The notes under the pieces: model-generated
Told to the model about the DNA's origin: nothing
Databases searched by the model: none
What the model saw: only the letters and a program-made list of their open reading frames with translations
From: Halichondria panicea
Lineage: Eukaryota; Porifera; Demospongiae; Suberitida; Halichondriidae
Assembly: GCF_963675165.1 (NCBI RefSeq)
Contig: NC_087377.1
Coordinates: 6,589,122 to 6,653,121, forward strand
Direction of reading: 5' to 3'
DNA: 64,000 nt
Made by a program: the position numbers and the translations under genes
Shown: positions 1 through 64,000 of the stretch, in pieces
How positions within the stretch are numbered: position 1 is the first letter of the stretch
Layout: each line of letters begins with the position of its first letter

Positions 1-15
1 TAACACAAACATTAA

Positions 16-147
16 AACTGGGATAACCACCACCTGGTATTTCATATGCAAAGCTAGCGCTATTGGTGCTAGGGTATGGTTTCCTGACATTGAAACAGAA
101 CCCACGCTGAGGGCTCTGTAGCCAAAGAGACGCTCACTATACATGCA
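16..147. repeat. MITE fragment, same family as the element at 62.86-63.10 kb
   Basis: This stretch can be aligned by eye with the interior and right end of the element at 62861-63100. Both share a run like 'ATTTCAcATGCAAAGCTA', then 'GCTGAGGGCTCTG', and end in 'CACTATACA'. The left end of this copy is missing at the window edge or degenerate. No coding potential is seen. Positions 148-261 hold nothing recognisable. Confidence 0.5.
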
Positions 148-261
148 GTAGCACGATTAGATAGGTGGATGACAAATTAGAAAAACATAGTGGAATAACT
201 ATAATATTATAGAGAAAATAGGTGACCAATTAAGTGACAATTGAGCATTATTATAAGGACC

Positions 262-345
262 AGAAGAGACCCAATTAACGTTGAATGACTTGACCATTAT
301 CTCATGAGCGTTTTTGACTGAATAGAAAGTGGTCCTATAAATTAT
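262..345 (-). pseudogene. Remnant of the last exon of the Ig-CCP secreted family
   Basis: On the minus strand this matches the acceptor and first third of the last exon seen intact at 2920-3136 and 19186-19399 (acceptor TATAG|GACCACTT, then CATGAGAT...GTCATTCAACGTT). Indels destroy the frame. It is the leftmost of five copies of this exon and shows that the gene array once extended further left. Confidence 0.6.
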
Positions 346-541
346 AGCCTAGTCTTATATACATCCAGTCAAAAAATAACTTGTGCGATCCTCTCCGAAC
401 TATAAGAATTGTCAGAGATTTCCATAGATCTAATATATAGATCTAGCTATTACCAAACATCAGATTTTTCTTAGGGTCTGAGCTCTGCGACCGTCGCGTT
501 CACATTAATTCTCAACTGTGCATGTATACATCTATATACAG

Positions 542-733
542 TCAGTGGAACCTCTATTAACAACCACCTCAGAATAAAGGCCAGTTGCTATATAACGGCC
601 AGGCACTCAGGTCCCAAATGAAAAGTTTGTGTACAAAACAAACTCAGTCTCAACAAAGGCCACCTCTGTATAAAGGCCAAAACATTGTTAATTCCCCAAA
701 GGTGTCGATCCGTTATAGAGGGGTTCCACTGTA
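542..733. mobile_element. Short pogo/Tigger-like MITE
   Basis: The ends are inverted repeats: left CAGTGGAACCTCTATTAAC, right the reverse complement of TACAGTGGAACCCCTCTATA. The right end finishes in ACTG-TA. CAGT...ACTG ends at TA sites are typical of Tc1/mariner-pogo elements. The interior has no gene. Positions 346-541 hold nothing I can identify. Confidence 0.5.
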
Positions 734-1030
734 TACACGCAGAGCATCAGTTATAGCTAGTCTGGGGCTGCAGATGTTATAAAAATTGTGTACTATAATT
801 ATACGGTAGCGAATTTCAGCGAATTTGTAATTAACGCTAAATTATGTCCACGCTAATAATTAACGAGCGTTTTGTATTTAATTGTTAGGTAGATGTATTT
901 ACGTTATGTTTAATTTTTAGGACGTAATGCGAGCTAAGGCTGGATTGTTCGAGAGAGAGATCTCGTGTAGAACTATAACTCTGTGTATCTGTATTTTGTG
1001 TGTTGTTTTTGTTATTAAACACTCATTGAA

Positions 1031-1225
1031 TACCGTAAAGCGGGTAATTTTCGGGGGACAAAATATTCGTGGTTCAGCAATATTGAGACATTTCGTGGGT
1101 AATATTTTCGTGGTTGCTGCTTGGATTGTAGGTAAAGGTAGGCAAGGTCGCTTCATTCGTGGTCAGACCTCCAACCACGAAAACCACAAATATTTTGCCC
1201 CACGAAAATTACCCGCTATACGGTA
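1031..1225. mobile_element. MITE, family with TACCGTATAGCGGGTAATTTT ends
   Basis: The left end TACCGTAAAGCGGGTAATTT and the right end AAATTACCCGCTATACGGTA are inverted copies of more than 20 bp around a 150-bp non-coding core. The same end sequence recurs at about 2426, 6452, 22934, 43848 and 51798, which defines a family. Mobilisation would require a transposase from elsewhere. The DNA between 734 and 1030 shows nothing else. Confidence 0.75.
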
Positions 1226-1440
1226 GCTAGTCCTATCTAGAGTGAAGGGCCGCTCGGTGACAGTGCTAATAATTATTTGCTGCAAATCCGCCAAAATTTG
1301 AACAGAAAAACAGAAATTACTAGTCTATATAATAGTGTGTCCATTTCTAAAATGAATTAGAAACAATTAATTGGTTACAACGACTTTACGTGACAATTGA
1401 AATCTATTGCTGCATGCTATGATGGACTCGAGCCAGCAGG

Positions 1441-1968
1441 TCATGGTAAAGTAGCGACCACCCTAAACTTCTTGACTGTGAGCGAGTGCCCTCCCCCTCC
1501 TCCTGCGTTCCTCATGAACCTATAGAAGTCACCAGGCTGTGCTAACTTGATGACAGGATCATCTCTTAACTCAGCATTTGCTTCCATCTCATCGTGCTCA
1601 GCAATCCCAAACACTCGTCTTTTTTCTGCCACCACCACAGGAGAACTGCTTGTATTAATCTGTCTCATCAATTGCAGAAATATCTCGCCTTTTCGATTTC
1701 CGTAACCTTGATCTTTCCACACCACAGATAGAGAAAGCTTCTTAACAATACTTGGTAGGATAGGACCATCGAAATATAGTTCAGGTGCCCAGTGGCCTGA
1801 ACGTGGACCTCGTATTTCAAAGTCTTTACCGTGGACAATCATGAAGTGGGGAAGCACAGAGTGGAGACGATGACAGGTCTGGGAGAGTCTAGCTACATCC
1901 TCTGGGCAAAGCAAGTCAGCCACATGAGATAACACTAGATCTGGGAAGTCTTCAAACTGGTTTGCCAT
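1441..1968 (-). CDS. F-box protein
   Basis: A single-exon ORF of 175 aa. Residues 5-40 carry the F-box pattern: 'FPDLVLSHVADLL', a 'PEDVARLSQTCHRLHSVL' helix, and spaced Leu and Cys residues. F-box proteins bind Skp1 and present substrates to SCF ubiquitin ligases. The C-terminal part contains a basic, mixed region and a Gly5 run near residue 157 but no LRR, WD40 or Kelch repeats, so the substrate-binding part is unrecognised. The ATG was chosen because the F-box begins right after it. The protein is short for an F-box protein and could be one exon of a longer gene or a small intact gene. The family call is fairly safe; the specific role is unknown. Confidence 0.6.
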   Translation of the reverse strand: MANQFEDFPDLVLSHVADLLCPEDVARLSQTCHRLHSVLPHFMIVHGKDFEIRGPRSGHWAPELYFDGPILPSIVKKLSLSVVWKDQGYGNRKGEIFLQLMRQINTSSSPVVVAEKRRVFGIAEHDEMEANAELRDDPVIKLAQPGDFYRFMRNAGGGGGHSLTVKKFRVVATLP

Positions 1969-2326
1969 TCTAGCTATTATAATGCTAAGTCATCAGGTAA
2001 TTCCCCCTTTAGTGTCTACACATAATTATGGCTATTAAATAGCTAGACTTTTAAGCTACGCTCAGCTCCAGGTGAATAGATCATGTTTACACTGCATGAG
2101 AGCAGAGGCATGAGAGTACATAATACATGTACTTGGTGGCGGTGGCTTAGCCTCGAATATGTAGATATAAGGTCACCTCTAGCCTATAATTATATGTAGT
2201 AGTTTAGTGTCTGTAAGAGGGTGGTTAAAGTTATGCAAACGAGTGCTCTTGTTAGTACCACAGTTGCTGGCTCTAGTACTAACCTCAATACAGGCCGCTC
2301 ATGGTATCGAGGCTCAGTAGCGCAGG

Positions 2327-2353
2327 AGGAGCACATTACAGTAATGTGCTCCT
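2327..2353. repeat. 27-bp perfect palindrome
   Basis: Arms AGGAGCACATTAC and GTAATGTGCTCCT flank a single A. This DNA can form a hairpin. No adjacent coding sequence explains it. Confidence 0.7.
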
Positions 2354-2425
2354 GTTCTAACCTTCACAGTTGCCTTAACATGATTATTCGAGACTAAGCT
2401 GCTGTCACCAACAATACTGTAATAA

Positions 2426-2616
2426 TTATAGCAGGTAATTTTCGTGGTGTAAAAATTTCGTTCGAAAATGGTGAGAAAAATTTCGTTTGACTTCATTGCC
2501 TGCACTGCATTGCATGCGTTCCAGTAAGCCACGCCTACGTTTTCGTGGGGGTCAGCTTGCCCACGAAAATAACGAATATTTTACCGCATGAAAATTACCC
2601 GCTATATGGTGCTAAA
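2426..2616. mobile_element. MITE, TACCGTATAGCGGGTAATTTT family, worn copy
   Basis: The right end reads GAAAATTACCCGCTATA and the left end 'AGCAGGTAATTTTCGTGG'. The outermost left bases are degraded. It lies between the F-box gene and the first secreted-family gene. 1969-2426 and 2617-2919 otherwise hold nothing recognised. Confidence 0.6.
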
Positions 2617-2919
2617 CACGTACTGCAACGTGGGATGTCCTATTTCTTGTCAGACCATATGCATATAATTATAGGCAAACAAAGAAAGGAAGTGGACGGG
2701 GAGAAGGACAAGGTACCGATGACCACCATGTACATAATTGTTTGAATTGCCAAGAACCCAGCTACATCGATCGGTCTATTTATAGCTTGCCTTCTAGAAT
2801 CGCACAGTATACAATCTGCTAAAATTATCAACATTATAATTCTGAACATTAATTTTACAATAATACATCACCAATATCTATGCATAATTATGTACGTCAT
2901 TGTCTTTTCAAGAAGAAGT

Positions 2920-4254
2920 TTACTGCGGCTTATCATTGCATTTCTTCCCACACTTTTTCGTGTCAGGATTAACTGCACACTCGGTATAGACATCGGAGGG
3001 TATAGCCACAGGGCAACTCTCGACAATGTCAACAACATACCACTGAATTTTGACAGATGGAGCAGTGGAGACCCAACGTTGAATGACTTTGACCATCTCA
3101 TGAGCAGATACATCTTCCAGGCCGATTAAAGTGGTCCTATATCAAATCAGAAAAACAAAAAAATTTAATGCACTCTAAGTAATTATTGTCGCGTATCTCT
3201 GATTACGGTATGTTTCAGCTAGTATGCCAATTTTCAAAGGGAAACAAGCTGTAAGCCGTTACTATAGCTGTGTGCAATGCTTGCTTATTATCTTAGTCAA
3301 TAATGTTTACCTAAAGTGGGCCTCAGTCTGGGATGAACGACAACTGAAAAAACTCTTTTCTACCGAAAATGGAGAGTGTGTCGAATTCGTGAAATTGGTA
3401 AGTGGCAGTAGTACTTCCTGAATGGCTCCAATGAAAGCGAGATTGACTTTATTGGCCCTTGATTCCTGTATAATCACAATCATTAGCAAAATTAATGTCA
3501 TGGTATAGCATCATCTGCATGCTATATAGCTCAGAATAATATTATGCCTTGAGTGAGGGGAATCAGTGCTTGGAAGTATAGCTCACCACCGAAATTTTTT
3601 TCAGAATCATGCATGGAACATTTGTAAAGATCTATAGCCACATTTGTAAAGACCTATAGCCATATACATGCAGCCACTTTACCTAAACCCCCTCTGTACT
3701 TATGACCATGCATGCACCATAGTACTTACTTCCCAATTCAAACAGCTACCCAAAATGGGAAGTGCGACCTGGGATCGAGGCTAGGTAAAACTGTGTGTAG
3801 AATCTTGTGCAACGTTTGCCACTATTACTCAAGTGCCTAGACGGCATGCAGTTATACCACACTATCATTGATACAGTAACCTTGCATTTTACTGAGCATA
3901 TACGATGTTATCCTAAGCCCCCAGATACCGGGGGGATATTAGCGCATGCGCAAGCAGTCGATACCAGGCCCACTTCCCTAAGTGAAGTGGGAAGTGCGAC
4001 CTGGGATCGAGGCTAGGTAAAACTGTGTGTAGAATCTTGTGCAACGTTTGCCACTATTACTCAAGTGCCTAGACGGCATGCAGTTATACCACACTATCAT
4101 TGATATAGTGACATTGAATGCAAGGTTACTGATTGCAGCTAGCATGCATGTGAAGCAGAAGCATCCACTGTAAACGATATATGTCCTTACCTAAACCATT
4201 CACAGCTAGAATGCAGCTCCCAATGAGCACCAAAAGAATCAGTGCTGTCTTCAT
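2920..4254 (-). pseudogene. Truncated member of the secreted Ig-CCP family (signal peptide and C-terminal module only)
   Basis: Three exons match the full-length paralogues. The signal-peptide exon is 4254-4191 (starts MKTALILLVLIGSCILAVNG). The penultimate exon is 3465-3311 and the last exon 3136-2920; these two join in phase and have no internal stop. The Ig and both CCP exons are absent. The linker exon survives only as its 3' end and donor near 3725-3755, with its 5' part replaced by a repeat. Exon 1 ends in phase 1 whereas the penultimate exon starts in phase 0, so direct splicing would break the frame. It is therefore probably non-functional, or it needs an exon I cannot see. The C-terminal exon itself is intact, including the four-Cys tail lost in the 9.9-kb paralogue. 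A TATA box (4335-4342) is preserved. Confidence 0.55.
3756..4105. repeat. 118-bp direct repeat, two copies 232 bp apart
   Basis: 3756-3873 and 3988-4105 are almost identical by eye (starting TGGGAAGTGCGACCTGGGAT). The second copy starts inside an imperfect hairpin (about 3959-4011: CGATaCCAGG...ACTTCCC / GGGAAGT...CCTGGgATCG). The repeat overlaps the ruined linker exon of the truncated family member. Confidence 0.8.
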
Positions 4255-4334
4255 GTTTTGCTGAAATCACTGAGTCCTGCTGAAATCCCTACTCAAAGTT
4301 TAATGTAGACTGCATGCGGCAGTGTCAACCTGTG

Positions 4335-4342
4335 CTTTTATA
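4335..4342 (-). promoter_or_regulatory. TATA box of the truncated family member
   Basis: TATAAAAG on the minus strand, about 80 bp before the ATG. The same box in the same context (TATAAAAGCAC) occurs before the 14.5-kb and 24.3-kb paralogues. Confidence 0.55.
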
Positions 4343-5228
4343 CCCATTGCCAATAATCATTTATTATTTGCACCATAAATTATCATGAATGACATCTATC
4401 TAGGAGGATGACCATATCCTGTTGTCGTTTTCGCCCACACAAGATTCCAATGCAAAAAGGGAGTATTATAAATCTATCATCTGCATAACTTTGTAGTTTA
4501 TACTAGCAGGTAGTCTTATTCATTTATAGCAGCAGCCTGCACAATCATGATGTGTATTACAATCTGCCTGCATTATACACATTGTATTATCAAATGACAA
4601 TAATTATTTCCTTATGTGAATTACTATTCATGGACTATACCTATCACACATATATACATGCATATATACACAAATAAACTAGCTGTGCAGCGGTCTGTTT
4701 CCAGATCTTGCCTAAATTTCTATGCAGAGATCTTGAACAGGAGTGAAAGGTGGAGAACACTTCTAAAAGGCTAAATCTACTGCATGCATGGTTGTACCGC
4801 ACTACAGGTGCTAAAGCCTCGGTGTAATTCAACTTTGCACGCAGGAAAGAATGAAATGATAGAGTGTGATTGTCGCTAAAAGGATATTAAAAGTTTCAAA
4901 CAAAAACACGCTGCATAGACTATAATAATTGGGACTCTGAGTTAGGAATGTGCAGCCTTAATTGATGCAATAATTGGTGCTGCTCATTATAGATGTTGGC
5001 AGTGAAACTTTTGCAGCTCTTTTATCACTCTACATGCATGCATGGTAACTAAAAATAGTTGCACTCTATACTGCAGAGACAACTGTAAGTAGAACAGATA
5101 CAGATTTTGTAAACAAGCTGAGACTTCAATTGCCTACAAGTATAAGCAAAACTATATAGCCATAACTTGAAAATTATAAGCTTTAGTTTGAAAATCCACA
5201 AATCCAGTGACTCTAAGCGTACAGAAAC
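4343..5228. other. Intergenic stretch without a recognised gene
   Basis: It contains one unit of the upstream repeat (about 4426-4470, 'TTTTCGCCCACACAAGATTC') shared with the promoter region at 14.7 kb, and near 5159 a weak copy of the dispersed 'AGCCATAACTCGAGAAAGAA' repeat. No coding sequence is seen. Confidence 0.5.
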
Positions 5229-5436
5229 TACTGTATAGAGGGAATAAACTTTCGCAAAATGGATATGACACCGTTAGAAAGGTTTTCGCGGAATAGCAGC
5301 CTTTCTGCAGCATACATAATTATATGCATGCATGTGATATTAAATTCGTAGGTATAAATGTTCGCGATACATGCTTAATCAGCAAAAACCACGAACATTT
5401 ATACCCTCAAAACAATTATACCCGCTTATAATACGT
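5229..5436. mobile_element. Degenerate MITE with TACTGTATA / TATAATACGTA ends
   Basis: The left end (TACTGTATAGAGGG) and right end (CCCGCTTATAATACGTA) are imperfect inverted copies. Inner 'TAAACTTTCGC' / 'CGAACATTTATA' also pair. It is probably an old relative of the TACCGTATAG families. Confidence 0.35.
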
Positions 5437-5506
5437 ACCTATAATTATCTTCAACTGCATTGTTACAGTAACGGTTTGCTAGCATAGATATATATACGCA
5501 TGGCTT

Positions 5507-5560
5507 TGGTCTGGTGAAGCAGTACATTGGGAACAGTACATTGTTGCTTCACCAGACCAT
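5507..5560. repeat. Hairpin from inverted 14-bp arms
   Basis: GGTCTGGTGAAGCA and TGCTTCACCAGACC flank a short spacer that itself contains GTACATTG twice. The arm sequence is part of a dispersed repeat ('GTGAAGCAGTACATTGTAGA') also found at about 5770, 7743, 8045 (inverted) and 10740. Confidence 0.65.
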
Positions 5561-6038
5561 ATAGATAAAAGAGTAAGACCAACGCCATGCATTATACATG
5601 TATAGGTGCATGCATGCATGGCCTTTGCAAGGCCAATTGTGGTTTTGCTATACACTGCCCTCTACTTAGTAATTGCTCCATAGACAACATTACTGCATGC
5701 ATGCTATTTAAACCACATGTGTACCCTGCATGTGGCCATGCACCTACATGCAAATGGCTTCGAGTCTGGTGAAGCTGTACATTGTAGACTACTTCAAAGG
5801 AACTTGCATTGATGCATGTATAAATTTACCATTGTGTGTATACACCACATGCAGAGGGCCCTACCCAATTAACTCACCTAGGATGCATGATAATAAATAC
5901 CCATGCAATGGCTATGACCCATGGCCTACCACTGAATTTTAACAGAATGACCAGAGGAGATCCAACGTTGGATGACTTTAACGACCTCATAAGCAGATAA
6001 ATTCTCAAGACCGATTAAATTGGTCTTATATATACACA

Positions 6039-6338
6039 CAAGAGTAGATAAGAGTATACTTATAGAGTGTTGAACTGCTGTAGTAATTGTGGAACCGCAT
6101 TTGCCTTAGCGGTCATTACTGCATGTCGTCACTATATTCAATTAATGAGTGCTGTTAAGTAAACTGTGGTCTGTGGTTTGTAGCACTATAGGCGTATCAG
6201 GAACTGCGCAATCAAGCATGCATGTGTGGTTTCTGGGAAGTGTTGCTAACATAAGAAATAAGTGATGACGCATGCAGGAGCAGGCAAATGCTGCTACTAT
6301 AGCAGTTCAACACTCTTACTCTTATCTATATACTCTTG
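6039..6338. mobile_element. MITE with CAAGAGT ends
   Basis: The left arm CAAGAGTAGATAAGAGTATA... and the right arm (reverse complement CAAGAGTATATAGATAAGAG) pair over about 50 bp, including GAGTGTTGAACTGCT. The element at 24608-25062 starts with the same CAAGAGTgcATAAGA...GAGTGTcGAACTaCT and so belongs to the same family. Confidence 0.65.
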
Positions 6339-6451
6339 CTACATATAATTATATCAAGTCAGTATTTTTGGAGCTATAATAAGTCTCGTCGAGCATCTCT
6401 GATTACGGCATCGTTAACCCAATCCAATTTTAAAAGCAGATAAGCATATAC

Positions 6452-6636
6452 TACCGTATAGCGGGTAATTTTCGTGGGCAAGCTGACCTCCACGAAATTT
6501 TAACGTATAGACGTACGTGGCTTACTGGAACGTATGAATGCAGCAGGCAACAAGAGACTAACGAATTTTTACTCAAGAAAACCACCGTTTTCGAGTTGAA
6601 CAAATTTTTGACCCCACGAAAATTACCCGCTATACG
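6452..6636. mobile_element. MITE, TACCGTATAGCGGGTAATTTT family
   Basis: The left TACCGTATAGCGGGTAATTT and right AAATTACCCGCTATACG ends are perfect inverted copies up to the last bases. The core is non-coding. Confidence 0.75.
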
Positions 6637-6648
6637 TTTTACATGTAA

Positions 6649-6885
6649 TACCGTATAGCGCGAAATTTTCGAGGGGCTTAATTTTCGCGGATTTCGTGGG
6701 TTGGAATTCTACACGAAAATTAAGTCCACGAAAAGTGTTCGTTAATAAGAATTACCTGCTACATGCAAATATTTAAAGGCGTGGCTTCCGGTAAACAGTC
6801 ATTCCGCGAACATTGTGCAACGAAATGGCTTTTAGAGGCCAATCCACGAAATATAAGTGCCTCGAAAATTTCGCGCTATACGGTA
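6649..6885. mobile_element. MITE, related subfamily with TACCGTATAGCGCGAAATTTT ends
   Basis: The left TACCGTATAGCGCGAAATTT and right AAATTTCGCGCTATACGGTA ends are perfect inverted repeats. It shares the outer TACCGTATAGCG with the neighbouring element but differs inside, so the same transposase may move both. It lies only 12 bp from the previous MITE. Confidence 0.75.
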
Positions 6886-7235
6886 GTTGTACCATGGATA
6901 TCAAGGGTGTATTTGTACTACCGAGGGCAGTTGTATGTATTCCCCGAGGGCGCAGCCGGGAGGGTATACATACAACTGCACGAGGTTGCAGTGGACAACT
7001 GACTTGAAGAAACTCCTTTCTACCAAAAATGGAGTGCGTCAAATTCGCGAAATTGATATGTGGCAGAGCAATATAGATGCATAATTGAGTAGAATGGCTC
7101 CAATGAAAGTGAGCGTGATTCTATTAGCGCTTGATTCCTTGTTTCCTGTATAATCATATCATTAGCAAATGTAAAAGTAAACATATAGGTAGCATCATCT
7201 ACTATAACTCCATGACACCGATATCCTTGCTCTTG

Positions 7236-7488
7236 TAAGGCCACTCCAAGTGACACTCTGGTTTCTGGTCCTGAAGTTTTTCTAATTGCATGCGGGCGGG
7301 CGACTTTTCTCATTATGTCATTATCAATTTCACCTTACGAATGCAAATGAATATCATTAATTACACTATTTTGTGCCACATGGACCATTCTGCGCATAGA
7401 TAGAAATCCAATAATGAGATAGAAATCCAAGAATAAAATCTGATGCGGGCGGTGGACCAGAAACTAGAGTATCACTTGGAGTGGCCTA
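7236..7488. mobile_element. Inverted-repeat element (AGGCCACTCCAAGTGA ends)
   Basis: TAAGGCCACTCCAAGTGACA...TTTCTGGTCC and the downstream GGACCAGAAACTAGAG...TCACTTGGAGTGGCCTA are inverted copies of about 45 bp around a 150-bp core. TGCGGGCGG also occurs at both inner edges. No gene is seen inside. Confidence 0.6.
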
Positions 7489-8465
7489 ACTATAAAATTA
7501 TATAATATATAATTATACCACTGAAAAACAATTTAGGACTCATTTTTACAGAGGTAAGGATTGATACATAAGTCAAGTATGAAAGAAGACAAGTAGATTA
7601 ATGATATTCATAGCTGACAACCTTACACCTGCGTGCCTTTGATCAGACTCAAGCGCCATGCAGGCTGGTGGGTTTGCTACTGTTGTGCAAACCACTGTGC
7701 ACCCTGTGGCCATGCACCTACATGCAAATGGCTTTGAGTCAAGTGAAGCAGTACATTGTAGACTACTTCAAAGGCACTTGCATGATGTATTTACTATTTA
7801 TATCACATTGTGTACACAGGGGACCCTACCCAATTTACTCACCACTGATAATAAATACGCCCCCAATGGCTATGACCCATGCCCTGAGAAGCTCTTTTAG
7901 TACGTTGTATTGTATCTCATTCTGTAACTATACAATGCAGTTGTAGAACAGTATATACATACGACTCATCATTACAGTATACAATAATAACCAAGTATGA
8001 TATTCTTAGCACAACCTTATACACACCACTTTGAAGTAGGTCTACAATGTGCTCAGTCTGTTTCACCAGACTCGACTCAAGGCCATGCATGCAGTGTGCA
8101 TGCATGCCCACAGACTACAGTTGTGGTTTTGCTATAATTATATTATGTTATGCTCTAGACAACTGTTGTGGAAACCCCACTGATGTGAGTGTGCCCTGTG
8201 GCCATGCACCTACATGCAATGTCTGACTGCAACTACAACTACATACATAAAACTCTCTAATGTTAAGTTGTTGTTTTGTTTTGATTGATTGTTTGTCGGT
8301 TACAGGACTGCATTAAAACCCACACTACACTGTGGGTGCAGCATTTCCTGCCCAAATAAAAATGAAAGTTATCATCTATCTATCTTGTATGAGAACCCAA
8401 TTTTAGGAGTGTTGTTGCTGAAGTTGACTCTAATTCACAATGCAGGCATAGGGAGTGTCAATTAG

Positions 8466-8509
8466 TAGCCTCGATTCCAGGCCGTTAATGCGGCCTGGAA
8501 TCGAGGCTA
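8466..8509. mobile_element. 44-bp perfect palindrome flanked by 9-bp target duplication
   Basis: Arms TAGCCTCGATTCCAGGCCG and CGGCCTGGAATCGAGGCTA surround a 6-bp loop (TTAATG). Immediately outside, GTCAATTAG occurs at 8457-8465 and again at 8510-8518, as expected for a 9-bp target-site duplication. Related half-palindromes lie at about 2286-2317 and 3763-4014. It is too small to code for anything. Confidence 0.75.
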
Positions 8510-8666
8510 GTCAATTAGCAGTCAACAGAAGTCATACACACAGGGTTATCAATATACAAGGGGGCACTTCCAAACGACTTTTGCAAACTTTAACGTCAGC
8601 CAAGTTATAAACATATTATGTTGCTGCACACACGTTTGAAGAGTCTGCAAATGGCGTAAGAAAACC

Positions 8667-8803
8667 TAGCCATAACTCGAGAACGAAGCATTATTTTGCA
8701 AATCCACTAATTGCGATATAACTATAGAAACTCTTACACTTGCATGCACTTCATTTGTCATTGAGCAGCAGTAGCAGTCTACACACGCACGCACGCACGC
8801 ACA
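8667..8803. repeat. Dispersed 'AGCCATAACTCGAGAA' repeat with CGCA microsatellite
   Basis: One of at least four copies (also about 13447-13600, 19990-20600 and 60394-60640). It starts AGCCATAACTCGAGAA, continues through a 'TTGAGCAG.AGTAGCAGT' block, and ends in a short simple repeat, here ACGC at 8781-8803. It could be an old SINE or other short element. No RNA polymerase III boxes were confirmed. Confidence 0.5.
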
Positions 8804-8914
8804 GATGCAGGAGGACAGCTATACAATTTTTCAGTGAGCAAGCTATAACAGATTTGTATAATGATGTATAATGTGCGCTGTTGTGTGACTACATGTGTCA
8901 TATGCAATTAAATG

Positions 8915-9158
8915 CAGTGGCGGATCCAGGAATGTTGAGAGGGAGGTTCCAAAACAGTTAAAAAAAAAGGTCATCACTTTTCCTAAGCAATGAGCATGCG
9001 CATTAGAGAGCCCTGCCCACATATCAATTATGAAATCAGCCTAGTAACTACAGATCACGATCATTCAAGCTGAGTTGCTAGCTTGGTAAATTGATCTCCA
9101 GTGTTTCTTGCATGTGTGAAAGGGGGGGTTCCATGGAACCCATCTGGATCCGCCACTG
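8915..9158. mobile_element. MITE with CAGTGGCGGATCCAGG ends
   Basis: The left CAGTGGCGGATCCAGGAA and right TCTGGATCCGCCACTG ends are inverted. A further degraded end (CCTGGATCCGCCCCC) lies at about 9240-9257, so either a nested or a longer element is possible. A second family member is at 18448-18806. Confidence 0.65.
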
Positions 9159-9258
9159 AAATGGGTGTGGAAGTGGGCGTGGCCCTACACTTTTTGGCCA
9201 GCAAACCTGCTCTGTTCCACAACCCCACCTATGTAAATTTCCTGGATCCGCCCCCTCA

Positions 9259-9872
9259 CATAACATGCAACCTTTGGACGCGGTATATATGATCACACAA
9301 ACACAAATCTACCAACATGTCCGATCTTTGTTAGGGTTTCATCTAGGATAAAAACTTTGAAAGGGAAGATTCGGGCACGCCGCAAATTGTTAGGCTGCGA
9401 CCATTAATTCTGTTGACTACACTCCCTAATGCATCACAGTAGATCTAGTTATATAATTATTGCAGATTACAGACAGTAGATTCCTTTTGGTTGTGATTAC
9501 ATGTACATGTAGTTGAGCTAATTACATTAACCAATGTTCATGTAGTACTAATGTGATTATGTCATTATTTAACATATTGGGGGGGGTCACTCCTGACCTC
9601 CCACTAAAAGAAAAAAACCGTGCTTGTATTAGCTAAAGGCTATTATATAGTATAAAGAGTGGAAGTGGGCGCGATGAGAAGGCTAATATCCGATGACCAT
9701 GCACCACATGTTAACTTGCTTATTCAAACAAGATTCCCAAAAAGAAATGAGCTACATTGTGGTCAATAGCTTGCCTTTTTACAATCAGCATACCATGCAT
9801 GCAATAGATCTATACATAATAATTATGTAATCATGTACGTATTGTCTTTTCTACAAATGTTATAGTAAGAGT
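9259..9872. other. Intergenic stretch without a recognised gene
   Basis: AT-rich sequence with homopolymer runs. I see no ORF with codon-like structure and no clear inverted repeat. It forms the 3' flank of the gene at 9908-14526. Confidence 0.4.
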
Positions 9873-9907
9873 TTACTGCGGCTTATTGCATTTCTTTCCA
9901 CACGGTT

Positions 9908-12900
9908 TCATGTGTCAGGATTAACTGCACACTCGGTATAGAAATCGGAAGGTATAGCCACAGGGCAACTCTTGACAATGTCAACAACATACCACTGAAT
10001 TTTGACAGAAGGAGCAGAGGAGACCCAACGTTGAATGACTTTGACCATCTCATGAGCAGACACATTCTCAAGACCAAGTAAAGTGGTCCTATACAAACAA
10101 ACATTTAATGCAAGCTTTTAAGTACAGTCGAAAGAAAATCTTTGATTATAGAACTTTTCGGCTAATCATTAACCCATGCCAATTTTTAAAAGGAGACAAG
10201 TTGCATGTAAGCCGTTACTAGCTGTGCTGTGTATGCATAATGCTTGCTTACATGCAGTGTTATCTTAGTTGATAATAGTGTTTACCTGAAGTGTGCCTCA
10301 GTCTGGGATGAACGACAACTGAAGAAACTCCTTTCTACCGAAAATGGAGAGTGTGTCAAATTCGCGAAATTGATATGTGGCAGAGCAATAGATGCATAAT
10401 CGAGTAGCACTTCTTCAATGGCTCCAAGGAAAGCGAGAGTGATTCTATTAGCCCTTGATTCCTGTATAATCGTAGCAAATGTCACGGTAGCATACATAAT
10501 AATTATTATATATAGCATCATCTGCTCAGAATATGTTTTGAGTGAGGGGGATCAGTGCGTGCATGGGGGGCATAATTATAGCACACCACCTGAATTAGAT
10601 AGGAATTCAAAACATTGTTACAGTATGCGAGAATATGTTCTTGCTATTTTAATGTTGGCTACTGCATGTGTATACTGTATATACTCATCATGCATGGCCA
10701 TGCTGTGGCCATGCATACCTTACATACATTTTGAATCTGCTGAAGCAGCACATTGTTAGACATAGCCAGCCACTTCAAAGGCACTTGTATGGTGTACATA
10801 TATTGTAGGATATCTCAAAGGCAGGACGTATATACCACAACCAACTTTCCCTTCCCATACACTATGTACTTCCAATCCTATGTGTGAAGACACGCATTAT
10901 GTGTACACCACCACTAGCTAGGGGGCACACTACCCAATTTATCACCGATAATAAGTACGCCACAATGGCTATCATGCATGCAGAGTGATGCATGCAGCAA
11001 CACATGCATCTGCTTTGAAGTCTCTCACATACATGCAGATGGCATGCACAAGTGGTTCACCATGCAAGAGTGCCACACTCGTACAGTAATGACTATCAGA
11101 TCACTGAGTCAGTATAATTATTATATAAGAAACAGACATCAGTCACAATTGCAGTCAGCTTCAAATTAAAGTTTGCTCAAATTTTCTCTGGACATACTTA
11201 TGACCATGCATGAACTTACTTCCCAATCCAAGCAGCTACCCGAAGTAGGTGAAAACATCAGTTGCATTTTTGCTTCATCTGTGTGGACAATTAACTCATT
11301 TGATTAAAGAAGGAGTAGACAATTTCTAGTCAAAACCATGCAGTACTCTGAATAGGAAAGCCACGCAGAATATAAATTATAGCTAGCCTATAATATATAC
11401 TGTGTAACACGTGTTCCAGTCGAAATGAGGAGAGAAAGTTGATACTGTACAGTAGAGTGAAGAACTTACCCACACAGATTGGTGCAGATGAAGACCAGCC
11501 ACTTGCATACCGGTAATTGTAGCTGTTGTATCTGTTGTATTGGCAGTTTCGGGTTGAACTGCCAATCAAATTGTAGCCTTCGTTACAGCTGTAAATGGCT
11601 GTCTTCCCTACTGTCGTACCGGTAGAGGTATCCACATTTCCATTTCTTGGGACTGGCAGAGGCCCGCAATCATCTGTATTAAATTGGAGATGCAGTCAAG
11701 TGCATACAACTGCTATTAATATTTTAACTAGAGCACTGAAGTGCTATATAACCCTCGGCTGTTGACATGAATAATAGATGCAATGAGCATGGAAGCTCAG
11801 GCTGGCTAAGCAGCAAGTAACAGGAGTAAAGTAAACTAGAGGCATGCTGGAAACGGAGTTTTAGTAGTGCATGAGACAGCTCCTGGTATATGTTTTGGGG
11901 AGGATAAGCACAACAACCGCAATCATAATTCTAGCTTTCTACTTTAGGGATCCTTTTCTATTGATCCTGGTAAAGGATCACTTCAGCTGCATATACTATA
12001 TGTACCTCGAATAAAGACCGCATGTACCTAGCAAGCCAAGCAGCCAACGTGCAAGTTCAAGCTTCATATTTTGCTCGCTTTTATTCGCCAATGGAGCTTT
12101 AACATCAAAATCTGCCACTATTAAAACTAATAACTTATTGTGTGAAGGCTATTCCCATGCTGTAAAGGACCGCTATGGATCCAGGTAAGCAGACTCAGAA
12201 ATTACAAGCATGCATGCAGACAAACTAAACGACTACTACATAACCTGTTGGCCGCAGCACGGCCTCGGGTAATGACATGACCGCCCTTCAGTTGCATCAT
12301 ATAAACTGTGCCATGGTTACAATTATAGTTAAGAGCTGGTAATGTACTTGCAGTATTATAGTTCAGGAATATGGTTGGTTACTAACACGTCTATATAGAC
12401 ACAAAAATGACTACGCCTAGTTACCACGTATTAGACAATAAGATAATGTGTATGTTAAATTGAGATTGAGGATTAAAAATAGCCACGATGAACTAGGGCA
12501 CATCACAGATAATGAGCACTCACAGGCACAATTGGGTGTTGTTCCACTCCATCCTCCGTTGGTGCAAGTACGTTCAGAACTACCAACCAAGCTAAATCCT
12601 CGGTTGCAAGAGAATCTAGCCACTCTCCCAGGAATATAAGGAGAGTCATACGTCACCAATCCATTGCCAATTGAGAGATCACGGCAGAGTCGTAACTGAG
12701 CTGTATATAATTAATGTGAAAACACAAAACGTCACGATTTAATAACAAACATGGATTAGTGCTACACAATTAGTACGTATATACATGTATTATTATGTAG
12801 CGTTTTTCCAGCACCAAACATTTAGTAATGCGAGCTTTGCGAGTGCTTATGACATTGCAAAATAAGACCACAGACTTATACAATCACATCTTTTTGCCTG

Positions 12901-14526
12901 ATCACAAAAGTTACCAGCAAAAGTGTTAAAAGTTTTTCTTTGTGAAATATGGTGGCAAAAACAGTCTACAGGCGACTTCCTCCAAGATGTAACAATTGGA
13001 AAATAATCAAACACATGCAATTTAAATGACTTATAACAATATAAATGAAAGCACCGCAGGTGCATGCTGATGCCTCGGTGGAGGTGTCAAAGCTACACTA
13101 CTAGCTATTAGGAATAGCTTTTATATACACACATTATATCATGATGAACACTTTTGCATTAATTAATTTTACTGCATGCAGGCAGAATCCAGAATCGCAG
13201 CAAATTAAAGAGTGCATGGGTAATGATCGACTACGATTGTTGTTAAAAAGGATCGATGCCAAAAGTCCAAAATTAATGGCTGCTGCATCAGCAGAGCTTT
13301 GCAGCTCTCTTCTCACTCTTGCAGCTACCAATAGCTAGCGTTCTAGTGCAGAGCTAACTACTAAGTAGTATAGAGTAGCAACACTCTATGGACAAGTTTT
13401 GCTACGCACTTTTCTGAAAAGGCTGCAGTGACATTCCTAGTATATAAGCAAAACTATAGGCATAACTCGAGACAAATCCATGAATTAAAATCCAAGAAAA
13501 CATGATTAGAAGCCTATATATAGAAACTCTTACTTGCATGCATTTCATTGATCTTTGAGCAGCTGTAGCAGTATACACATGCACAGAGACACACAAAAAC
13601 ACACTACCGTATACCTCGCTTGCATGCGCGCATGCATCGAGGCATATTATTATATAAGTCAGTATGAGAGTACAGACTGTGCTATGAATGCATGGTTCAT
13701 ACTCACAATAAGTGTACAATCCGACACACTTGCTAGTGGAAGAGTTGATACTTGTGTAGTTTGTTTCGGATACATACTCAGCAGTGATGTTGCCCGAGCC
13801 ATTGACACTCTGAACATCACAGCAGTACACTCCAGTTGGGCTGTTTGCTGAATAACTGTGCAGATGGAGCTCTTGGCGTGCTCTGGTCACATAAAAGTTG
13901 TTGTACTGCTGGGAACTACCAACAACCTGCAGAATACAAGTGCACAATCATGCAATATAATTATGATAATTATGTATATCAATTAGAACAAAAAGTTATA
14001 TAACCATGCATAATTATTATTACAGCACTGCTATAGATATAATTATAGGTAACGTATATAGCCACTAACCTGCCCGTCGGGGTAGAACCACTCTCCATTC
14101 TCCTCGTTTTCAAATGGATCATCAACATCACGACAGCAGTTAGGAATTTCAGTGTGGCACACAAGAGGTCCTTCGTTAGTATAGGATGTCCGACTAGACC
14201 AGGAGTAGTAAGACGAGTATTCACGACCAACTCGGCTGATGTCTATGACGCTGTTGGCAAGTACTCTCCTGCCATATCTCTTCAGGGTGAAGTCTATAAC
14301 GACAGTGAATACATGCACTGATTGATTACTTATACAATTGGCATGGTATAATCTGAAAGAATGCAGGGTTACTGAATGCAGCTATAGAATGTGCAGCATG
14401 CATATACAGTCATATCTCCACTGTATAACTATAATATATAATAATTAATTATATTCCATTACCTAAACCATTCACAGCTAGAATGCAGCTCCCAATGAGC
14501 ACCAAAAGAATCAGTGCTGTCTTCAT
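9908..14526 (-). CDS. Secreted Ig-V-like / two-CCP protein, paralogue B (C-terminus truncated)
   Basis: Eight exons can be assembled: 14526-14463 (signal peptide), 14293-14070 and 13926-13707 (one Ig-V-like domain, Cys...W..PDG...G.YCC), 12700-12524 (CCP1), 11673-11470 (CCP2), 11278-11220 (short linker), 10461-10286 and 10088-9908. All junctions are GT-AG and phases match, giving about 434 aa. Module-bounding introns are phase 1, as in shuffled extracellular domains. No membrane segment is seen, so the protein is probably secreted. CCP and Ig modules bind ligands in complement-like and immune proteins; the actual ligand is unknown. An extra two bases near 9911-9914 create a TGA at 9908-9910 that removes the Cys-containing last residues kept in the 19.2-kb and 2.9-kb paralogues. 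The homologous normal stop would be at 9873-9875. The C-terminal module is unclassified. Confidence 0.75.
13447..13600. repeat. Dispersed 'CATAACTCGAGA' repeat in intron 3 of paralogue B
   Basis: Copy of the family also found at 8667, 20003 and 60394 ('ATCCAAGAgAACaTGgcTAGAAGCC' block and GAGCAG.TGTAGCAGT block). It overlies the intron and not the exons. Confidence 0.5.
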
Positions 14527-14607
14527 GTCTTGCTGAAATCACTGAGAGTCTTGCTGAAATCATGCACTGACTCAAAATTTAATATAGACTGGCAGTGTCA
14601 ACCTGTG

Positions 14608-14615
14608 CTTTTATA
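14608..14615 (-). promoter_or_regulatory. TATA box of paralogue B
   Basis: TATAAAAG on the minus strand, about 82 bp before the ATG. Spacing and flanks match the box before the truncated paralogue. Confidence 0.55.
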
Positions 14616-14692
14616 CCATGCATTACCATAATTATATTGTACCATCATGAATGACATCTATAGGAGGATGACCATATCCTGTTGACATACAC

Positions 14693-14865
14693 TTGCCATC
14701 TTCACCCATGCACACAATAGATTTTCCCAAAAGGAAGCGCATGCTTTGACACACACTTGCCGTCTTCGCTCATGCACACAAAGCTAGATTCCCAAAACTG
14801 CATGAGTGCATACACTTACCGCTTTTGCCCATGCATGCACACACTTCAAAATCAAGATTTTTTTT
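14693..14865. repeat. Three degenerate ~62-bp tandem units upstream of paralogue B
   Basis: Each unit reads approximately 'CA.ACACTTGCCGTCTTCGCC' then 'CATGCACACA...AGATTTCCCAAAA'. One unit also lies upstream of the truncated paralogue (about 4426-4470). The position just behind the TATA box makes a regulatory role possible, but nothing proves it. Confidence 0.5.
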
Positions 14866-14869
14866 ATAT

Positions 14870-15830
14870 TTGCCTGGCAACATGACTCAGTTTTGGAGTG
14901 TGTTTGAAATCATCAGAGTCGTTTAGTAATTCATGTAGACTATTATAGCTATATATACTTGATATTCAAATTAAGGTTTGATGATTCTCCTCCATGCATG
15001 CAACACCAATCACTTATTGGCTTGGCAATTGTATCAGAGGCATGCAGTTGCACGTTATTTAATATGGCCTGTAATATTTCTATACAGCTTCCATCTCTTT
15101 CACTGTAAAAAAAAAGTGTGTGCTGAGCATACGGCGCATATTGCACGCTTTTAGTTGCGTATTGCACATGCACTTTTTAGTGTGCTCAGCACCCTTTATT
15201 TTTTTGCAATGTTCTGACAAGTGCATAATCTACCTATGAATACAAGGTCAGAGACGGTACACGAGTCCAGCCCAGTGAATATATATATAGACACCCGGTT
15301 TAATTAAATACAGCAGTTGATAAGGACCAGATGATGTCCAGTCCAACCATGTATGATACAATGCCATATTAAAGACAGTATAGAGTCTATTATATACCAT
15401 ACAAACAATTTCCCTTCCCATACACTATGAACTTACATACAACTTCCTTTCCCATACACTATGAACTTACATCCTGTGTGTGACACCCATCCACTTCACC
15501 CACAGCTGACCATTCACCATCCTGACTCAAAAGTGGTTTCCTTCCACTTATCTATAGCTATCTAGCTGGCTCAACTCGAGTGATTCTCATGCATGCACTT
15601 TAGATCCCATTTGAGTGTATTTAGCAGGGACTCATGAGTTATATAGTACCGGTACTATAAGATTGCTCTGGGCTACAAACTACAACATTAACAGTTTATT
15701 GTGATTTACAATGGCTGTAATAACATATAAGAGCTAGATGATTGTAGTCCGTAAACGTAATAACATAAATAATGGTTGAGAAAGCTCCACTGTTGACGAT
15801 GGACCCGTGACTGTATTGGTTGATTTTCAC
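14870..15830. other. Intergenic stretch without a gene; one hairpin
   Basis: Near 15117-15193 the words GTGTGCTGAGCA and TGTGCTCAGCAC pair, with a repeated 'TATTGCAC' between them. 'CTTCCCTTCCCATACACTATGAACTTACAT' occurs in tandem near 15408-15472, and a copy lies near 10848. No coding region is seen. Confidence 0.4.
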
Positions 15831-15837
15831 TTGGCAG

Positions 15838-16960
15838 TTATGGAAGTTCATGACTGGAACAGATGAGTGAGTTGCAATGTTCGTTGTAGTTCATCATTTC
15901 CACATTGAAACTGGTTTCTTTTGGTGCAGATAAAACTCTGGATACGGCATTCTGTTGCTTCTCACTACATTCGTAGACATTCCAAAGAACGATGTCCAGT
16001 TCGCTCTTTAATGATTTTCTCTGAAACACCAGCATTGTATAGCTCAGTAGCTCCTGTTGCTCTGAGGCTATATGATTTGTTCTTCCCAGAATCCCAGCAA
16101 GAGTACACATGTCGTTCACCATTTTGTACAGTTTTTTCTTCCTACCTGCAGGGACACAAGTGTACCATGTTTGAGATTCGAGTTGGACATTTTCGAGGGG
16201 ACAGACGTAAAACAAGTCTGTTTCGATAGCTTTTCTAGGAAGCTTACTGATGTACAGGTCCAGTAGGTAGCAATGGCATCTTTCTCCAGCTTCAGGAACT
16301 GCTGCCATGAAGACAGTTTTGTTCTGCAGGTTTAACTGGCCTAGTCCACCTGTACGGTTTTTGGATGCATTCTCGGTGTATCTGTAGCCTCCGACTTCTC
16401 TTTTCAATTGGGTTCACGATGCTCGTTTCCTCCTCTCAGGCAAAAACTTTTGCCATTTGAAGAGAATACAGCACGTTGAAGTGATACAGGGTCTTGCACA
16501 CCCAATGCTCCAGATGACCAAAGTTGCTGCTCTTCTTCCTTCGAAAATGGCTTTGCTGTTTTCTTCTCCGATCCAATACCATAATTCCTTCCTGAACACA
16601 GAGTCCATGGTGTTCTGAAGAGTGACAAATTCGGCATTGTTTCTTGCAAAAAAGTTTGGACACCTCTGTGGATCAACAGTTCGCATGTATCGAAGGAGGC
16701 CTGACATAATGCTGTGCAGAGTAGTTGGAGGATAGGATTCTCCAGTGACCTTCCTGGTCTCGACAAAAATACTGCAAGCCAATAGTTCAGTTTCTTGGTA
16801 TCCATCTCCTCCAGTAGATTTTCAGGACACTTCAGTCTCCAGTTGGTCTTGGATGTTTCTGTTCTTCAACCAGCAATGGAAGTTTCTTAGAGACCACGCA
16901 GTTGCATATTCTGTCTTCTTAGGAACAAAAGGCTTAGACATGCATGCAGCTTAGTTAGTT
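15838..16960 (-). pseudogene. Decayed Crypton-type tyrosine recombinase
   Basis: Pieces of one protein appear in order across three frames of the minus strand: 'FVPKKTEYATAWSLRNF', 'MDTKKLNYWLAVF', 'PPTTLHSIMSGLLRYMR', 'GKSFCLRGGNEHR', 'SKNRTGGLGQLNL', 'PVGRkKLYKMVNDMCTLAGI', then LRATG (about 16052-16067) and ERTGHRS (about 15990-16008). This is the layout of the DUF3504/Crypton family, also domesticated in vertebrate KIAA1958- and ZMYM-like genes. The catalytic Arg and His-Arg motifs remain readable but lie in a different frame from their neighbours, so several frameshifts have killed the gene. No terminal inverted repeats are seen, as expected for Cryptons, which integrate by recombinase. 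A longer ORF fragment upstream (17084-17278) might be its 5' end, but that is unsupported. Confidence 0.75.
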
Positions 16961-17299
16961 CGGCTTCACTTGCTGTAGAGAAGCGCTGCATGGATTCTAG
17001 CTTATAGGTATCTTCGGTAGGTGCTCAACAGTATAGTAGTAGGAGCCGCTCGCTTCCTGGGCTTGCTCGCACCGTTTGCAGGCTTAGGTTTCTTCGTTTC
17101 GAGAGTAGGAGGAGTAGGAGCAGCTCACTTCCTGGTTGCAAAGCTGCATGGGGGAGGAGCTGGTTTTGTGGGTGGAGCTATGACTATCTATCCATTCGTC
17201 CATACCGATATTAAACTGCAGTGGAACAGGCCCGACTCGAACTGTTCTTAGCAGAGAAGCAGAGATGGCTTCGGACATTTCAAAAGAAATGATGCAGTT

Positions 17300-18440
17300 G
17301 TTAGGTTGACTGTTGCTAAGCTATATAGTGCATTTTTAGTAGTCACCTTAAGGTATTTATATAGCGCACTGGAATTTGTACAGCGAAGCAGTGCATGCAA
17401 TTATAATAAGCATATCACATCCATACCAGTAATTGCACGTTGTCAATGCACGTCATCAAGCGAGTAATTGAATGCACATGCAGGAGCTTGTTAATAATGG
17501 CAACAACATAAATGCAACGAAAACTGATTCATAACAAGTAGCAATCAATAGTTTACTCGTGTAACAATTAGTATAATTAATAGTATGGCAATATGGGATT
17601 AACAGCACTCATAACCAATGGCAAGGATACTAATTGCCCCGAGGCGTAGCCGAGAAATTAGCCGCGGCTGTTATTTGAACGTGCGGTCGTCAAGGCAAGT
17701 AATTGCACGGCGTTACTGACGACGTGCAATTACTGATACGCGATTAATCACTGTACGAATCACAGTGAATAATAGGAGAACATGCGATTAATAGTACTCG
17801 TACTACTAATAAGCACTGGCAAGGTAAATAGCACTCGACATTGTTTTTATATACTCGTGCTATTAATTCACTTCTAAGGTTACGGTAAACCGTTTGCTCA
17901 TTAATTATTCATGAGCTAGACGCTTTTACTAAAGTCTATTTGTGTTGAGTTTGACCTTCATAAAGTTGTCATGATTGTCATACTTCACTGAAATTCAAAG
18001 TTTCATATACCATTGGATTCCTTGTTAAAAAGCGCTTCTATCTATATGCTGTAGAGCTGGTAAGCTCCAACCAGCTAAAAGTTAGCATTTTCCATGTAGA
18101 AGTCCCAGGTAAACTTGTCAACCACATAAAGCATAAATGAAGCCATAATTTACCACATAACTTCCGGGGTCGAACTCAATGCAAATAGACTTTAGATAGC
18201 TTAGGTGCAGTCTACTATAATATACTTATATGCGAGAATAAAAGGCTATTGAAAGCTCTCTTGCATGGCTCTGTCCACCATTTTAAGTACATATTCTTAT
18301 TAACCCGAGATGCGCCTGAGTAATACATGTAGTAGTCGGTCAGTCTGTCTGAGTCAGCTCACCTGGATGCGATAGCACTGTGTTTGTACCATGGATAGCC
18401 TCAACACAATACGGTAGTAGTATTAAATTAGACAGATTTT
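17300..18440. other. Gene-free stretch with a hairpin
   Basis: 17698-17709 (AGTAATTGCACG) and 17723-17734 (CGTGCAATTACT) form a 12-bp stem. The word AGTAATTG.ACG recurs at about 17434 and 17463. It may be the remains of another transposon. Nothing coding is seen. Confidence 0.4.
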
Positions 18441-18447
18441 AATGTAA

Positions 18448-18806
18448 CAGTGGCGGATCCAGGAAAGAGGGGGTTCCAAACAACGAGTGCAGAGTAAGTC
18501 GCACGGAGCGCAACATTTTTGAGCGGTTACGCCCACTTCCGGTATAAGACTAGCGAAAATCCAATTCTCAACCAGGGGAAGTCTCATCTTATACACTTCG
18601 AGCTGCTACGATATAGTACAAACAGTCAACTATATAGGACGATTCAGAGTTTTGGCAATTGATACATCAAAACAACAGGTACAATCATTGAATCAAATTA
18701 CAATAGGTGCAAAACTAAACTAGCTCCATGGTAGCTGTACTAGAGCCATAATAGCTAGACTGAAAATTCTATGGCACCCTGGGATCTCCCTCTGGATCCG
18801 CCACTG
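18448..18806. mobile_element. MITE with CAGTGGCGGATCCAGG ends
   Basis: The left CAGTGGCGGATCCAGGAAAG and right CCTCTGGATCCGCCACTG ends are inverted. The outer flanks also mirror (TAA / TTA). The interior shows no ORF of note. Confidence 0.75.
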
Positions 18807-19185
18807 TTAAAGCTTCATTGTTGAATAAAAGCAAGCAAAAGCTAACCCGTGCACGTTGGCCTAGATGTACACACAGCTTTGACTCAAGGCTGTAGACTAC
18901 ACTAAACCCCAAATTAATCCAAACCACACCCAAAACGCCATTATCCAGTCATAATAAACGTATAAAATATAAAATCGCATACTTTGGAGCAGCCATAACT
19001 AACCGGTATACGGAATAACCAATGGCCAAATTTCAGGGCGAGTTTTGTGCAGTAAAGATCAAGCTAGCAATCTGTGCCAAACGAAACGACTGCAGACTAG
19101 TGTCCACACCGAAGGTTGAATATCCATAAATGATAATAATAATACTATTCATTGTTTTATCCACAGGTTATATACATGTAGTGGT

Positions 19186-22100
19186 TTACTGCGGCTTATC
19201 ATCGCATTTCTCCCAACACTGTTTCATGTCAGGACTCACACACTCGGCATAGACATCGGAGGGTATAGCCACAGGGCAACTCTTGATAATGTCAACAACA
19301 TACCACTGAATTTTGACAGATGGACCAGAGGAGACCCAACGTTGAATGACTTTGACCATCTCATGAGCAGATACATCTTCCAGACCGAATAAAGTGGTCC
19401 TAGCAAGAAAAACAAAAAAATTAATGGTTCATGCCAATTTCGGAAGCTATAAGTATCGTCGAGCATATCTGATAAATGGAATTTCCGGCTAATCATTAAA
19501 CCCATGCCAATTTTTAAGCTTGTATAAGCCGTTACTATAGCTGTGTGCAATGCTTGCTTACAGTATTACATAGTTATCTTAGTCGATAATGTTTACCTGA
19601 AGTGGGCCTCAGTCTGGGATGAACGACAACTGAAGAAACTCCTTTCTACCGAAAATGGAGAGTGTGTCAAATTTGCAAAATTGATATGTGGCAGAGCAAT
19701 TGATGCATAATTGAGTAGCACTTCTTCAATGGCTCCAATGAAAGCGAGCGTGATCCTATTGGCCCTGGATTCCTGTATAAAAAGCAAATGCCATGGTTAG
19801 TGTACTCTCATACATAGATCAACCGCCTATACGCCTGCCTGTTCATACAGTTTGCAATTGGGACTTCTTATAAAAGCACCATGAATGGAATTTACAAGAT
19901 TCCTAAATACTTATAATAGCTTTACCATGGAAGACATTTTGAGTTATAAAACGAGTGATACAAGCTGCGCTGTGCTAATCAGATGATGGTATAAAAAATT
20001 CTGAAGAGACTGCAACAGCCTTCACTATAAGTAAAAGTAAGTACCGTATATCTTCTAATTTATAGGACACTTCTAATTACCCCGGACACTCTTTTGGGCA
20101 ATTTTCGTTGTTCTAATACAACGGACACTCCAGTATTTTAATATTACATTTGTTCTAAATATCCGGACAATACTTTGAAAAGTTGAGTTACCATTCATTG
20201 ACGGCAAGTAAGACTTAGAGTGCTGCAGTTAGATAGCTTTGAGTAGCTAGTTTTAAATAGCTAGTGCAACTATTCAGTCGTACCCTGTTCTATTAAACTT
20301 AGCTAGCTCGCATGCAGCTGCTTGCTTGTTCTAATTATTCCGGACACTTCGCATGCTCTATAAAAATCTGTTCCAATTATACCCGGACAATTTCCAAAAT
20401 AATTATTTTTTGCTGTCCGATAAATTAGAAGATATACGGTAACCACAACTCGAGAAAGAAGCTTTAGTTTAATGAATAAAAATCAGACAGACAATCAGCT
20501 TTACCGTATCCCTGGTGCGGCTACGCCTAAGGCATAAAAATATTGTAAGAACACTACACATGCAGACCTATAATTATTTGATTACAGAAACTTTTACAGG
20601 AGGAAGCATGCCGAGAAGCAGGAAAAAATGTGCAAAATCTTGTTTCTGGTTCCCATACACAATCAATTACGGCCAGATTATTGGCTTGGTATAGGCTAAT
20701 GGCGCTATAGTACGTGGTTCACCATACTGCTACATTCATGCAGATCACTGAGTCAGTATCCGAGAACTGATTTACTGTCACTGCTTCAAAAGCTTGCCTA
20801 AACTTACCGTGTTCAAATACTTACGACCACGCACATACTTACTTCCCACTCCAAGCAGCTACCCGGAGTAGGTGAAAACATCAGCTGCATCTTTGCCTCA
20901 TCTGTGAGGAAAAATTCAGATGTATGTAAATAGTATACTGAAGTGTGACTAGTAATAGATATAGACGAGACCGCGAGTGTTTTATGAAATATATACGTAG
21001 GCCCATGCAAGCACGAGGGCGAGTTGCCTCATATAATTTCTCATGCTATAATTAGAGCACTGACGTGCTAACCCTCGGCTGTTGACATGATCTACAGGAA
21101 CCAAAAGAGTGTAACAATTAAATACTGGCTAAGTAACAAGTATAACAAGAGCTAGAGGCATGCTGAGATTGGAGTTTTAGAATAATTATAGTACATGCAT
21201 TGTGGAGTAGAATAACAACAAAGGCAGCAAAGAATCTTAGAATAATGTACGGCTCCTGTGGAGTATGCTCTGGGGCTGAGGCAACAACCACAAAATCATA
21301 ATTCTAGCTTTCTACCGTAGTGACCCTGTTCCATTGCTCCTGTCAAATCAGCTGTAAATAATACCTCGAAAGGCCACGTGTAGTTTGCTAGCTGCAAACC
21401 TGCAAGTTCAAGCTTGATAGCTTTTGCTTGCTTTTATTTGACAACAAGCTTTAACATCAAAATCTGCCAATATTTAATAACTTGTTGTGTGAGGGCTATC
21501 CATGCTGTAAACGCAGTGCTGTGGCATCCAGGTGAGTAGATTCCAACAGACTACTATACCAATGGCTGCCCACGCGTGCCTCGGGTAATTATACTGTATA
21601 TTATGTGTTTTGTATGACGACGACCCTTAACAAATCATACCTGGCTACGTGACCTGATATTATACCCTACTTGGAGTCGGTACCATAGCAACTGGGTGGG
21701 GTTTAACTACCGTAAACTCCGGGCACACTGATTTCATGCTAGATCTATACGGCCAAAGAAAAGTTAGATGGGTGGGCTCACTAAATACCAGGAAGGCTGG
21801 AGAAAGGGTGGGCTCACTGGACAAGTTAGTGCGTGGAGCTAGAAGCTTAGCACTGGCTACAAGCTACATGTATATGCACAAAGCTTGCCGTTCGTTCGAG
21901 ACTGTTAGCTAGTTGTATATATCCATGGTGAGGTAGCTTAGGTAGCAACATTTTTCATTCCAGTGGGTATATAACACTTATTGATTCTGATGTAGTGAAC
22001 AATAAGTATAACATAACACGAAAGGGGCACACCTTTTATTACACGCTTGTGACCTTGACAACGTGATACTTCAATTTATATAGCCAATAAGTGCATGCAT

Positions 22101-24329
22101 GGTCCATTGAAACCAGTGCTTACCCGTCATGCATACATTGTAGTTAAAAATACTCTATAGAGTACGCCTTACATGTAGGTCTACCAAAGTTGAAGAACTT
22201 ACCCACACATATTGGTGCAGATGAAGACCAGTCAACACCCGTATATCGGTAACTGCTGTATCTGCTGTAAGAATTGTATTGGTATTGGCAGTTTCGGGTT
22301 AAACTGCCAATCAAATTGTAGCCTTCGTTACAGCTGTAAGTGGCCGTCTTCCCTACTGTCGTACCGGTAGAGGTATCCACACGTCCATTTCTTGGGACTG
22401 GTAGAGGCCCGCAATCATCTATATTAAATTGGAGATGTATATGCAGGTGCTTAGTGCTATAATTATTTTAATGACATAACCATGCACCCTTCATTTGCAT
22501 CACATAAGCTAGCTGTGGCCTAATTATTTAAGAGCCAGTAATGCACTTTCAGTATTATAGTTCAAGAATATGGTTGGTATACTAAGTAAAACACGTCTAT
22601 ATATATATATAGACACAAATGACTATGCCTATAGTTTACCACGTGTAAGAAAATAAATACGCAAATTTAGGTTGAATTGAGATTGAGGATTAAAAATAGC
22701 CACGATGAACTGGGCACATCACAGATAATGAGCACTCACAGACACAATTGGGTGTTGTTCCACTCCATCCTCCGTTGGTGCAAGTCCGTTCAGAACTACC
22801 AACCAAGCTAAATCCTCGGTTGCAAGAGATGCTAGCCACTCTCCCAGGAATATAAGGAGAGTCATACGTCACCAATCCATTGCCAATTGAGAAATCACGG
22901 CAGAGTCGTAACTGAGCTGTATACAATGCAATGATACCGTATAGCAGGTTATTTTCTTGTATTGTATAATCATAGCATCATACGAGAATTAAAACTACGA
23001 AATTATTCTACCGCAATACATTCAACGTCACTATCCTGAGCTGTATGAATATTTAAAATACGAAAGTTTGCACACCAACGAAAAGTATCCACTATACAGT
23101 ACGTTAAAAAACAAAATGCGCATCATCAACAAGTTTACGGTAAGCATTATTATAAACTATTGACAAAGAGCACATGGTACATTAATATCTACATGCATGT
23201 ACTAGTACCATTGAAAAATAATATTGCAGACCTAATAATTCTGGTACTTGTATGATAATGGTACAATTAATCATTTTTTTGCCTGATCACAAAAGTTTAA
23301 CTCGCAAAAATAATCATTGTCAAAAAGTTTTTCACATTGTAGAAATAATGTTGTAACTGTAGGCAACATTCCTTGTGTATAGATATATGGGAGAATAACG
23401 TTAGCTCAATCAAATACATGTACATGCAGGGCCTTAAACTAAGTCATGCAGTATGTATGAGAGTCCTCATAGGAAATACAACACATGCATGGTTTATACT
23501 CACAATAAGTGTACAATCCGACACACTTGCTAGTGGAAGAGTTGATACTTGTGTAGTTTGTTTCGGATACATACTCAGCAGTGATGTTGCCCGAGCCATT
23601 GACACTCCGAACATCACAGCAGTACACTCCAGTTGGGCTGTTGGCGGAATAACTGTGCAGATGGAGCTCTTGGCGTGCTCTGGTCACATAAAAGTTGTAG
23701 TACTGCTGGGAACTGCCAACAACCTGCAGAATACATTTAACTAGTAACATGACATGCATGCAGCAGGTGCCATGCAGTGCAAGCATGCATACAATCAATC
23801 AATCAGTTATAGATCTATAGATATTCAATTCTTAGAACCTAAGAACATAATAGTATATACACAGTTTATTTATAGCCACTAACCTGCCCGTCGGGATAGA
23901 ACCACTCTCCATTCTCCTCGTTTTCAAATGGATCATCAACATCACGACAGCAGTTAGGAGTTTCAGTGTGGCACACAAGAGGTCCTTCGTTAGTATAGGT
24001 TGTACGATAGTAGTAGTAGTAGTAAGGCCTGTATTCACGACCAACTCGACTGATGTCTATAACGCTGTTGGCAAGTACTCTCCCGCCATATCTCTTCAGG
24101 GTGAAATCTATTAAATGACATCGACAATAGATTATCATTGGCGTGGGAGTAATAGATCTAGCTGAGGGAATGCAGCTAGCATGTGCAGCACATGCATTTA
24201 TCTTGCCACTAGAATAAAATAAAATAAATCGCATGCACTGAATCTGAGGTTATAAATACCTAGAGCATTCACAGCTACAACGCAGCTCCCAATGGCAATG
24301 AGAACCAAAAGAAATAGTGCAGTCTTCAT
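19186..24329 (-). CDS. Secreted Ig-V-like / two-CCP protein, paralogue C (complete)
   Basis: Eight exons: 24329-24260 (signal peptide MKTALFLLVLIAIGSCVVAV), 24107-23884 plus 23723-23504 (Ig-V-like), 22916-22740 (CCP1, pattern C...SCNRGF...GSSERTC..GGWSG..P.C), 22418-22203 (CCP2), 20901-20843 (linker), 19772-19597 and 19399-19186 (conserved C-terminal module ending in a Cys-rich tail). Phases join throughout; the sum is 1,356 nt, about 451 aa. Domain borders are phase-1 introns. There is no transmembrane segment or GPI signal, so the protein is predicted to be secreted. Compared with paralogue B the protein is nearly identical except for a Tyr-rich stretch before the first Ig cysteine and a Tyr/Ser loop in CCP2 that is 4 residues longer here. 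Intron 6 contains a transposon (20042-20441). The role is unknown: a lectin-, complement- or immune-like secreted recognition protein is one possibility. Confidence 0.8.
20042..20441. mobile_element. 400-bp MITE with TACCGTATATCTTCTAATTTA ends, nested in another repeat
   Basis: The left TACCGTATATCTTCTAATTT and right AAATTAGAAGATATACGGTA ends are perfect inverted repeats. The interior repeats 'TTCTAAT..CCGGACA'. It sits inside a copy of the dispersed repeat: 'GAGACTGCAACAGCCTTCA' lies left of it and 'ACTCGAGAAAGAAGCTTTAG' right of it. In the copy at 60394 these are adjacent. Confidence 0.8.
22934..23101. mobile_element. MITE, TACCGTATAG family, degenerate, in intron 3 of paralogue C
   Basis: Left TACCGTATAGCAGGTTATTT and right AAGTATCCACTATACAGTA are imperfect inverted ends. 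It lies just upstream of the CCP1 exon in transcript order. Confidence 0.55.
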
Positions 24330-24433
24330 GTCTTGTAGTTCAGCAGCTTAGCCCAGAGCAGAGAGGATGTGGAGCTCGGAGGAGCACAAGCGCAGAGGTA
24401 TATAGGTACGTGATGCAGAGCAACCTCGTGGTG

Positions 24434-24441
24434 CTTTTATA
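24434..24441 (-). promoter_or_regulatory. TATA box of paralogue C
   Basis: TATAAAAG followed by CAC on the minus strand, about 105 bp before the ATG and matching the boxes of the two other family members. Confidence 0.55.
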
Positions 24442-24607
24442 CTTATTAAATGGAGACCACGCCCTTCCACTTGCAGAACTAGAACAGTAAATTTTAAAAA
24501 AGTCCCTGGGAAACCTCCCGCCCCCGGGCCCCTAGCCCTACCCCTACCAGCAAAATCTACACATCTACATGTACATGTACGTAATTAATTAGCCGCCAAC
24601 ACTGTAC

Positions 24608-25062
24608 CAAGAGTGCATAAGAAGAGAAGAGTGTCGAACTACTGATACTTCTACACAAACACTGTGCACAAAGTAACATGACTCGCACGTGATAAAGTAT
24701 TGTAAATTTACTAGTAATCTCCTAGTAAATGTTAACCGTGACGTTTTTAGGGGTGTGGTAATCGAACAATTCTAGCTAGTTGTTCCCGTTCAACGTTCAG
24801 AGCTTGTGGAGCTGCTCACTGCACACTGATAGGAGACGATCTCTTCACAAAAATCATCTAAATAGAGACAATAGTCGAGTTGATCCTCTTCACTTGCACT
24901 GTTTACTCACTATTAACAACTTTTGTGCGTTGCGTAATTATGCGCAAACGTCATCAATTGCGAGTTGCTCACGTGCAATTGACAGGATGTCACGTTACTT
25001 TGTGCACAGTGTTTGTGTAGAAGTATCAGTAGTTCGACACTCTTCTCTCTTATGCACTCTTG
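24608..25062. mobile_element. MITE with CAAGAGT ends and 7-bp target duplication
   Basis: The arms of about 75 bp at each end are near-perfect inverted copies (starting CAAGAGTGCATAAGA). ACTGTAC occurs at 24601-24607 and again at 25063-25069, consistent with a 7-bp target-site duplication. It belongs with the element at 6039-6338. It ends 115 bp before the start codon of the death-domain gene, so part of that gene's promoter may be transposon-derived. Confidence 0.8.
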
Positions 25063-25176
25063 ACTGTACTGCCAAAAGAAGGGGAGAATCACCTGTACTG
25101 TCACCAGCTAGCTAGCTATAAGCTCTACTGTTGTGTCACACACAAAATACTTACAGTAGACTCCAAAGTGAGCATC

Positions 25177-28100
25177 ATGGCAACTAACGTGGATTCAAGT
25201 GAGTCATTCATTCTGATTCTACACCACATGCAATTCCCACTCTCCCCCTTTCTTGAAGTGCTGATATGATGTACATCTAGATCTAACCTCTTATTACTTT
25301 AGTAGGTGGATATCTTTGTAATTATTGCTACTATACGTATGGTAATCGTTCTAATTTATAGTGTAATTAGAACCTAGAAATGGTGCGTACTTGGAGCAGG
25401 AGCCTCAGACTGAGCTCATAAAGAACTGGCCTCTCAGTCTCAAGATGTAGTATCTGTGGTCCTACCTACCTAGTCTAGTAGTATAAGCAATACTATTCAA
25501 TGGTATGATTGCTTTAAAGAACTTCTTGAGGCTATTTGCAGTGGGTGTGGTTCTGATGTTGCATTTTGATAGCCGCCATCTTGGAGTACACATACAAACA
25601 GATTGTGCAGTTTACATAGTAAATGGTGATTTTTGTATAGAAATCCTAGCGATATAATAAAGACAAGAACTTTTACTGACTCCCAAGTGTCATCTCTAAT
25701 CAAGGAGACAAAGAATTAGAGCTGAGCAGCCCGAGACATGGAGAATGGCTTGTGTATTTTTGCAATTTTTCTGTTTCTGTAATTCATTGCACTATGGACA
25801 TTTCCACTAGTCAGAGTCGTATTTCCATGCACTCCTTGTTTTCAGTCTCGTTTTGAAGGATTTAGCCAGGTACCTTTTCTTGCCACCTTGGTCTTGATAA
25901 ATAACCCTCTACAAAGAGCTATCTTTTGCATGCTATTTACTTGCATAATTATATGTAAAAGTCCTCTATGCATGCGTGTACTGGTCGACATTCCAATACA
26001 TAACTAATAATCACATCACTGCAATAGAGGTATACAGTCTATATAATTATGTGCATTCTCATTAGCTAAGCACCACATTAACATTTCGGAATGGTTCCAA
26101 ATTAGAGTTAAATTTCACATAATATTGATTAGAACAACGGTAGTACAGTGGCCGGCCATCACATAACATTTATATCTAGCTACAGAAAAACAACAGCAGC
26201 CATCGTGCATGCTATAAAATAAACACTGGCCAGCTTGTGTCTTTCCGTCAAGCCAATGCACGAAGGTATATTTACTTCTTCTATCACCTCTCAGAGCCCC
26301 CTATCCACGACCTCTTCTCAATCCCTGACACCGACCACAAATGGTTCGATATTGGATTGGCTCTGGGTTTAAATGCAAGCACACTCCAAAATGTCAAGGG
26401 AGCGAATAATAATGATCTAAAGAGAAAACGAGAGATGTTTAGAAAGGTCTTGGAGGCTAAACCCAGTCTGACTTGGAGGGAGATGCTACTTACTCTTAAA
26501 AGTGTTGGTGAGTTTTGTATAGTGATCCTAAGCTAGACAAAACACCTACATGTAGTGTCGTACATGCATATCAACAGTGGCCATATGCTGACACGATCAT
26601 TAAGCACTATCTGTACACACCAATACTTTCGAGAATTACGTACATACTAAATGCTGAGCTAGACTAAGTATATAACATGTTATTGTGAAAATATGAGCAC
26701 TAGGTAACGCACATTTTTTTAGGTTTGGAAGAGTCAGCAAAGCGGACATGTGATAGTTTGGAATGGCCTGTCAGTGTCCTTGATGAGCCCTTGTCTACGG
26801 GGAGGAGCTTGTCTGTCACTGGATACTACAGTGGTGTAAGTACTTCATATCATAATTATGTATATTGGTGTGGTGAGGTATAAATACACTCAATCAATAA
26901 CCTTTGTTCCATGCAACCACAGGACGACACCTCTTACCAGATACTGGAGTCTCTGAAGCCCCCACAATCTGAGGAAACGACCGCTACAGCCAGTATGAGA
27001 TCAGCATCGGACAGTCTGCCTGCCGTAGATACCGACTCAGACATCTACCACTCAGCACCCTCAGCAGGTGTGTGTAGAGAAACACACACAAGCACTCTAA
27101 TTAGAACACACGTCTTCAGAGAATACATGTGTACTGTGGTTGTAGATAAGTAAGCTCACATGCTTGTAAGTATGTTGTATGCTTGTTGCTATACTCTCAG
27201 GATGCAGGTGCGTATAGAGAAACACACACACACCCTAGAGAGTACTGTTTACTGTGGTTGTAGCTGCTTGTAAATATGTTGTTGCTTGTTTGCTTGCTGA
27301 TATCATGTTGTCCACTACCATTTTGATGGTTCGTTCAACATAATTACATGATCTCTAAAGACGCACAGGTGGCCAACAAATTACAGTGGTAGGTCTTTAC
27401 CAGTGAGTTTATCGGACCTTCTATTGTTCAACTTTTGTCTTGGCCTGCTCATCTGCTGGCTTAGACTTGCGCTTGCTTTCCTCTTTTAAAAGATTGCTTA
27501 GTTTTATATGTAAAACCCAAAAAATCTTATTTTCACTCAAGCTGCGGCTAAAATTATTAACGCAGGGATGTGTTCACACTGGTGGTTGGTACTACATGTA
27601 ACCACTTCAGTTTACAACATAAATGGCTATGAGATTAAAGATTCAATATAGACACCACTCGGACAATTCTGGGAACATCACTGAGTGACATTCTAGTCCT
27701 ACCTTTGTCATGGGCTTGTGCCAGGGAATGTGTGTACTGGTTGAGCAGAAACTTTGCTATACCACGTTTGTTGTAATGATAGGCCAAGCAATACTTAATG
27801 CATAATACACTAACAGTGCAATCTTTTTAATATTGTGCAGTCTGTTAGTCCTTCATCTTCTACACAGGGGATGATATTTACGGCATTCCGTTCCCTTCTA
27901 AAGCGGCCACTACCAATTTTGGCCCCCCCTCAAGCTCATCGGGGGGTTACCATTCATCAAAGAGCACTAGACCTCGCACAGAACTAATGGCTGGACTGGG
28001 CTCCTCCGTCAAGAGCTTCCGGAGTGACCTAATGGAGGCACAGGCCACCTTGCCGACTAATGTTCAACCATTAGGTACATACATGTACATTGGCAGCGTA

Positions 28101-31100
28101 GCTGAAGGGATCCTCTGAGTAGATGGTGGTGCAATTTTAGCAGTCATATGTTATTGTTAGACCTTAGGATACTCTTACAGTCGTTGGGAGCTGAAAATAT
28201 ATAGCAAAATTAAGCTGTATATGTACTAATGGTATTTTTCTTCCTTTGGGGTTCCTTCTAGTTTTCTGCACACCTAGCATGCATCATGCAACATGGCAAT
28301 TGTATTAATTAGGCTTAATGACCTATGACCTACGTGAGAAACTGAGGGTGGCAGTTACCAAGGGAGACAGTGACACTGTGCAGAAAATCATCGACAGCAA
28401 CCTCAAGGACGTTGATACTGTTCTGTCTGAGGTGTGTGGTTTGCTGTTAGTCTGTTGACTTGTACTTTGCTTGAGAGCTTAAATGTGAGATGAAGTCTTA
28501 GTGGCATACTTCAAGCCCATGCATGCCTGTCTTAAATTTAGCAATGTAATTGCTGCATTCTGATAGATTTAATACTGCAGTACATCCACTGTTTCTCAAC
28601 AAACAATGCGGAAATCATCTTGCTTGAATTCCTACATGTACTAATAATAATGGGTGCTGAAGTATATTTCCCATGCACGTACTCCAGAAAGATGAGACAG
28701 CACTGATGATAGCCTCGAAGGAGGGTCACAAAGACATAGTGAGCTACCTTCTGGCAAAGAAGGCTTCAGTTAGCCATACAGATGTAGAGGGGGCCACTGT
28801 ACTGTTTGTCACTGCCAGTGTTGGTAACTATGAGGTGCTCAAGTTGTTGCTGAGCAACCCTCGAGCTATCGCTGAGATTAATACTAAGAACAGGGTAAGT
28901 AGGGCTATTATAGCTGGTTTTCACGCTCTTTGTGTCAAATGCTGTAGTCCTGCCATAATTATATGGTAACTGACTGTACAGAGCTATTGTGGTCACCATT
29001 TCGATCAGTTGATGTATAGAAATTCATTGCATACTCCGACACCTCCTTCAGTTTGGCTGTCCTATACTGTTGGACCCAGCCAGCAAAGGTTTCAGCATGG
29101 TGTCTGAGTACCTATTGGAGAATGGAGCCAAACCAAATGACACTACCAGGGTGAGATGGGATCACCATTTCTATTATAATTATGTTCCGGTCACAACCAA
29201 ATCGTGTATGCAGCTAGATTGTATTTGACATACGTAAGTCACTAGCTGTTAGCTAAGGGTTAAACTCTGTGCCACGTTGTCCCGCAGTGTGCACCACATT
29301 TTGGTTTTTGTCCATCCAAAGTTTGTATGGAGGATGGTCTCTATTGTGAAAATACACTTAATCCACACCTTTGGCTCACAGGATGGAGTTACTCCACTGT
29401 ACAGAGCATGTGAGAAAGGCCAGAAAGAAGTAGTCAAGGTTCTTCTGGAGCACAAGGCTGATGTTGTCAAGCCTTGTTCAAAAGTGAGAATCAGGGCAAT
29501 CACTGAAAAAACATTGTTGATGGGTGCAGAGGCTTCTCTTCATTGATAGTGACCAACACCACATGCGATGCCTATATAATTTGTTTACCTCTTCCTTGAT
29601 TTTAACTTACATATACAAGTTAATATCTCCTCATGCACCCCTTATTTTTTTATAGACGTCCAAAACCCCTCTCGAGGAGGCAGTGGACAGAGAGCACAAT
29701 GAACTGGTGCCCATACTGGTCAAAGCTCTGAAGAAAGTCAATGAACGAGTGAGCCATAATTATGCTGTTATCTGCATGACCATTAATTTTGTTTGCTAGC
29801 TAGTGCACATGACATTAATGTTTAGCAGCATGAACATTGCTGGTCAAACTATAATTCATGTCTCTAACTATTACAGAACGCAAAGCTGTTCACTGTGACC
29901 AGTGTAGAGCAGCTTCGTTCACTAGTGACCAATGGTGCTGATGTTGACTCGAGAGAGAGGAATGGAGTGACTCCACTTATGGCCCACACTGAGAAAGGTG
30001 GGAAGGAACTTATGCAGGAGCTTATACGACTCAGGGCTAACGTTGACCTGCAAGACAATGAAGGCGAGTCTTCAGACCATCACGGTGGTCGTGCTGTGTG
30101 CTGCATGTACATGTATACATATAGCAGTATACATGAATATATAATTATATAAGCACATTACATGTAACTATATCTGTTTCCAGTATGCTTTGTGTAGTGT
30201 CTATAGAGAATGTGATTATCATTGTTTTTATGACGCTTGGTTTTGGTGTTTAACACACACTTTTTGGCACACAGGTCTCACTGCTCTGATGATAGCCGCT
30301 AGGGAAGGTAATGCTGTACTGGTTCAGATCTTGATTGGAGCGTCTGCTATATTGGACTTCAAGGAGAAAGAGGTGTGGCACGGTAGAGTGGTGTTAACAA
30401 CATAATATTATGAATGCCCATGCACTTGGAAACTGGTTCGATAATATTAAGCAGGTAGTATTTATACTCCCCCCCCCCCCACACACACACTCACACACAC
30501 ACATACTTATAGAGGGGACACACGGCATTGATGCTGGCCACCATTGGCATGTTCCTTCGTGTGGTGAAGGAACTGGTCCTAGCAAAGGCCGACATCAACA
30601 CACGAAGCAGGGTCCGTGATGAAATATGGTTTAGTTTATTTGTATGCTTGTATTGAGGACTGCCTTGAATAGAGGCCATGTCTTGGGTATAGATAGTAAA
30701 TACATGTAGAGGCCTGCATGAGCTTTATATACCAGGGTCCCATGTCGTTTCAGAAGCCTCAGTTTATTTGGGAAGCCTCCTTCACTCTTTGAGCATTTCC
30801 AGATGTGTCAGTCTCATAATGTGAAGTAGTACGGTTGTTTTGGTATTATTATGTGCGTGTAGAGATTACATGATATTATGTGCGTGTAGATGACTTAGTT
30901 CATGCACTCATGTAGGATGGTCGTACAGCACTGGACATTGCTAAAGAGCTCAAGTGTACGGAGATTGTGGACTTGCTCACTCCCTCCCAGTTACAGTCAG
31001 CCAACGGGGTGAGTTGAAGGTTGAAGTTGAACTTAATTTTTTGTCTTTCATAATGTGCGCTTGTCGTACTTCCGTTGACTCTGTCACTCAACGTTAATCT

Positions 31101-34100
31101 CTATATGCATGCTGATTCTTGTTCACTATTGTTTCAAATTGTAGGATCCATTTGTGGAGTTATTGTCAAGTTATCTTGCTAATAAAGACAAAGAGGTACA
31201 TGTACTAAAGAACCAGTACTATCCTGTTGGCTATTAATGGGAGCGTTTCGTACACGTACCTACATGTATGACAGTTTCACTCAATCTGCCATTTATTCTA
31301 GGCCAATTCTCTATAAAATCACCTTCAATATGTACAATGTACGTACTTCATTTTCAGGCTCACAGTCGGTCTCAGAAGAGGGCCGGCCCTGCTCAGAGCT
31401 CTCACAAGACCCAAGCTCCCCAGCCGGTCTCCAGTCAGAAAGACGAGACCAGTGAAATGAAGGATGAATTGAAGAAGGCCTATCGTAGGATTGCTGATCT
31501 GGAGACGAGGATTCACGACCTTACTCTGCAGTCCTCACTGGTGAGTATAATTATGCATGGGTGGGTATCTTTCCTTTGATTCGAAAATTAACTATTATTT
31601 TAGAGAATGGATGGTGTTTGTAATTGAATGTTTAAAAATGTACATATATAGTATCTTAGTCTTGTGCGTAACTAATTTCTGATTGTCTATGTACGTGTAA
31701 CCTAGCAATCGAAGTAACAATCGCTCCCCGTCGTTGATAATTATATGCAGGATTATTAAACAAATACAATTTCCTCACAGGAAATTCCTGCTGACGCTGA
31801 CCTCTCCTACATGGATCGTACTCGGTTGGAAACGGAGTTCCGTAAGAACAAAGAGCTCAAGAAGAAAGCTGAGCAGTATGCCATTGAGGCCAAGCAGACC
31901 GCACAGAGGCTCAGCGCAGAGAACTTCAAGCTCAAAGAAGGTGATTGTCTGTGATGTACAAGTATATATAGCACCAGGGTTTCGGGGGGGGGGGGCCCTG
32001 GGAGGATTTACCCACAGCCAAAATTCCCCCCCCCCCAGAAAAATGAAAAATGAATGGTGTCATAACAAAATGTAGGACTTTTCTTTTAAAACCGTCCACA
32101 ATCTCTATTAAAAGTAAGGTTTGAAGCACACAAAAATCCCAAATTGCACCTCAGATAAAAAAAAAAGTCTGGGGAACGACCCCAGACCCCCCTGAATTAA
32201 ACGTTTCCCCCTCCCAGCTAAAAAGTATGAAACCCTGAGCACCCTTAATTATACATGTACATTTTACTCAATTCAAGACCCAGGATCCAATGAACTATAT
32301 ACTTTAGATTAAATTGACCCTATGTATGCAGGCAATATGCCCTATAGACAGTATACTTCAGATTAAATTGACCCCCCACAGACGACACACGAACAATGCT
32401 GAGTCCCGATGCAACGTCATACACATCTATGCATGCAGGCAATAATGCTCTATAGACAGGACACTATTATAATTGATCCTATATACCGTATATGCTTGAT
32501 CAGAGGCCGCTCTAAATAGTAGCCTCCCTTGCATGCTAGTAAAATGAAACATTTAGTAGCCGCTCTCAAATAGTAGCCTCAGTGAACTTTGATTCTAGCA
32601 TTTCTGCACGTGGCAGCCATAATACTAGCAGATAGCTACATGTAGCTAGGCAGCAGCTCGTTAGCAGAGGCTTGTTAGTGCTTCACAACTTTCTCTTGGC
32701 AGAGTTCGAGTTTATGCAGGTGAAAAGAAGTTTTGATGACAAACTAAATTGTTGAATTAGCTGGGGCTAATAAACGCTGCTCTTAAACAGTGGCCTCTCT
32801 CGAATTGTAGCCTCCTCCGCCAGCAAAATGAAACATTTAGTAGCTGCGGCCTCTGATCAAGCATATACGGTACATGTGGCTCTATAAACTGTACGTATAC
32901 ATGTGTACATGTATGTACTCACTCGGTATCAATTTGAAAGCATTGCAGACAAATGTGACGAACGTCTGCAATTTATGTGTGCAAGAAGGTCCGACCAAGG
33001 CTTAGACTACATTTGAAGTTTAAACATGAGAGTATAATAGTTGCTCTTTTGCATAGATTTGAGTAAAGAGAGACATCACAATGAGCTCACTCGAAAGAAC
33101 ATGCTCAGAGAAATGGAGCAAAAGGTTTGTTGCAGTAGCGCTTGCGAACATGCATGCACAAATTTAGTTAGTAGTTTGTATAGTACTTTGACCCTAATAA
33201 AAGCACTATAGCTGTTACGAGAAATTAGGGAAATCGTTGCACCCATTATTCTTTGGGAAACTAGGTACAATAATTATATTTATTAGTCCATTCTATGTCA
33301 ATGTGCAATATTTTAGCATCTGCAGTTACTCATACACTTCCATTGCATGCAGTAAATGTGTCAGACTCATTGTAGTGTGTATGTGTTATAATGTGTATAA
33401 CAATCATTCTGTGCCGACTGAACAATTTGTGTTGTCCATTTCTCTAGGTGGACCGTCAAGCTGTTTCATCAGACCTCCTTGATGCCAAGAGGGAGGTATT
33501 TGAGAGAGAGATCTCAGCGAGGGCTCAACAACTGCTGAGAAGCATGCCTAGAGACCAGATGGCACCTACAAGTACGATAGCCAATAGTACAAGTGCCTCT
33601 CCCCACTGACTGCTAAATATAACATGTATAATTAGAATGACCATGCATGCATTTCTTAAGTATGCAATTATGCATGTAGTAATCTCTTTTGTGCATGGTC
33701 TTCTAAGATTGTGGACTGACCTCTTGAAGTGCTGTGGCCTACGTGTATACATGTACATACATGACTGTATGTACCTCTGTACTGCAATTTGCTCAACACT
33801 CTATATTGTACATGCAGATATGGGTTTGGAGATGACACCCGAGAGCGTTAGGAATGTCATGCTGAACCGCAGTGTGAGAGTGAAAATGTTCATACTGGCA
33901 GTGACTGGCCTCCCCTACTCAGGTATAAACACAATGCATGTACATGCATGTAGATTGCAATGCACTTGATGCATGGCTCAATTGTTGTACCATGTACTAG
34001 GCCTGTAATGATTATGTAGAGTGTACTAATCAGAAAAGTTCATACATGTATAATAGTGTACGTATACTTAGTATATTGTTGTATGTCAACCAATCAACCA

Positions 34101-37100
34101 ATGGCACATACTGTACACAGGTAAAACAACTCTGGTAAGAAGCTTGCTGAGAGGTCAAGACCAGTCTAATCATCCCAAGGAAAGGTTCTATGAGATACCA
34201 GGGTTCAGGATGTACGAGGCCATTGTGAGGCAAGATAGTGATGACTTTCTCAAGAGAGAGTTCATACAAGCAGTCAAGCAGGACGCTGAGGTGTGTAGCA
34301 ACATGTATGAGTACTCCTAGCTGGTAGCAATAACGTTTATATAGTTGTGCAACCTAAGGTCCGTGTGCACACTGGGGTTATGTCACAATATCAGGTCATG
34401 TCATCAGGTTATGTCACAATATCAGGTTCTGTTTGTTTGCTTGTTTGTTGAAAAACGCCAGTCTATAATAGTCTTTGAGTGATGTCACTGCATGTCCATC
34501 GCTGATCTCAAATAATTTTTTTTCCATTATGAGCCTAATTATTCATCTGTAAATTTTAAATGGCCTACTTTACATTGTACTTAAGGACATTTTTGCTGAC
34601 TTACATGTAGGCGTGAAGACATGAATGATAAATTAAATTTGTTTTGCTCTGTGTACAGTAGTATGTTGTCTCTCGTCTTTCCTCAGGCTCATGCCATAGC
34701 AACCATGGTGGTTCAGCTGATGACGAGTCAAGGTCAGAGTATCAAGGGAATGACCGACAGAGAGCTGCCCAACATCAGGCCACTGTTTGGGGAGAAGAAC
34801 AAAGACATGCACGACTACTACTTGACCACCTATCAGTACATCAAGTGAGTGGGTCAAATATCGTATCTGCATCTCAGTCTTTGTGCACAAGCAAATTGTT
34901 GTATACATGTAGGTGCGCTTATTTCCCTTATTATGTACATGTACGTAAGCTCTTCCCTGTGTGCATTTAAAGTAGTGATGTCACTATCCACAGTACCTCA
35001 ACTACTGTATGTACATACGAGACCACTTCTCGATACCCCCCTCCCCTCCATACACATCACACACATGACGCCTCTATATACATGTACATGCAGTGAGATG
35101 ATCTTCCAGCTGGATAGGACAGACAAGTTGAGTGTGCTGGCCAAAAGTGACCTCACTTTCCTCAACATCTATGACGTGGGAATGAACAAGGCTGTGTTTG
35201 AGATCGTACCCATACTCCATACATGTACCTCACACTACTGTGACAGAATTATCCAGATCAATGCTCTCAATCTGGCCCTCTATGGAACCGATGATGTGCT
35301 ATGTGAGTAGAGTGGTGTGTCCCCTGAATGGTGCTTATGTTGATCCTTATACCTTAAGGTTGCTATTAAAGACGAGTAGTAATTTTGGCGTTTTCAGATT
35401 TTTCTCTGCTTTTAGGGTACTAATTTTGCCGGATTTGCAGCAATATTTGTCTGAAGTATGAATTTTAAGGTTGGAGTCAGATACATGTAGTTAAAAAAAG
35501 GGCTTAGCTTGCTCAGCATACTCTCAAAAGTACATTTTCATTAGAAGAAAGAAAAAAGCGCCATGTGATTCATAATGCATTTTATTACCCTTTCATACAT
35601 CATTAAGGTACTAAAATACATATACAGTAGACTCTCGCTATTCCGGCTCTCTGAAGTACGGCCACCTCGATATACCGGCCATTTGGCTTGGCACGGAATG
35701 CTAGCTATATGTTTACTGCACAAAACTCACCCTGAAGTACGGCCACTTGCTATTCCGTTTACCGGCCAGTACTGGCTGTCCCAAACAAGGTTTTCAATGT
35801 AATTTTATACGTATATTACAGCTGGATATGACATTTTGGGTGTGGTTTAGCAAATAAAATTGGATTACACTTAAATGATTCATTATCCTCGAGACAAGAA
35901 CCGCAAAAGTAGTCATTAGATTCGAGGTAAGGTCGTTTTTAAGCCGCGGCTATTTCCTGAGATACAGCCACCTCGCTATTCCGGCCAAGCTGCATGGTCC
36001 CAAGGGTGACCGGATTAACGAGAGTCTACTGTAACTATTATGTACATAATTATACCTCCCAATTTTCAGAATTGTACATGTTGATGTAAAGGTGCATGTG
36101 TTCAATTGCTTACTTGTGTGATGGGTACACACCTCTTACTTGCAGGCAAGCCACCTCAGATAGAAGCCTCTCCCTCTCTGTGTGACAAATACTCACCAAG
36201 GAATGACCACCAACTGATGACTCTCTCTCCTGCTCGAGACTACTACCTCCAATATGTTTCGGGCATTCAAGGCTACTCTAAGGAGAAACCTAAGTATATT
36301 ATATGTACATGCATGTACAGTACATTCTAGGCAGGTGGCAGCCACACATTTTTTTTCCTTGTGCACAAGCTTTGTCTATCTATACTGTGCATAATTTATT
36401 TTCAGCAAGCAGCATGCATACGTACATATTTATAATTATTATACTTACAACCATTGATTTTTAATAGAGTATGTGTCTGTTTGTCAGTATATCCTACATG
36501 CATAGTACTATACATGTAGTTACATGTATAGTACAATGCTACATGCACTGTACATGCACGTGGCCAATCCTAGCAACTCTAACAAACGGTGCAAATGTTT
36601 TTGTGGTCTGGTATTAATAATGTATGGTGTCTTATCTATACAGTGTACATGTATTATTTCCACTTTTCTTACCTCGTGCAGTACAATAATGGTGGCTACC
36701 AGCAAGGACATGCTACACAATGATGAGGAGGTCACAAAGAGGAAACAAAATGTGTACCGGCAGGTCAGGCGAAGAGCAGAAGAACTCAGGTTGGCAAAGG
36801 TCTTGTACAAAGAGTTTATAGACGTCAATGCCACTGTGGATGACGACAATACGAAAGTCAGAAGTGAGTTCGAAGTATTTAATTGTATCAGAATTGTGGA
36901 ATCAATAATTGATTGTTCAGAAAACGGATGTTTATCGTGTAATTTATAGCAGACTCCTTTGGAGAAATAGGTTTTAGCCTTTGTTATAAGGATTCATTGG
37001 TGACCTTTGAGTACCTTTATACCACGGTTGATCTCTTTCTCAGCTAAGAAGGTGTCCCCACTGTATAATTATGCAACAAGTCATCTTCTAGTACCATGAC

Positions 37101-39710
37101 AGTCTTGTTACGTTTACACACTACACAGAGGCAGTTATGGATATCGTAGATGCTCATAAGGAGCAGTTCGAAGTGGAGGTGCCTCTCAAAGCCCTCTTTC
37201 TACGCTGTTTCCTTCATAACAAGAAGTTGATGTTTATCTCACGGAAGAAGCTGCTGGAGTATGCTAGGATAGTGAATATGAGTAAGTGTTGTGGCTAATG
37301 CGACATACATTGATTTATTTCGCTCAGTGTATTAAAAGATATTGTGTCAATGTGTGTGTGTGTGTGCGTGGGTGTGTGTGTGGTGTGTGTGTGTGCATCA
37401 TTCTGTGTAATCGATACGTTACATGTACTTGTACATGTACAGGTACCAAAGAGTTGGATGATTTCTTGTTAGTCTTTCTCAGTTGTGGTTCACTCTTTTG
37501 CTCACCTGATGGGGTAGTTCCCTTCCTGAAGGAGTACATCATCCTTGACCCACCTGCCTTCATACAGGAGATGGATACTCTATACTACATAGAGTTCCAC
37601 GCTAAGAGTCATCCCGCGGGGTTAGACTCAGAGGTCAGTTGGCTGCTACAATTATTCGTTAGGCATTCACACAATTATATTATCTATAGGCATGCACAAG
37701 TTGTTTTATAATACTTGCCTGCATGTTTACAGTAATATCCTCTTTGTAGGTCCTTTCTCGGCCTATAAACATATTTTTGTCTGTTCGTTATCACACACTA
37801 GCTGTTTAATAACACTTGTGTCAGCTATGTTTACCTACATCTATGTACATGTATGTACATGTAGGTCGAAAAGACGAAGGTTGGGATTGTCACTGAGAGG
37901 TTAGCGAAGAAGATTTGGTCTGCAACAACTGAGGACAAGTTGTCTACTTATCAGTTCTGCTTGAAAGCACTCGAAGCGCTAAACATCATCACAGAAATTA
38001 AGCCAGAATTTCTTCCTCCAAATCTTCAACTGGAGCTACGGGAGTTCGGAAAGTGGTTTTTCATGCCAACTGTTCGCACTGACTATAAACTCGTAGAAAA
38101 AATCAACCCTGATTCTCTATACGTCACTTACGTCACTGATAGTGTGCCTTTCCACAACCTTGGCAAATTTGTTGAGTACCTTCAATCAAGGCATAGTGAA
38201 TCCATAAGGTTAAAGACGTGCAATTCCTACAACATGGTGCAATTTGAATGGGTGAAATCTTCATCAGAAAGTGATCAGGAGTATGATGAAAGTATGGCTA
38301 CCATCAGTATCATCTTCAACAGCAACGCCTACTCTCAAAGTGGAGTTGTCCAAGTTACCGTTGACATGGAACCAGATCATGAGAACAGCAGTGTAAAGCC
38401 TCACATCTACAGTGTTATCAAGACAGCCTGTGTGGTCATATTTCACCAGATGGCCCCGAATTTCCAATACAAGCTTGCAGTCCCTTGCCCACTCCAATCT
38501 ACAAACCCTTCAAAGAGACAGAAGCGTCATCTGTTGCCATTCCAGATCAAGAGGACCAGTGGTATTGGAATGTATTGCTTGGAATGCGAGCAATACACTA
38601 GTGAAGCTGAGGAAAAGAGGCTGCCGTGGGTGACAGCTGCGTATCAAGGCCCTGCAACGTATTCTGTCTACCATGAAGGTAAGCTTTAACAGTTTCTGTA
38701 CTCACTTTAACATCAGTTTAGGTTAGCTAGTAAATTGCTGAAATGACATGTACGTAGTAATCATTTTATTCTTTTTCCTTGTAGATGTCTTGACATTTGA
38801 GCGACTGAAAGCCATATCTGATAATGTTGTGAAACACAAACCCCAGAGAGATCTCCGAAAGCTGGCGAAAGAACTGGGAAAGTCTGAAGAGGTAAAATTA
38901 CATCTTAGTTTAAGGTTACGATACAATGTTGCTCATAAATTATGTTTTGTGAGAAAGAGAGACATTGCTTTCTATTCTTTTATGTGTTTATACTGTTGCA
39001 CTAATAAAAGTAACTACTATACAGCGCTTGCTAGCTAACTAGATGGCAAAAGTGGTAAAGATCGTGTGGTCACAATTAATATATATATCCGATTTTAGTC
39101 TTCAAATGTTAGGGAAAAAATACTCAAACAAGAACTAAACAATGACCTCGAGCTACTAGCAATTTATGATATTCGTGAGGGCGGCTCGAAGAGTCCTTGC
39201 TTCTCTCATCTACAAACTGAAGAAAAATGCCAGAGTTTACTAGCTGGTTGGCTATTTTCCTACTTCTACACGTGCTAATTCGATTGCATGCTTTTGAAGA
39301 AATTGTTTCCAGCCGCCTTACCTCTTTCCTCGTTAACTGCCCTGTTTGGCAAAGAGCATGCAATTTCTAGCATAAAACGACGACCAGTCAAAACAGCTTG
39401 ATTACTACTAGATATTTACTGCAAAGCGTACATGTACATACGCTCATAATTATATCCGGTACCTAATCATACAATGGATGTGTATGGATGTGTGCTCTGG
39501 TCACTATGTGTGCCCCCCCCCCACACACAGCAATTTGATGATGTTGGCTCGAAGTCAATGGCTGAGCACTTTTTTGAATTTTTCGTTGATTGGTCGAGAT
39601 CAAGGGAAAATGTATCGGCAATCGATTTGGCTGAGATTCTAGACAAATGTGGTATCTTCGTTGAGGCAACTCGTCTGGATCGTTTAGGTAAGTCGTGCAT
39701 TGTGCGGTAG
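25177..39710 (+). CDS. Death domain - ankyrin - coiled coil - Roc/COR-like GTPase - death domain protein
   Basis: Thirty exons: 25177-25198, 26295-26507, 26723-26835, 26923-27067, 27868-28074, 28313-28431, 28688-28894, 29052-29150, 29382-29483, 29656-29748, 29877-30063, 30275-30372, 30513-30611, 30916-31008, 31145-31195, 31358-31540, 31781-31940, 33057-33124, 33448-33571, 33818-33922, 34121-34290, 34687-34844, 35094-35302, 36146-36293, 36682-36863, 37129-37281, 37443-37633, 37865-38678, 38785-38891, 39531-39710. All phases match; about 1,599 aa. Residues 10-78 form a death domain (W..IGLALGLNASTL...TWREML). Ankyrin repeats run about 235-615 (pattern GxTALMIAAREG), then coiled coil to about 790. 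A P-loop GLPYSGKTT is split by an intron, followed by a G3-like DVG and a G4-like ATSKD, then a COR-like region and a C-terminal death domain. This resembles the ankyrin-ROCO-death part of DAPK1 but has no kinase. The last exon may instead splice at 39687, so the stop is uncertain. Confidence 0.8.
31975..32237. mobile_element. MITE with CAGGGTTTC ends, AGCAC flanks, in intron 17
   Basis: The left CAGGGTTTC and right GAAACCCTG ends are inverted. The flanks AGCAC|CAGGG and CCCTG|AGCAC look like a 5-bp target duplication. The inner part holds long G and C runs. A similar structure lies at 39879-40101. Confidence 0.65.
32484..32872. mobile_element. MITE with TACCGTATATGCTTGATCAGA ends in intron 17
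   Basis: The left TACCGTATATGCTTGATCAG and right CTGATCAAGCATATACGGTA ends are perfect inverted repeats, followed inward by further pairing (AGGCCGC / GCGGCCT). The core repeats 'AATAGTAGCCTC' and 'AATGAAACATTTAGTAG'. The outer TACCGTATAT is shared with the element at 20042-20441. Confidence 0.8.
35623..36033. mobile_element. Pogo-like MITE with TACAGTAGACTCTCG ends in intron 23
   Basis: The left TACAGTAGACTCTCGCTATT and right AACGAGAGTCTACTGTA ends are inverted. The CAGT/ACTG termini at a TA dinucleotide point to a pogo/Tigger-type transposase. 'ACGGCCACCTCGATATACCGGCC' words recur inside. It is non-coding. Confidence 0.75.
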
Positions 39711-40452
39711 TTGATATCTGGTCTAACAGAGCGTAAGGAAACTGTGTGTAGTTTTACCGAGTTGTTATATACGTATACAGTGTAGTTGCTTCTATGGCTC
39801 CCCCTTTCCCTTTCCATTATGCAATGAGATCTTAAAGTCCTTTATTGGCAACCAAAGTTTCAACGGTTTTACTGAATACAGGGTGTCATACAGGATTTTG
39901 AAGTAGAGGGGGGAAATAAGGCACGCGGACAGCTAGGAAAACCCGGGGGGCATGCCCCCTAGAAAATGTTTGTTAGTTAGGTGGGGGGTTTTAGGTGAAT
40001 TCTGTTGGTTTTTGAGGTTGCCTTTGCATATACTCAGTCATACAACTAGTACCTGAATGCAAATTTTAGGGGAGGGGGCCTTTTCCCCCCGTAACACCCT
40101 GGAATAACAGTCAATGTTGACTCAACTCATTGTCTCTGCACACACAAACATACAGTGCTCAGAAAGAACCCAAAAGACCCATTGACTCAGTGATGATAGA
40201 CTGAATTGACTCTGCTTTACTTGTTCCTTCTTGAATTCCTTTTAGTTATAATTATAATCTTCCAGAGGTTCTATTCAAATTCGTTCTACACAATCCATCA
40301 TAATTATAATTATGTTGCTTCAATACTCAAAATAATATATAACATTCATGCATGATATTATAATTAGCTTGTCTTTACTTCTCTAATGCTGCTACTGCAC
40401 TTCAATCTTGACTGACTGGTCACCATTATTTTATTGAATGGTTACCTCAGCT
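39711..40452. other. Convergent intergenic region with one MITE
   Basis: It lies between the ends of the death-domain gene (plus strand) and the His-rich gene (minus strand). It contains the MITE at 39879-40101; the rest is AT-rich. AATAATATATAAC and ATAATTATAAT words could serve as polyadenylation signals, but none is clear. Confidence 0.4.
39879..40101. mobile_element. MITE with CAGGGTGT ends, GAATA flanks
   Basis: The left CAGGGTGTCATACAGG and right GTAACACCCTG ends are inverted; the flanks GAATA|CAGGG and CCCTG|GAATA look like a 5-bp target duplication. The layout (CAGGG ends, 5-bp duplication, G-rich core) is that of 31975-32237. Confidence 0.65.
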
Positions 40453-42189
40453 TTATGTCTTTATCGGTAATGTTTGTGTTGTGTACGATGTGTGAGGCTT
40501 CATTGATAGTTCGTATTGTTTATCCTGCACATTAGTTTGTTTGCTACCAGCGAGTTGATTGAGTAACCCTTTCAATTTTTCTCCCACGCGAGCACTGACT
40601 ATTTTCTTGGTCGACTTGACTGTCTTTTGCTCAGGAAGGTACACATGATAGTGCCCATCCCCCTCTGTGCTTTTGTGCTGTGTGTCTGTGTGTGGAGATA
40701 AATGATAGTGTATTTCGACTGGTCCACTGTTGTGATCTTGAGGCACACGGTCGAGGCTGGGTTCATCTGATGCCGGGTCGACGTAGTAATGAATGTTTTG
40801 AGGTCGTTGTACTGTTAAAGAAGGGTGTGAGGTACTCTCTCTGTTTTCATGTACATGTACGTTCACTGGTAAAACAGCGTGACGTGTATAGGTATCATAA
40901 TGATATTGATCCAAGAGAGATTGTAGACGATCTAGGAGCTCATTTCGAGTCGTACTGTACCTCATCGGAGCATTATAAAGTGGTAGCAATGGTGGTGGAG
41001 CTTGTAGTAAATCACCATATCTTGTATCCATTTCTCCGAGTGGGCTATTGTATGGGTATTTAGGGTGAAGGGGGTTAGACAGAGGGTTAATCCTATTGAG
41101 TCGTTGATAGAGAAGTTGTGGATAACTCACAGGTTGTCTTTTGTACATAGCACTCATTGGGTCGTATGGCATTGAATAGCCGGGTTGCTTCATCAGTTGA
41201 TTGTAGACCATTGCTTTGAGGTGCTCCAATTGCCTGATGTAGGGTACAATGTAGGTTACATGTTGTGCATCATTCAAATTCGAATTTCGACCATTCTGCA
41301 GCTGACGTAGAGCGTTTCCAAACATTGAGTAAGTGTCTTCAATTTGTTTTATGTTCTGAACTGGGTACATATTGTTGCCTCCATTCGGTGTATTGGTAGG
41401 AGGTGGTGTTACAGTATTCTGTGTGCCTAATGGCGGACCATTTGTTATCTTTCGCTGTGGTGGTGGTTGGTACAGAACTGGTACAGGAGGGAGGAATGGG
41501 AATCGATTGTATGGAAACGCATTATACGGGGAGTATCCAAGTCCTGGTATTGGGTAAGGACCTCCTTGCCAGTTGTTTTGTATTGGCAACTTTCCGACTG
41601 GAACTTGATTTCCAGGTGTATTGACTTGTTTATTGTTTTTGTTTCCTGTTGGTTTGTGTTCCAGTGTGTGCGTAACAGTGTTAGCATTACCTTTAGTACT
41701 ATGAACTTTATTTTGGTGATGTCGTTTCTTGTGTCCGTTGCTGCCTTTGTTTCTCTCGTAGCCTGATTCTAACTGTTCTTCAAGTCGATGTCTTTTACGC
41801 CCTTTTCTAAACTGACGACGACTTCCCAGTTTGCCACGAGAATGATGATGTTCTTTATAATTATTTTCTTGAGAGCTTAACTCCTTATCCGATTTATTGT
41901 GGTGGTGATGATGTCTGTAGTCTGAGTTTTCTTCACTGGTTGAACCACGTGCAGAGGCTGCAACTAATTTTGTATTTTCATCAACATGCTGACTTTGTGA
42001 GAACTTTTCCAGCTGATTACTTGCATCTCTCATATTGTTGTTGTTGATTGCTGCAGTTAGCTCCAGTCCTTTGTTGGTGTATCTACCTTTCGTGGGTCTA
42101 GCATAGTTAGGATGCCATTGTGGAGAAGATTCCGAACTTGTAGCTAACGCTACAGATATGATTAGTACTACTAGAAGATATAACTTCAT
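40453..42189 (-). CDS. Secreted His/Pro/Gln-rich protein, tail-only paralogue of the dermatopontin-tail genes
   Basis: A single-exon ORF of 578 aa with a clear signal peptide (MKLYLLVVLIISVALATSS). Residues about 85-170 are very basic and His-rich (HHHHH near 93, KEHHHSRGK, HKKRHH). Residues 210-290 are Pro/Tyr/Asn-rich (PPVPVLYQPPP, TPPPTNTPN). The C-terminal third carries alternating-histidine strands: VNVHVHE, VEIHYHLSPH, HYHVYLPEQ, then EKLKGLLNQLAG. The same signatures end the dermatopontin-tail proteins at 52.1 and 54.1 kb, so this is their tail without a dermatopontin head. The function is unknown; metal or silica binding in an extracellular matrix is a guess based only on composition. 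It lies 350 bp downstream of a dermatopontin-only gene with its own stop, so I treat it as a separate gene. A degraded duplicate lies at 46.0-50.1 kb. Confidence 0.75.
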   Translation of the reverse strand: MKLYLLVVLIISVALATSSESSPQWHPNYARPTKGRYTNKGLELTAAINNNNMRDASNQLEKFSQSQHVDENTKLVAASARGSTSEENSDYRHHHHHNKSDKELSSQENNYKEHHHSRGKLGSRRQFRKGRKRHRLEEQLESGYERNKGSNGHKKRHHQNKVHSTKGNANTVTHTLEHKPTGNKNNKQVNTPGNQVPVGKLPIQNNWQGGPYPIPGLGYSPYNAFPYNRFPFLPPVPVLYQPPPQRKITNGPPLGTQNTVTPPPTNTPNGGNNMYPVQNIKQIEDTYSMFGNALRQLQNGRNSNLNDAQHVTYIVPYIRQLEHLKAMVYNQLMKQPGYSMPYDPMSAMYKRQPVSYPQLLYQRLNRINPLSNPLHPKYPYNSPLGEMDTRYGDLLQAPPPLLPLYNAPMRYSTTRNELLDRLQSLLDQYHYDTYTRHAVLPVNVHVHENRESTSHPSLTVQRPQNIHYYVDPASDEPSLDRVPQDHNSGPVEIHYHLSPHTDTQHKSTEGDGHYHVYLPEQKTVKSTKKIVSARVGEKLKGLLNQLAGSKQTNVQDKQYELSMKPHTSYTTQTLPIKT

Positions 42190-42536
42190 TTCGCTCTAAT
42201 GATCTGACTATAGAGCTGCACACTTGCTTGGTTCAGTAATACAGTCGTATAGCTGTTGTGAAACAATCATATCGAATGACTAATGAAAAATGTTGTTGTT
42301 ATACTTCCATTCACACTGGATGGGATGTTGACTTATAAACTACTTATTGATCTACTGAATAGCACTTCCTTTTTGCTAATAATAATAATTATTGCTGAGT
42401 GTATTAGTTTGTACATTTGTAATAATTATTGTCAGAAGAACTTTTCATTATCCCACATGTATTATGATTGCATGTATACACTCAATGATTCTATTTCAGT
42501 TTTCTAATCGCCATGAGTTAGTTCGAGTTAGTTTCC

Positions 42537-43614
42537 TCACCCCCATGGGTTAAGATTTGCTAACATGTCGTAGGGCACAAAAAAGAAATGACGACTTTTT
42601 ACAGCTGGTGGCTGATTTGGCTCTTGTTTTGCTGTGTACTTACATTCAAACATCTGCCATGCTCTATCCCTGTGTATAGAAAATGCATGTGTATATAGCA
42701 ATGCATGGTACCTCATTTATTATAGTTGTTACATTTCGTACTGATATATGTTCAGCTCATTGTTCATTGCTGAGATTGAATTCTTGATACATATAGTAAA
42801 AGTATGTGTGTGCATACCTATTATTGATGTGTTGTAAAGTGTGAAGTCCTACAATCGCTCCTTCTTTGAACGTTTCGTGGTCGAACTTTGACCCATATAT
42901 GTTTAGCTTCTTTGTCTTTTTGCAGTCGGTAGTGGTATAACCCGGAGCCTGACAGCACTTTAGTTTCCATCTTCTGTCCTCTTTGGCATTTAAATGCACA
43001 CTCTATATAGTTGTAGTAAGTAGTTAATAGCGAGATGCAACTGACATTAACAACAATAAACGGTAAAAAATTTTCGTCACTCCAGTAGCTTGTACCTTAA
43101 TCCCAGTCAAGACGAAGTTGGCTGGACACTTTTTGTCAATAGGTCCTCCCCACTTATTGATATATGGAGTCCAGCTGCAGTCGCTCATAGGTTTATTGGC
43201 CACCTTACGACAGTCCCACTTCCATCTCCTGTCTCTCCTCCAGTTAATGAAGACGCTCTTCACTCTATACAGAGCCTCTCCATTATTGCTGTTGCACTCA
43301 ACAGAGAGTGGACCGTCTCCTAAGTTATCCCACTTCTGCTGGTTCTGTTTCTCAACATTTATCATTTTCTGTGTAAACTAGATACACATGCATGTGCACC
43401 AAATTAATAGCTGCAATAAAATTATGTGCAGGATTTTTTGTGAATGTAAGCATAATTATTCCCATGTACTTACTTTGTCATCATGGTCATCTTCTCCCAA
43501 GATAGAAGCTAGATCTATCTTTCTCTGTGCTTGTACATCTTGTTCTTTATCTGCGTTGCTTTTTAAAGCCAAACATGTCAGAACAATTACCAAAAGCATA
43601 ATGCAGAGTTTCAT
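42537..43614 (-). CDS. Secreted dermatopontin-domain protein (unit 1 copy)
   Basis: Four exons: 43614-43474 (signal peptide MKLCIMLLVIVLTCLALKS), 43368-43096, 43002-42818, 42669-42537. Phases match; about 243 aa. The mature part is one dermatopontin (DPT) domain with its repeated signature of D-R-x-W followed by Cys (DRRWKWDC, DRRWKLKCC, DRAWQMFEC), CSWTPYINKWGGPID and an even set of cysteines. Dermatopontins are small Tyr-rich matrix proteins of animals (collagen and TGF-beta partners in vertebrates; abundant in molluscan shells and sponge aggregates). The last exon ends in a short tail without His runs. The copy at 50458-51573 encodes nearly the same protein. Confidence 0.8.
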
Positions 43615-43847
43615 TATTTCTCACAATTCTGCTAAACTGTTAATACGTCTATTAAATTTGATCATGGGTTTCGTATTAGCAATAGGATATGCATGACATT
43701 GTGTGTATAGTTCCTGTTCCTAACTGAAAGTTAAGTTTTTAAATGGTTCATGCATGTTACTGTTGGTGGTGTTTGCATGCATAATTAAAAATTATATTAT
43801 ATGCTCCAAAATTCATTGTGAAAAATCTATGGCATATTACAGTTTAT

Positions 43848-44068
43848 TACCGTATATCGGGTAATTTTTGTTGGTGCAAATTTTCGTATAAAGTAGCTAT
43901 AATAATATGTACCCATTTGGTATTCAAATATTTGTACAGCTCAGGATGTGACGTTGAATCTATTGCGGTAGGATAATTTCTTAGTTTTAATTTTCGTATA
44001 ATAATTATACTCTTCAATACGAAATATACGAAAATTTCCACCATATGAAAATAACCCGCTATACGGTA
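43848..44068. mobile_element. MITE, TACCGTATAG family, in unit 1
   Basis: The left TACCGTATATCGGGTAATTT and right AAATAACCCGCTATACGGTA ends are inverted. An orthologous copy at the same position in unit 2 (51798-51990) shows that it inserted before the tandem duplication. Confidence 0.75.
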
Positions 44069-44156
44069 TTTATAATAATTAGCACAAATGCAATGTTCGT
44101 ACACTAGCAATACGGACCTTGCTTATAGCCATAAGGTCATTACTATATCAGTTCAG

Positions 44157-45853
44157 TCAGTCCTCTAGCAAGGAGGAGCCCTTTCTTGCTAATTCCCTAA
44201 GCAATCCTTCGATAGAGTTCTCCTGAACCTTCTGTCTCTCTTTTGCATTCGTCCTATTTAGTGGTGCACTGTACTTCATTCCACTTTCCCCTTTATTCAC
44301 CCCAGGTATTGGTACATCATAGTGCAGGTCAGCTGGCGTTTTTGAGTTATCTGATGGCAGTTGCACATGATAGTGTGTCCTTTGCGGAGGTTTAGGGGGT
44401 TCGGTGTAGCGAATTTTGGGTGCTCCCATATCAGGTCTTGGATATACAGTGAACAGTCCAGGGGTGTTCCCTTTAGTTGGATAGATGTGAATGTGCCGCT
44501 CGTGGGGTTGTTTAGGAATAGTTTGCTTGTATTGTAGACTGTAAGGGGTGAATGTTTATTGAAACGACGAGACGAATCAAAACGGGGAATAATCGTAATT
44601 ATGTGACCAACATTGCTTGATGGAAGTAGTTGCAGATTTTTCTCATGCTTTGAAGAGAGGTCTGGATGTTTACTGGTACCTGGTGGCACTGGAAGTAATC
44701 TAGGTGGCCTGTTTCGTTTACGATTGACTAAACTCTCGTCTTTTTGTACAACATGTGTCATTTTGTTCACTTTCCTATCTCCCCTCATTGGATCGACCTC
44801 TATTGTGTAGTCACCCTCATTCGTCATTGGGCTAGGATAAGTAGTGTACGTATGACTTTTATGCTCTGAAGACAGAGAAGGACTCGGCTTCTTCATATCA
44901 AGTACGAGTGACGGTCATTAGGGGGATGGTTTGGTGGATTTTGATCTTTAATCAAAGGCAGATTTTGAGTTTCTTGGGTACATTTTGGCGATCCAAAGTT
45001 ACATTCGAAAACTTGCCACATACGGTCACTATAATAAGAATGACACACATAATACAGTGTAGTTTAATAACCAAAAGTGACATTGTATGAACACGTAATT
45101 TATGATGCATGTTTTGATGTCAAAGGCACTTACTTTTTGGGATTTTCCAGGCTTTGAATACCCACGAACACTGAACAGATGGTTCAGCTCCCTCAAGGCT
45201 TGCCTTATAGTCTATATTCCCATGGTAACTGTTCAACTTCTCAGAGACTCCGCAACTTTTTGTGATGTGTCCACGAGCTTTACAACATTTTACTTTCCAC
45301 TTGCGGTCACCTTTAGACCCGTGAGTCCTACTCTTTACTCCCGCCATGACCTTATTTTTTGGGCAAATGAAGCTGATTGGTCCATTCCGTTTGTTTACTT
45401 CTTTGCTCCATTCATAATCAGTTAGTGCCACAACAGTCCCATTTGTACTGGCGATCATTGTTCTTTTTGCTAAACTTGCTTCTCACTCGAACCAAAGCTT
45501 CTCCTTTTTCAGTATCACAGTCCACCTTCAGAGGACGGTTGAGGTTGTTGTCCCATTTAATCAAACTCTTGTCACTCTCTTCCTCGCTCTGTGGATGGCT
45601 ACTCTGCAGCTAGGGAGAAATAAATTTGTGCTTAGCTTCCCCTTATACTATAGGCTAGTATACTATAGGCTAAACAATCTCTTAATGTGTTATTACTCAC
45701 CTCAGCCACCTGTGAATTTCTTCCCATTATGTCCTGTTGTTCTTGCAGTCTCAGAAGTCTGTTAACTACCAATGCCTTCTCCATGTTAGTGAGCTGTGCT
45801 GTTCCGAAACCTAATAGAGCTGCCATTACACACATTCGTGCAATGAGCTCCAT
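44157..45853 (-). pseudogene. Broken dermatopontin-Pro-tail gene (unit 1 copy)
   Basis: It matches the intact gene at 52081-53791 from its signal peptide (MELIARMCVMAALLGFGTAQ, exon from 45853) to the tail end. It is disabled by a net 20-nt loss in the DPT exon near 45435, a 5-nt gain near 45173, a 10-nt loss near 44903 and single-base changes in G and T runs near 44550 and 44635. A DPT cysteine next to the first lesion is also changed to Tyr (DYEW instead of DCEW). Parts of the tail remain open in two different frames. Confidence 0.75.
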
Positions 45854-47005
45854 TTTGTATTGCAGAGAACTGAGATGGCTGTAAGCTGTCATTTTTGTGT
45901 AATTGTTTAGGTATTCATCTTCACTATACCAAAAGCCTGAGGATAATTATAGGTTATTACAGTCATGCAAACATTAATTGTAGATGAATGACAAAGTTGT
46001 CTCCCATAAAAATTATGATGTGAATAGAAAGGAATGTTTTGAGGTCGCTGTACTGCTAAAGAAGGGTGTGAGATACTCTCATGTACATGTACGTTCACTG
46101 GTAAAACAGTGTGACGTGTATAGGTATCATAATGATATTGATCCAAGAGAGATTGTAGACGATCTAGGAGCTCATTCGAGTCGTACTGTACCTCATCGGA
46201 GCATTATAAAGTGGTAGCATTGGTGGTGGAGCTTGTAGTAAATCACCATATCTTGTATCTATTTCTCCGAGTGGGCTATTGTATGGGTATTTAGGGTGAA
46301 GGGGGTTAGACAGAGGGTTCAGTTGATTGTAGATCATTGCTTTGAGGTGCTCCAATTGCCTGATGTAGGGTACAATGTAGGTTACATGTTGTGCATCATT
46401 CAAATTCGAATTTCGACCATTCTGCAGCTGATGTAGAGCGTTTCCAAACATTGAGTAAGTGTCTTCAATTTGTTTTGTGTTCTGAACTAGGTACATATTG
46501 TTGCCTCCATTCGGTGTATTGGTAGGAGGTGGTGTTACAGTATTCTGTGTGCCTAATGGCGGACCATTTGTTATCTTTCACTGTGTTGGTGGTTGGTACA
46601 GAACTGGCACAGGAGGGAGGAATGGGAATCGATTGTATGGAAGCGCATTATACAGGGAGTATCCAAGTCCTGGTATTAGGTAAGGACCTCCTTGCCAGTT
46701 GTTTGTATTGGCAACTTTCCGACTGGAACTTGATTTCCAGGTGTATTGACTTGTTTCTTGTTTTTGTTTCCTGTTGGTTTGTGTTCCAGTGTATGCGTAA
46801 CAGTGTTCGCATTACCTTTAATGCTATGAACTTTATTCTGGTAATGTCGTTTCTTGTGTCCGTTGCTGCCTTTGTTTTTCTCGTAGCCAGATTCTAACTG
46901 TTCTTCAAGTTGATTTCTTTTATGCCCTTTCCTAAACTGACGACGACTTCCCAGTTTGCCACGAGAATGGTGATGCTCTTTATAATTATTTTCTTGAGAG
47001 CTTAA

Positions 47006-47869
47006 CCCTTTCCCCGTTTTAATTAAAACAAGAAAATACAGAATAAATAACAATTTTCTTTAAAAATTCATATATCATGAACCATACATTGAAATGACTT
47101 GTAACTATTTCCTACAGGTAGCGCAGACCCCAGAGGTATCTTGACACCATCTTCGTTACCTAGCAACTGACCACCCCCACTAATTAGCAATTGTTTACAA
47201 ACATTCACAATTATGTACACAAATAATATTGTATGAGGGCACAAAGTGGCTAAAGACACTAAATAAGTGTTCTCAATGTTCTCACGGTGACATGGTTCAA
47301 TCAAGATCTGCATAAAGTTCTCTGTGAGGTCGTACCAGCAGACGCCCTTTTCCCGGGAAATGTTTTCTTCACCTACACACAGGTTTACGAGTTCAATGGT
47401 GGCTCATGATGTCCACTGCTGACTAACTAGCCTAAATACAGTTATACTGAAGCCTACAAGACTACATATGCTACTCTAGACTTACCAGATCCAAGAAGTT
47501 TATCAATCGCAAGAGCTTCTTCCTCAGGCCTTCAGGCTCGATATTCTTTAGCTTGAGGTAGCTTCTTATCTAGCTATGATCCCAGTCACTATCCTCTCAC
47601 TCAATAAGGCCATAAGCATTGATATTCTCACTGTGTAGCTGCTCTAGAACCTCACTGAGGTTGTACTACAAACGGTCACTTTTCTTTCGACATTATTGTA
47701 CCAAGTGTACCTCAAGGCAGCATATTAAAGATACCACGTGAAAGAGCAGCTCAATGTGCATGTGCTGGTACCTACAGCGTGCCACATAGCTCCAACACAG
47801 CGTACACAGCAAATTTTTGAAAATTACCACTAGAGTGGCCGTCATATGACGGCTTCAACGGGGAAAGGG
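47006..47869. mobile_element. piggyBac-like non-autonomous element, TTAA-flanked
   Basis: Inverted ends of 13 bp (CCCTTTCCCCGTT) lie between TTAA at 47002-47005 and TTAA at 47870-47873. A CCC-initiated end, a TTAA target and a subterminal CCGTCATATGACGG palindrome (near the right end) fit piggyBac-like elements. The interior of about 0.86 kb has no transposase-like ORF. The paralogous sequence at 41877-41880 has a single TTAA, that is the empty site. Confidence 0.75.
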
Positions 47870-48106
47870 TTAAAGGGAGGGTGACACGAAAAAATCAACT
47901 TTTTTATTTTTACATAAATGTGTTCTATTTGGGACCCAGATGCATGTTATAAAGATTGAAATATTTTAATTAATTATTGATGAAGTTACAGAAGGTTTAG
48001 TGAGGCAGATTAGCATCCTGTCTAACATACTTCCTGTTGTGGTTGAATGTGGGCGCGGCTACTACGTGATGTCATAGAAGGAATAGCAACTCAACTGTAG
48101 CTATTA

Positions 48107-48450
48107 TGGTCAACAGATTGTAACTGCTGGGTGCTCAAACACTCCTAGTGATAAAGTAAGCTTGTTTAAGTTTCCCAAGGATGCTGGATTAAAAAAAAGT
48201 GAGAAAAGCAAGTTCAATGAACAAGAGCCCAGTGTATGGAAGGCCACTGATCACTCCTTCGTTTTGTAGTGAACATTTTACTGATGACAGCTTTGAAATT
48301 AACTCAGCTCTTACTTGGCCTGAAGAAAAGAAGGCGCTGAAACCTGAAAATGTCCCAACAATATTTCATCAATCACCCCAAACAGATCACGAAATTGGTC
48401 ATAAGAGAAGAGCAAAGGGAGTGGCATCGGAAGAAGAAGAGGAGTTGTAG
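48107..48450 (+). pseudogene. THAP zinc-finger domain remnant inside transposon
   Basis: Readable pieces in order are GCSNTPSDKVSLFKFPKDAG, then W near 'SVWKATDHSFV', then CSEHFTDDSFE and LKPENVPTIF. These are the start, central Trp and C-terminal half of a THAP domain (C2CH zinc finger with the AVPTIF-like end). A one-base shift separates HSFV from CSEHF near 48267, and the first zinc Cys is lost near 48123. THAP domains bind DNA and are found in P-element-type transposases and host factors. Downstream there is only a Glu-rich stretch and then a stop. Confidence 0.75.
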
Positions 48451-48949
48451 AGAAAAGGCAACGGCATGAGATAAAGGTGCTGTCAATTCTTGCATTTTGT
48501 AAGCTTAACCAGTACAGATTGTCAATCAAATTATTGCTCGACCCTCACACCTTCCAACTGGCTTCTGCTGAAGTCGAACCAGATGATGAACCTAGTCCTA
48601 AATACAACCATGTATCAGTGCAAGCCTGTGTTCAAGTTAGCCAAAGAAATGTGCGTACTCAAGTATTGCCAAAAACAAGCGCTAAGGGTAAAAGCTCTAC
48701 TGGATCTTCACTGATACCTACCAGCCTATTATAAGTAGCGATTTTGTAAAACCAGAAAAATCAATTGCCATTGCTCAGCACCAAAGCAGATTCATCACCC
48801 CTGACCATTAAAGTATACATTTGCTATCATTTTTCATGTTCGTATGACAGTTTATATTTATATTGTTGAATTTGACACTTGTGGATATTTAAATCCAGCA
48901 TAGTTAGCAGAAGGGAAACTTGTCCTGATTTGGTTTACAGCGCAGCTTG

Positions 48950-49635
48950 ATAGTACTACCCTCATTTTCCGACCAAAGCCATCCCCAACACCAACCAACA
49001 AGTTGCCGATAAGCAATGAACCGGTAACGCCTACGAATTAAATACATGGCTTATAATTCAGTAACACTTTATACTCATGGATGTGCTTCTCTTCAGGATC
49101 ACCGTAATGATATCTGTAGTTAGAGTATGCTGTTTGAAGTACCCACACATCGAGGCACACCGGTGTGAATCCTTCATGGTCAGTTATGCAACTTATATCA
49201 GTGTGATTTTCTTCCTTCTTCTCGACGACACTTTCCACTTCACAGCAACATACACACTCTCTTCCCGTTGGCATTATAACACAGTTTCCACGCTCCATGA
49301 CACCTGAATAGATTACATGCTTGTTTATGTGCATTTTTGTATGAAGCACATGCATACCAATGTCTGTTGAGGAGTCTCTCTTCACCTTCAGAGTCATCAT
49401 CATCATCTTCTCCTCCTGGTTCTGTGTCTAATGGTACATGGTGTGTCACTCTCTTCAGGCTCAAACCTGTAGGGCTCAATTGTTTCTTGATTACTTCCAT
49501 GTTCTGAAACTTCTGACACATCATTTCAACAGAAGAGCTTAGAACACCAGAACTACCACTGTCATCACTGCTTGAACTCATAGTTGCTACAATAACTGTT
49601 CCTTCTATGACATCACGTAGTAGTCGCGCCCACAT
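48950..49635 (-). pseudogene. P2X7-type C-terminal (ballast) domain remnant inside transposon
   Basis: The minus strand reads MSSSSDDSGSSGVLSSSVEM, an acidic linker (GGEDDDDDSEGEE), RHW, a candidate intron (about 49361-49310), then GNCVIMPTGRECVCCCEV, SCITDHEGFTPVCLDVWVL, TAYSNYRYHYG and, after a shift near 49040, RRYRFIAYRQLVGWCWGWLW. The Cys pattern C-G-N-C...C-x-C-C...CIT, the VL..A...Y...Y block and R...AYRQ..W match the zinc-binding cytosolic domain at the C-terminus of vertebrate P2X7 receptors, which also occurs without the channel in invertebrates. No P2X channel part is present. At least two frame breaks show decay, although a second intron could explain one. Confidence 0.75.
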
Positions 49636-50457
49636 TCAACCACAACAGGAAGTATGTTAGACAGGATGCTAAATCTGCCTCACTAAACCTTCTGTAACTT
49701 CATCAATAATTAATTAAAATATTTCAATCTTTATATCATGCATCTGGGTCCCAAATAGAACACATTTATGCAAAAATAAAAAAGTTGATTTTTTCGTGTC
49801 ACCCTCCCTTTAATTCCTTATCTGATTTTTTGTGGTGGTGATGATGTCTGTAGTCTGCGTTTTCTTCACTGGTTGAACCACGTGCAGAGGCTGCAACTAA
49901 TTTTGTATTTTCATCAACATACTGACTTTGTGAGAACTTTTCCAGCTGATTACTTGCACCTCTCATATTGTTGTTGTTGATTGCTGCAGTTAGCTCCAGT
50001 CCTTTGTTGGTGTATCTACCTTTCGTGGGTCTAGCATAGTTAGGATGCCATTGTGGAGAAGATTCCGAACTTGTAGCTAACACTACTAGAAGATATAACT
50101 TCATTTCGCTCTATTGATCTGACTGACATATACTCTATAGAGCTGCACACTTGCTTGGTTCAGTAATACAGTCATAATTATAGCTGTTGTGAAACAATCA
50201 TATCGAATGACTAATGAAAAATGTTGTTGTTATACTTCCATTCACACTGGATGGGATGTTGACTTACAAACTACTTATTGATCTACTGAATAGCACTTCC
50301 TTTTTGCTAATATTATTATTACTGAGTGTATTAGTTTGTACATTTGTAATAATTATTGTCAGAAGACTTTTCATTATCCCACATGTATCATGATTGTAAT
50401 ACATGCATGTATACACTCTATTTAGTTTTCGCTATGAGTTAGTTCGAGTTAGTTTCC

Positions 50458-51573
50458 TCACCCCCATGGGTTAAGATTTGCTAACATGTCGTAGGGCACA
50501 AAAAAGAAATGACGACTTTTTACAGCCGGTGACTGACCAGCCGGTGGCTGACTTGGCTCTTGTTTTGCTGTGTACTTACATTCAAACATCTGCCATGCTC
50601 TATCCCTAGGCCTGTGTATAGAACATGTATGTGTATATAGCAATGCATGGTACCTCATTTATTACAGATGTTACATTTCGTACTGTATATTATTATGGTC
50701 AGCTCATTGCTCATTGCTGAGATTGAATTCTTGACGCATATAGTAAATTTATGTGTGCATACCTATTATTGATGTGTTGTAAACTGTGAAGTCCTACAAT
50801 CGCTCCTTCCTTGAACGTTTCGTAGTCCAACTGTGACGCATATATGTTTAGCTTCTTCGTCTTTTTGCAGTCGGTAGTGGTATAACCTGGAGCCTGACAG
50901 CACTTTAGTCTCCATCTTCTGTCCTCTTTGGCATTTAAATGCACACTCTATATAGTTGTAGTAAGTAGTTAATAGCGAGATGCAACTGACATTAACAACA
51001 ATAGACTGGTAAAAAAAGTTCGTCACTCCAGTAGCTTGTACCTTAATTCCAGTCAAGACGAAGTTGGCTGGACACTTTTTGTCAATAGGTCCTCCCCACT
51101 TATTGATAAATGGAGTCCAGCTGCAGTCGCTCATAGGTTTATTGGCCACCTTACGACAGTCCCACTTCCATCTCCTGCCGTCTCTCCTCCAGTAACTGAA
51201 GACGCTCTTCACTCTATACAGAGCCTCTCCATTATTGTTGCTGCACTCAACAGAGAGTGGACCGCCTCCTTTGTTATCCCACTTCTGCTGGTTCTGTTTC
51301 TCAACATTTATCATTTTCTGTGTAAACTAGATATACATGCATGTGCACCAAATTAATAGCTGCAATAATAATTATGTGCAGGATTTTTTGTGATTGTAAG
51401 CATAATTATTCCCATGTAATTTTAGGACTTACTTTGTCATCATGATCATCTTCTTCCAAGATAGAAGCTAGATCTATCTTTCTCTGTGCTTGTACATCTT
51501 GTTCTTTATCTGCGTTGCTTTTTAAAGCCAAACATGTCAGAACAATAACCAAAAGCGTAATGCAGAGATTCAT
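50458..51573 (-). CDS. Secreted dermatopontin-domain protein (unit 2 copy)
   Basis: Four exons: 51573-51433, 51317-51042, 50947-50763, 50605-50458, all in phase; about 249 aa. It is a near-copy of 42537-43614, with one extra residue in the first D-R-W block (RRDGRRW) and a longer last exon (PPAGQSPAVK). A 6-bp insertion (GCCTAG) at the last intron's acceptor creates two usable AG sites, both in frame. All conserved Cys and DPT signatures remain. This is the only gene of the three duplicated ones for which both copies look functional. Confidence 0.78.
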
Positions 51574-51797
51574 TATTTCTCACTGTTAATACGTCTATTA
51601 AATTTGATCATGGGTTTCGTATTAGCAATAGGATATGCATGACATTGTGTGTATAGTTCCTGTTCCTAACTGAAAGTTAAGTTTATGGTTCATGACTGTT
51701 GATTAATTAAGTGATGTTTGCATGATATATGCATAATTATAATAATTTTATAATACTCCAAAATTCATTGTGAAATCTATGGCATTTTACAGTTTAT

Positions 51798-51990
51798 TAC
51801 CGTATACCGGGTAATTTTTGTTGGTGCAAATTTTCGTATAAAGTATATACTATTTGTACAGCTCAGGATGTGACGTTGAATCTATTGCGGTAGGATAATT
51901 TCGTAGTTTTAATTTTCGTATAATAATTATACTCTCCAATAAGAAATATACGAAAATTTCCACCATATGAAAATAACCCGCTATAGGGTA
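51798..51990. mobile_element. MITE, TACCGTATAG family, in unit 2
   Basis: It corresponds to 43848-44068 at the homologous position but is shorter by an internal deletion; the right end reads AACCCGCTATAGGGTA. Its shared position dates the insertion before the tandem duplication. Confidence 0.7.
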
Positions 51991-52080
51991 TTTATAATAA
52001 TTAGCACAAATGCAATGTTCGTATATTCTAGCAATACGGACCTTGCTTATAGCCATAAGGTCATTACTATATCAGTTCAG

Positions 52081-53791
52081 TCAGTCCTCTAGCGAGGAGG
52101 AGCCCTTTCTTGCTAATTCCCTAAGCAATCCTTCGATAGAGTTCTCCTGAACCTTCTGTCTCTCTTTTGCATTCGGCCTATTTAGTGGTGCACTGTACTT
52201 CATTCCACTTTCCCCTTTATTCACCCCAGGTATTGGTACATCATAGTGCAGGTCAGCTGGCGTTTTTGAGTTCTCTGATGGCAGTTGCACATGATAGTGT
52301 GTCCTTTGCGGAGGTTTAGGGGGTTCGGTGTAGCGAATTTTGGGTGCTCCCATATCAGGTCTTGGATATACAGTGAACAGTCCAGGGGTATTCCCTTTAG
52401 GTGGATAGATGTGAATGTGTCGCTCGTGGGATTGTTTAGGGATGGTTTGCTTGTATTGTAGACTGTAAGGGGGTGAATGTTTATTGAAACGACGAGACGA
52501 ATCAAAACGGGGAATAATCGTAATTATGTGACCAGCATTGCTTGATGGGGAAGTAGTTGCAGATTTTTTCTCATGCTTTGAAGAGAGGTCTGGATGTTTA
52601 CTGGTACCTGGTGGCACTGGAAGTAATCTAGGTGGCCTGTTTCGTTTACGATTGACTAAACTCTCGTCTTTTTGTACAACATGTGTCATTTTGTTCACTT
52701 TCCTATCTCCCCTCATTGGATCGACCTCTATTGTGTAGTCACCCTCATTCGTCGTTGGGCTAGAATAAGTAGTGTACGTATGACTCTTATGCTCTGAAGA
52801 CGGAGGAGGACTTGGCTTCTTCATATCAAGTACGATGTTGTAGGAGTGACGGTCATTAGGGGGATGGTTTGGTGGATTTTGATCTTTAATCAAAGGCAGA
52901 TTTTGAGTTTCTTGGGTACATTTTGGCGGTCCAAAGTTACATTCGAAAACTTGCCACATACGGTCACTATAATAAGAGAATGACACACATTTATTCAGTG
53001 TAGTTTAATAGTTGCCAAAAGTGACATTGTATAAACACGTAATTTATGATGCATGTTTTGATGTCAAAGGCACTTACTTTTTGGGATTTTCCAGGCTTTG
53101 AATACCCACGAACACTGATGGTTCAGCTCCCTCAAGGCTTGCTTTATAGTCTATATTCCCATGGTAACTGTTTAACTTCTCAGAGACTCCGCAACTTTTT
53201 GTGATGTGTCCACGAGCTTTACAACATTTTACTTTCCACTTGCGGTCACCTTTAGACCCGTGAGTCCTACTCTTTACTCCCGCCATGACCTTATTCTTTG
53301 GACAAATGAAGCTGATTGGTCCATTCCGTTTGTTTACTTCTTTGCTCCATTCACAATCAGTTAGTGCCACTTCACGCTTAGTAACACCACGACAGTCCCA
53401 TTTGTACTGGCGATCATTGTTCTTTTTGCTAAACTTGCTTCTCACTCGAACCAAAGCTTCTCCTTTTTCAGTATCACAGTCCACCTTCAGAGGACGGTTG
53501 AGATTGTTGTCCCATTTAATCAAACTCTTGTCACTCTCTTCCTCGCTCTGTGAATGGCTACTCTGCAGCTAGGGAGAAATCAATTATTTTTGTGCTTAGC
53601 TTTCCATTATAGGCTAGACAATCTCTTAATGTGTTATTACTCACCTCAGCCACCTGATGTGAATTTCTTCCCATTATGTCCTGTTGTTCTTGCAGTCTCA
53701 GAAGTCTGTTAACTACCTCCATGTTAGTGAGCTGTGCTATTCCGAAACCTAATAGAGCTGCCATTACACACATTCGTGCAACGAGCTCCAT
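52081..53791 (-). CDS. Secreted dermatopontin protein with Pro-rich, His-motif tail (unit 2, intact)
   Basis: Three exons: 53791-53645 (signal peptide and a short coiled stretch, VNRLLRLQEQQD), 53568-53078 (most of the DPT domain: DRQYKWDC, CEWSKEVNKRNGPISFICP, DRKWKVKCC) and 52966-52081. Phases match; about 507 aa. The last exon starts with the final DPT block (DRMWQVFEC) and runs straight on into a tail of about 275 residues that is Pro/Ser/Lys-rich. The tail ends with RHIHIYPPKG, THYHVQLPSE, DLHYDVPIPG and SIEGLLRELARKG. These alternating-His motifs and the C-terminal GLL helix are shared with the genes at 40.5 and 54.1 kb. DPT fused to such a tail is not an architecture I know. It is probably an extracellular matrix component. 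The unit 1 copy is dead. Confidence 0.78.
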
Positions 53792-54109
53792 TTTGTATTG
53801 CAGAGAACTGAGATGCCTGTAAGCTGTCGTTTTTGTGGATCTATAATGAGTTACATGTGCACTCAGTGTAAATGTTTAGGAATGCATACATTCATCTTCA
53901 CTATACCAAAAGCCTGAGGATAATTATGGGTTATTACAGTCATGCAAACATTAATTGTAGATGAATGACAAAGTTGTCTTTCATAAAAATTATGATGTGA
54001 ATAGAAAGGAAATCATAATATCCTAATTGAAGCTGCTTCAATTGTTGGATCACAATACCATCAAACGTTGTACAGTAACAATCAGTTGTGCTATTTTGTT
54101 GAGCCTATT

Positions 54110-56713
54110 CTAACTGCTAAGTGGTTCAGTATTTCTAGAATACAATCTATTGAGTGCTTCAATATATTCCATTTTGTCATCCTTTTTTGGTGCACCTGGG
54201 GCTTCGGCAGGTATTAGGCTAACCACTGATTTAGAATAATTCGGTCGCTCAATAGTAGTGTGATCTCTTGTTTTGATCCTTTGATCAGTTTTGATTCTAG
54301 GAATGTCGGACTGGACATTCAAATTCTTTGGGAGCCTAGAAAGTAACTGGTTAATTTTGTGTACCAAACGCTTTTGATCCAAAGTTTTCCCGGTGGGCCG
54401 CATCTCTTGATGTGATGTATGTCGAGTGTGCATTTCTGTATTTTTTATTGGAAGCTGATCTGCTGTGTGTTGATTTCGGAAATTCGTGCCCCCAGGGTGC
54501 ATGCTCTCCTTATTGTAACTTTCTGGTAGATGAATGTGCACATTCAGAGGTCTTTCGAGATTTTGCTCACCAAGAATTCTCTTCAAACTGCTGTAAGCGT
54601 CATTGTTATTGTGTATCTCTATAGGAATATGAGGGTTCACAGGGCTCTTCAATGACATAGTCGGTACATGGGAATGAAGATGATGCGCAGCAATAGTTAA
54701 TAATGCCTCCTGTAATATTTTTCTGTCCTCATTAGGCAAGCTTTTTTGTAAACTACTAATTCTGTAAAAAGCGTTAAGCCAGTTGGGACTAGTTATGTCT
54801 TGTTGAGGTAGTGATATAAGTGGAGGATATGTTGGATGGAAGAAGTCGTAAGTCTGTTTTGGATAACTGAATTCAGCATTTTGTGGATGGAGTGTGATAC
54901 CCCTGAGCAATTGAAATGGTGTCTGAGGCATTCCAAGAAATCTGTTGTATGAATAATATGGAGACGATATTCTGCTGTCTAGAGCTGAATAAAATGGTGC
55001 CATGTATTGAGGGTGCTGAAATAGATTTGTAGGATTGGAATTCGGACCTACAGGGGCTATCTGGGGTCCATTCATAGGTTGTGATGGTGTAATCGGTGGT
55101 GAACTCTCCATGTAATTTGTTGCGGTTGGAGTTGATAGTAGACGTGGTTGTCTTTGTATTGGAACTGGCCATGGTCTCAGTAGACCAGGTGTTGTCAGCC
55201 ATGGATTGTTCTCAGTCGGTGTAGGGAAATATGCCCGGCTGTTCGATCTTATATTAGGAATCACTGGCCTTGGTAATCCAGGACTTGGAGCAACCATTGT
55301 GTTCGATATTGGTGAGGGAGGTGGTTTCTGGTTAGATTGTTGTTTTGATTCGTGGGGCTTAGATTCAACTGTGTCTGCTACTGGTACATGGTTGTGACGA
55401 TGATAATGAGCACGAGGATGATGCCTATGTTTATGTGGTTTTCTTTCATACTTAGAATCAATATCTTCATTTTCTTTATGGGGATGCCTCATCTTGTGAG
55501 CAAAATGTTTTTCATGCCTTGTACGATGGTTGTCCTGCTGAAAATGACTCTTATGATGGTGATTATGATGCTTAAATTCACTCAAACTCGACCTACTGTG
55601 ATGGTGGTGCCTATGAGTAGAAATTCCCCTCCCAAAATGCTGCTGCTGTTCATGTTTTAATTTCGATTCGGGTTGACTCTCTTCTTTGTGTACAGTTTGT
55701 TTTCGACTTTTACGCTTATGTTTCCTTTTCTTGTTACCTCTTGAGCGTATGCTATTACACTTGTACTTGCAACTTTTCTGGTTAGCATAGGAGCATTGCA
55801 ATATTTTCCACTCCCTATCTCTGCGGAAATGAGAAAAGTTGTCAAAATCAATACAATACTGAGTCAAAATTGTGTTGCTCAAAGTTATTGCCTAAGCCAA
55901 TTAGGTCATAATTATCAACTTACTTGAGTGACTCCCGGTTTATTTCACTAGCCAGACCGGTCATCACACCAGGATCCGAACACTCATCCTTAGAAGTGTA
56001 GAAGAAGGGTTTCCCAAATTTGTTGATAGACTCAGAAATTTTGCATGCTCTTGTGAAATGATTATTGGCTCGGCAACATTTGATCTTCCATTTTCTATCT
56101 TGCTTTTTAGGATTATAGGTGCTACTAATTCCATTAATAACGAAGTTCGATTGGCACATAAAGAGCAAGCTACCTTGAAATTCATTAATCTCATTGCTCC
56201 ACGTACAGTCTGTCATGGGTTCCGTAGCAACACTGTGGCATTGCCATAAGTATTGACGGTCTTTTTCTTTGGCATGGAACTCACTTCGCACTTGAAAAAT
56301 ACCTTCACCATTCTTTTCGTCACACTCAAGGTTCAATGGTTGTCCTAACTGGTTATTCCACTTATCTTTGGCAGTATTAAACAGTTGGTTGTTCTTATTC
56401 TTTTGCTGTATTGTCTTTTGCTGTATTGGATTGCCGTTATATGTGAAATTACAGAGCACTACTGATGTATTACTATCTATTATTATGCTGAAAATTATAA
56501 GTGGGGCCTCAATAGATGTATAGTAATTAATATAACTTTGTTGAAATAGTACGAAATATAGTTTACTAATAATCTAGAGTCCTGTCTAAGAGTATGAACA
56601 TCATTAATTACCTTCTGTGGTTTTTTTGAAGATGTAAGTTTAAATGCATCTACACTCCAGCAAGTCCAAGTCAATGCCAACACTGCTAGTACTACATGCA
56701 ACTTCATTCTCAT
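54110..56713 (-). CDS. Secreted dermatopontin protein with long His-rich tail
   Basis: Three exons: 56713-56612 (signal peptide; Met at 56713 or 56707), 56420-55924 (DPT: DRQYLWQC, CTWSNEINEFQGSLLFMC, DRKWKIKCC) and 55820-54110. About 769 aa. The last exon completes the DPT domain (DREWKILQC), then gives a basic KHKRKSRK stretch, a dense His block (HRHHHHSRSS, HHNHHHKSH, HKHRHHPRAHYHRHNH), a Pro-rich region, and C-terminal motifs IPIEIH, LNVHIHLPES and HKINQLLSRL. It is not part of the tandem duplication, whose right breakpoint lies about 100 bp past its stop codon, so it may be the older family member. Exon 2 has two in-frame acceptors 15 bp apart, made by a duplicated CAAAAGACAATACAG-like unit. 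Confidence 0.78.
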
Positions 56714-57727
56714 TTTCCAGCTGCAGAAGTCACTGTGAGTGCATGTGAAAGTAGATCAGTAATCCAACACCAGTGTATGCAAACATTAAACATGACACAT
56801 CCTCATGCAGTAGTCTATATATAGATGTTGGGTATAGGTAATTGTGCTGCATGCATTTTTTTGGTGAGAATTTTGCAGGCACCTGCTTAATGAAGTAAAA
56901 AAAGTCAGTGCTCAGTGTAGTATAAAGTATTTGTACTGACATGATTTATCTGTGAATTCATTGTTTAGCACATTAATTTTTGCTGAAATTCTGCTAAATT
57001 CTGCTCAAGTTGTGTATCAGGAGCCCGCCCATAAATAAGAAGGAGCAGCTAACTTCAACGTATGCTCAGCGGTCATATAACCACTTACAAAACGTGATCC
57101 CCGTAGTCAGCCACTCCTTCTCTTATTTATGGGCTCCTGATATTATTCATAAGTCATTTTAATCATCATTTTGCGAGTACACATTTTGGCAATTTTACTC
57201 TCATTCGCATTAATACCTGCGAAAATATGTCACCTTTAAGGTATATACTAGCTCTTGATTGGTAGATAATTATCCGAGGCATAGTTAATTGGTTATGACA
57301 GCATGCACTATCGGATATGGTTTATGTTGTCCACCCTTTCACTTATAGCCTCTTCACTGCGCTAGATCGGAATCTATTTTTTCTCCCTTCGGCCTGCAGG
57401 GGATGAGGCTATATAATTATACACTGAGAGAATAATGTGGGAAATAGGTATAGAAGAATACATGTAAATAGCTATAGTGGCTTGAGCATCTACCAAGTTC
57501 TAGGGGTTTGGGGAGGGCGTGGCCAGAGTAGATTAACCTATGACCCTGGCATTCTGGAGTACAAGTATAGTGGATCGGAGTAGAAGTTCGAGTACAGTGG
57601 CCGGCTCTGATCTGAGTGGCTGCAATGTGCAATGTCTACACTACAGCTTTATAGTTGTATAGATAAGACTATTGAGCTGCTGTTGCTGGGCTCAAGTCAG
57701 TATTCACCCTAACTGTACTGGCTGATA
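56714..57727. other. Intergenic region between divergent genes, with one inverted-repeat element
   Basis: It separates the His-rich DPT gene (minus) from the GT92 gene (plus), so both promoters lie here. It contains the hairpin element 57017-57140. No TATA box stands out. Confidence 0.45.
57017..57140. mobile_element. 124-bp inverted-repeat element (TCAGGAGCC ends)
   Basis: Left TCAGGAGCCCGCCCATAAAT and right ATTTATGGGCTCCTGA pair, continuing inward (AAGAAGGAG / CTCCTTCTCTT). It is a short MITE or foldback element with no gene. Confidence 0.65.
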
Positions 57728-59110
57728 GTGATGGAGAGACTGCAAATTGTGTTAAGCTTCAAATCCAAGAGAAAACAGCTGTTGATGTCAGCAGCTTCGA
57801 TTTTCTGCCTATTATCAATACTTTGGTTTATCAGAAATGTATTTCTACCACCCAATGCAGTGAAACTCCCTGTGAACATAGATATGGATCCGCCAGCTCG
57901 CCTGCAAAAGGATAATACTCGACGACCCATCAATATTCCTAACCATATCTCATATACAGATCACCCCTACCAATTAGCGCACCAAGCTGACACTGACAAC
58001 GAGGGGTCAAGCAACCAGACTACACTGAGTGCAGTGCTGATACCGATTATTAACTTCGTTGTTCGCTCTGCGTTTATTGACTTGCGGCCAAGAGATGGAT
58101 ATAGTAACTCCACAGTGATTCTTGCCGAAGCTTCAAAGGAAATACTAAAGTTTGGTTTAATTGTAAGCTGTGGTGTTGATGAGATTAGTGCTAAAATACA
58201 CAAAACTAGAACTCTATACTTTAGTTGGATTGAAAGCCACTTTCCGAATCTTACTCACGAGGAAATAATGATTACATGCTATGATCTTGAAGCCCATGAC
58301 AATAGTACAGCTTTTGTCACGTATCGTCCAGCACCAAACTCAGATAAAGTAATAACAAGCACTGTTCGAGTTTCATACTTATTAACAGGTGAACGAAAAG
58401 AAAGCAAAAATAAAGTTGTAGTTTGTACAATGTGTTTCGGATCTACTCCACATTGGTTCAACGAGTGGTTGAGATATCAGAAGACTCTAGGAGTTGATCT
58501 GGTTCAAATAAACGTTGACGACCAGTGTATGAATGAAATCAGGAATTTGAGAACATTTCAGCAATATAGTGAGGATGGTTTCTTGAAAATACAGTACTAC
58601 AAAACTATTTTCTCTTCTACGCAAGTCTTTTACCACTCTCAGGTTCTTAAATATCACGACTGCTTGTACCGACATCAAAATTCATATGAGTACGCACTAT
58701 TTTTGGATATGGATGATTTCTTCATTCCACGAATATCGAACGAAAGTACAATGAAGTACTATTTGAATACATATTTACCAGAAGACAATCAAGCAGCTGT
58801 TAAATTCCACTGGCATAATTTTTTCCCAGATTGCGGCTTGACACAACCACCAGAAAACGTTAAAGATGGTAACATTACCAGAATCCTTCGAATAAAAGAA
58901 TATTCGGATTCTGGCAACTGGAAGTTTGGGGGTAGATTATCACTGATGACATCGGTTCGTGTTCACACACCAATTGAATTCATCAAAGGTTCGAAACAAG
59001 TATATGAGTTTGACAGCAGTATTGCTTACGTAGCACATATTAAACACAATCGATTAAAAAAAAGATTAAAAAAATTGCCTAGTAGTTTTGACTGTTTACA
59101 AAGAGTTTAG
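57728..59110 (+). CDS. Glycosyltransferase family 92 (DUF23) protein, type II membrane
   Basis: A single-exon ORF of 460 aa. The N-terminus has a short basic cytosolic part (KSKRKQ) followed by one hydrophobic segment at about residues 20-40 and then a luminal stem, the layout of Golgi glycosyltransferases. The C-terminal half from about residue 232 carries family signatures: VVVCTMCFGSTPHWFNEWLR, an E-W-x-x-Y-x-x-x-G-V block, and LFLDMDDFFIP near residue 327. The DMDD acidic motif would bind metal and UDP-sugar. GT92 members such as the nematode GALT-1 add galactose to fucose on N-glycans; the substrate here is unknown. There are several N-glycosylation sites (NQT, NST, NES). The absence of introns may reflect retroposition or simply the family's gene structure. 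Confidence 0.85.
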   Translation: MMERLQIVLSFKSKRKQLLMSAASIFCLLSILWFIRNVFLPPNAVKLPVNIDMDPPARLQKDNTRRPINIPNHISYTDHPYQLAHQADTDNEGSSNQTTLSAVLIPIINFVVRSAFIDLRPRDGYSNSTVILAEASKEILKFGLIVSCGVDEISAKIHKTRTLYFSWIESHFPNLTHEEIMITCYDLEAHDNSTAFVTYRPAPNSDKVITSTVRVSYLLTGERKESKNKVVVCTMCFGSTPHWFNEWLRYQKTLGVDLVQINVDDQCMNEIRNLRTFQQYSEDGFLKIQYYKTIFSSTQVFYHSQVLKYHDCLYRHQNSYEYALFLDMDDFFIPRISNESTMKYYLNTYLPEDNQAAVKFHWHNFFPDCGLTQPPENVKDGNITRILRIKEYSDSGNWKFGGRLSLMTSVRVHTPIEFIKGSKQVYEFDSSIAYVAHIKHNRLKKRLKKLPSSFDCLQRV

Positions 59111-60390
59111 ATATCTTATAGTTTGCTATTCATAATTATTATACCACCATGGCAATTATTTATACCTGATATGTTCACAAATACGAGAAATTATTATGCA
59201 GCCAACGAGCATCCTGAGGTTTTTCAATTATTAAAGCAGCCCCTTAATGATTATAGTACATGTACTTGTAAAAAAAGTCTTTGTTGACCATAATAATAAT
59301 TTTTTGCACGTAGACATGGATCATGAGCGAGCAGTCGACTTAGCACAGCCACCCACGCTTCTGCACTCCGGTGTATAGTTCAGAATACAGCTATAGCTAA
59401 TCTCCAATCAAATGCAATGAACGCTGTTGGTGTAAATATTCAGTATAATAATAAATAATCATAATTATACAGGTGCGGTCAGTTCGATAATATCTTATCC
59501 TCACCCACCAAACCCTTTTTTACTATAATTGTAGTCTCAGTCTGTGAACTGTTTTACTTCCAGTTAAGTTTTGTCTTTGTATGGAATTGTGCACATGTAC
59601 AAACTGTATAAAATACACGATAATTGTTATGCTAGAGTGATCAGCTCCGGTATGATTAAAATAATAGTGCAATACATAAACTGAGTTGGCTAACCCTGAG
59701 TTCACATGTTCTAATTAAAAGAACTGAAAAGATGTGTGTCTGCATGTATCCTTGCAATTTCTCCACTTTTCAATTGCCTGTATAACTAGTGTTCAAGCTG
59801 GCGCTGTGCTAATGCCTCTCGCCATGTTTTTGCTTTCGCTCAAAAGTATTAGAGTGTTATCTATAATGAATTTTATATTAAAGTTAGCTTATCTATATAA
59901 AGTCACTGAGAAGAAAAGACTTATTTACATGCATCTATTGTAAGTTATTATTTTTTGTATTATGTGGCTTACCAGGACATCAAGAAAGAAGAAAATTGAT
60001 TCTTCCAGGATCTGTAGTTCAGTGTATATAATATCTAAGAAGAAAAGACCTGTGTACATGCATATTGTTATCTATATTGTTATATGGTAGTGTTTTGTGG
60101 CTTACCAGGCCCTCAAGACAAAGATGATTCTGCCAGGAGGATCTGGATCTGGATCTTGGATATTATTTTCTCACACATGGGGAATGAGCGCGCATGCGCA
60201 TTACATCCACAGGAATAATTAAAGGGTGTGTCCAAAGAGATCAATTTTACAAATGGCTACTGTACTGCTAGCTAGCTGTTTTAACAGATATTTTCTGAGT
60301 ATTGTAGCTAACAAAAAGCTAGCGCTTTAGTGCAAGGCTAACTCATATGTTGAATAGAAAGTTTGTGCGGACAGATGATGCTATGAAAGA
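59111..60390. other. Intergenic stretch without a recognised gene
   Basis: AT-rich. 'AAGAAAAGAC.T.TTTACATGCAT' followed by 'GTGGCTTACCAGG' occurs twice (about 59911-59980 and 60042-60110), a loose tandem duplication. No coding exon is seen. Confidence 0.4.
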
Positions 60391-60393
60391 TTC

Positions 60394-60640
60394 TGAAGAG
60401 ACTGCAACAGCCTTCAATGTGAGTCAAACTAGCCATAACTCGAGAAAGAAGCTTTAGTTTGCTAATCCACGAATCAAAATCCAAGAGAACGTGGCTAGAA
60501 GCCTATAGAAGCTGTTAGTTTTCGTCGCATTGTAACCGTTGAGCAGTTATAGCTGGAATACACACACACACACACAGACAGACACACACACAGTCAGCTT
60601 TACCGTATCCCTCGTGCGGCTACGCCTCGAGGCATAATTA
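60394..60640. repeat. Dispersed 'AGCCATAACTCGAGAAAGAA' repeat, most complete copy
   Basis: It runs from GAAGAGACTGCAACAGCCTT through AGCCATAACTCGAGAAAGAA, a CGAATCAAAATCCAAGAGAA block and GAGCAGTTATAGCTGGAAT to an AC microsatellite (60560-60592) and 'TTACCGTATCCCTCGTGCGG'. The copy at 19990-20600 has the same order but is interrupted by a 400-bp MITE. Confidence 0.6.
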
Positions 60641-60910
60641 TAGGTGTATTAGTAAAACCAGTAGGTTTTACATAGGATTGGCAGTGGGTTTGCCCGTGTT
60701 TAGCAATATTTCAATTATTTTGACTCATGTTCAAACTGTTCTATCTCTGCAGGGAAAGGCCACATCAAGAAACTGGCTGAACAGATAGTTTATTTAGCCT
60801 TTTCTCTCTTTGTATCTCTCATTTCATAATCCATAAACATTTTAATGAATGAATATTTTCATTTTAAAAATTGCACTATTTCGACGTTTCACCGCTCTTT
60901 GTCTGACTGA

Positions 60911-60948
60911 CTAAGTAAGTAAGTAAGTGAGTAAGTAAGTAAGTAAGT
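60911..60948. repeat. (AAGT)n microsatellite
   Basis: About nine tetranucleotide units with one interruption (GTGAGT). Other simple repeats: CA/GT runs at 30471-30503 and 37348-37396, both in introns of the death-domain gene. Confidence 0.85.
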
Positions 60949-61505
60949 TTCTTGCCCAGCATTTACTCCAAGTACAGCCATCTCCAGGACATTCTGCACA
61001 GGGTTTCCAAACGACTACAACCTGGATTACAAAGCGCTTCTTCAGATTTGCGATTGCTTCCACGAGGCAGATGACCTCTCAGTCTCTATTTCTCTTACCT
61101 AGACAATTCCGCCATCTTTAATGACTCAGCAATTGCGTTGTGGCCAATAATAATAGATAGGCGTGGCTAATAAACCGTGCGCCTAAAATCAGTGCAGCAG
61201 TGCTTTTCCAGAGCCTGAGGTGTTCCTTTTCTTCACACTGTTCAGCTCTAGCTCCCTTTCTCTGACAGGCATGCTATATGCACTGGCTAGATATCATGCT
61301 CTTAAAATGGCTGTCATTTAATACTGATTCGCAAATTCAACATAGGGTCTAATTATCAAGCAATAAACATCATTATACTATAATTATTAGTCCAGAGATA
61401 TTCGAGAAGATATCTGATTAGTCCTGTCTTCTCTTCTTGTACTGCCTCTTGACGTTCCACTTATGCATGTCATGATACGTAAACTGTACTGAAAAAGAAA
61501 GGGAA

Positions 61506-62059
61506 TCCGACTAGAAAAACATTTGCAATGTGAAAAATTGCTAGGATTGGCCAGGGGAACCACAAAAAAGCGTGGGAACAAGAAATCAGACGAGAGCATA
61601 ACTCCAATCCGTTACAACGTCATGAACATGTACAATACATAGTATATTAAATAATAGACTGTGTTCCAGATCCACCTATTAGCTTCCATCCACCACATCA
61701 TTCCATGCAGTCACCAGTACGGTCCGTGCATGTTACTACGCATGGATGGACTGTGTGTACCTGTGCTCAACACTGCATGTATTAGGAACATCAATTCATC
61801 ACAAATCATCATAATTATGTGCCCCACATTCTAAAATGGATGTATAATAAATATATATAGGGATTGGTCATCACTCCACCAGTAAAAATTGCGTGGCATA
61901 TTGGCTGGGAAAACATGGGAAAACTACCAGTATACATGTGATTGACGTTGTAACGGATTGGAGTTATGCTCTCGTCTGATTTCTTGTTCCCACGCTTTTT
62001 TGTGGTTCCCCTGGCCAATCCTAGCAATTTTTCACATTGCAAATGTTTTTCTAGTCGGA
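61506..62059. repeat. Perfect 116-bp inverted repeat with 322-bp spacer
   Basis: 61506-61621 and 61944-62059 are exact reverse complements as far as I can read (outer TCCGACTAG, inner CAACGTC). The words GGCCAATCCTAGCAA and CAAATGTTTTT also occur at about 36562-36602 in another intron, so this is probably one member of a repeat family. The spacer has no recognised gene. Confidence 0.8.
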
Positions 62060-62308
62060 TGTATATAGATTAATTATGATGTTGTACATCGCAAAACAGC
62101 AATGTATCTGTGAAGCCATTTAGCTGGAACATTGTAAACTCTACAATTAACCTCTTAGCTCTCTACATAACAGTTAGACACGGTGTCTATGGGATTTAGG
62201 CTTGACTATACAATACAACAAGTGTATTTTGCTTGACAATGGGATACCAAGTAAGTTGTAGGACTGAGTTGTCTCTAAAATAACACTAAAATAATGCTAA
62301 GTCGCCAA

Positions 62309-62453
62309 CCAGAGGAGGTACGACAGGGGCGGAGCAGCTCAAGCAATTAGCCTTTGATTGAGCAATAATTATCCGCCCAAGTCGTATGTTTTTGCTGAGA
62401 GTAATCAGAGGCTAATTACTTTAGCTGCACCTCGCCTGTCGTACCTACTCTGG
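62309..62453. mobile_element. 145-bp MITE with CCAGAG ends and 7-bp target duplication
   Basis: The left CCAGAGGAGGTACGACAGG and right CCTGTCGTACCTACTCTGG ends are inverted. TCGCCAA at 62302-62308 repeats at 62454-62460. Inside, 'AGCAGCTCAAGCAATTAGCC' and 'GGCTAATTACTTTAGCTGC' also pair, so the whole element can fold. Confidence 0.8.
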
Positions 62454-62860
62454 TCGCCAACTAGGCCTGCATGCATGGTAGAGATTGTAAATGGGAATGG
62501 TTTCAGATTAAACTAATTCCAATGATTTCTCTTGCCGAAATCACAAAAATAGCTCCGTGTTATCTTGAAGCTAGCTAACTATTATAGGTAGCTAGGTATT
62601 AGATCTAGGTGGTAGCTATGAATTGCAAGTTGTGTCAAACAAAGTTGTGTAAGAAGGCCTCCTCCAATAAGCATCTTTACCAGGCCTAGTTGGCGATGTA
62701 TAGCTAGCGAGACAACAAGGCTAGTTGTAGGTATACTAAGTCCCATAGTATACCTCCTTTGAGCCCATATACATGTATTCCCATGTAGATTCCCATCTAA
62801 ATGCACGATAATGAAACCCCTAGCTAACAGCATCATTTTTATTCTTTAATGACATTACTA

Positions 62861-63100
62861 TACCATACAGTGGGAAATTTTCGTGAGGTGCAATTTTTCG
62901 AGGGCAGACATGCAGAAGACATGAAAATTCAAACTGAGATAAATTCCCATGGCACCGGTATTTCACATGCAAAGCTATTGGTGGGTGTGGTTTCCAGGTA
63001 TTGAACGCGAATAGTTATTAGAACCCACGAACATTTCTGCTGAGGGCTCTGGAACCAAATAGCGAAAATTTGCACCGGTGAAAAAGTGCCACTATACAAT
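62861..63100. mobile_element. MITE with TACCATACAGTGGGAAATTTT ends
   Basis: Left TACCATACAGTGGGAAATTT and right GTGCCACTATACAAT pair imperfectly, with inner GGTGCAATTTTTCG / CGAAAATTTGCACC. A second copy lies at the left window edge (16-147). Confidence 0.6.
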
Positions 63101-63311
63101 GATTACTATATAATTATAATTATGTAATGTTAGGTAACTTACTTGTATGCTTGATACAAGCCTTGTGAAATGCTACCATAATTTCCACTAGTCGACCATA
63201 AGTGGCTGTCGAATTCGATGGATTGTCCAAATCAATTCTTCAATTTCATTAGAGCAGTGTGAAATTTGGCTTGGGTACTGTTGAAGAGTCTCGGATCGTT
63301 ATCGATTTCGT

Positions 63312-64000
63312 CTAACCTATAGCATGACTTAGGCCTAGCCTGTACTTGTATTCGTTGTATCCAGCAATCTCGGGGTAGACAACTGGAGAAGAGCTTCTTC
63401 CGAGCACTCTTGACTCAACTGAGCTGCAGTTGCTGTATTCTGACGAACTGTAAACATAGAAATTCCTTGTTAAAGAAATAAATCACATTATTTCGTACTG
63501 TCATGTGTAGTATAGCTATATACTGTTAAATGTACACCAAACAATATAATGATCGACACCTGACTCAGTGGTTGTGTGGAGGACTTCATGAGCCAGTTCA
63601 GTCGCTGCATTATCTGTGAGAATGATGACATAACAGCATATACATGAGACCCATGCACTTACACAATTGCAGAATCAATGTAGGCTAGCTATGTAAGTTC
63701 TTAATAAGCCAGAACTGATCGAAAAAAGTTTATGGGGGAACTCCATGAAAATACGGCCCACATCATAGGAAAAGTAGCTAGATAACTCACTTATCTCATC
63801 TCTATAGAGAGCTCTGTAGACAATGAGGACCACTTTCCTAGCAGCGGCATTCTTCATCTCACACTGGTAGTGACCAAAGTCCTCCTCACTCACACTCTGG
63901 ACGCTCAGAGTGTTGGATACTGGATTTCACTTTGCTCCAATCATCGAGGAAAACTGCTCCACAGAATTTCTATAAACTTGAGCACATACATGCTTGCTTT
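63312..64000 (-). CDS. 3' end of an Ig-domain gene, partial at window edge
   Basis: The exon ending at 63791 encodes the end of an Ig domain (TLSVQSVSEEDFGHYQCEM: the L.V..V...D.G.Y.C signature). It follows WSKV and KS from a neighbouring frame, which suggests a one-base break near 63930 or an unseen splice. Next is 63613-63560 (18 codons, in phase). The last exon has two acceptors: at 63447, giving a Gln/Thr-rich end stopping at 63335, or at 63439, giving a Tyr-rich end with VVYPEI and YNEYKYR stopping at 63312. Both keep the frame. No membrane segment is seen between the Ig domain and this tail, so a receptor tail is only one reading. The rest lies outside the window. Confidence 0.45.

What the first reader, a model, noticed from the sequence alone, without database searches (positions are those of the whole stretch)
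47874..49809. TTAA transposon carrying a P2X7-type ballast domain and a THAP domain on opposite strands
A 1.94-kb element with ~210-bp inverted ends and TTAA flanks contains convergent remnants of a THAP zinc finger and of the Cys-rich cytosolic domain known from P2X7 receptors. The ballast domain is thought to have joined P2X receptors in vertebrate ancestry from an unknown free-standing source. A mobile element carrying it gives a concrete route by which the domain could be copied around genomes. Each gene begins beside one inverted repeat, as if the repeats supply promoters.
Basis: partly seen in the sequence, partly recalled or inferred. Interest (0 to 1): 0.78.

Follow-up and report, generated by a model that had tools for sequence, protein, structure and literature searches.

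The report
Deleted Kolobok transposon with ballast gene
This is a shortened, non-self-moving copy of a known kind of jumping gene (a Kolobok transposon) that carries the gene from which the tail of the P2X7 receptor is thought to descend; it is real and neat, but the link was already published in 2022.

Summary
Window 47874-49809 is a 1,936-bp element with 214-column terminal inverted repeats (6 differences), TTAA flanks, THAP remnants on + and P2X7-ballast remnants on -. Other copies in the same genome explain it. A 3,976-bp copy (L010) has, between the same ends, an uninterrupted two-exon ballast protein (PF20478, 45.2 bits, cut-off 23.5) and, convergent, a THAP-DDD/E transposase with Kolobok motifs. 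The window copy lacks about 2 kb holding all three residues I assign as catalytic. A sister on C8 shares the deletion (3 mismatches in 1,940 bases), so a form already unable to make transposase probably moved recently with transposase supplied in trans. With a second TTAA repeat it sits at one TTAA of a tandemly duplicated gene whose sister copy shows the empty site. It fits a Kol0-type Kolobok, its ballast gene being KolX. Kojima and Bao 2022 (PMC9587614) already reported that KolX has the ballast fold and concluded that P2X7's tail came from it. New member of a known kind.

The parts
47870..47873 (.). TTAA target site, left (shared with the right end of the neighbouring repeat 47006-47869)
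47874..48086 (+). left terminal inverted repeat, begins AGGGAGGGTGACACG; the transposase gene starts just inside it
48106..48692 (+). remnant of transposase exon 1 (THAP domain and following region), frame-shifted and stop-bearing
   Evidence: tblastn of L010 exon 1: 48% identity over 219 columns with five stops; THAP 14.4 bits in the window, 72.4 bits in L010
48691..48695 (.). junction of the internal deletion: 1,978 bp of L010 (element positions 847-2824 counted from the transposase end) absent, holding the three residues assigned as catalytic
   Evidence: blastn of the window element against L010: window blocks 1-818 and 822-1936, L010 blocks 1-846 and 2825-3976; junction sequences
48864..49032 (-). 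remnant of KolX exon 2 (C-terminal part of the ballast domain), split between two frames
   Evidence: two pieces of 37 and 19 residues, 94.6% and 94.7% identical to L010 exon 2; PF20478 14.5 bits
49077..49581 (-). remnant of KolX exon 1 (acidic N-terminus and Cys cluster), split between two frames
   Evidence: two pieces, 98.6% and 58.7% identical to L010 exon 1
49596..49809 (-). right terminal inverted repeat; the KolX gene starts just inside it
49810..49813 (.). TTAA target site, right, at the junction with the interrupted host gene

Best explanation
The element is a non-autonomous, internally deleted copy of a Kol0-type Kolobok DNA transposon. Shown: longer copies have the same ends, TTAA flanks, a ballast-fold gene (KolX) reading in from one end, and a THAP-DDD/E transposase with DxxH and HHCH motifs reading in from the other; the short form lost the catalytic part of the transposase and its remaining gene pieces are frame-shifted; the short form exists at two places that differ by 3 mismatches in 1,940 aligned bases. 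Inferred: the transposase binds the long inverted repeats (THAP being the likely DNA-binding part), cuts the element out and inserts it at TTAA; the short form moved by borrowing transposase from longer copies; KolX is an accessory protein of transposition whose zinc-ballast domain was later taken up by an ancestral P2X gene, as Kojima and Bao concluded.
For: Ends and flanks. Copies: 12 end matches in the own genome; longer copies L010 (3,976 bp) and L011, the only two that keep the transposase core (2 matches). KolX of L010 with its exons joined: PF20478 45.2 bits, E 1.3e-11; solved P2X7 6u9v, E 1.3e-6, residues 477-598. THAP: PF05485 72.4 bits; THAP1 structure E 1.1e-9. DDE region: Mutator-like transposase PF20700 27.8 bits, cut-off 26.5. 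Motifs GDGRSD, TDRH, FDIWH and HFNENANR in L010 and L011, and HIHNKH...KCSH in one frame in L011. Shared deletion and near identity of window and C8 copies; their similarity stops at the TTAA. Empty site in the paralogous gene. Literature match.
Against: No copy could be read that is open in both genes. L010 loses the frame within the HHCH stretch. L011 has a stop in KolX exon 1 and another in transposase exon 1, and the rest of that exon could not be read because the sequence turns to N. Present activity is therefore not shown. No phylogeny with named Kolobok families was possible, since no eukaryotic transposon library was on hand. KolX exon 1 alone gives no significant Pfam or structure match; the match over the Cys cluster needs both exons, and the intron borders are my prediction. 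The receptor's CC pair is not aligned. A THAP domain alone does not single out Kolobok: the same exon also finds P-element transposase, weakly (E 0.026).
Confidence: 0.95

Rival explanations
1. A piggyBac element: it also uses TTAA and, in a few families according to Kojima and Bao, has a KolX-like protein.
For: TTAA flanks; [quoted passage not shown]
Against: The tip is 5'-AGGG, the 5'-RR which the paper gives as the difference from piggyBac (sequence). The transposase has a THAP domain and the DxxH and HHCH motifs. KolX exon 1 here keeps a Cys cluster, whereas the piggyBac versions lack most of the seven Cys according to the paper.
Confidence: 0.02
2. The ballast piece is a host gene captured by chance by a transposon in this genome.
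For: All copies examined are of one genome; no other eukaryotic genome could be searched.
Against: The P2RX7_C family search of the 131-Mb genome gave 2 matches over 3 candidates, both inside transposon copies. All 13 matches to KolX exon 1 lie in copies or fragments of this element. So no host donor gene was found, within limits: the family search reads exon by exon and missed even the broken window copy. The published Kol0 lineage carries this gene in several phyla.
Confidence: 0.03
3. The window and C8 short copies arose by segmental duplication or an assembly artefact, not by transposition of a deleted element.
For: They differ by 3 mismatches and 13 gap columns over 1,940 aligned bases (99.2% by blastn).
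Against: The similarity ends at the TTAA on both sides although about 200 bases of flank on the C8 side and more on the window side were compared (sequences), and the window copy sits at a site whose tandem paralogue is empty.
Confidence: 0.02

Closest known systems
Kol0 lineage of Kolobok (represented by Kolobok-1_XT): transposase plus KolX
   Same: TTAA flanks, 5'-RR tips, two proteins: DDD/E transposase and KolX with the P2X7-type ballast domain (paper; here).
   Different: The window copy has lost the catalytic part of the transposase and its remaining gene pieces are broken. I could not compare sequences with named Repbase families, so neither length nor gene order could be set against the type.
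Xenopus T2-MITEs and XKol transposases (PMC6004289)
   Same: Short non-autonomous TTAA elements beside longer ones whose transposase has DDE, THAP and H2CH.
   Different: The short form here keeps large pieces of both genes, and I found only two copies of it.
P2X7 receptor C-terminal ballast domain (PF20478; 6u9v and others)
   Same: CQCGNC cluster, CIT, LPSC and the Y-x-GFKYP end align with residues 477-598 of the solved receptor.
   Different: No P2X channel part; acidic N-terminus instead. The receptor's CC pair falls in a gap of the printed alignment, although KolX has CVCCC in the same interval.

Membership tests
Kolobok superfamily | 4-bp TTAA target site duplication | tested here: met
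   TTAA at 9 of 9 ends at which the tip motif was found, in six copies; a single TTAA at the empty site in the paralogous gene
Kolobok superfamily | 5'-RR...YY-3' tips | tested here: met
   AGGG...CCCT
[quoted passage not shown]
   GDGRSD, TDRH, FDIWH, HFNENANR in L010 and L011; which residues are catalytic is my assignment by motif. Absent from the window copy because of the deletion
Kolobok superfamily | H2CH zinc finger between DxxH and E | tested here: met
   HIHNKH...KCSH in one frame in L011; the same stretch is frame-broken in L010. Assignment of the four ligands is mine
Kolobok superfamily | N-terminal THAP domain | tested here: met
   PF05485 72.4 bits in L010; AVPTIF-box equivalent SVPTIF
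Kolobok superfamily | Groups with named Kolobok transposases in a tree | not testable with these tools
   no eukaryotic transposon sequences on hand
Kol0 lineage | second protein KolX with P2X7-type ballast domain | tested here: met
   PF20478 45.2 bits; 6u9v E 1.3e-6
Kol0 lineage | seven conserved Cys of the ballast fold | tested here: inconclusive
   five Cys aligned (three in CQCGNC, one in CIT, one in LPSC); the receptor's CC pair falls in a gap, KolX has CVCCC in that interval. The count of seven is from the paper; which ones they are is recalled
piggyBac | tips that are not 5'-RR | tested here: not met
   tips are AGGG; the distinction is from the paper

The most novel reading that the evidence does not exclude
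The two long inverted repeats are matched inward-facing promoters, one for the transposase and one for KolX. Deletion derivatives such as this one therefore keep a promoter reading toward a ballast exon and carry it into host genes, and this is the practical route by which ballast exons were fused to other genes.
Probability: 0.1. Interest if true: 0.5.

Novelty: new member of a known kind. Interest (0 to 1): 0.25.

Why it matters
It is an independent case of the published idea that the P2X7 ballast domain is a transposon protein: one genome with longer copies, a deletion form at two places and a natural empty site, and no ballast gene found outside the element by the searches made. It does not open a new question, because Kojima and Bao already drew the conclusion.

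Tried and rejected
Rejected: piggyBac (tips and transposase motifs), capture of a host gene (no host ballast gene found), segmental duplication (similarity stops at the TTAA).

Led nowhere: KolX exon 1 alone against Pfam (best E 0.11) and solved structures (0 matches); search of viral contigs with the joined KolX protein (85 stretches matched a pattern, none confirmed; a single protein finds close relatives only); Rfam on the window (0 matches at gathering threshold). An attempt to name the host phylum through papain-type proteases: 77 matches, 25 loci fetched. I read longest frames of eight loci in one direction and five in the other, and motif stretches printed for ten; I saw no clear silicatein, so the host is left unnamed. 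One search read a wrong strand and gave nothing. Blastn between the DNA that splits the copy at C7:5334080-5341244 and the fetched parts of the DNA that splits the one on C1 gave no output. Structure prediction was not run.

Full report
The finding. Window 47874-49809 was described as a TTAA transposon with about 210-bp inverted ends carrying remnants of a THAP domain and a P2X7-type ballast domain on opposite strands. All of this is in the sequence. The inverted arms are 99% and 97% complementary, the 213-base ends differ in 6 of 214 aligned columns, and TTAA stands on both sides. In the window copy alone the two domain matches are below the curated cut-offs (THAP 14.4 bits, P2RX7_C 14.5 bits), because both genes are broken.

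Other copies. Searching the window's own genome (131 Mb, 39 contigs, organism not named) with the left end gave 12 matches, which I group into 8 copies or fragments: the window; C8:1228839-1230779; C7:4019641-4023616 (L010); C7:6478600 onward (L011); C11:1646082 onward (L012); a copy at C7:5333879-5342557 split by about 7 kb; one at C15 around 3005.2-3006.2 kb; and a fragment at C1:10837604-10845244 split by about 7 kb. The tool says such counts are lower bounds. TTAA adjoins all 9 ends at which the exact tip motif was found; in L013 and L015 it was not found.

The longer copies explain the short one. L010 (3,976 bp) carries on one strand a two-exon gene whose 234-residue product scores 45.2 bits against P2RX7_C (cut-off 23.5) and matches solved P2X7 at residues 477-598 (6u9v, E 1.3e-6). 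The intron borders are my prediction from the sequence; exon 2 alone already passes the family cut-off (34.6 bits), exon 1 alone does not match. Convergent to it lies a gene with an N-terminal THAP domain (72.4 bits; THAP1 structure E 1.1e-9, P-element transposase E 0.026) and a Mutator-like DDE region (27.8 bits, cut-off 26.5), with GDGRSD, TDRH, FDIWH and HFNENANR. The core of the transposase was found in two copies only, L010 and L011. The HHCH zinc-finger stretch reads in one frame in L011 and is frame-broken in L010. L011 has a stop in KolX exon 1 and one in the readable part of transposase exon 1; the rest of that exon could not be read. So I saw no copy open in both genes.

The window copy is a deletion derivative. 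Against L010 it aligns in two blocks (element positions 1-818 and 822-1936) and lacks L010 positions 847-2824 counted from the transposase end, which hold the three acidic residues I assign as catalytic. The C8 copy has the same deletion and differs from the window copy by 3 mismatches and 13 gap columns over 1,940 aligned bases, while the similarity stops at the TTAA on both sides. Both copies have KolX split between the same frames, and both have a broken transposase exon 1. The simplest reading is that an element already unable to make transposase was moved recently by transposase made elsewhere; the movement is inferred, the shared state is shown.

Insertion site. The window holds a tandem duplication: 46025-47013 and 49810-52000 match 40784-41890 and 41877-44078 at 90-96% (in which only 46000-52000 was the query, so it may reach further). 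The sister copy reads GAGAGC-TTAA-CTCCTTATC without insertion. In the second copy the order is TTAA, an 864-bp repeat with CCCTTTCCCCGTT ends (47006-47869), TTAA, the Kolobok element, TTAA. The last 234 bases up to the element found 47 matches in the genome with 40 of 390 candidates scored, so the repeat is common. Which of the two arrived first cannot be told. Together they lie inside the counterpart of the frame that is open at 40453-42195 in the sister copy.

Host ballast genes. The P2RX7_C family search found 2 matches (3 candidates), both in transposon copies; it reads exon by exon and did not list the broken window copy. All 13 matches to KolX exon 1 lie in copies or fragments of the element. 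A ballast gene of the host itself was therefore not found at this sensitivity. Viral contigs gave none.

What is known. Kojima and Bao 2022 (PMC9587614; abstract and passages seen) state that Kol0 Kolobok elements encode a transposase and KolX, that KolX is similar to residues 476-595 of human P2X7 and adopts the cytoplasmic ballast fold, that P2X7 arose by fusion of a P2X4-like gene with KolX, and that Kol0 is found in vertebrates, annelids, cnidarians and sponges; its main text does not contain the word THAP. The 2018 Xenopus paper (PMC6004289; passages) gives DDE, THAP and H2CH as usual Kolobok transposase motifs, with TTAA and AG tips, and describes short TTAA T2-MITEs. Rump and colleagues 2020 (PMC7016195; passages) reported free-standing ballast proteins across animals including a sponge; its main text has 0 occurrences of 'transpos'. 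A search for KolX found 1 paper, and one for Kolobok with P2X7 found 2, the second of which, PMC9319628, I saw as a listing only (one occurrence of each word).

Verdict. The promoter idea fits the start codons of L010, which begin 227 and 249 bases from the ends, but was not tested.

Noticed in passing
window 47006-47869: An 864-bp TTAA-flanked repeat with short inverted ends CCCTTTCCCCGTT, common in the genome (47 matches, 40 of 390 candidates scored), sharing its right TTAA with the Kolobok element; piggyBac-like by its ends (recalled).
   Followed up: partly
window 40784-44078 and 46025-52000: Tandem duplication (90-96%) that includes a His-rich, secreted-looking reading frame (40453-42195, - strand); the second copy is interrupted by the two TTAA elements and the first shows the empty site.
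   Followed up: partly
window 50766-51326 and 55920-56573, - strand: Two dermatopontin-domain reading frames (PF14704, 46.4 and 99 bits) lie beside long frames rich in His and Pro (54110-55891), as if a local gene family.
   Followed up: no
window 15838-16413, - strand: Reading frame with DUF3504 (PF12012, 55.8 bits), a domain that I recall from Crypton-derived genes.
   Followed up: no
L013 480-7645; L015 334 onward and L034 up to 3237: Two further copies of the element are each split by about 7 kb of other DNA near similar element positions (265-282 and 227-231 of L010); blastn between the fetched parts gave nothing.
   Followed up: partly
own genome, (for example L048, L049): The THAP exon also found 16 of its 28 matches outside this element's copies; 13 of them are unlisted-locus hits of about 153 bp at 47-49% identity with the same query range, suggesting another repeated THAP-bearing family.
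   Followed up: no
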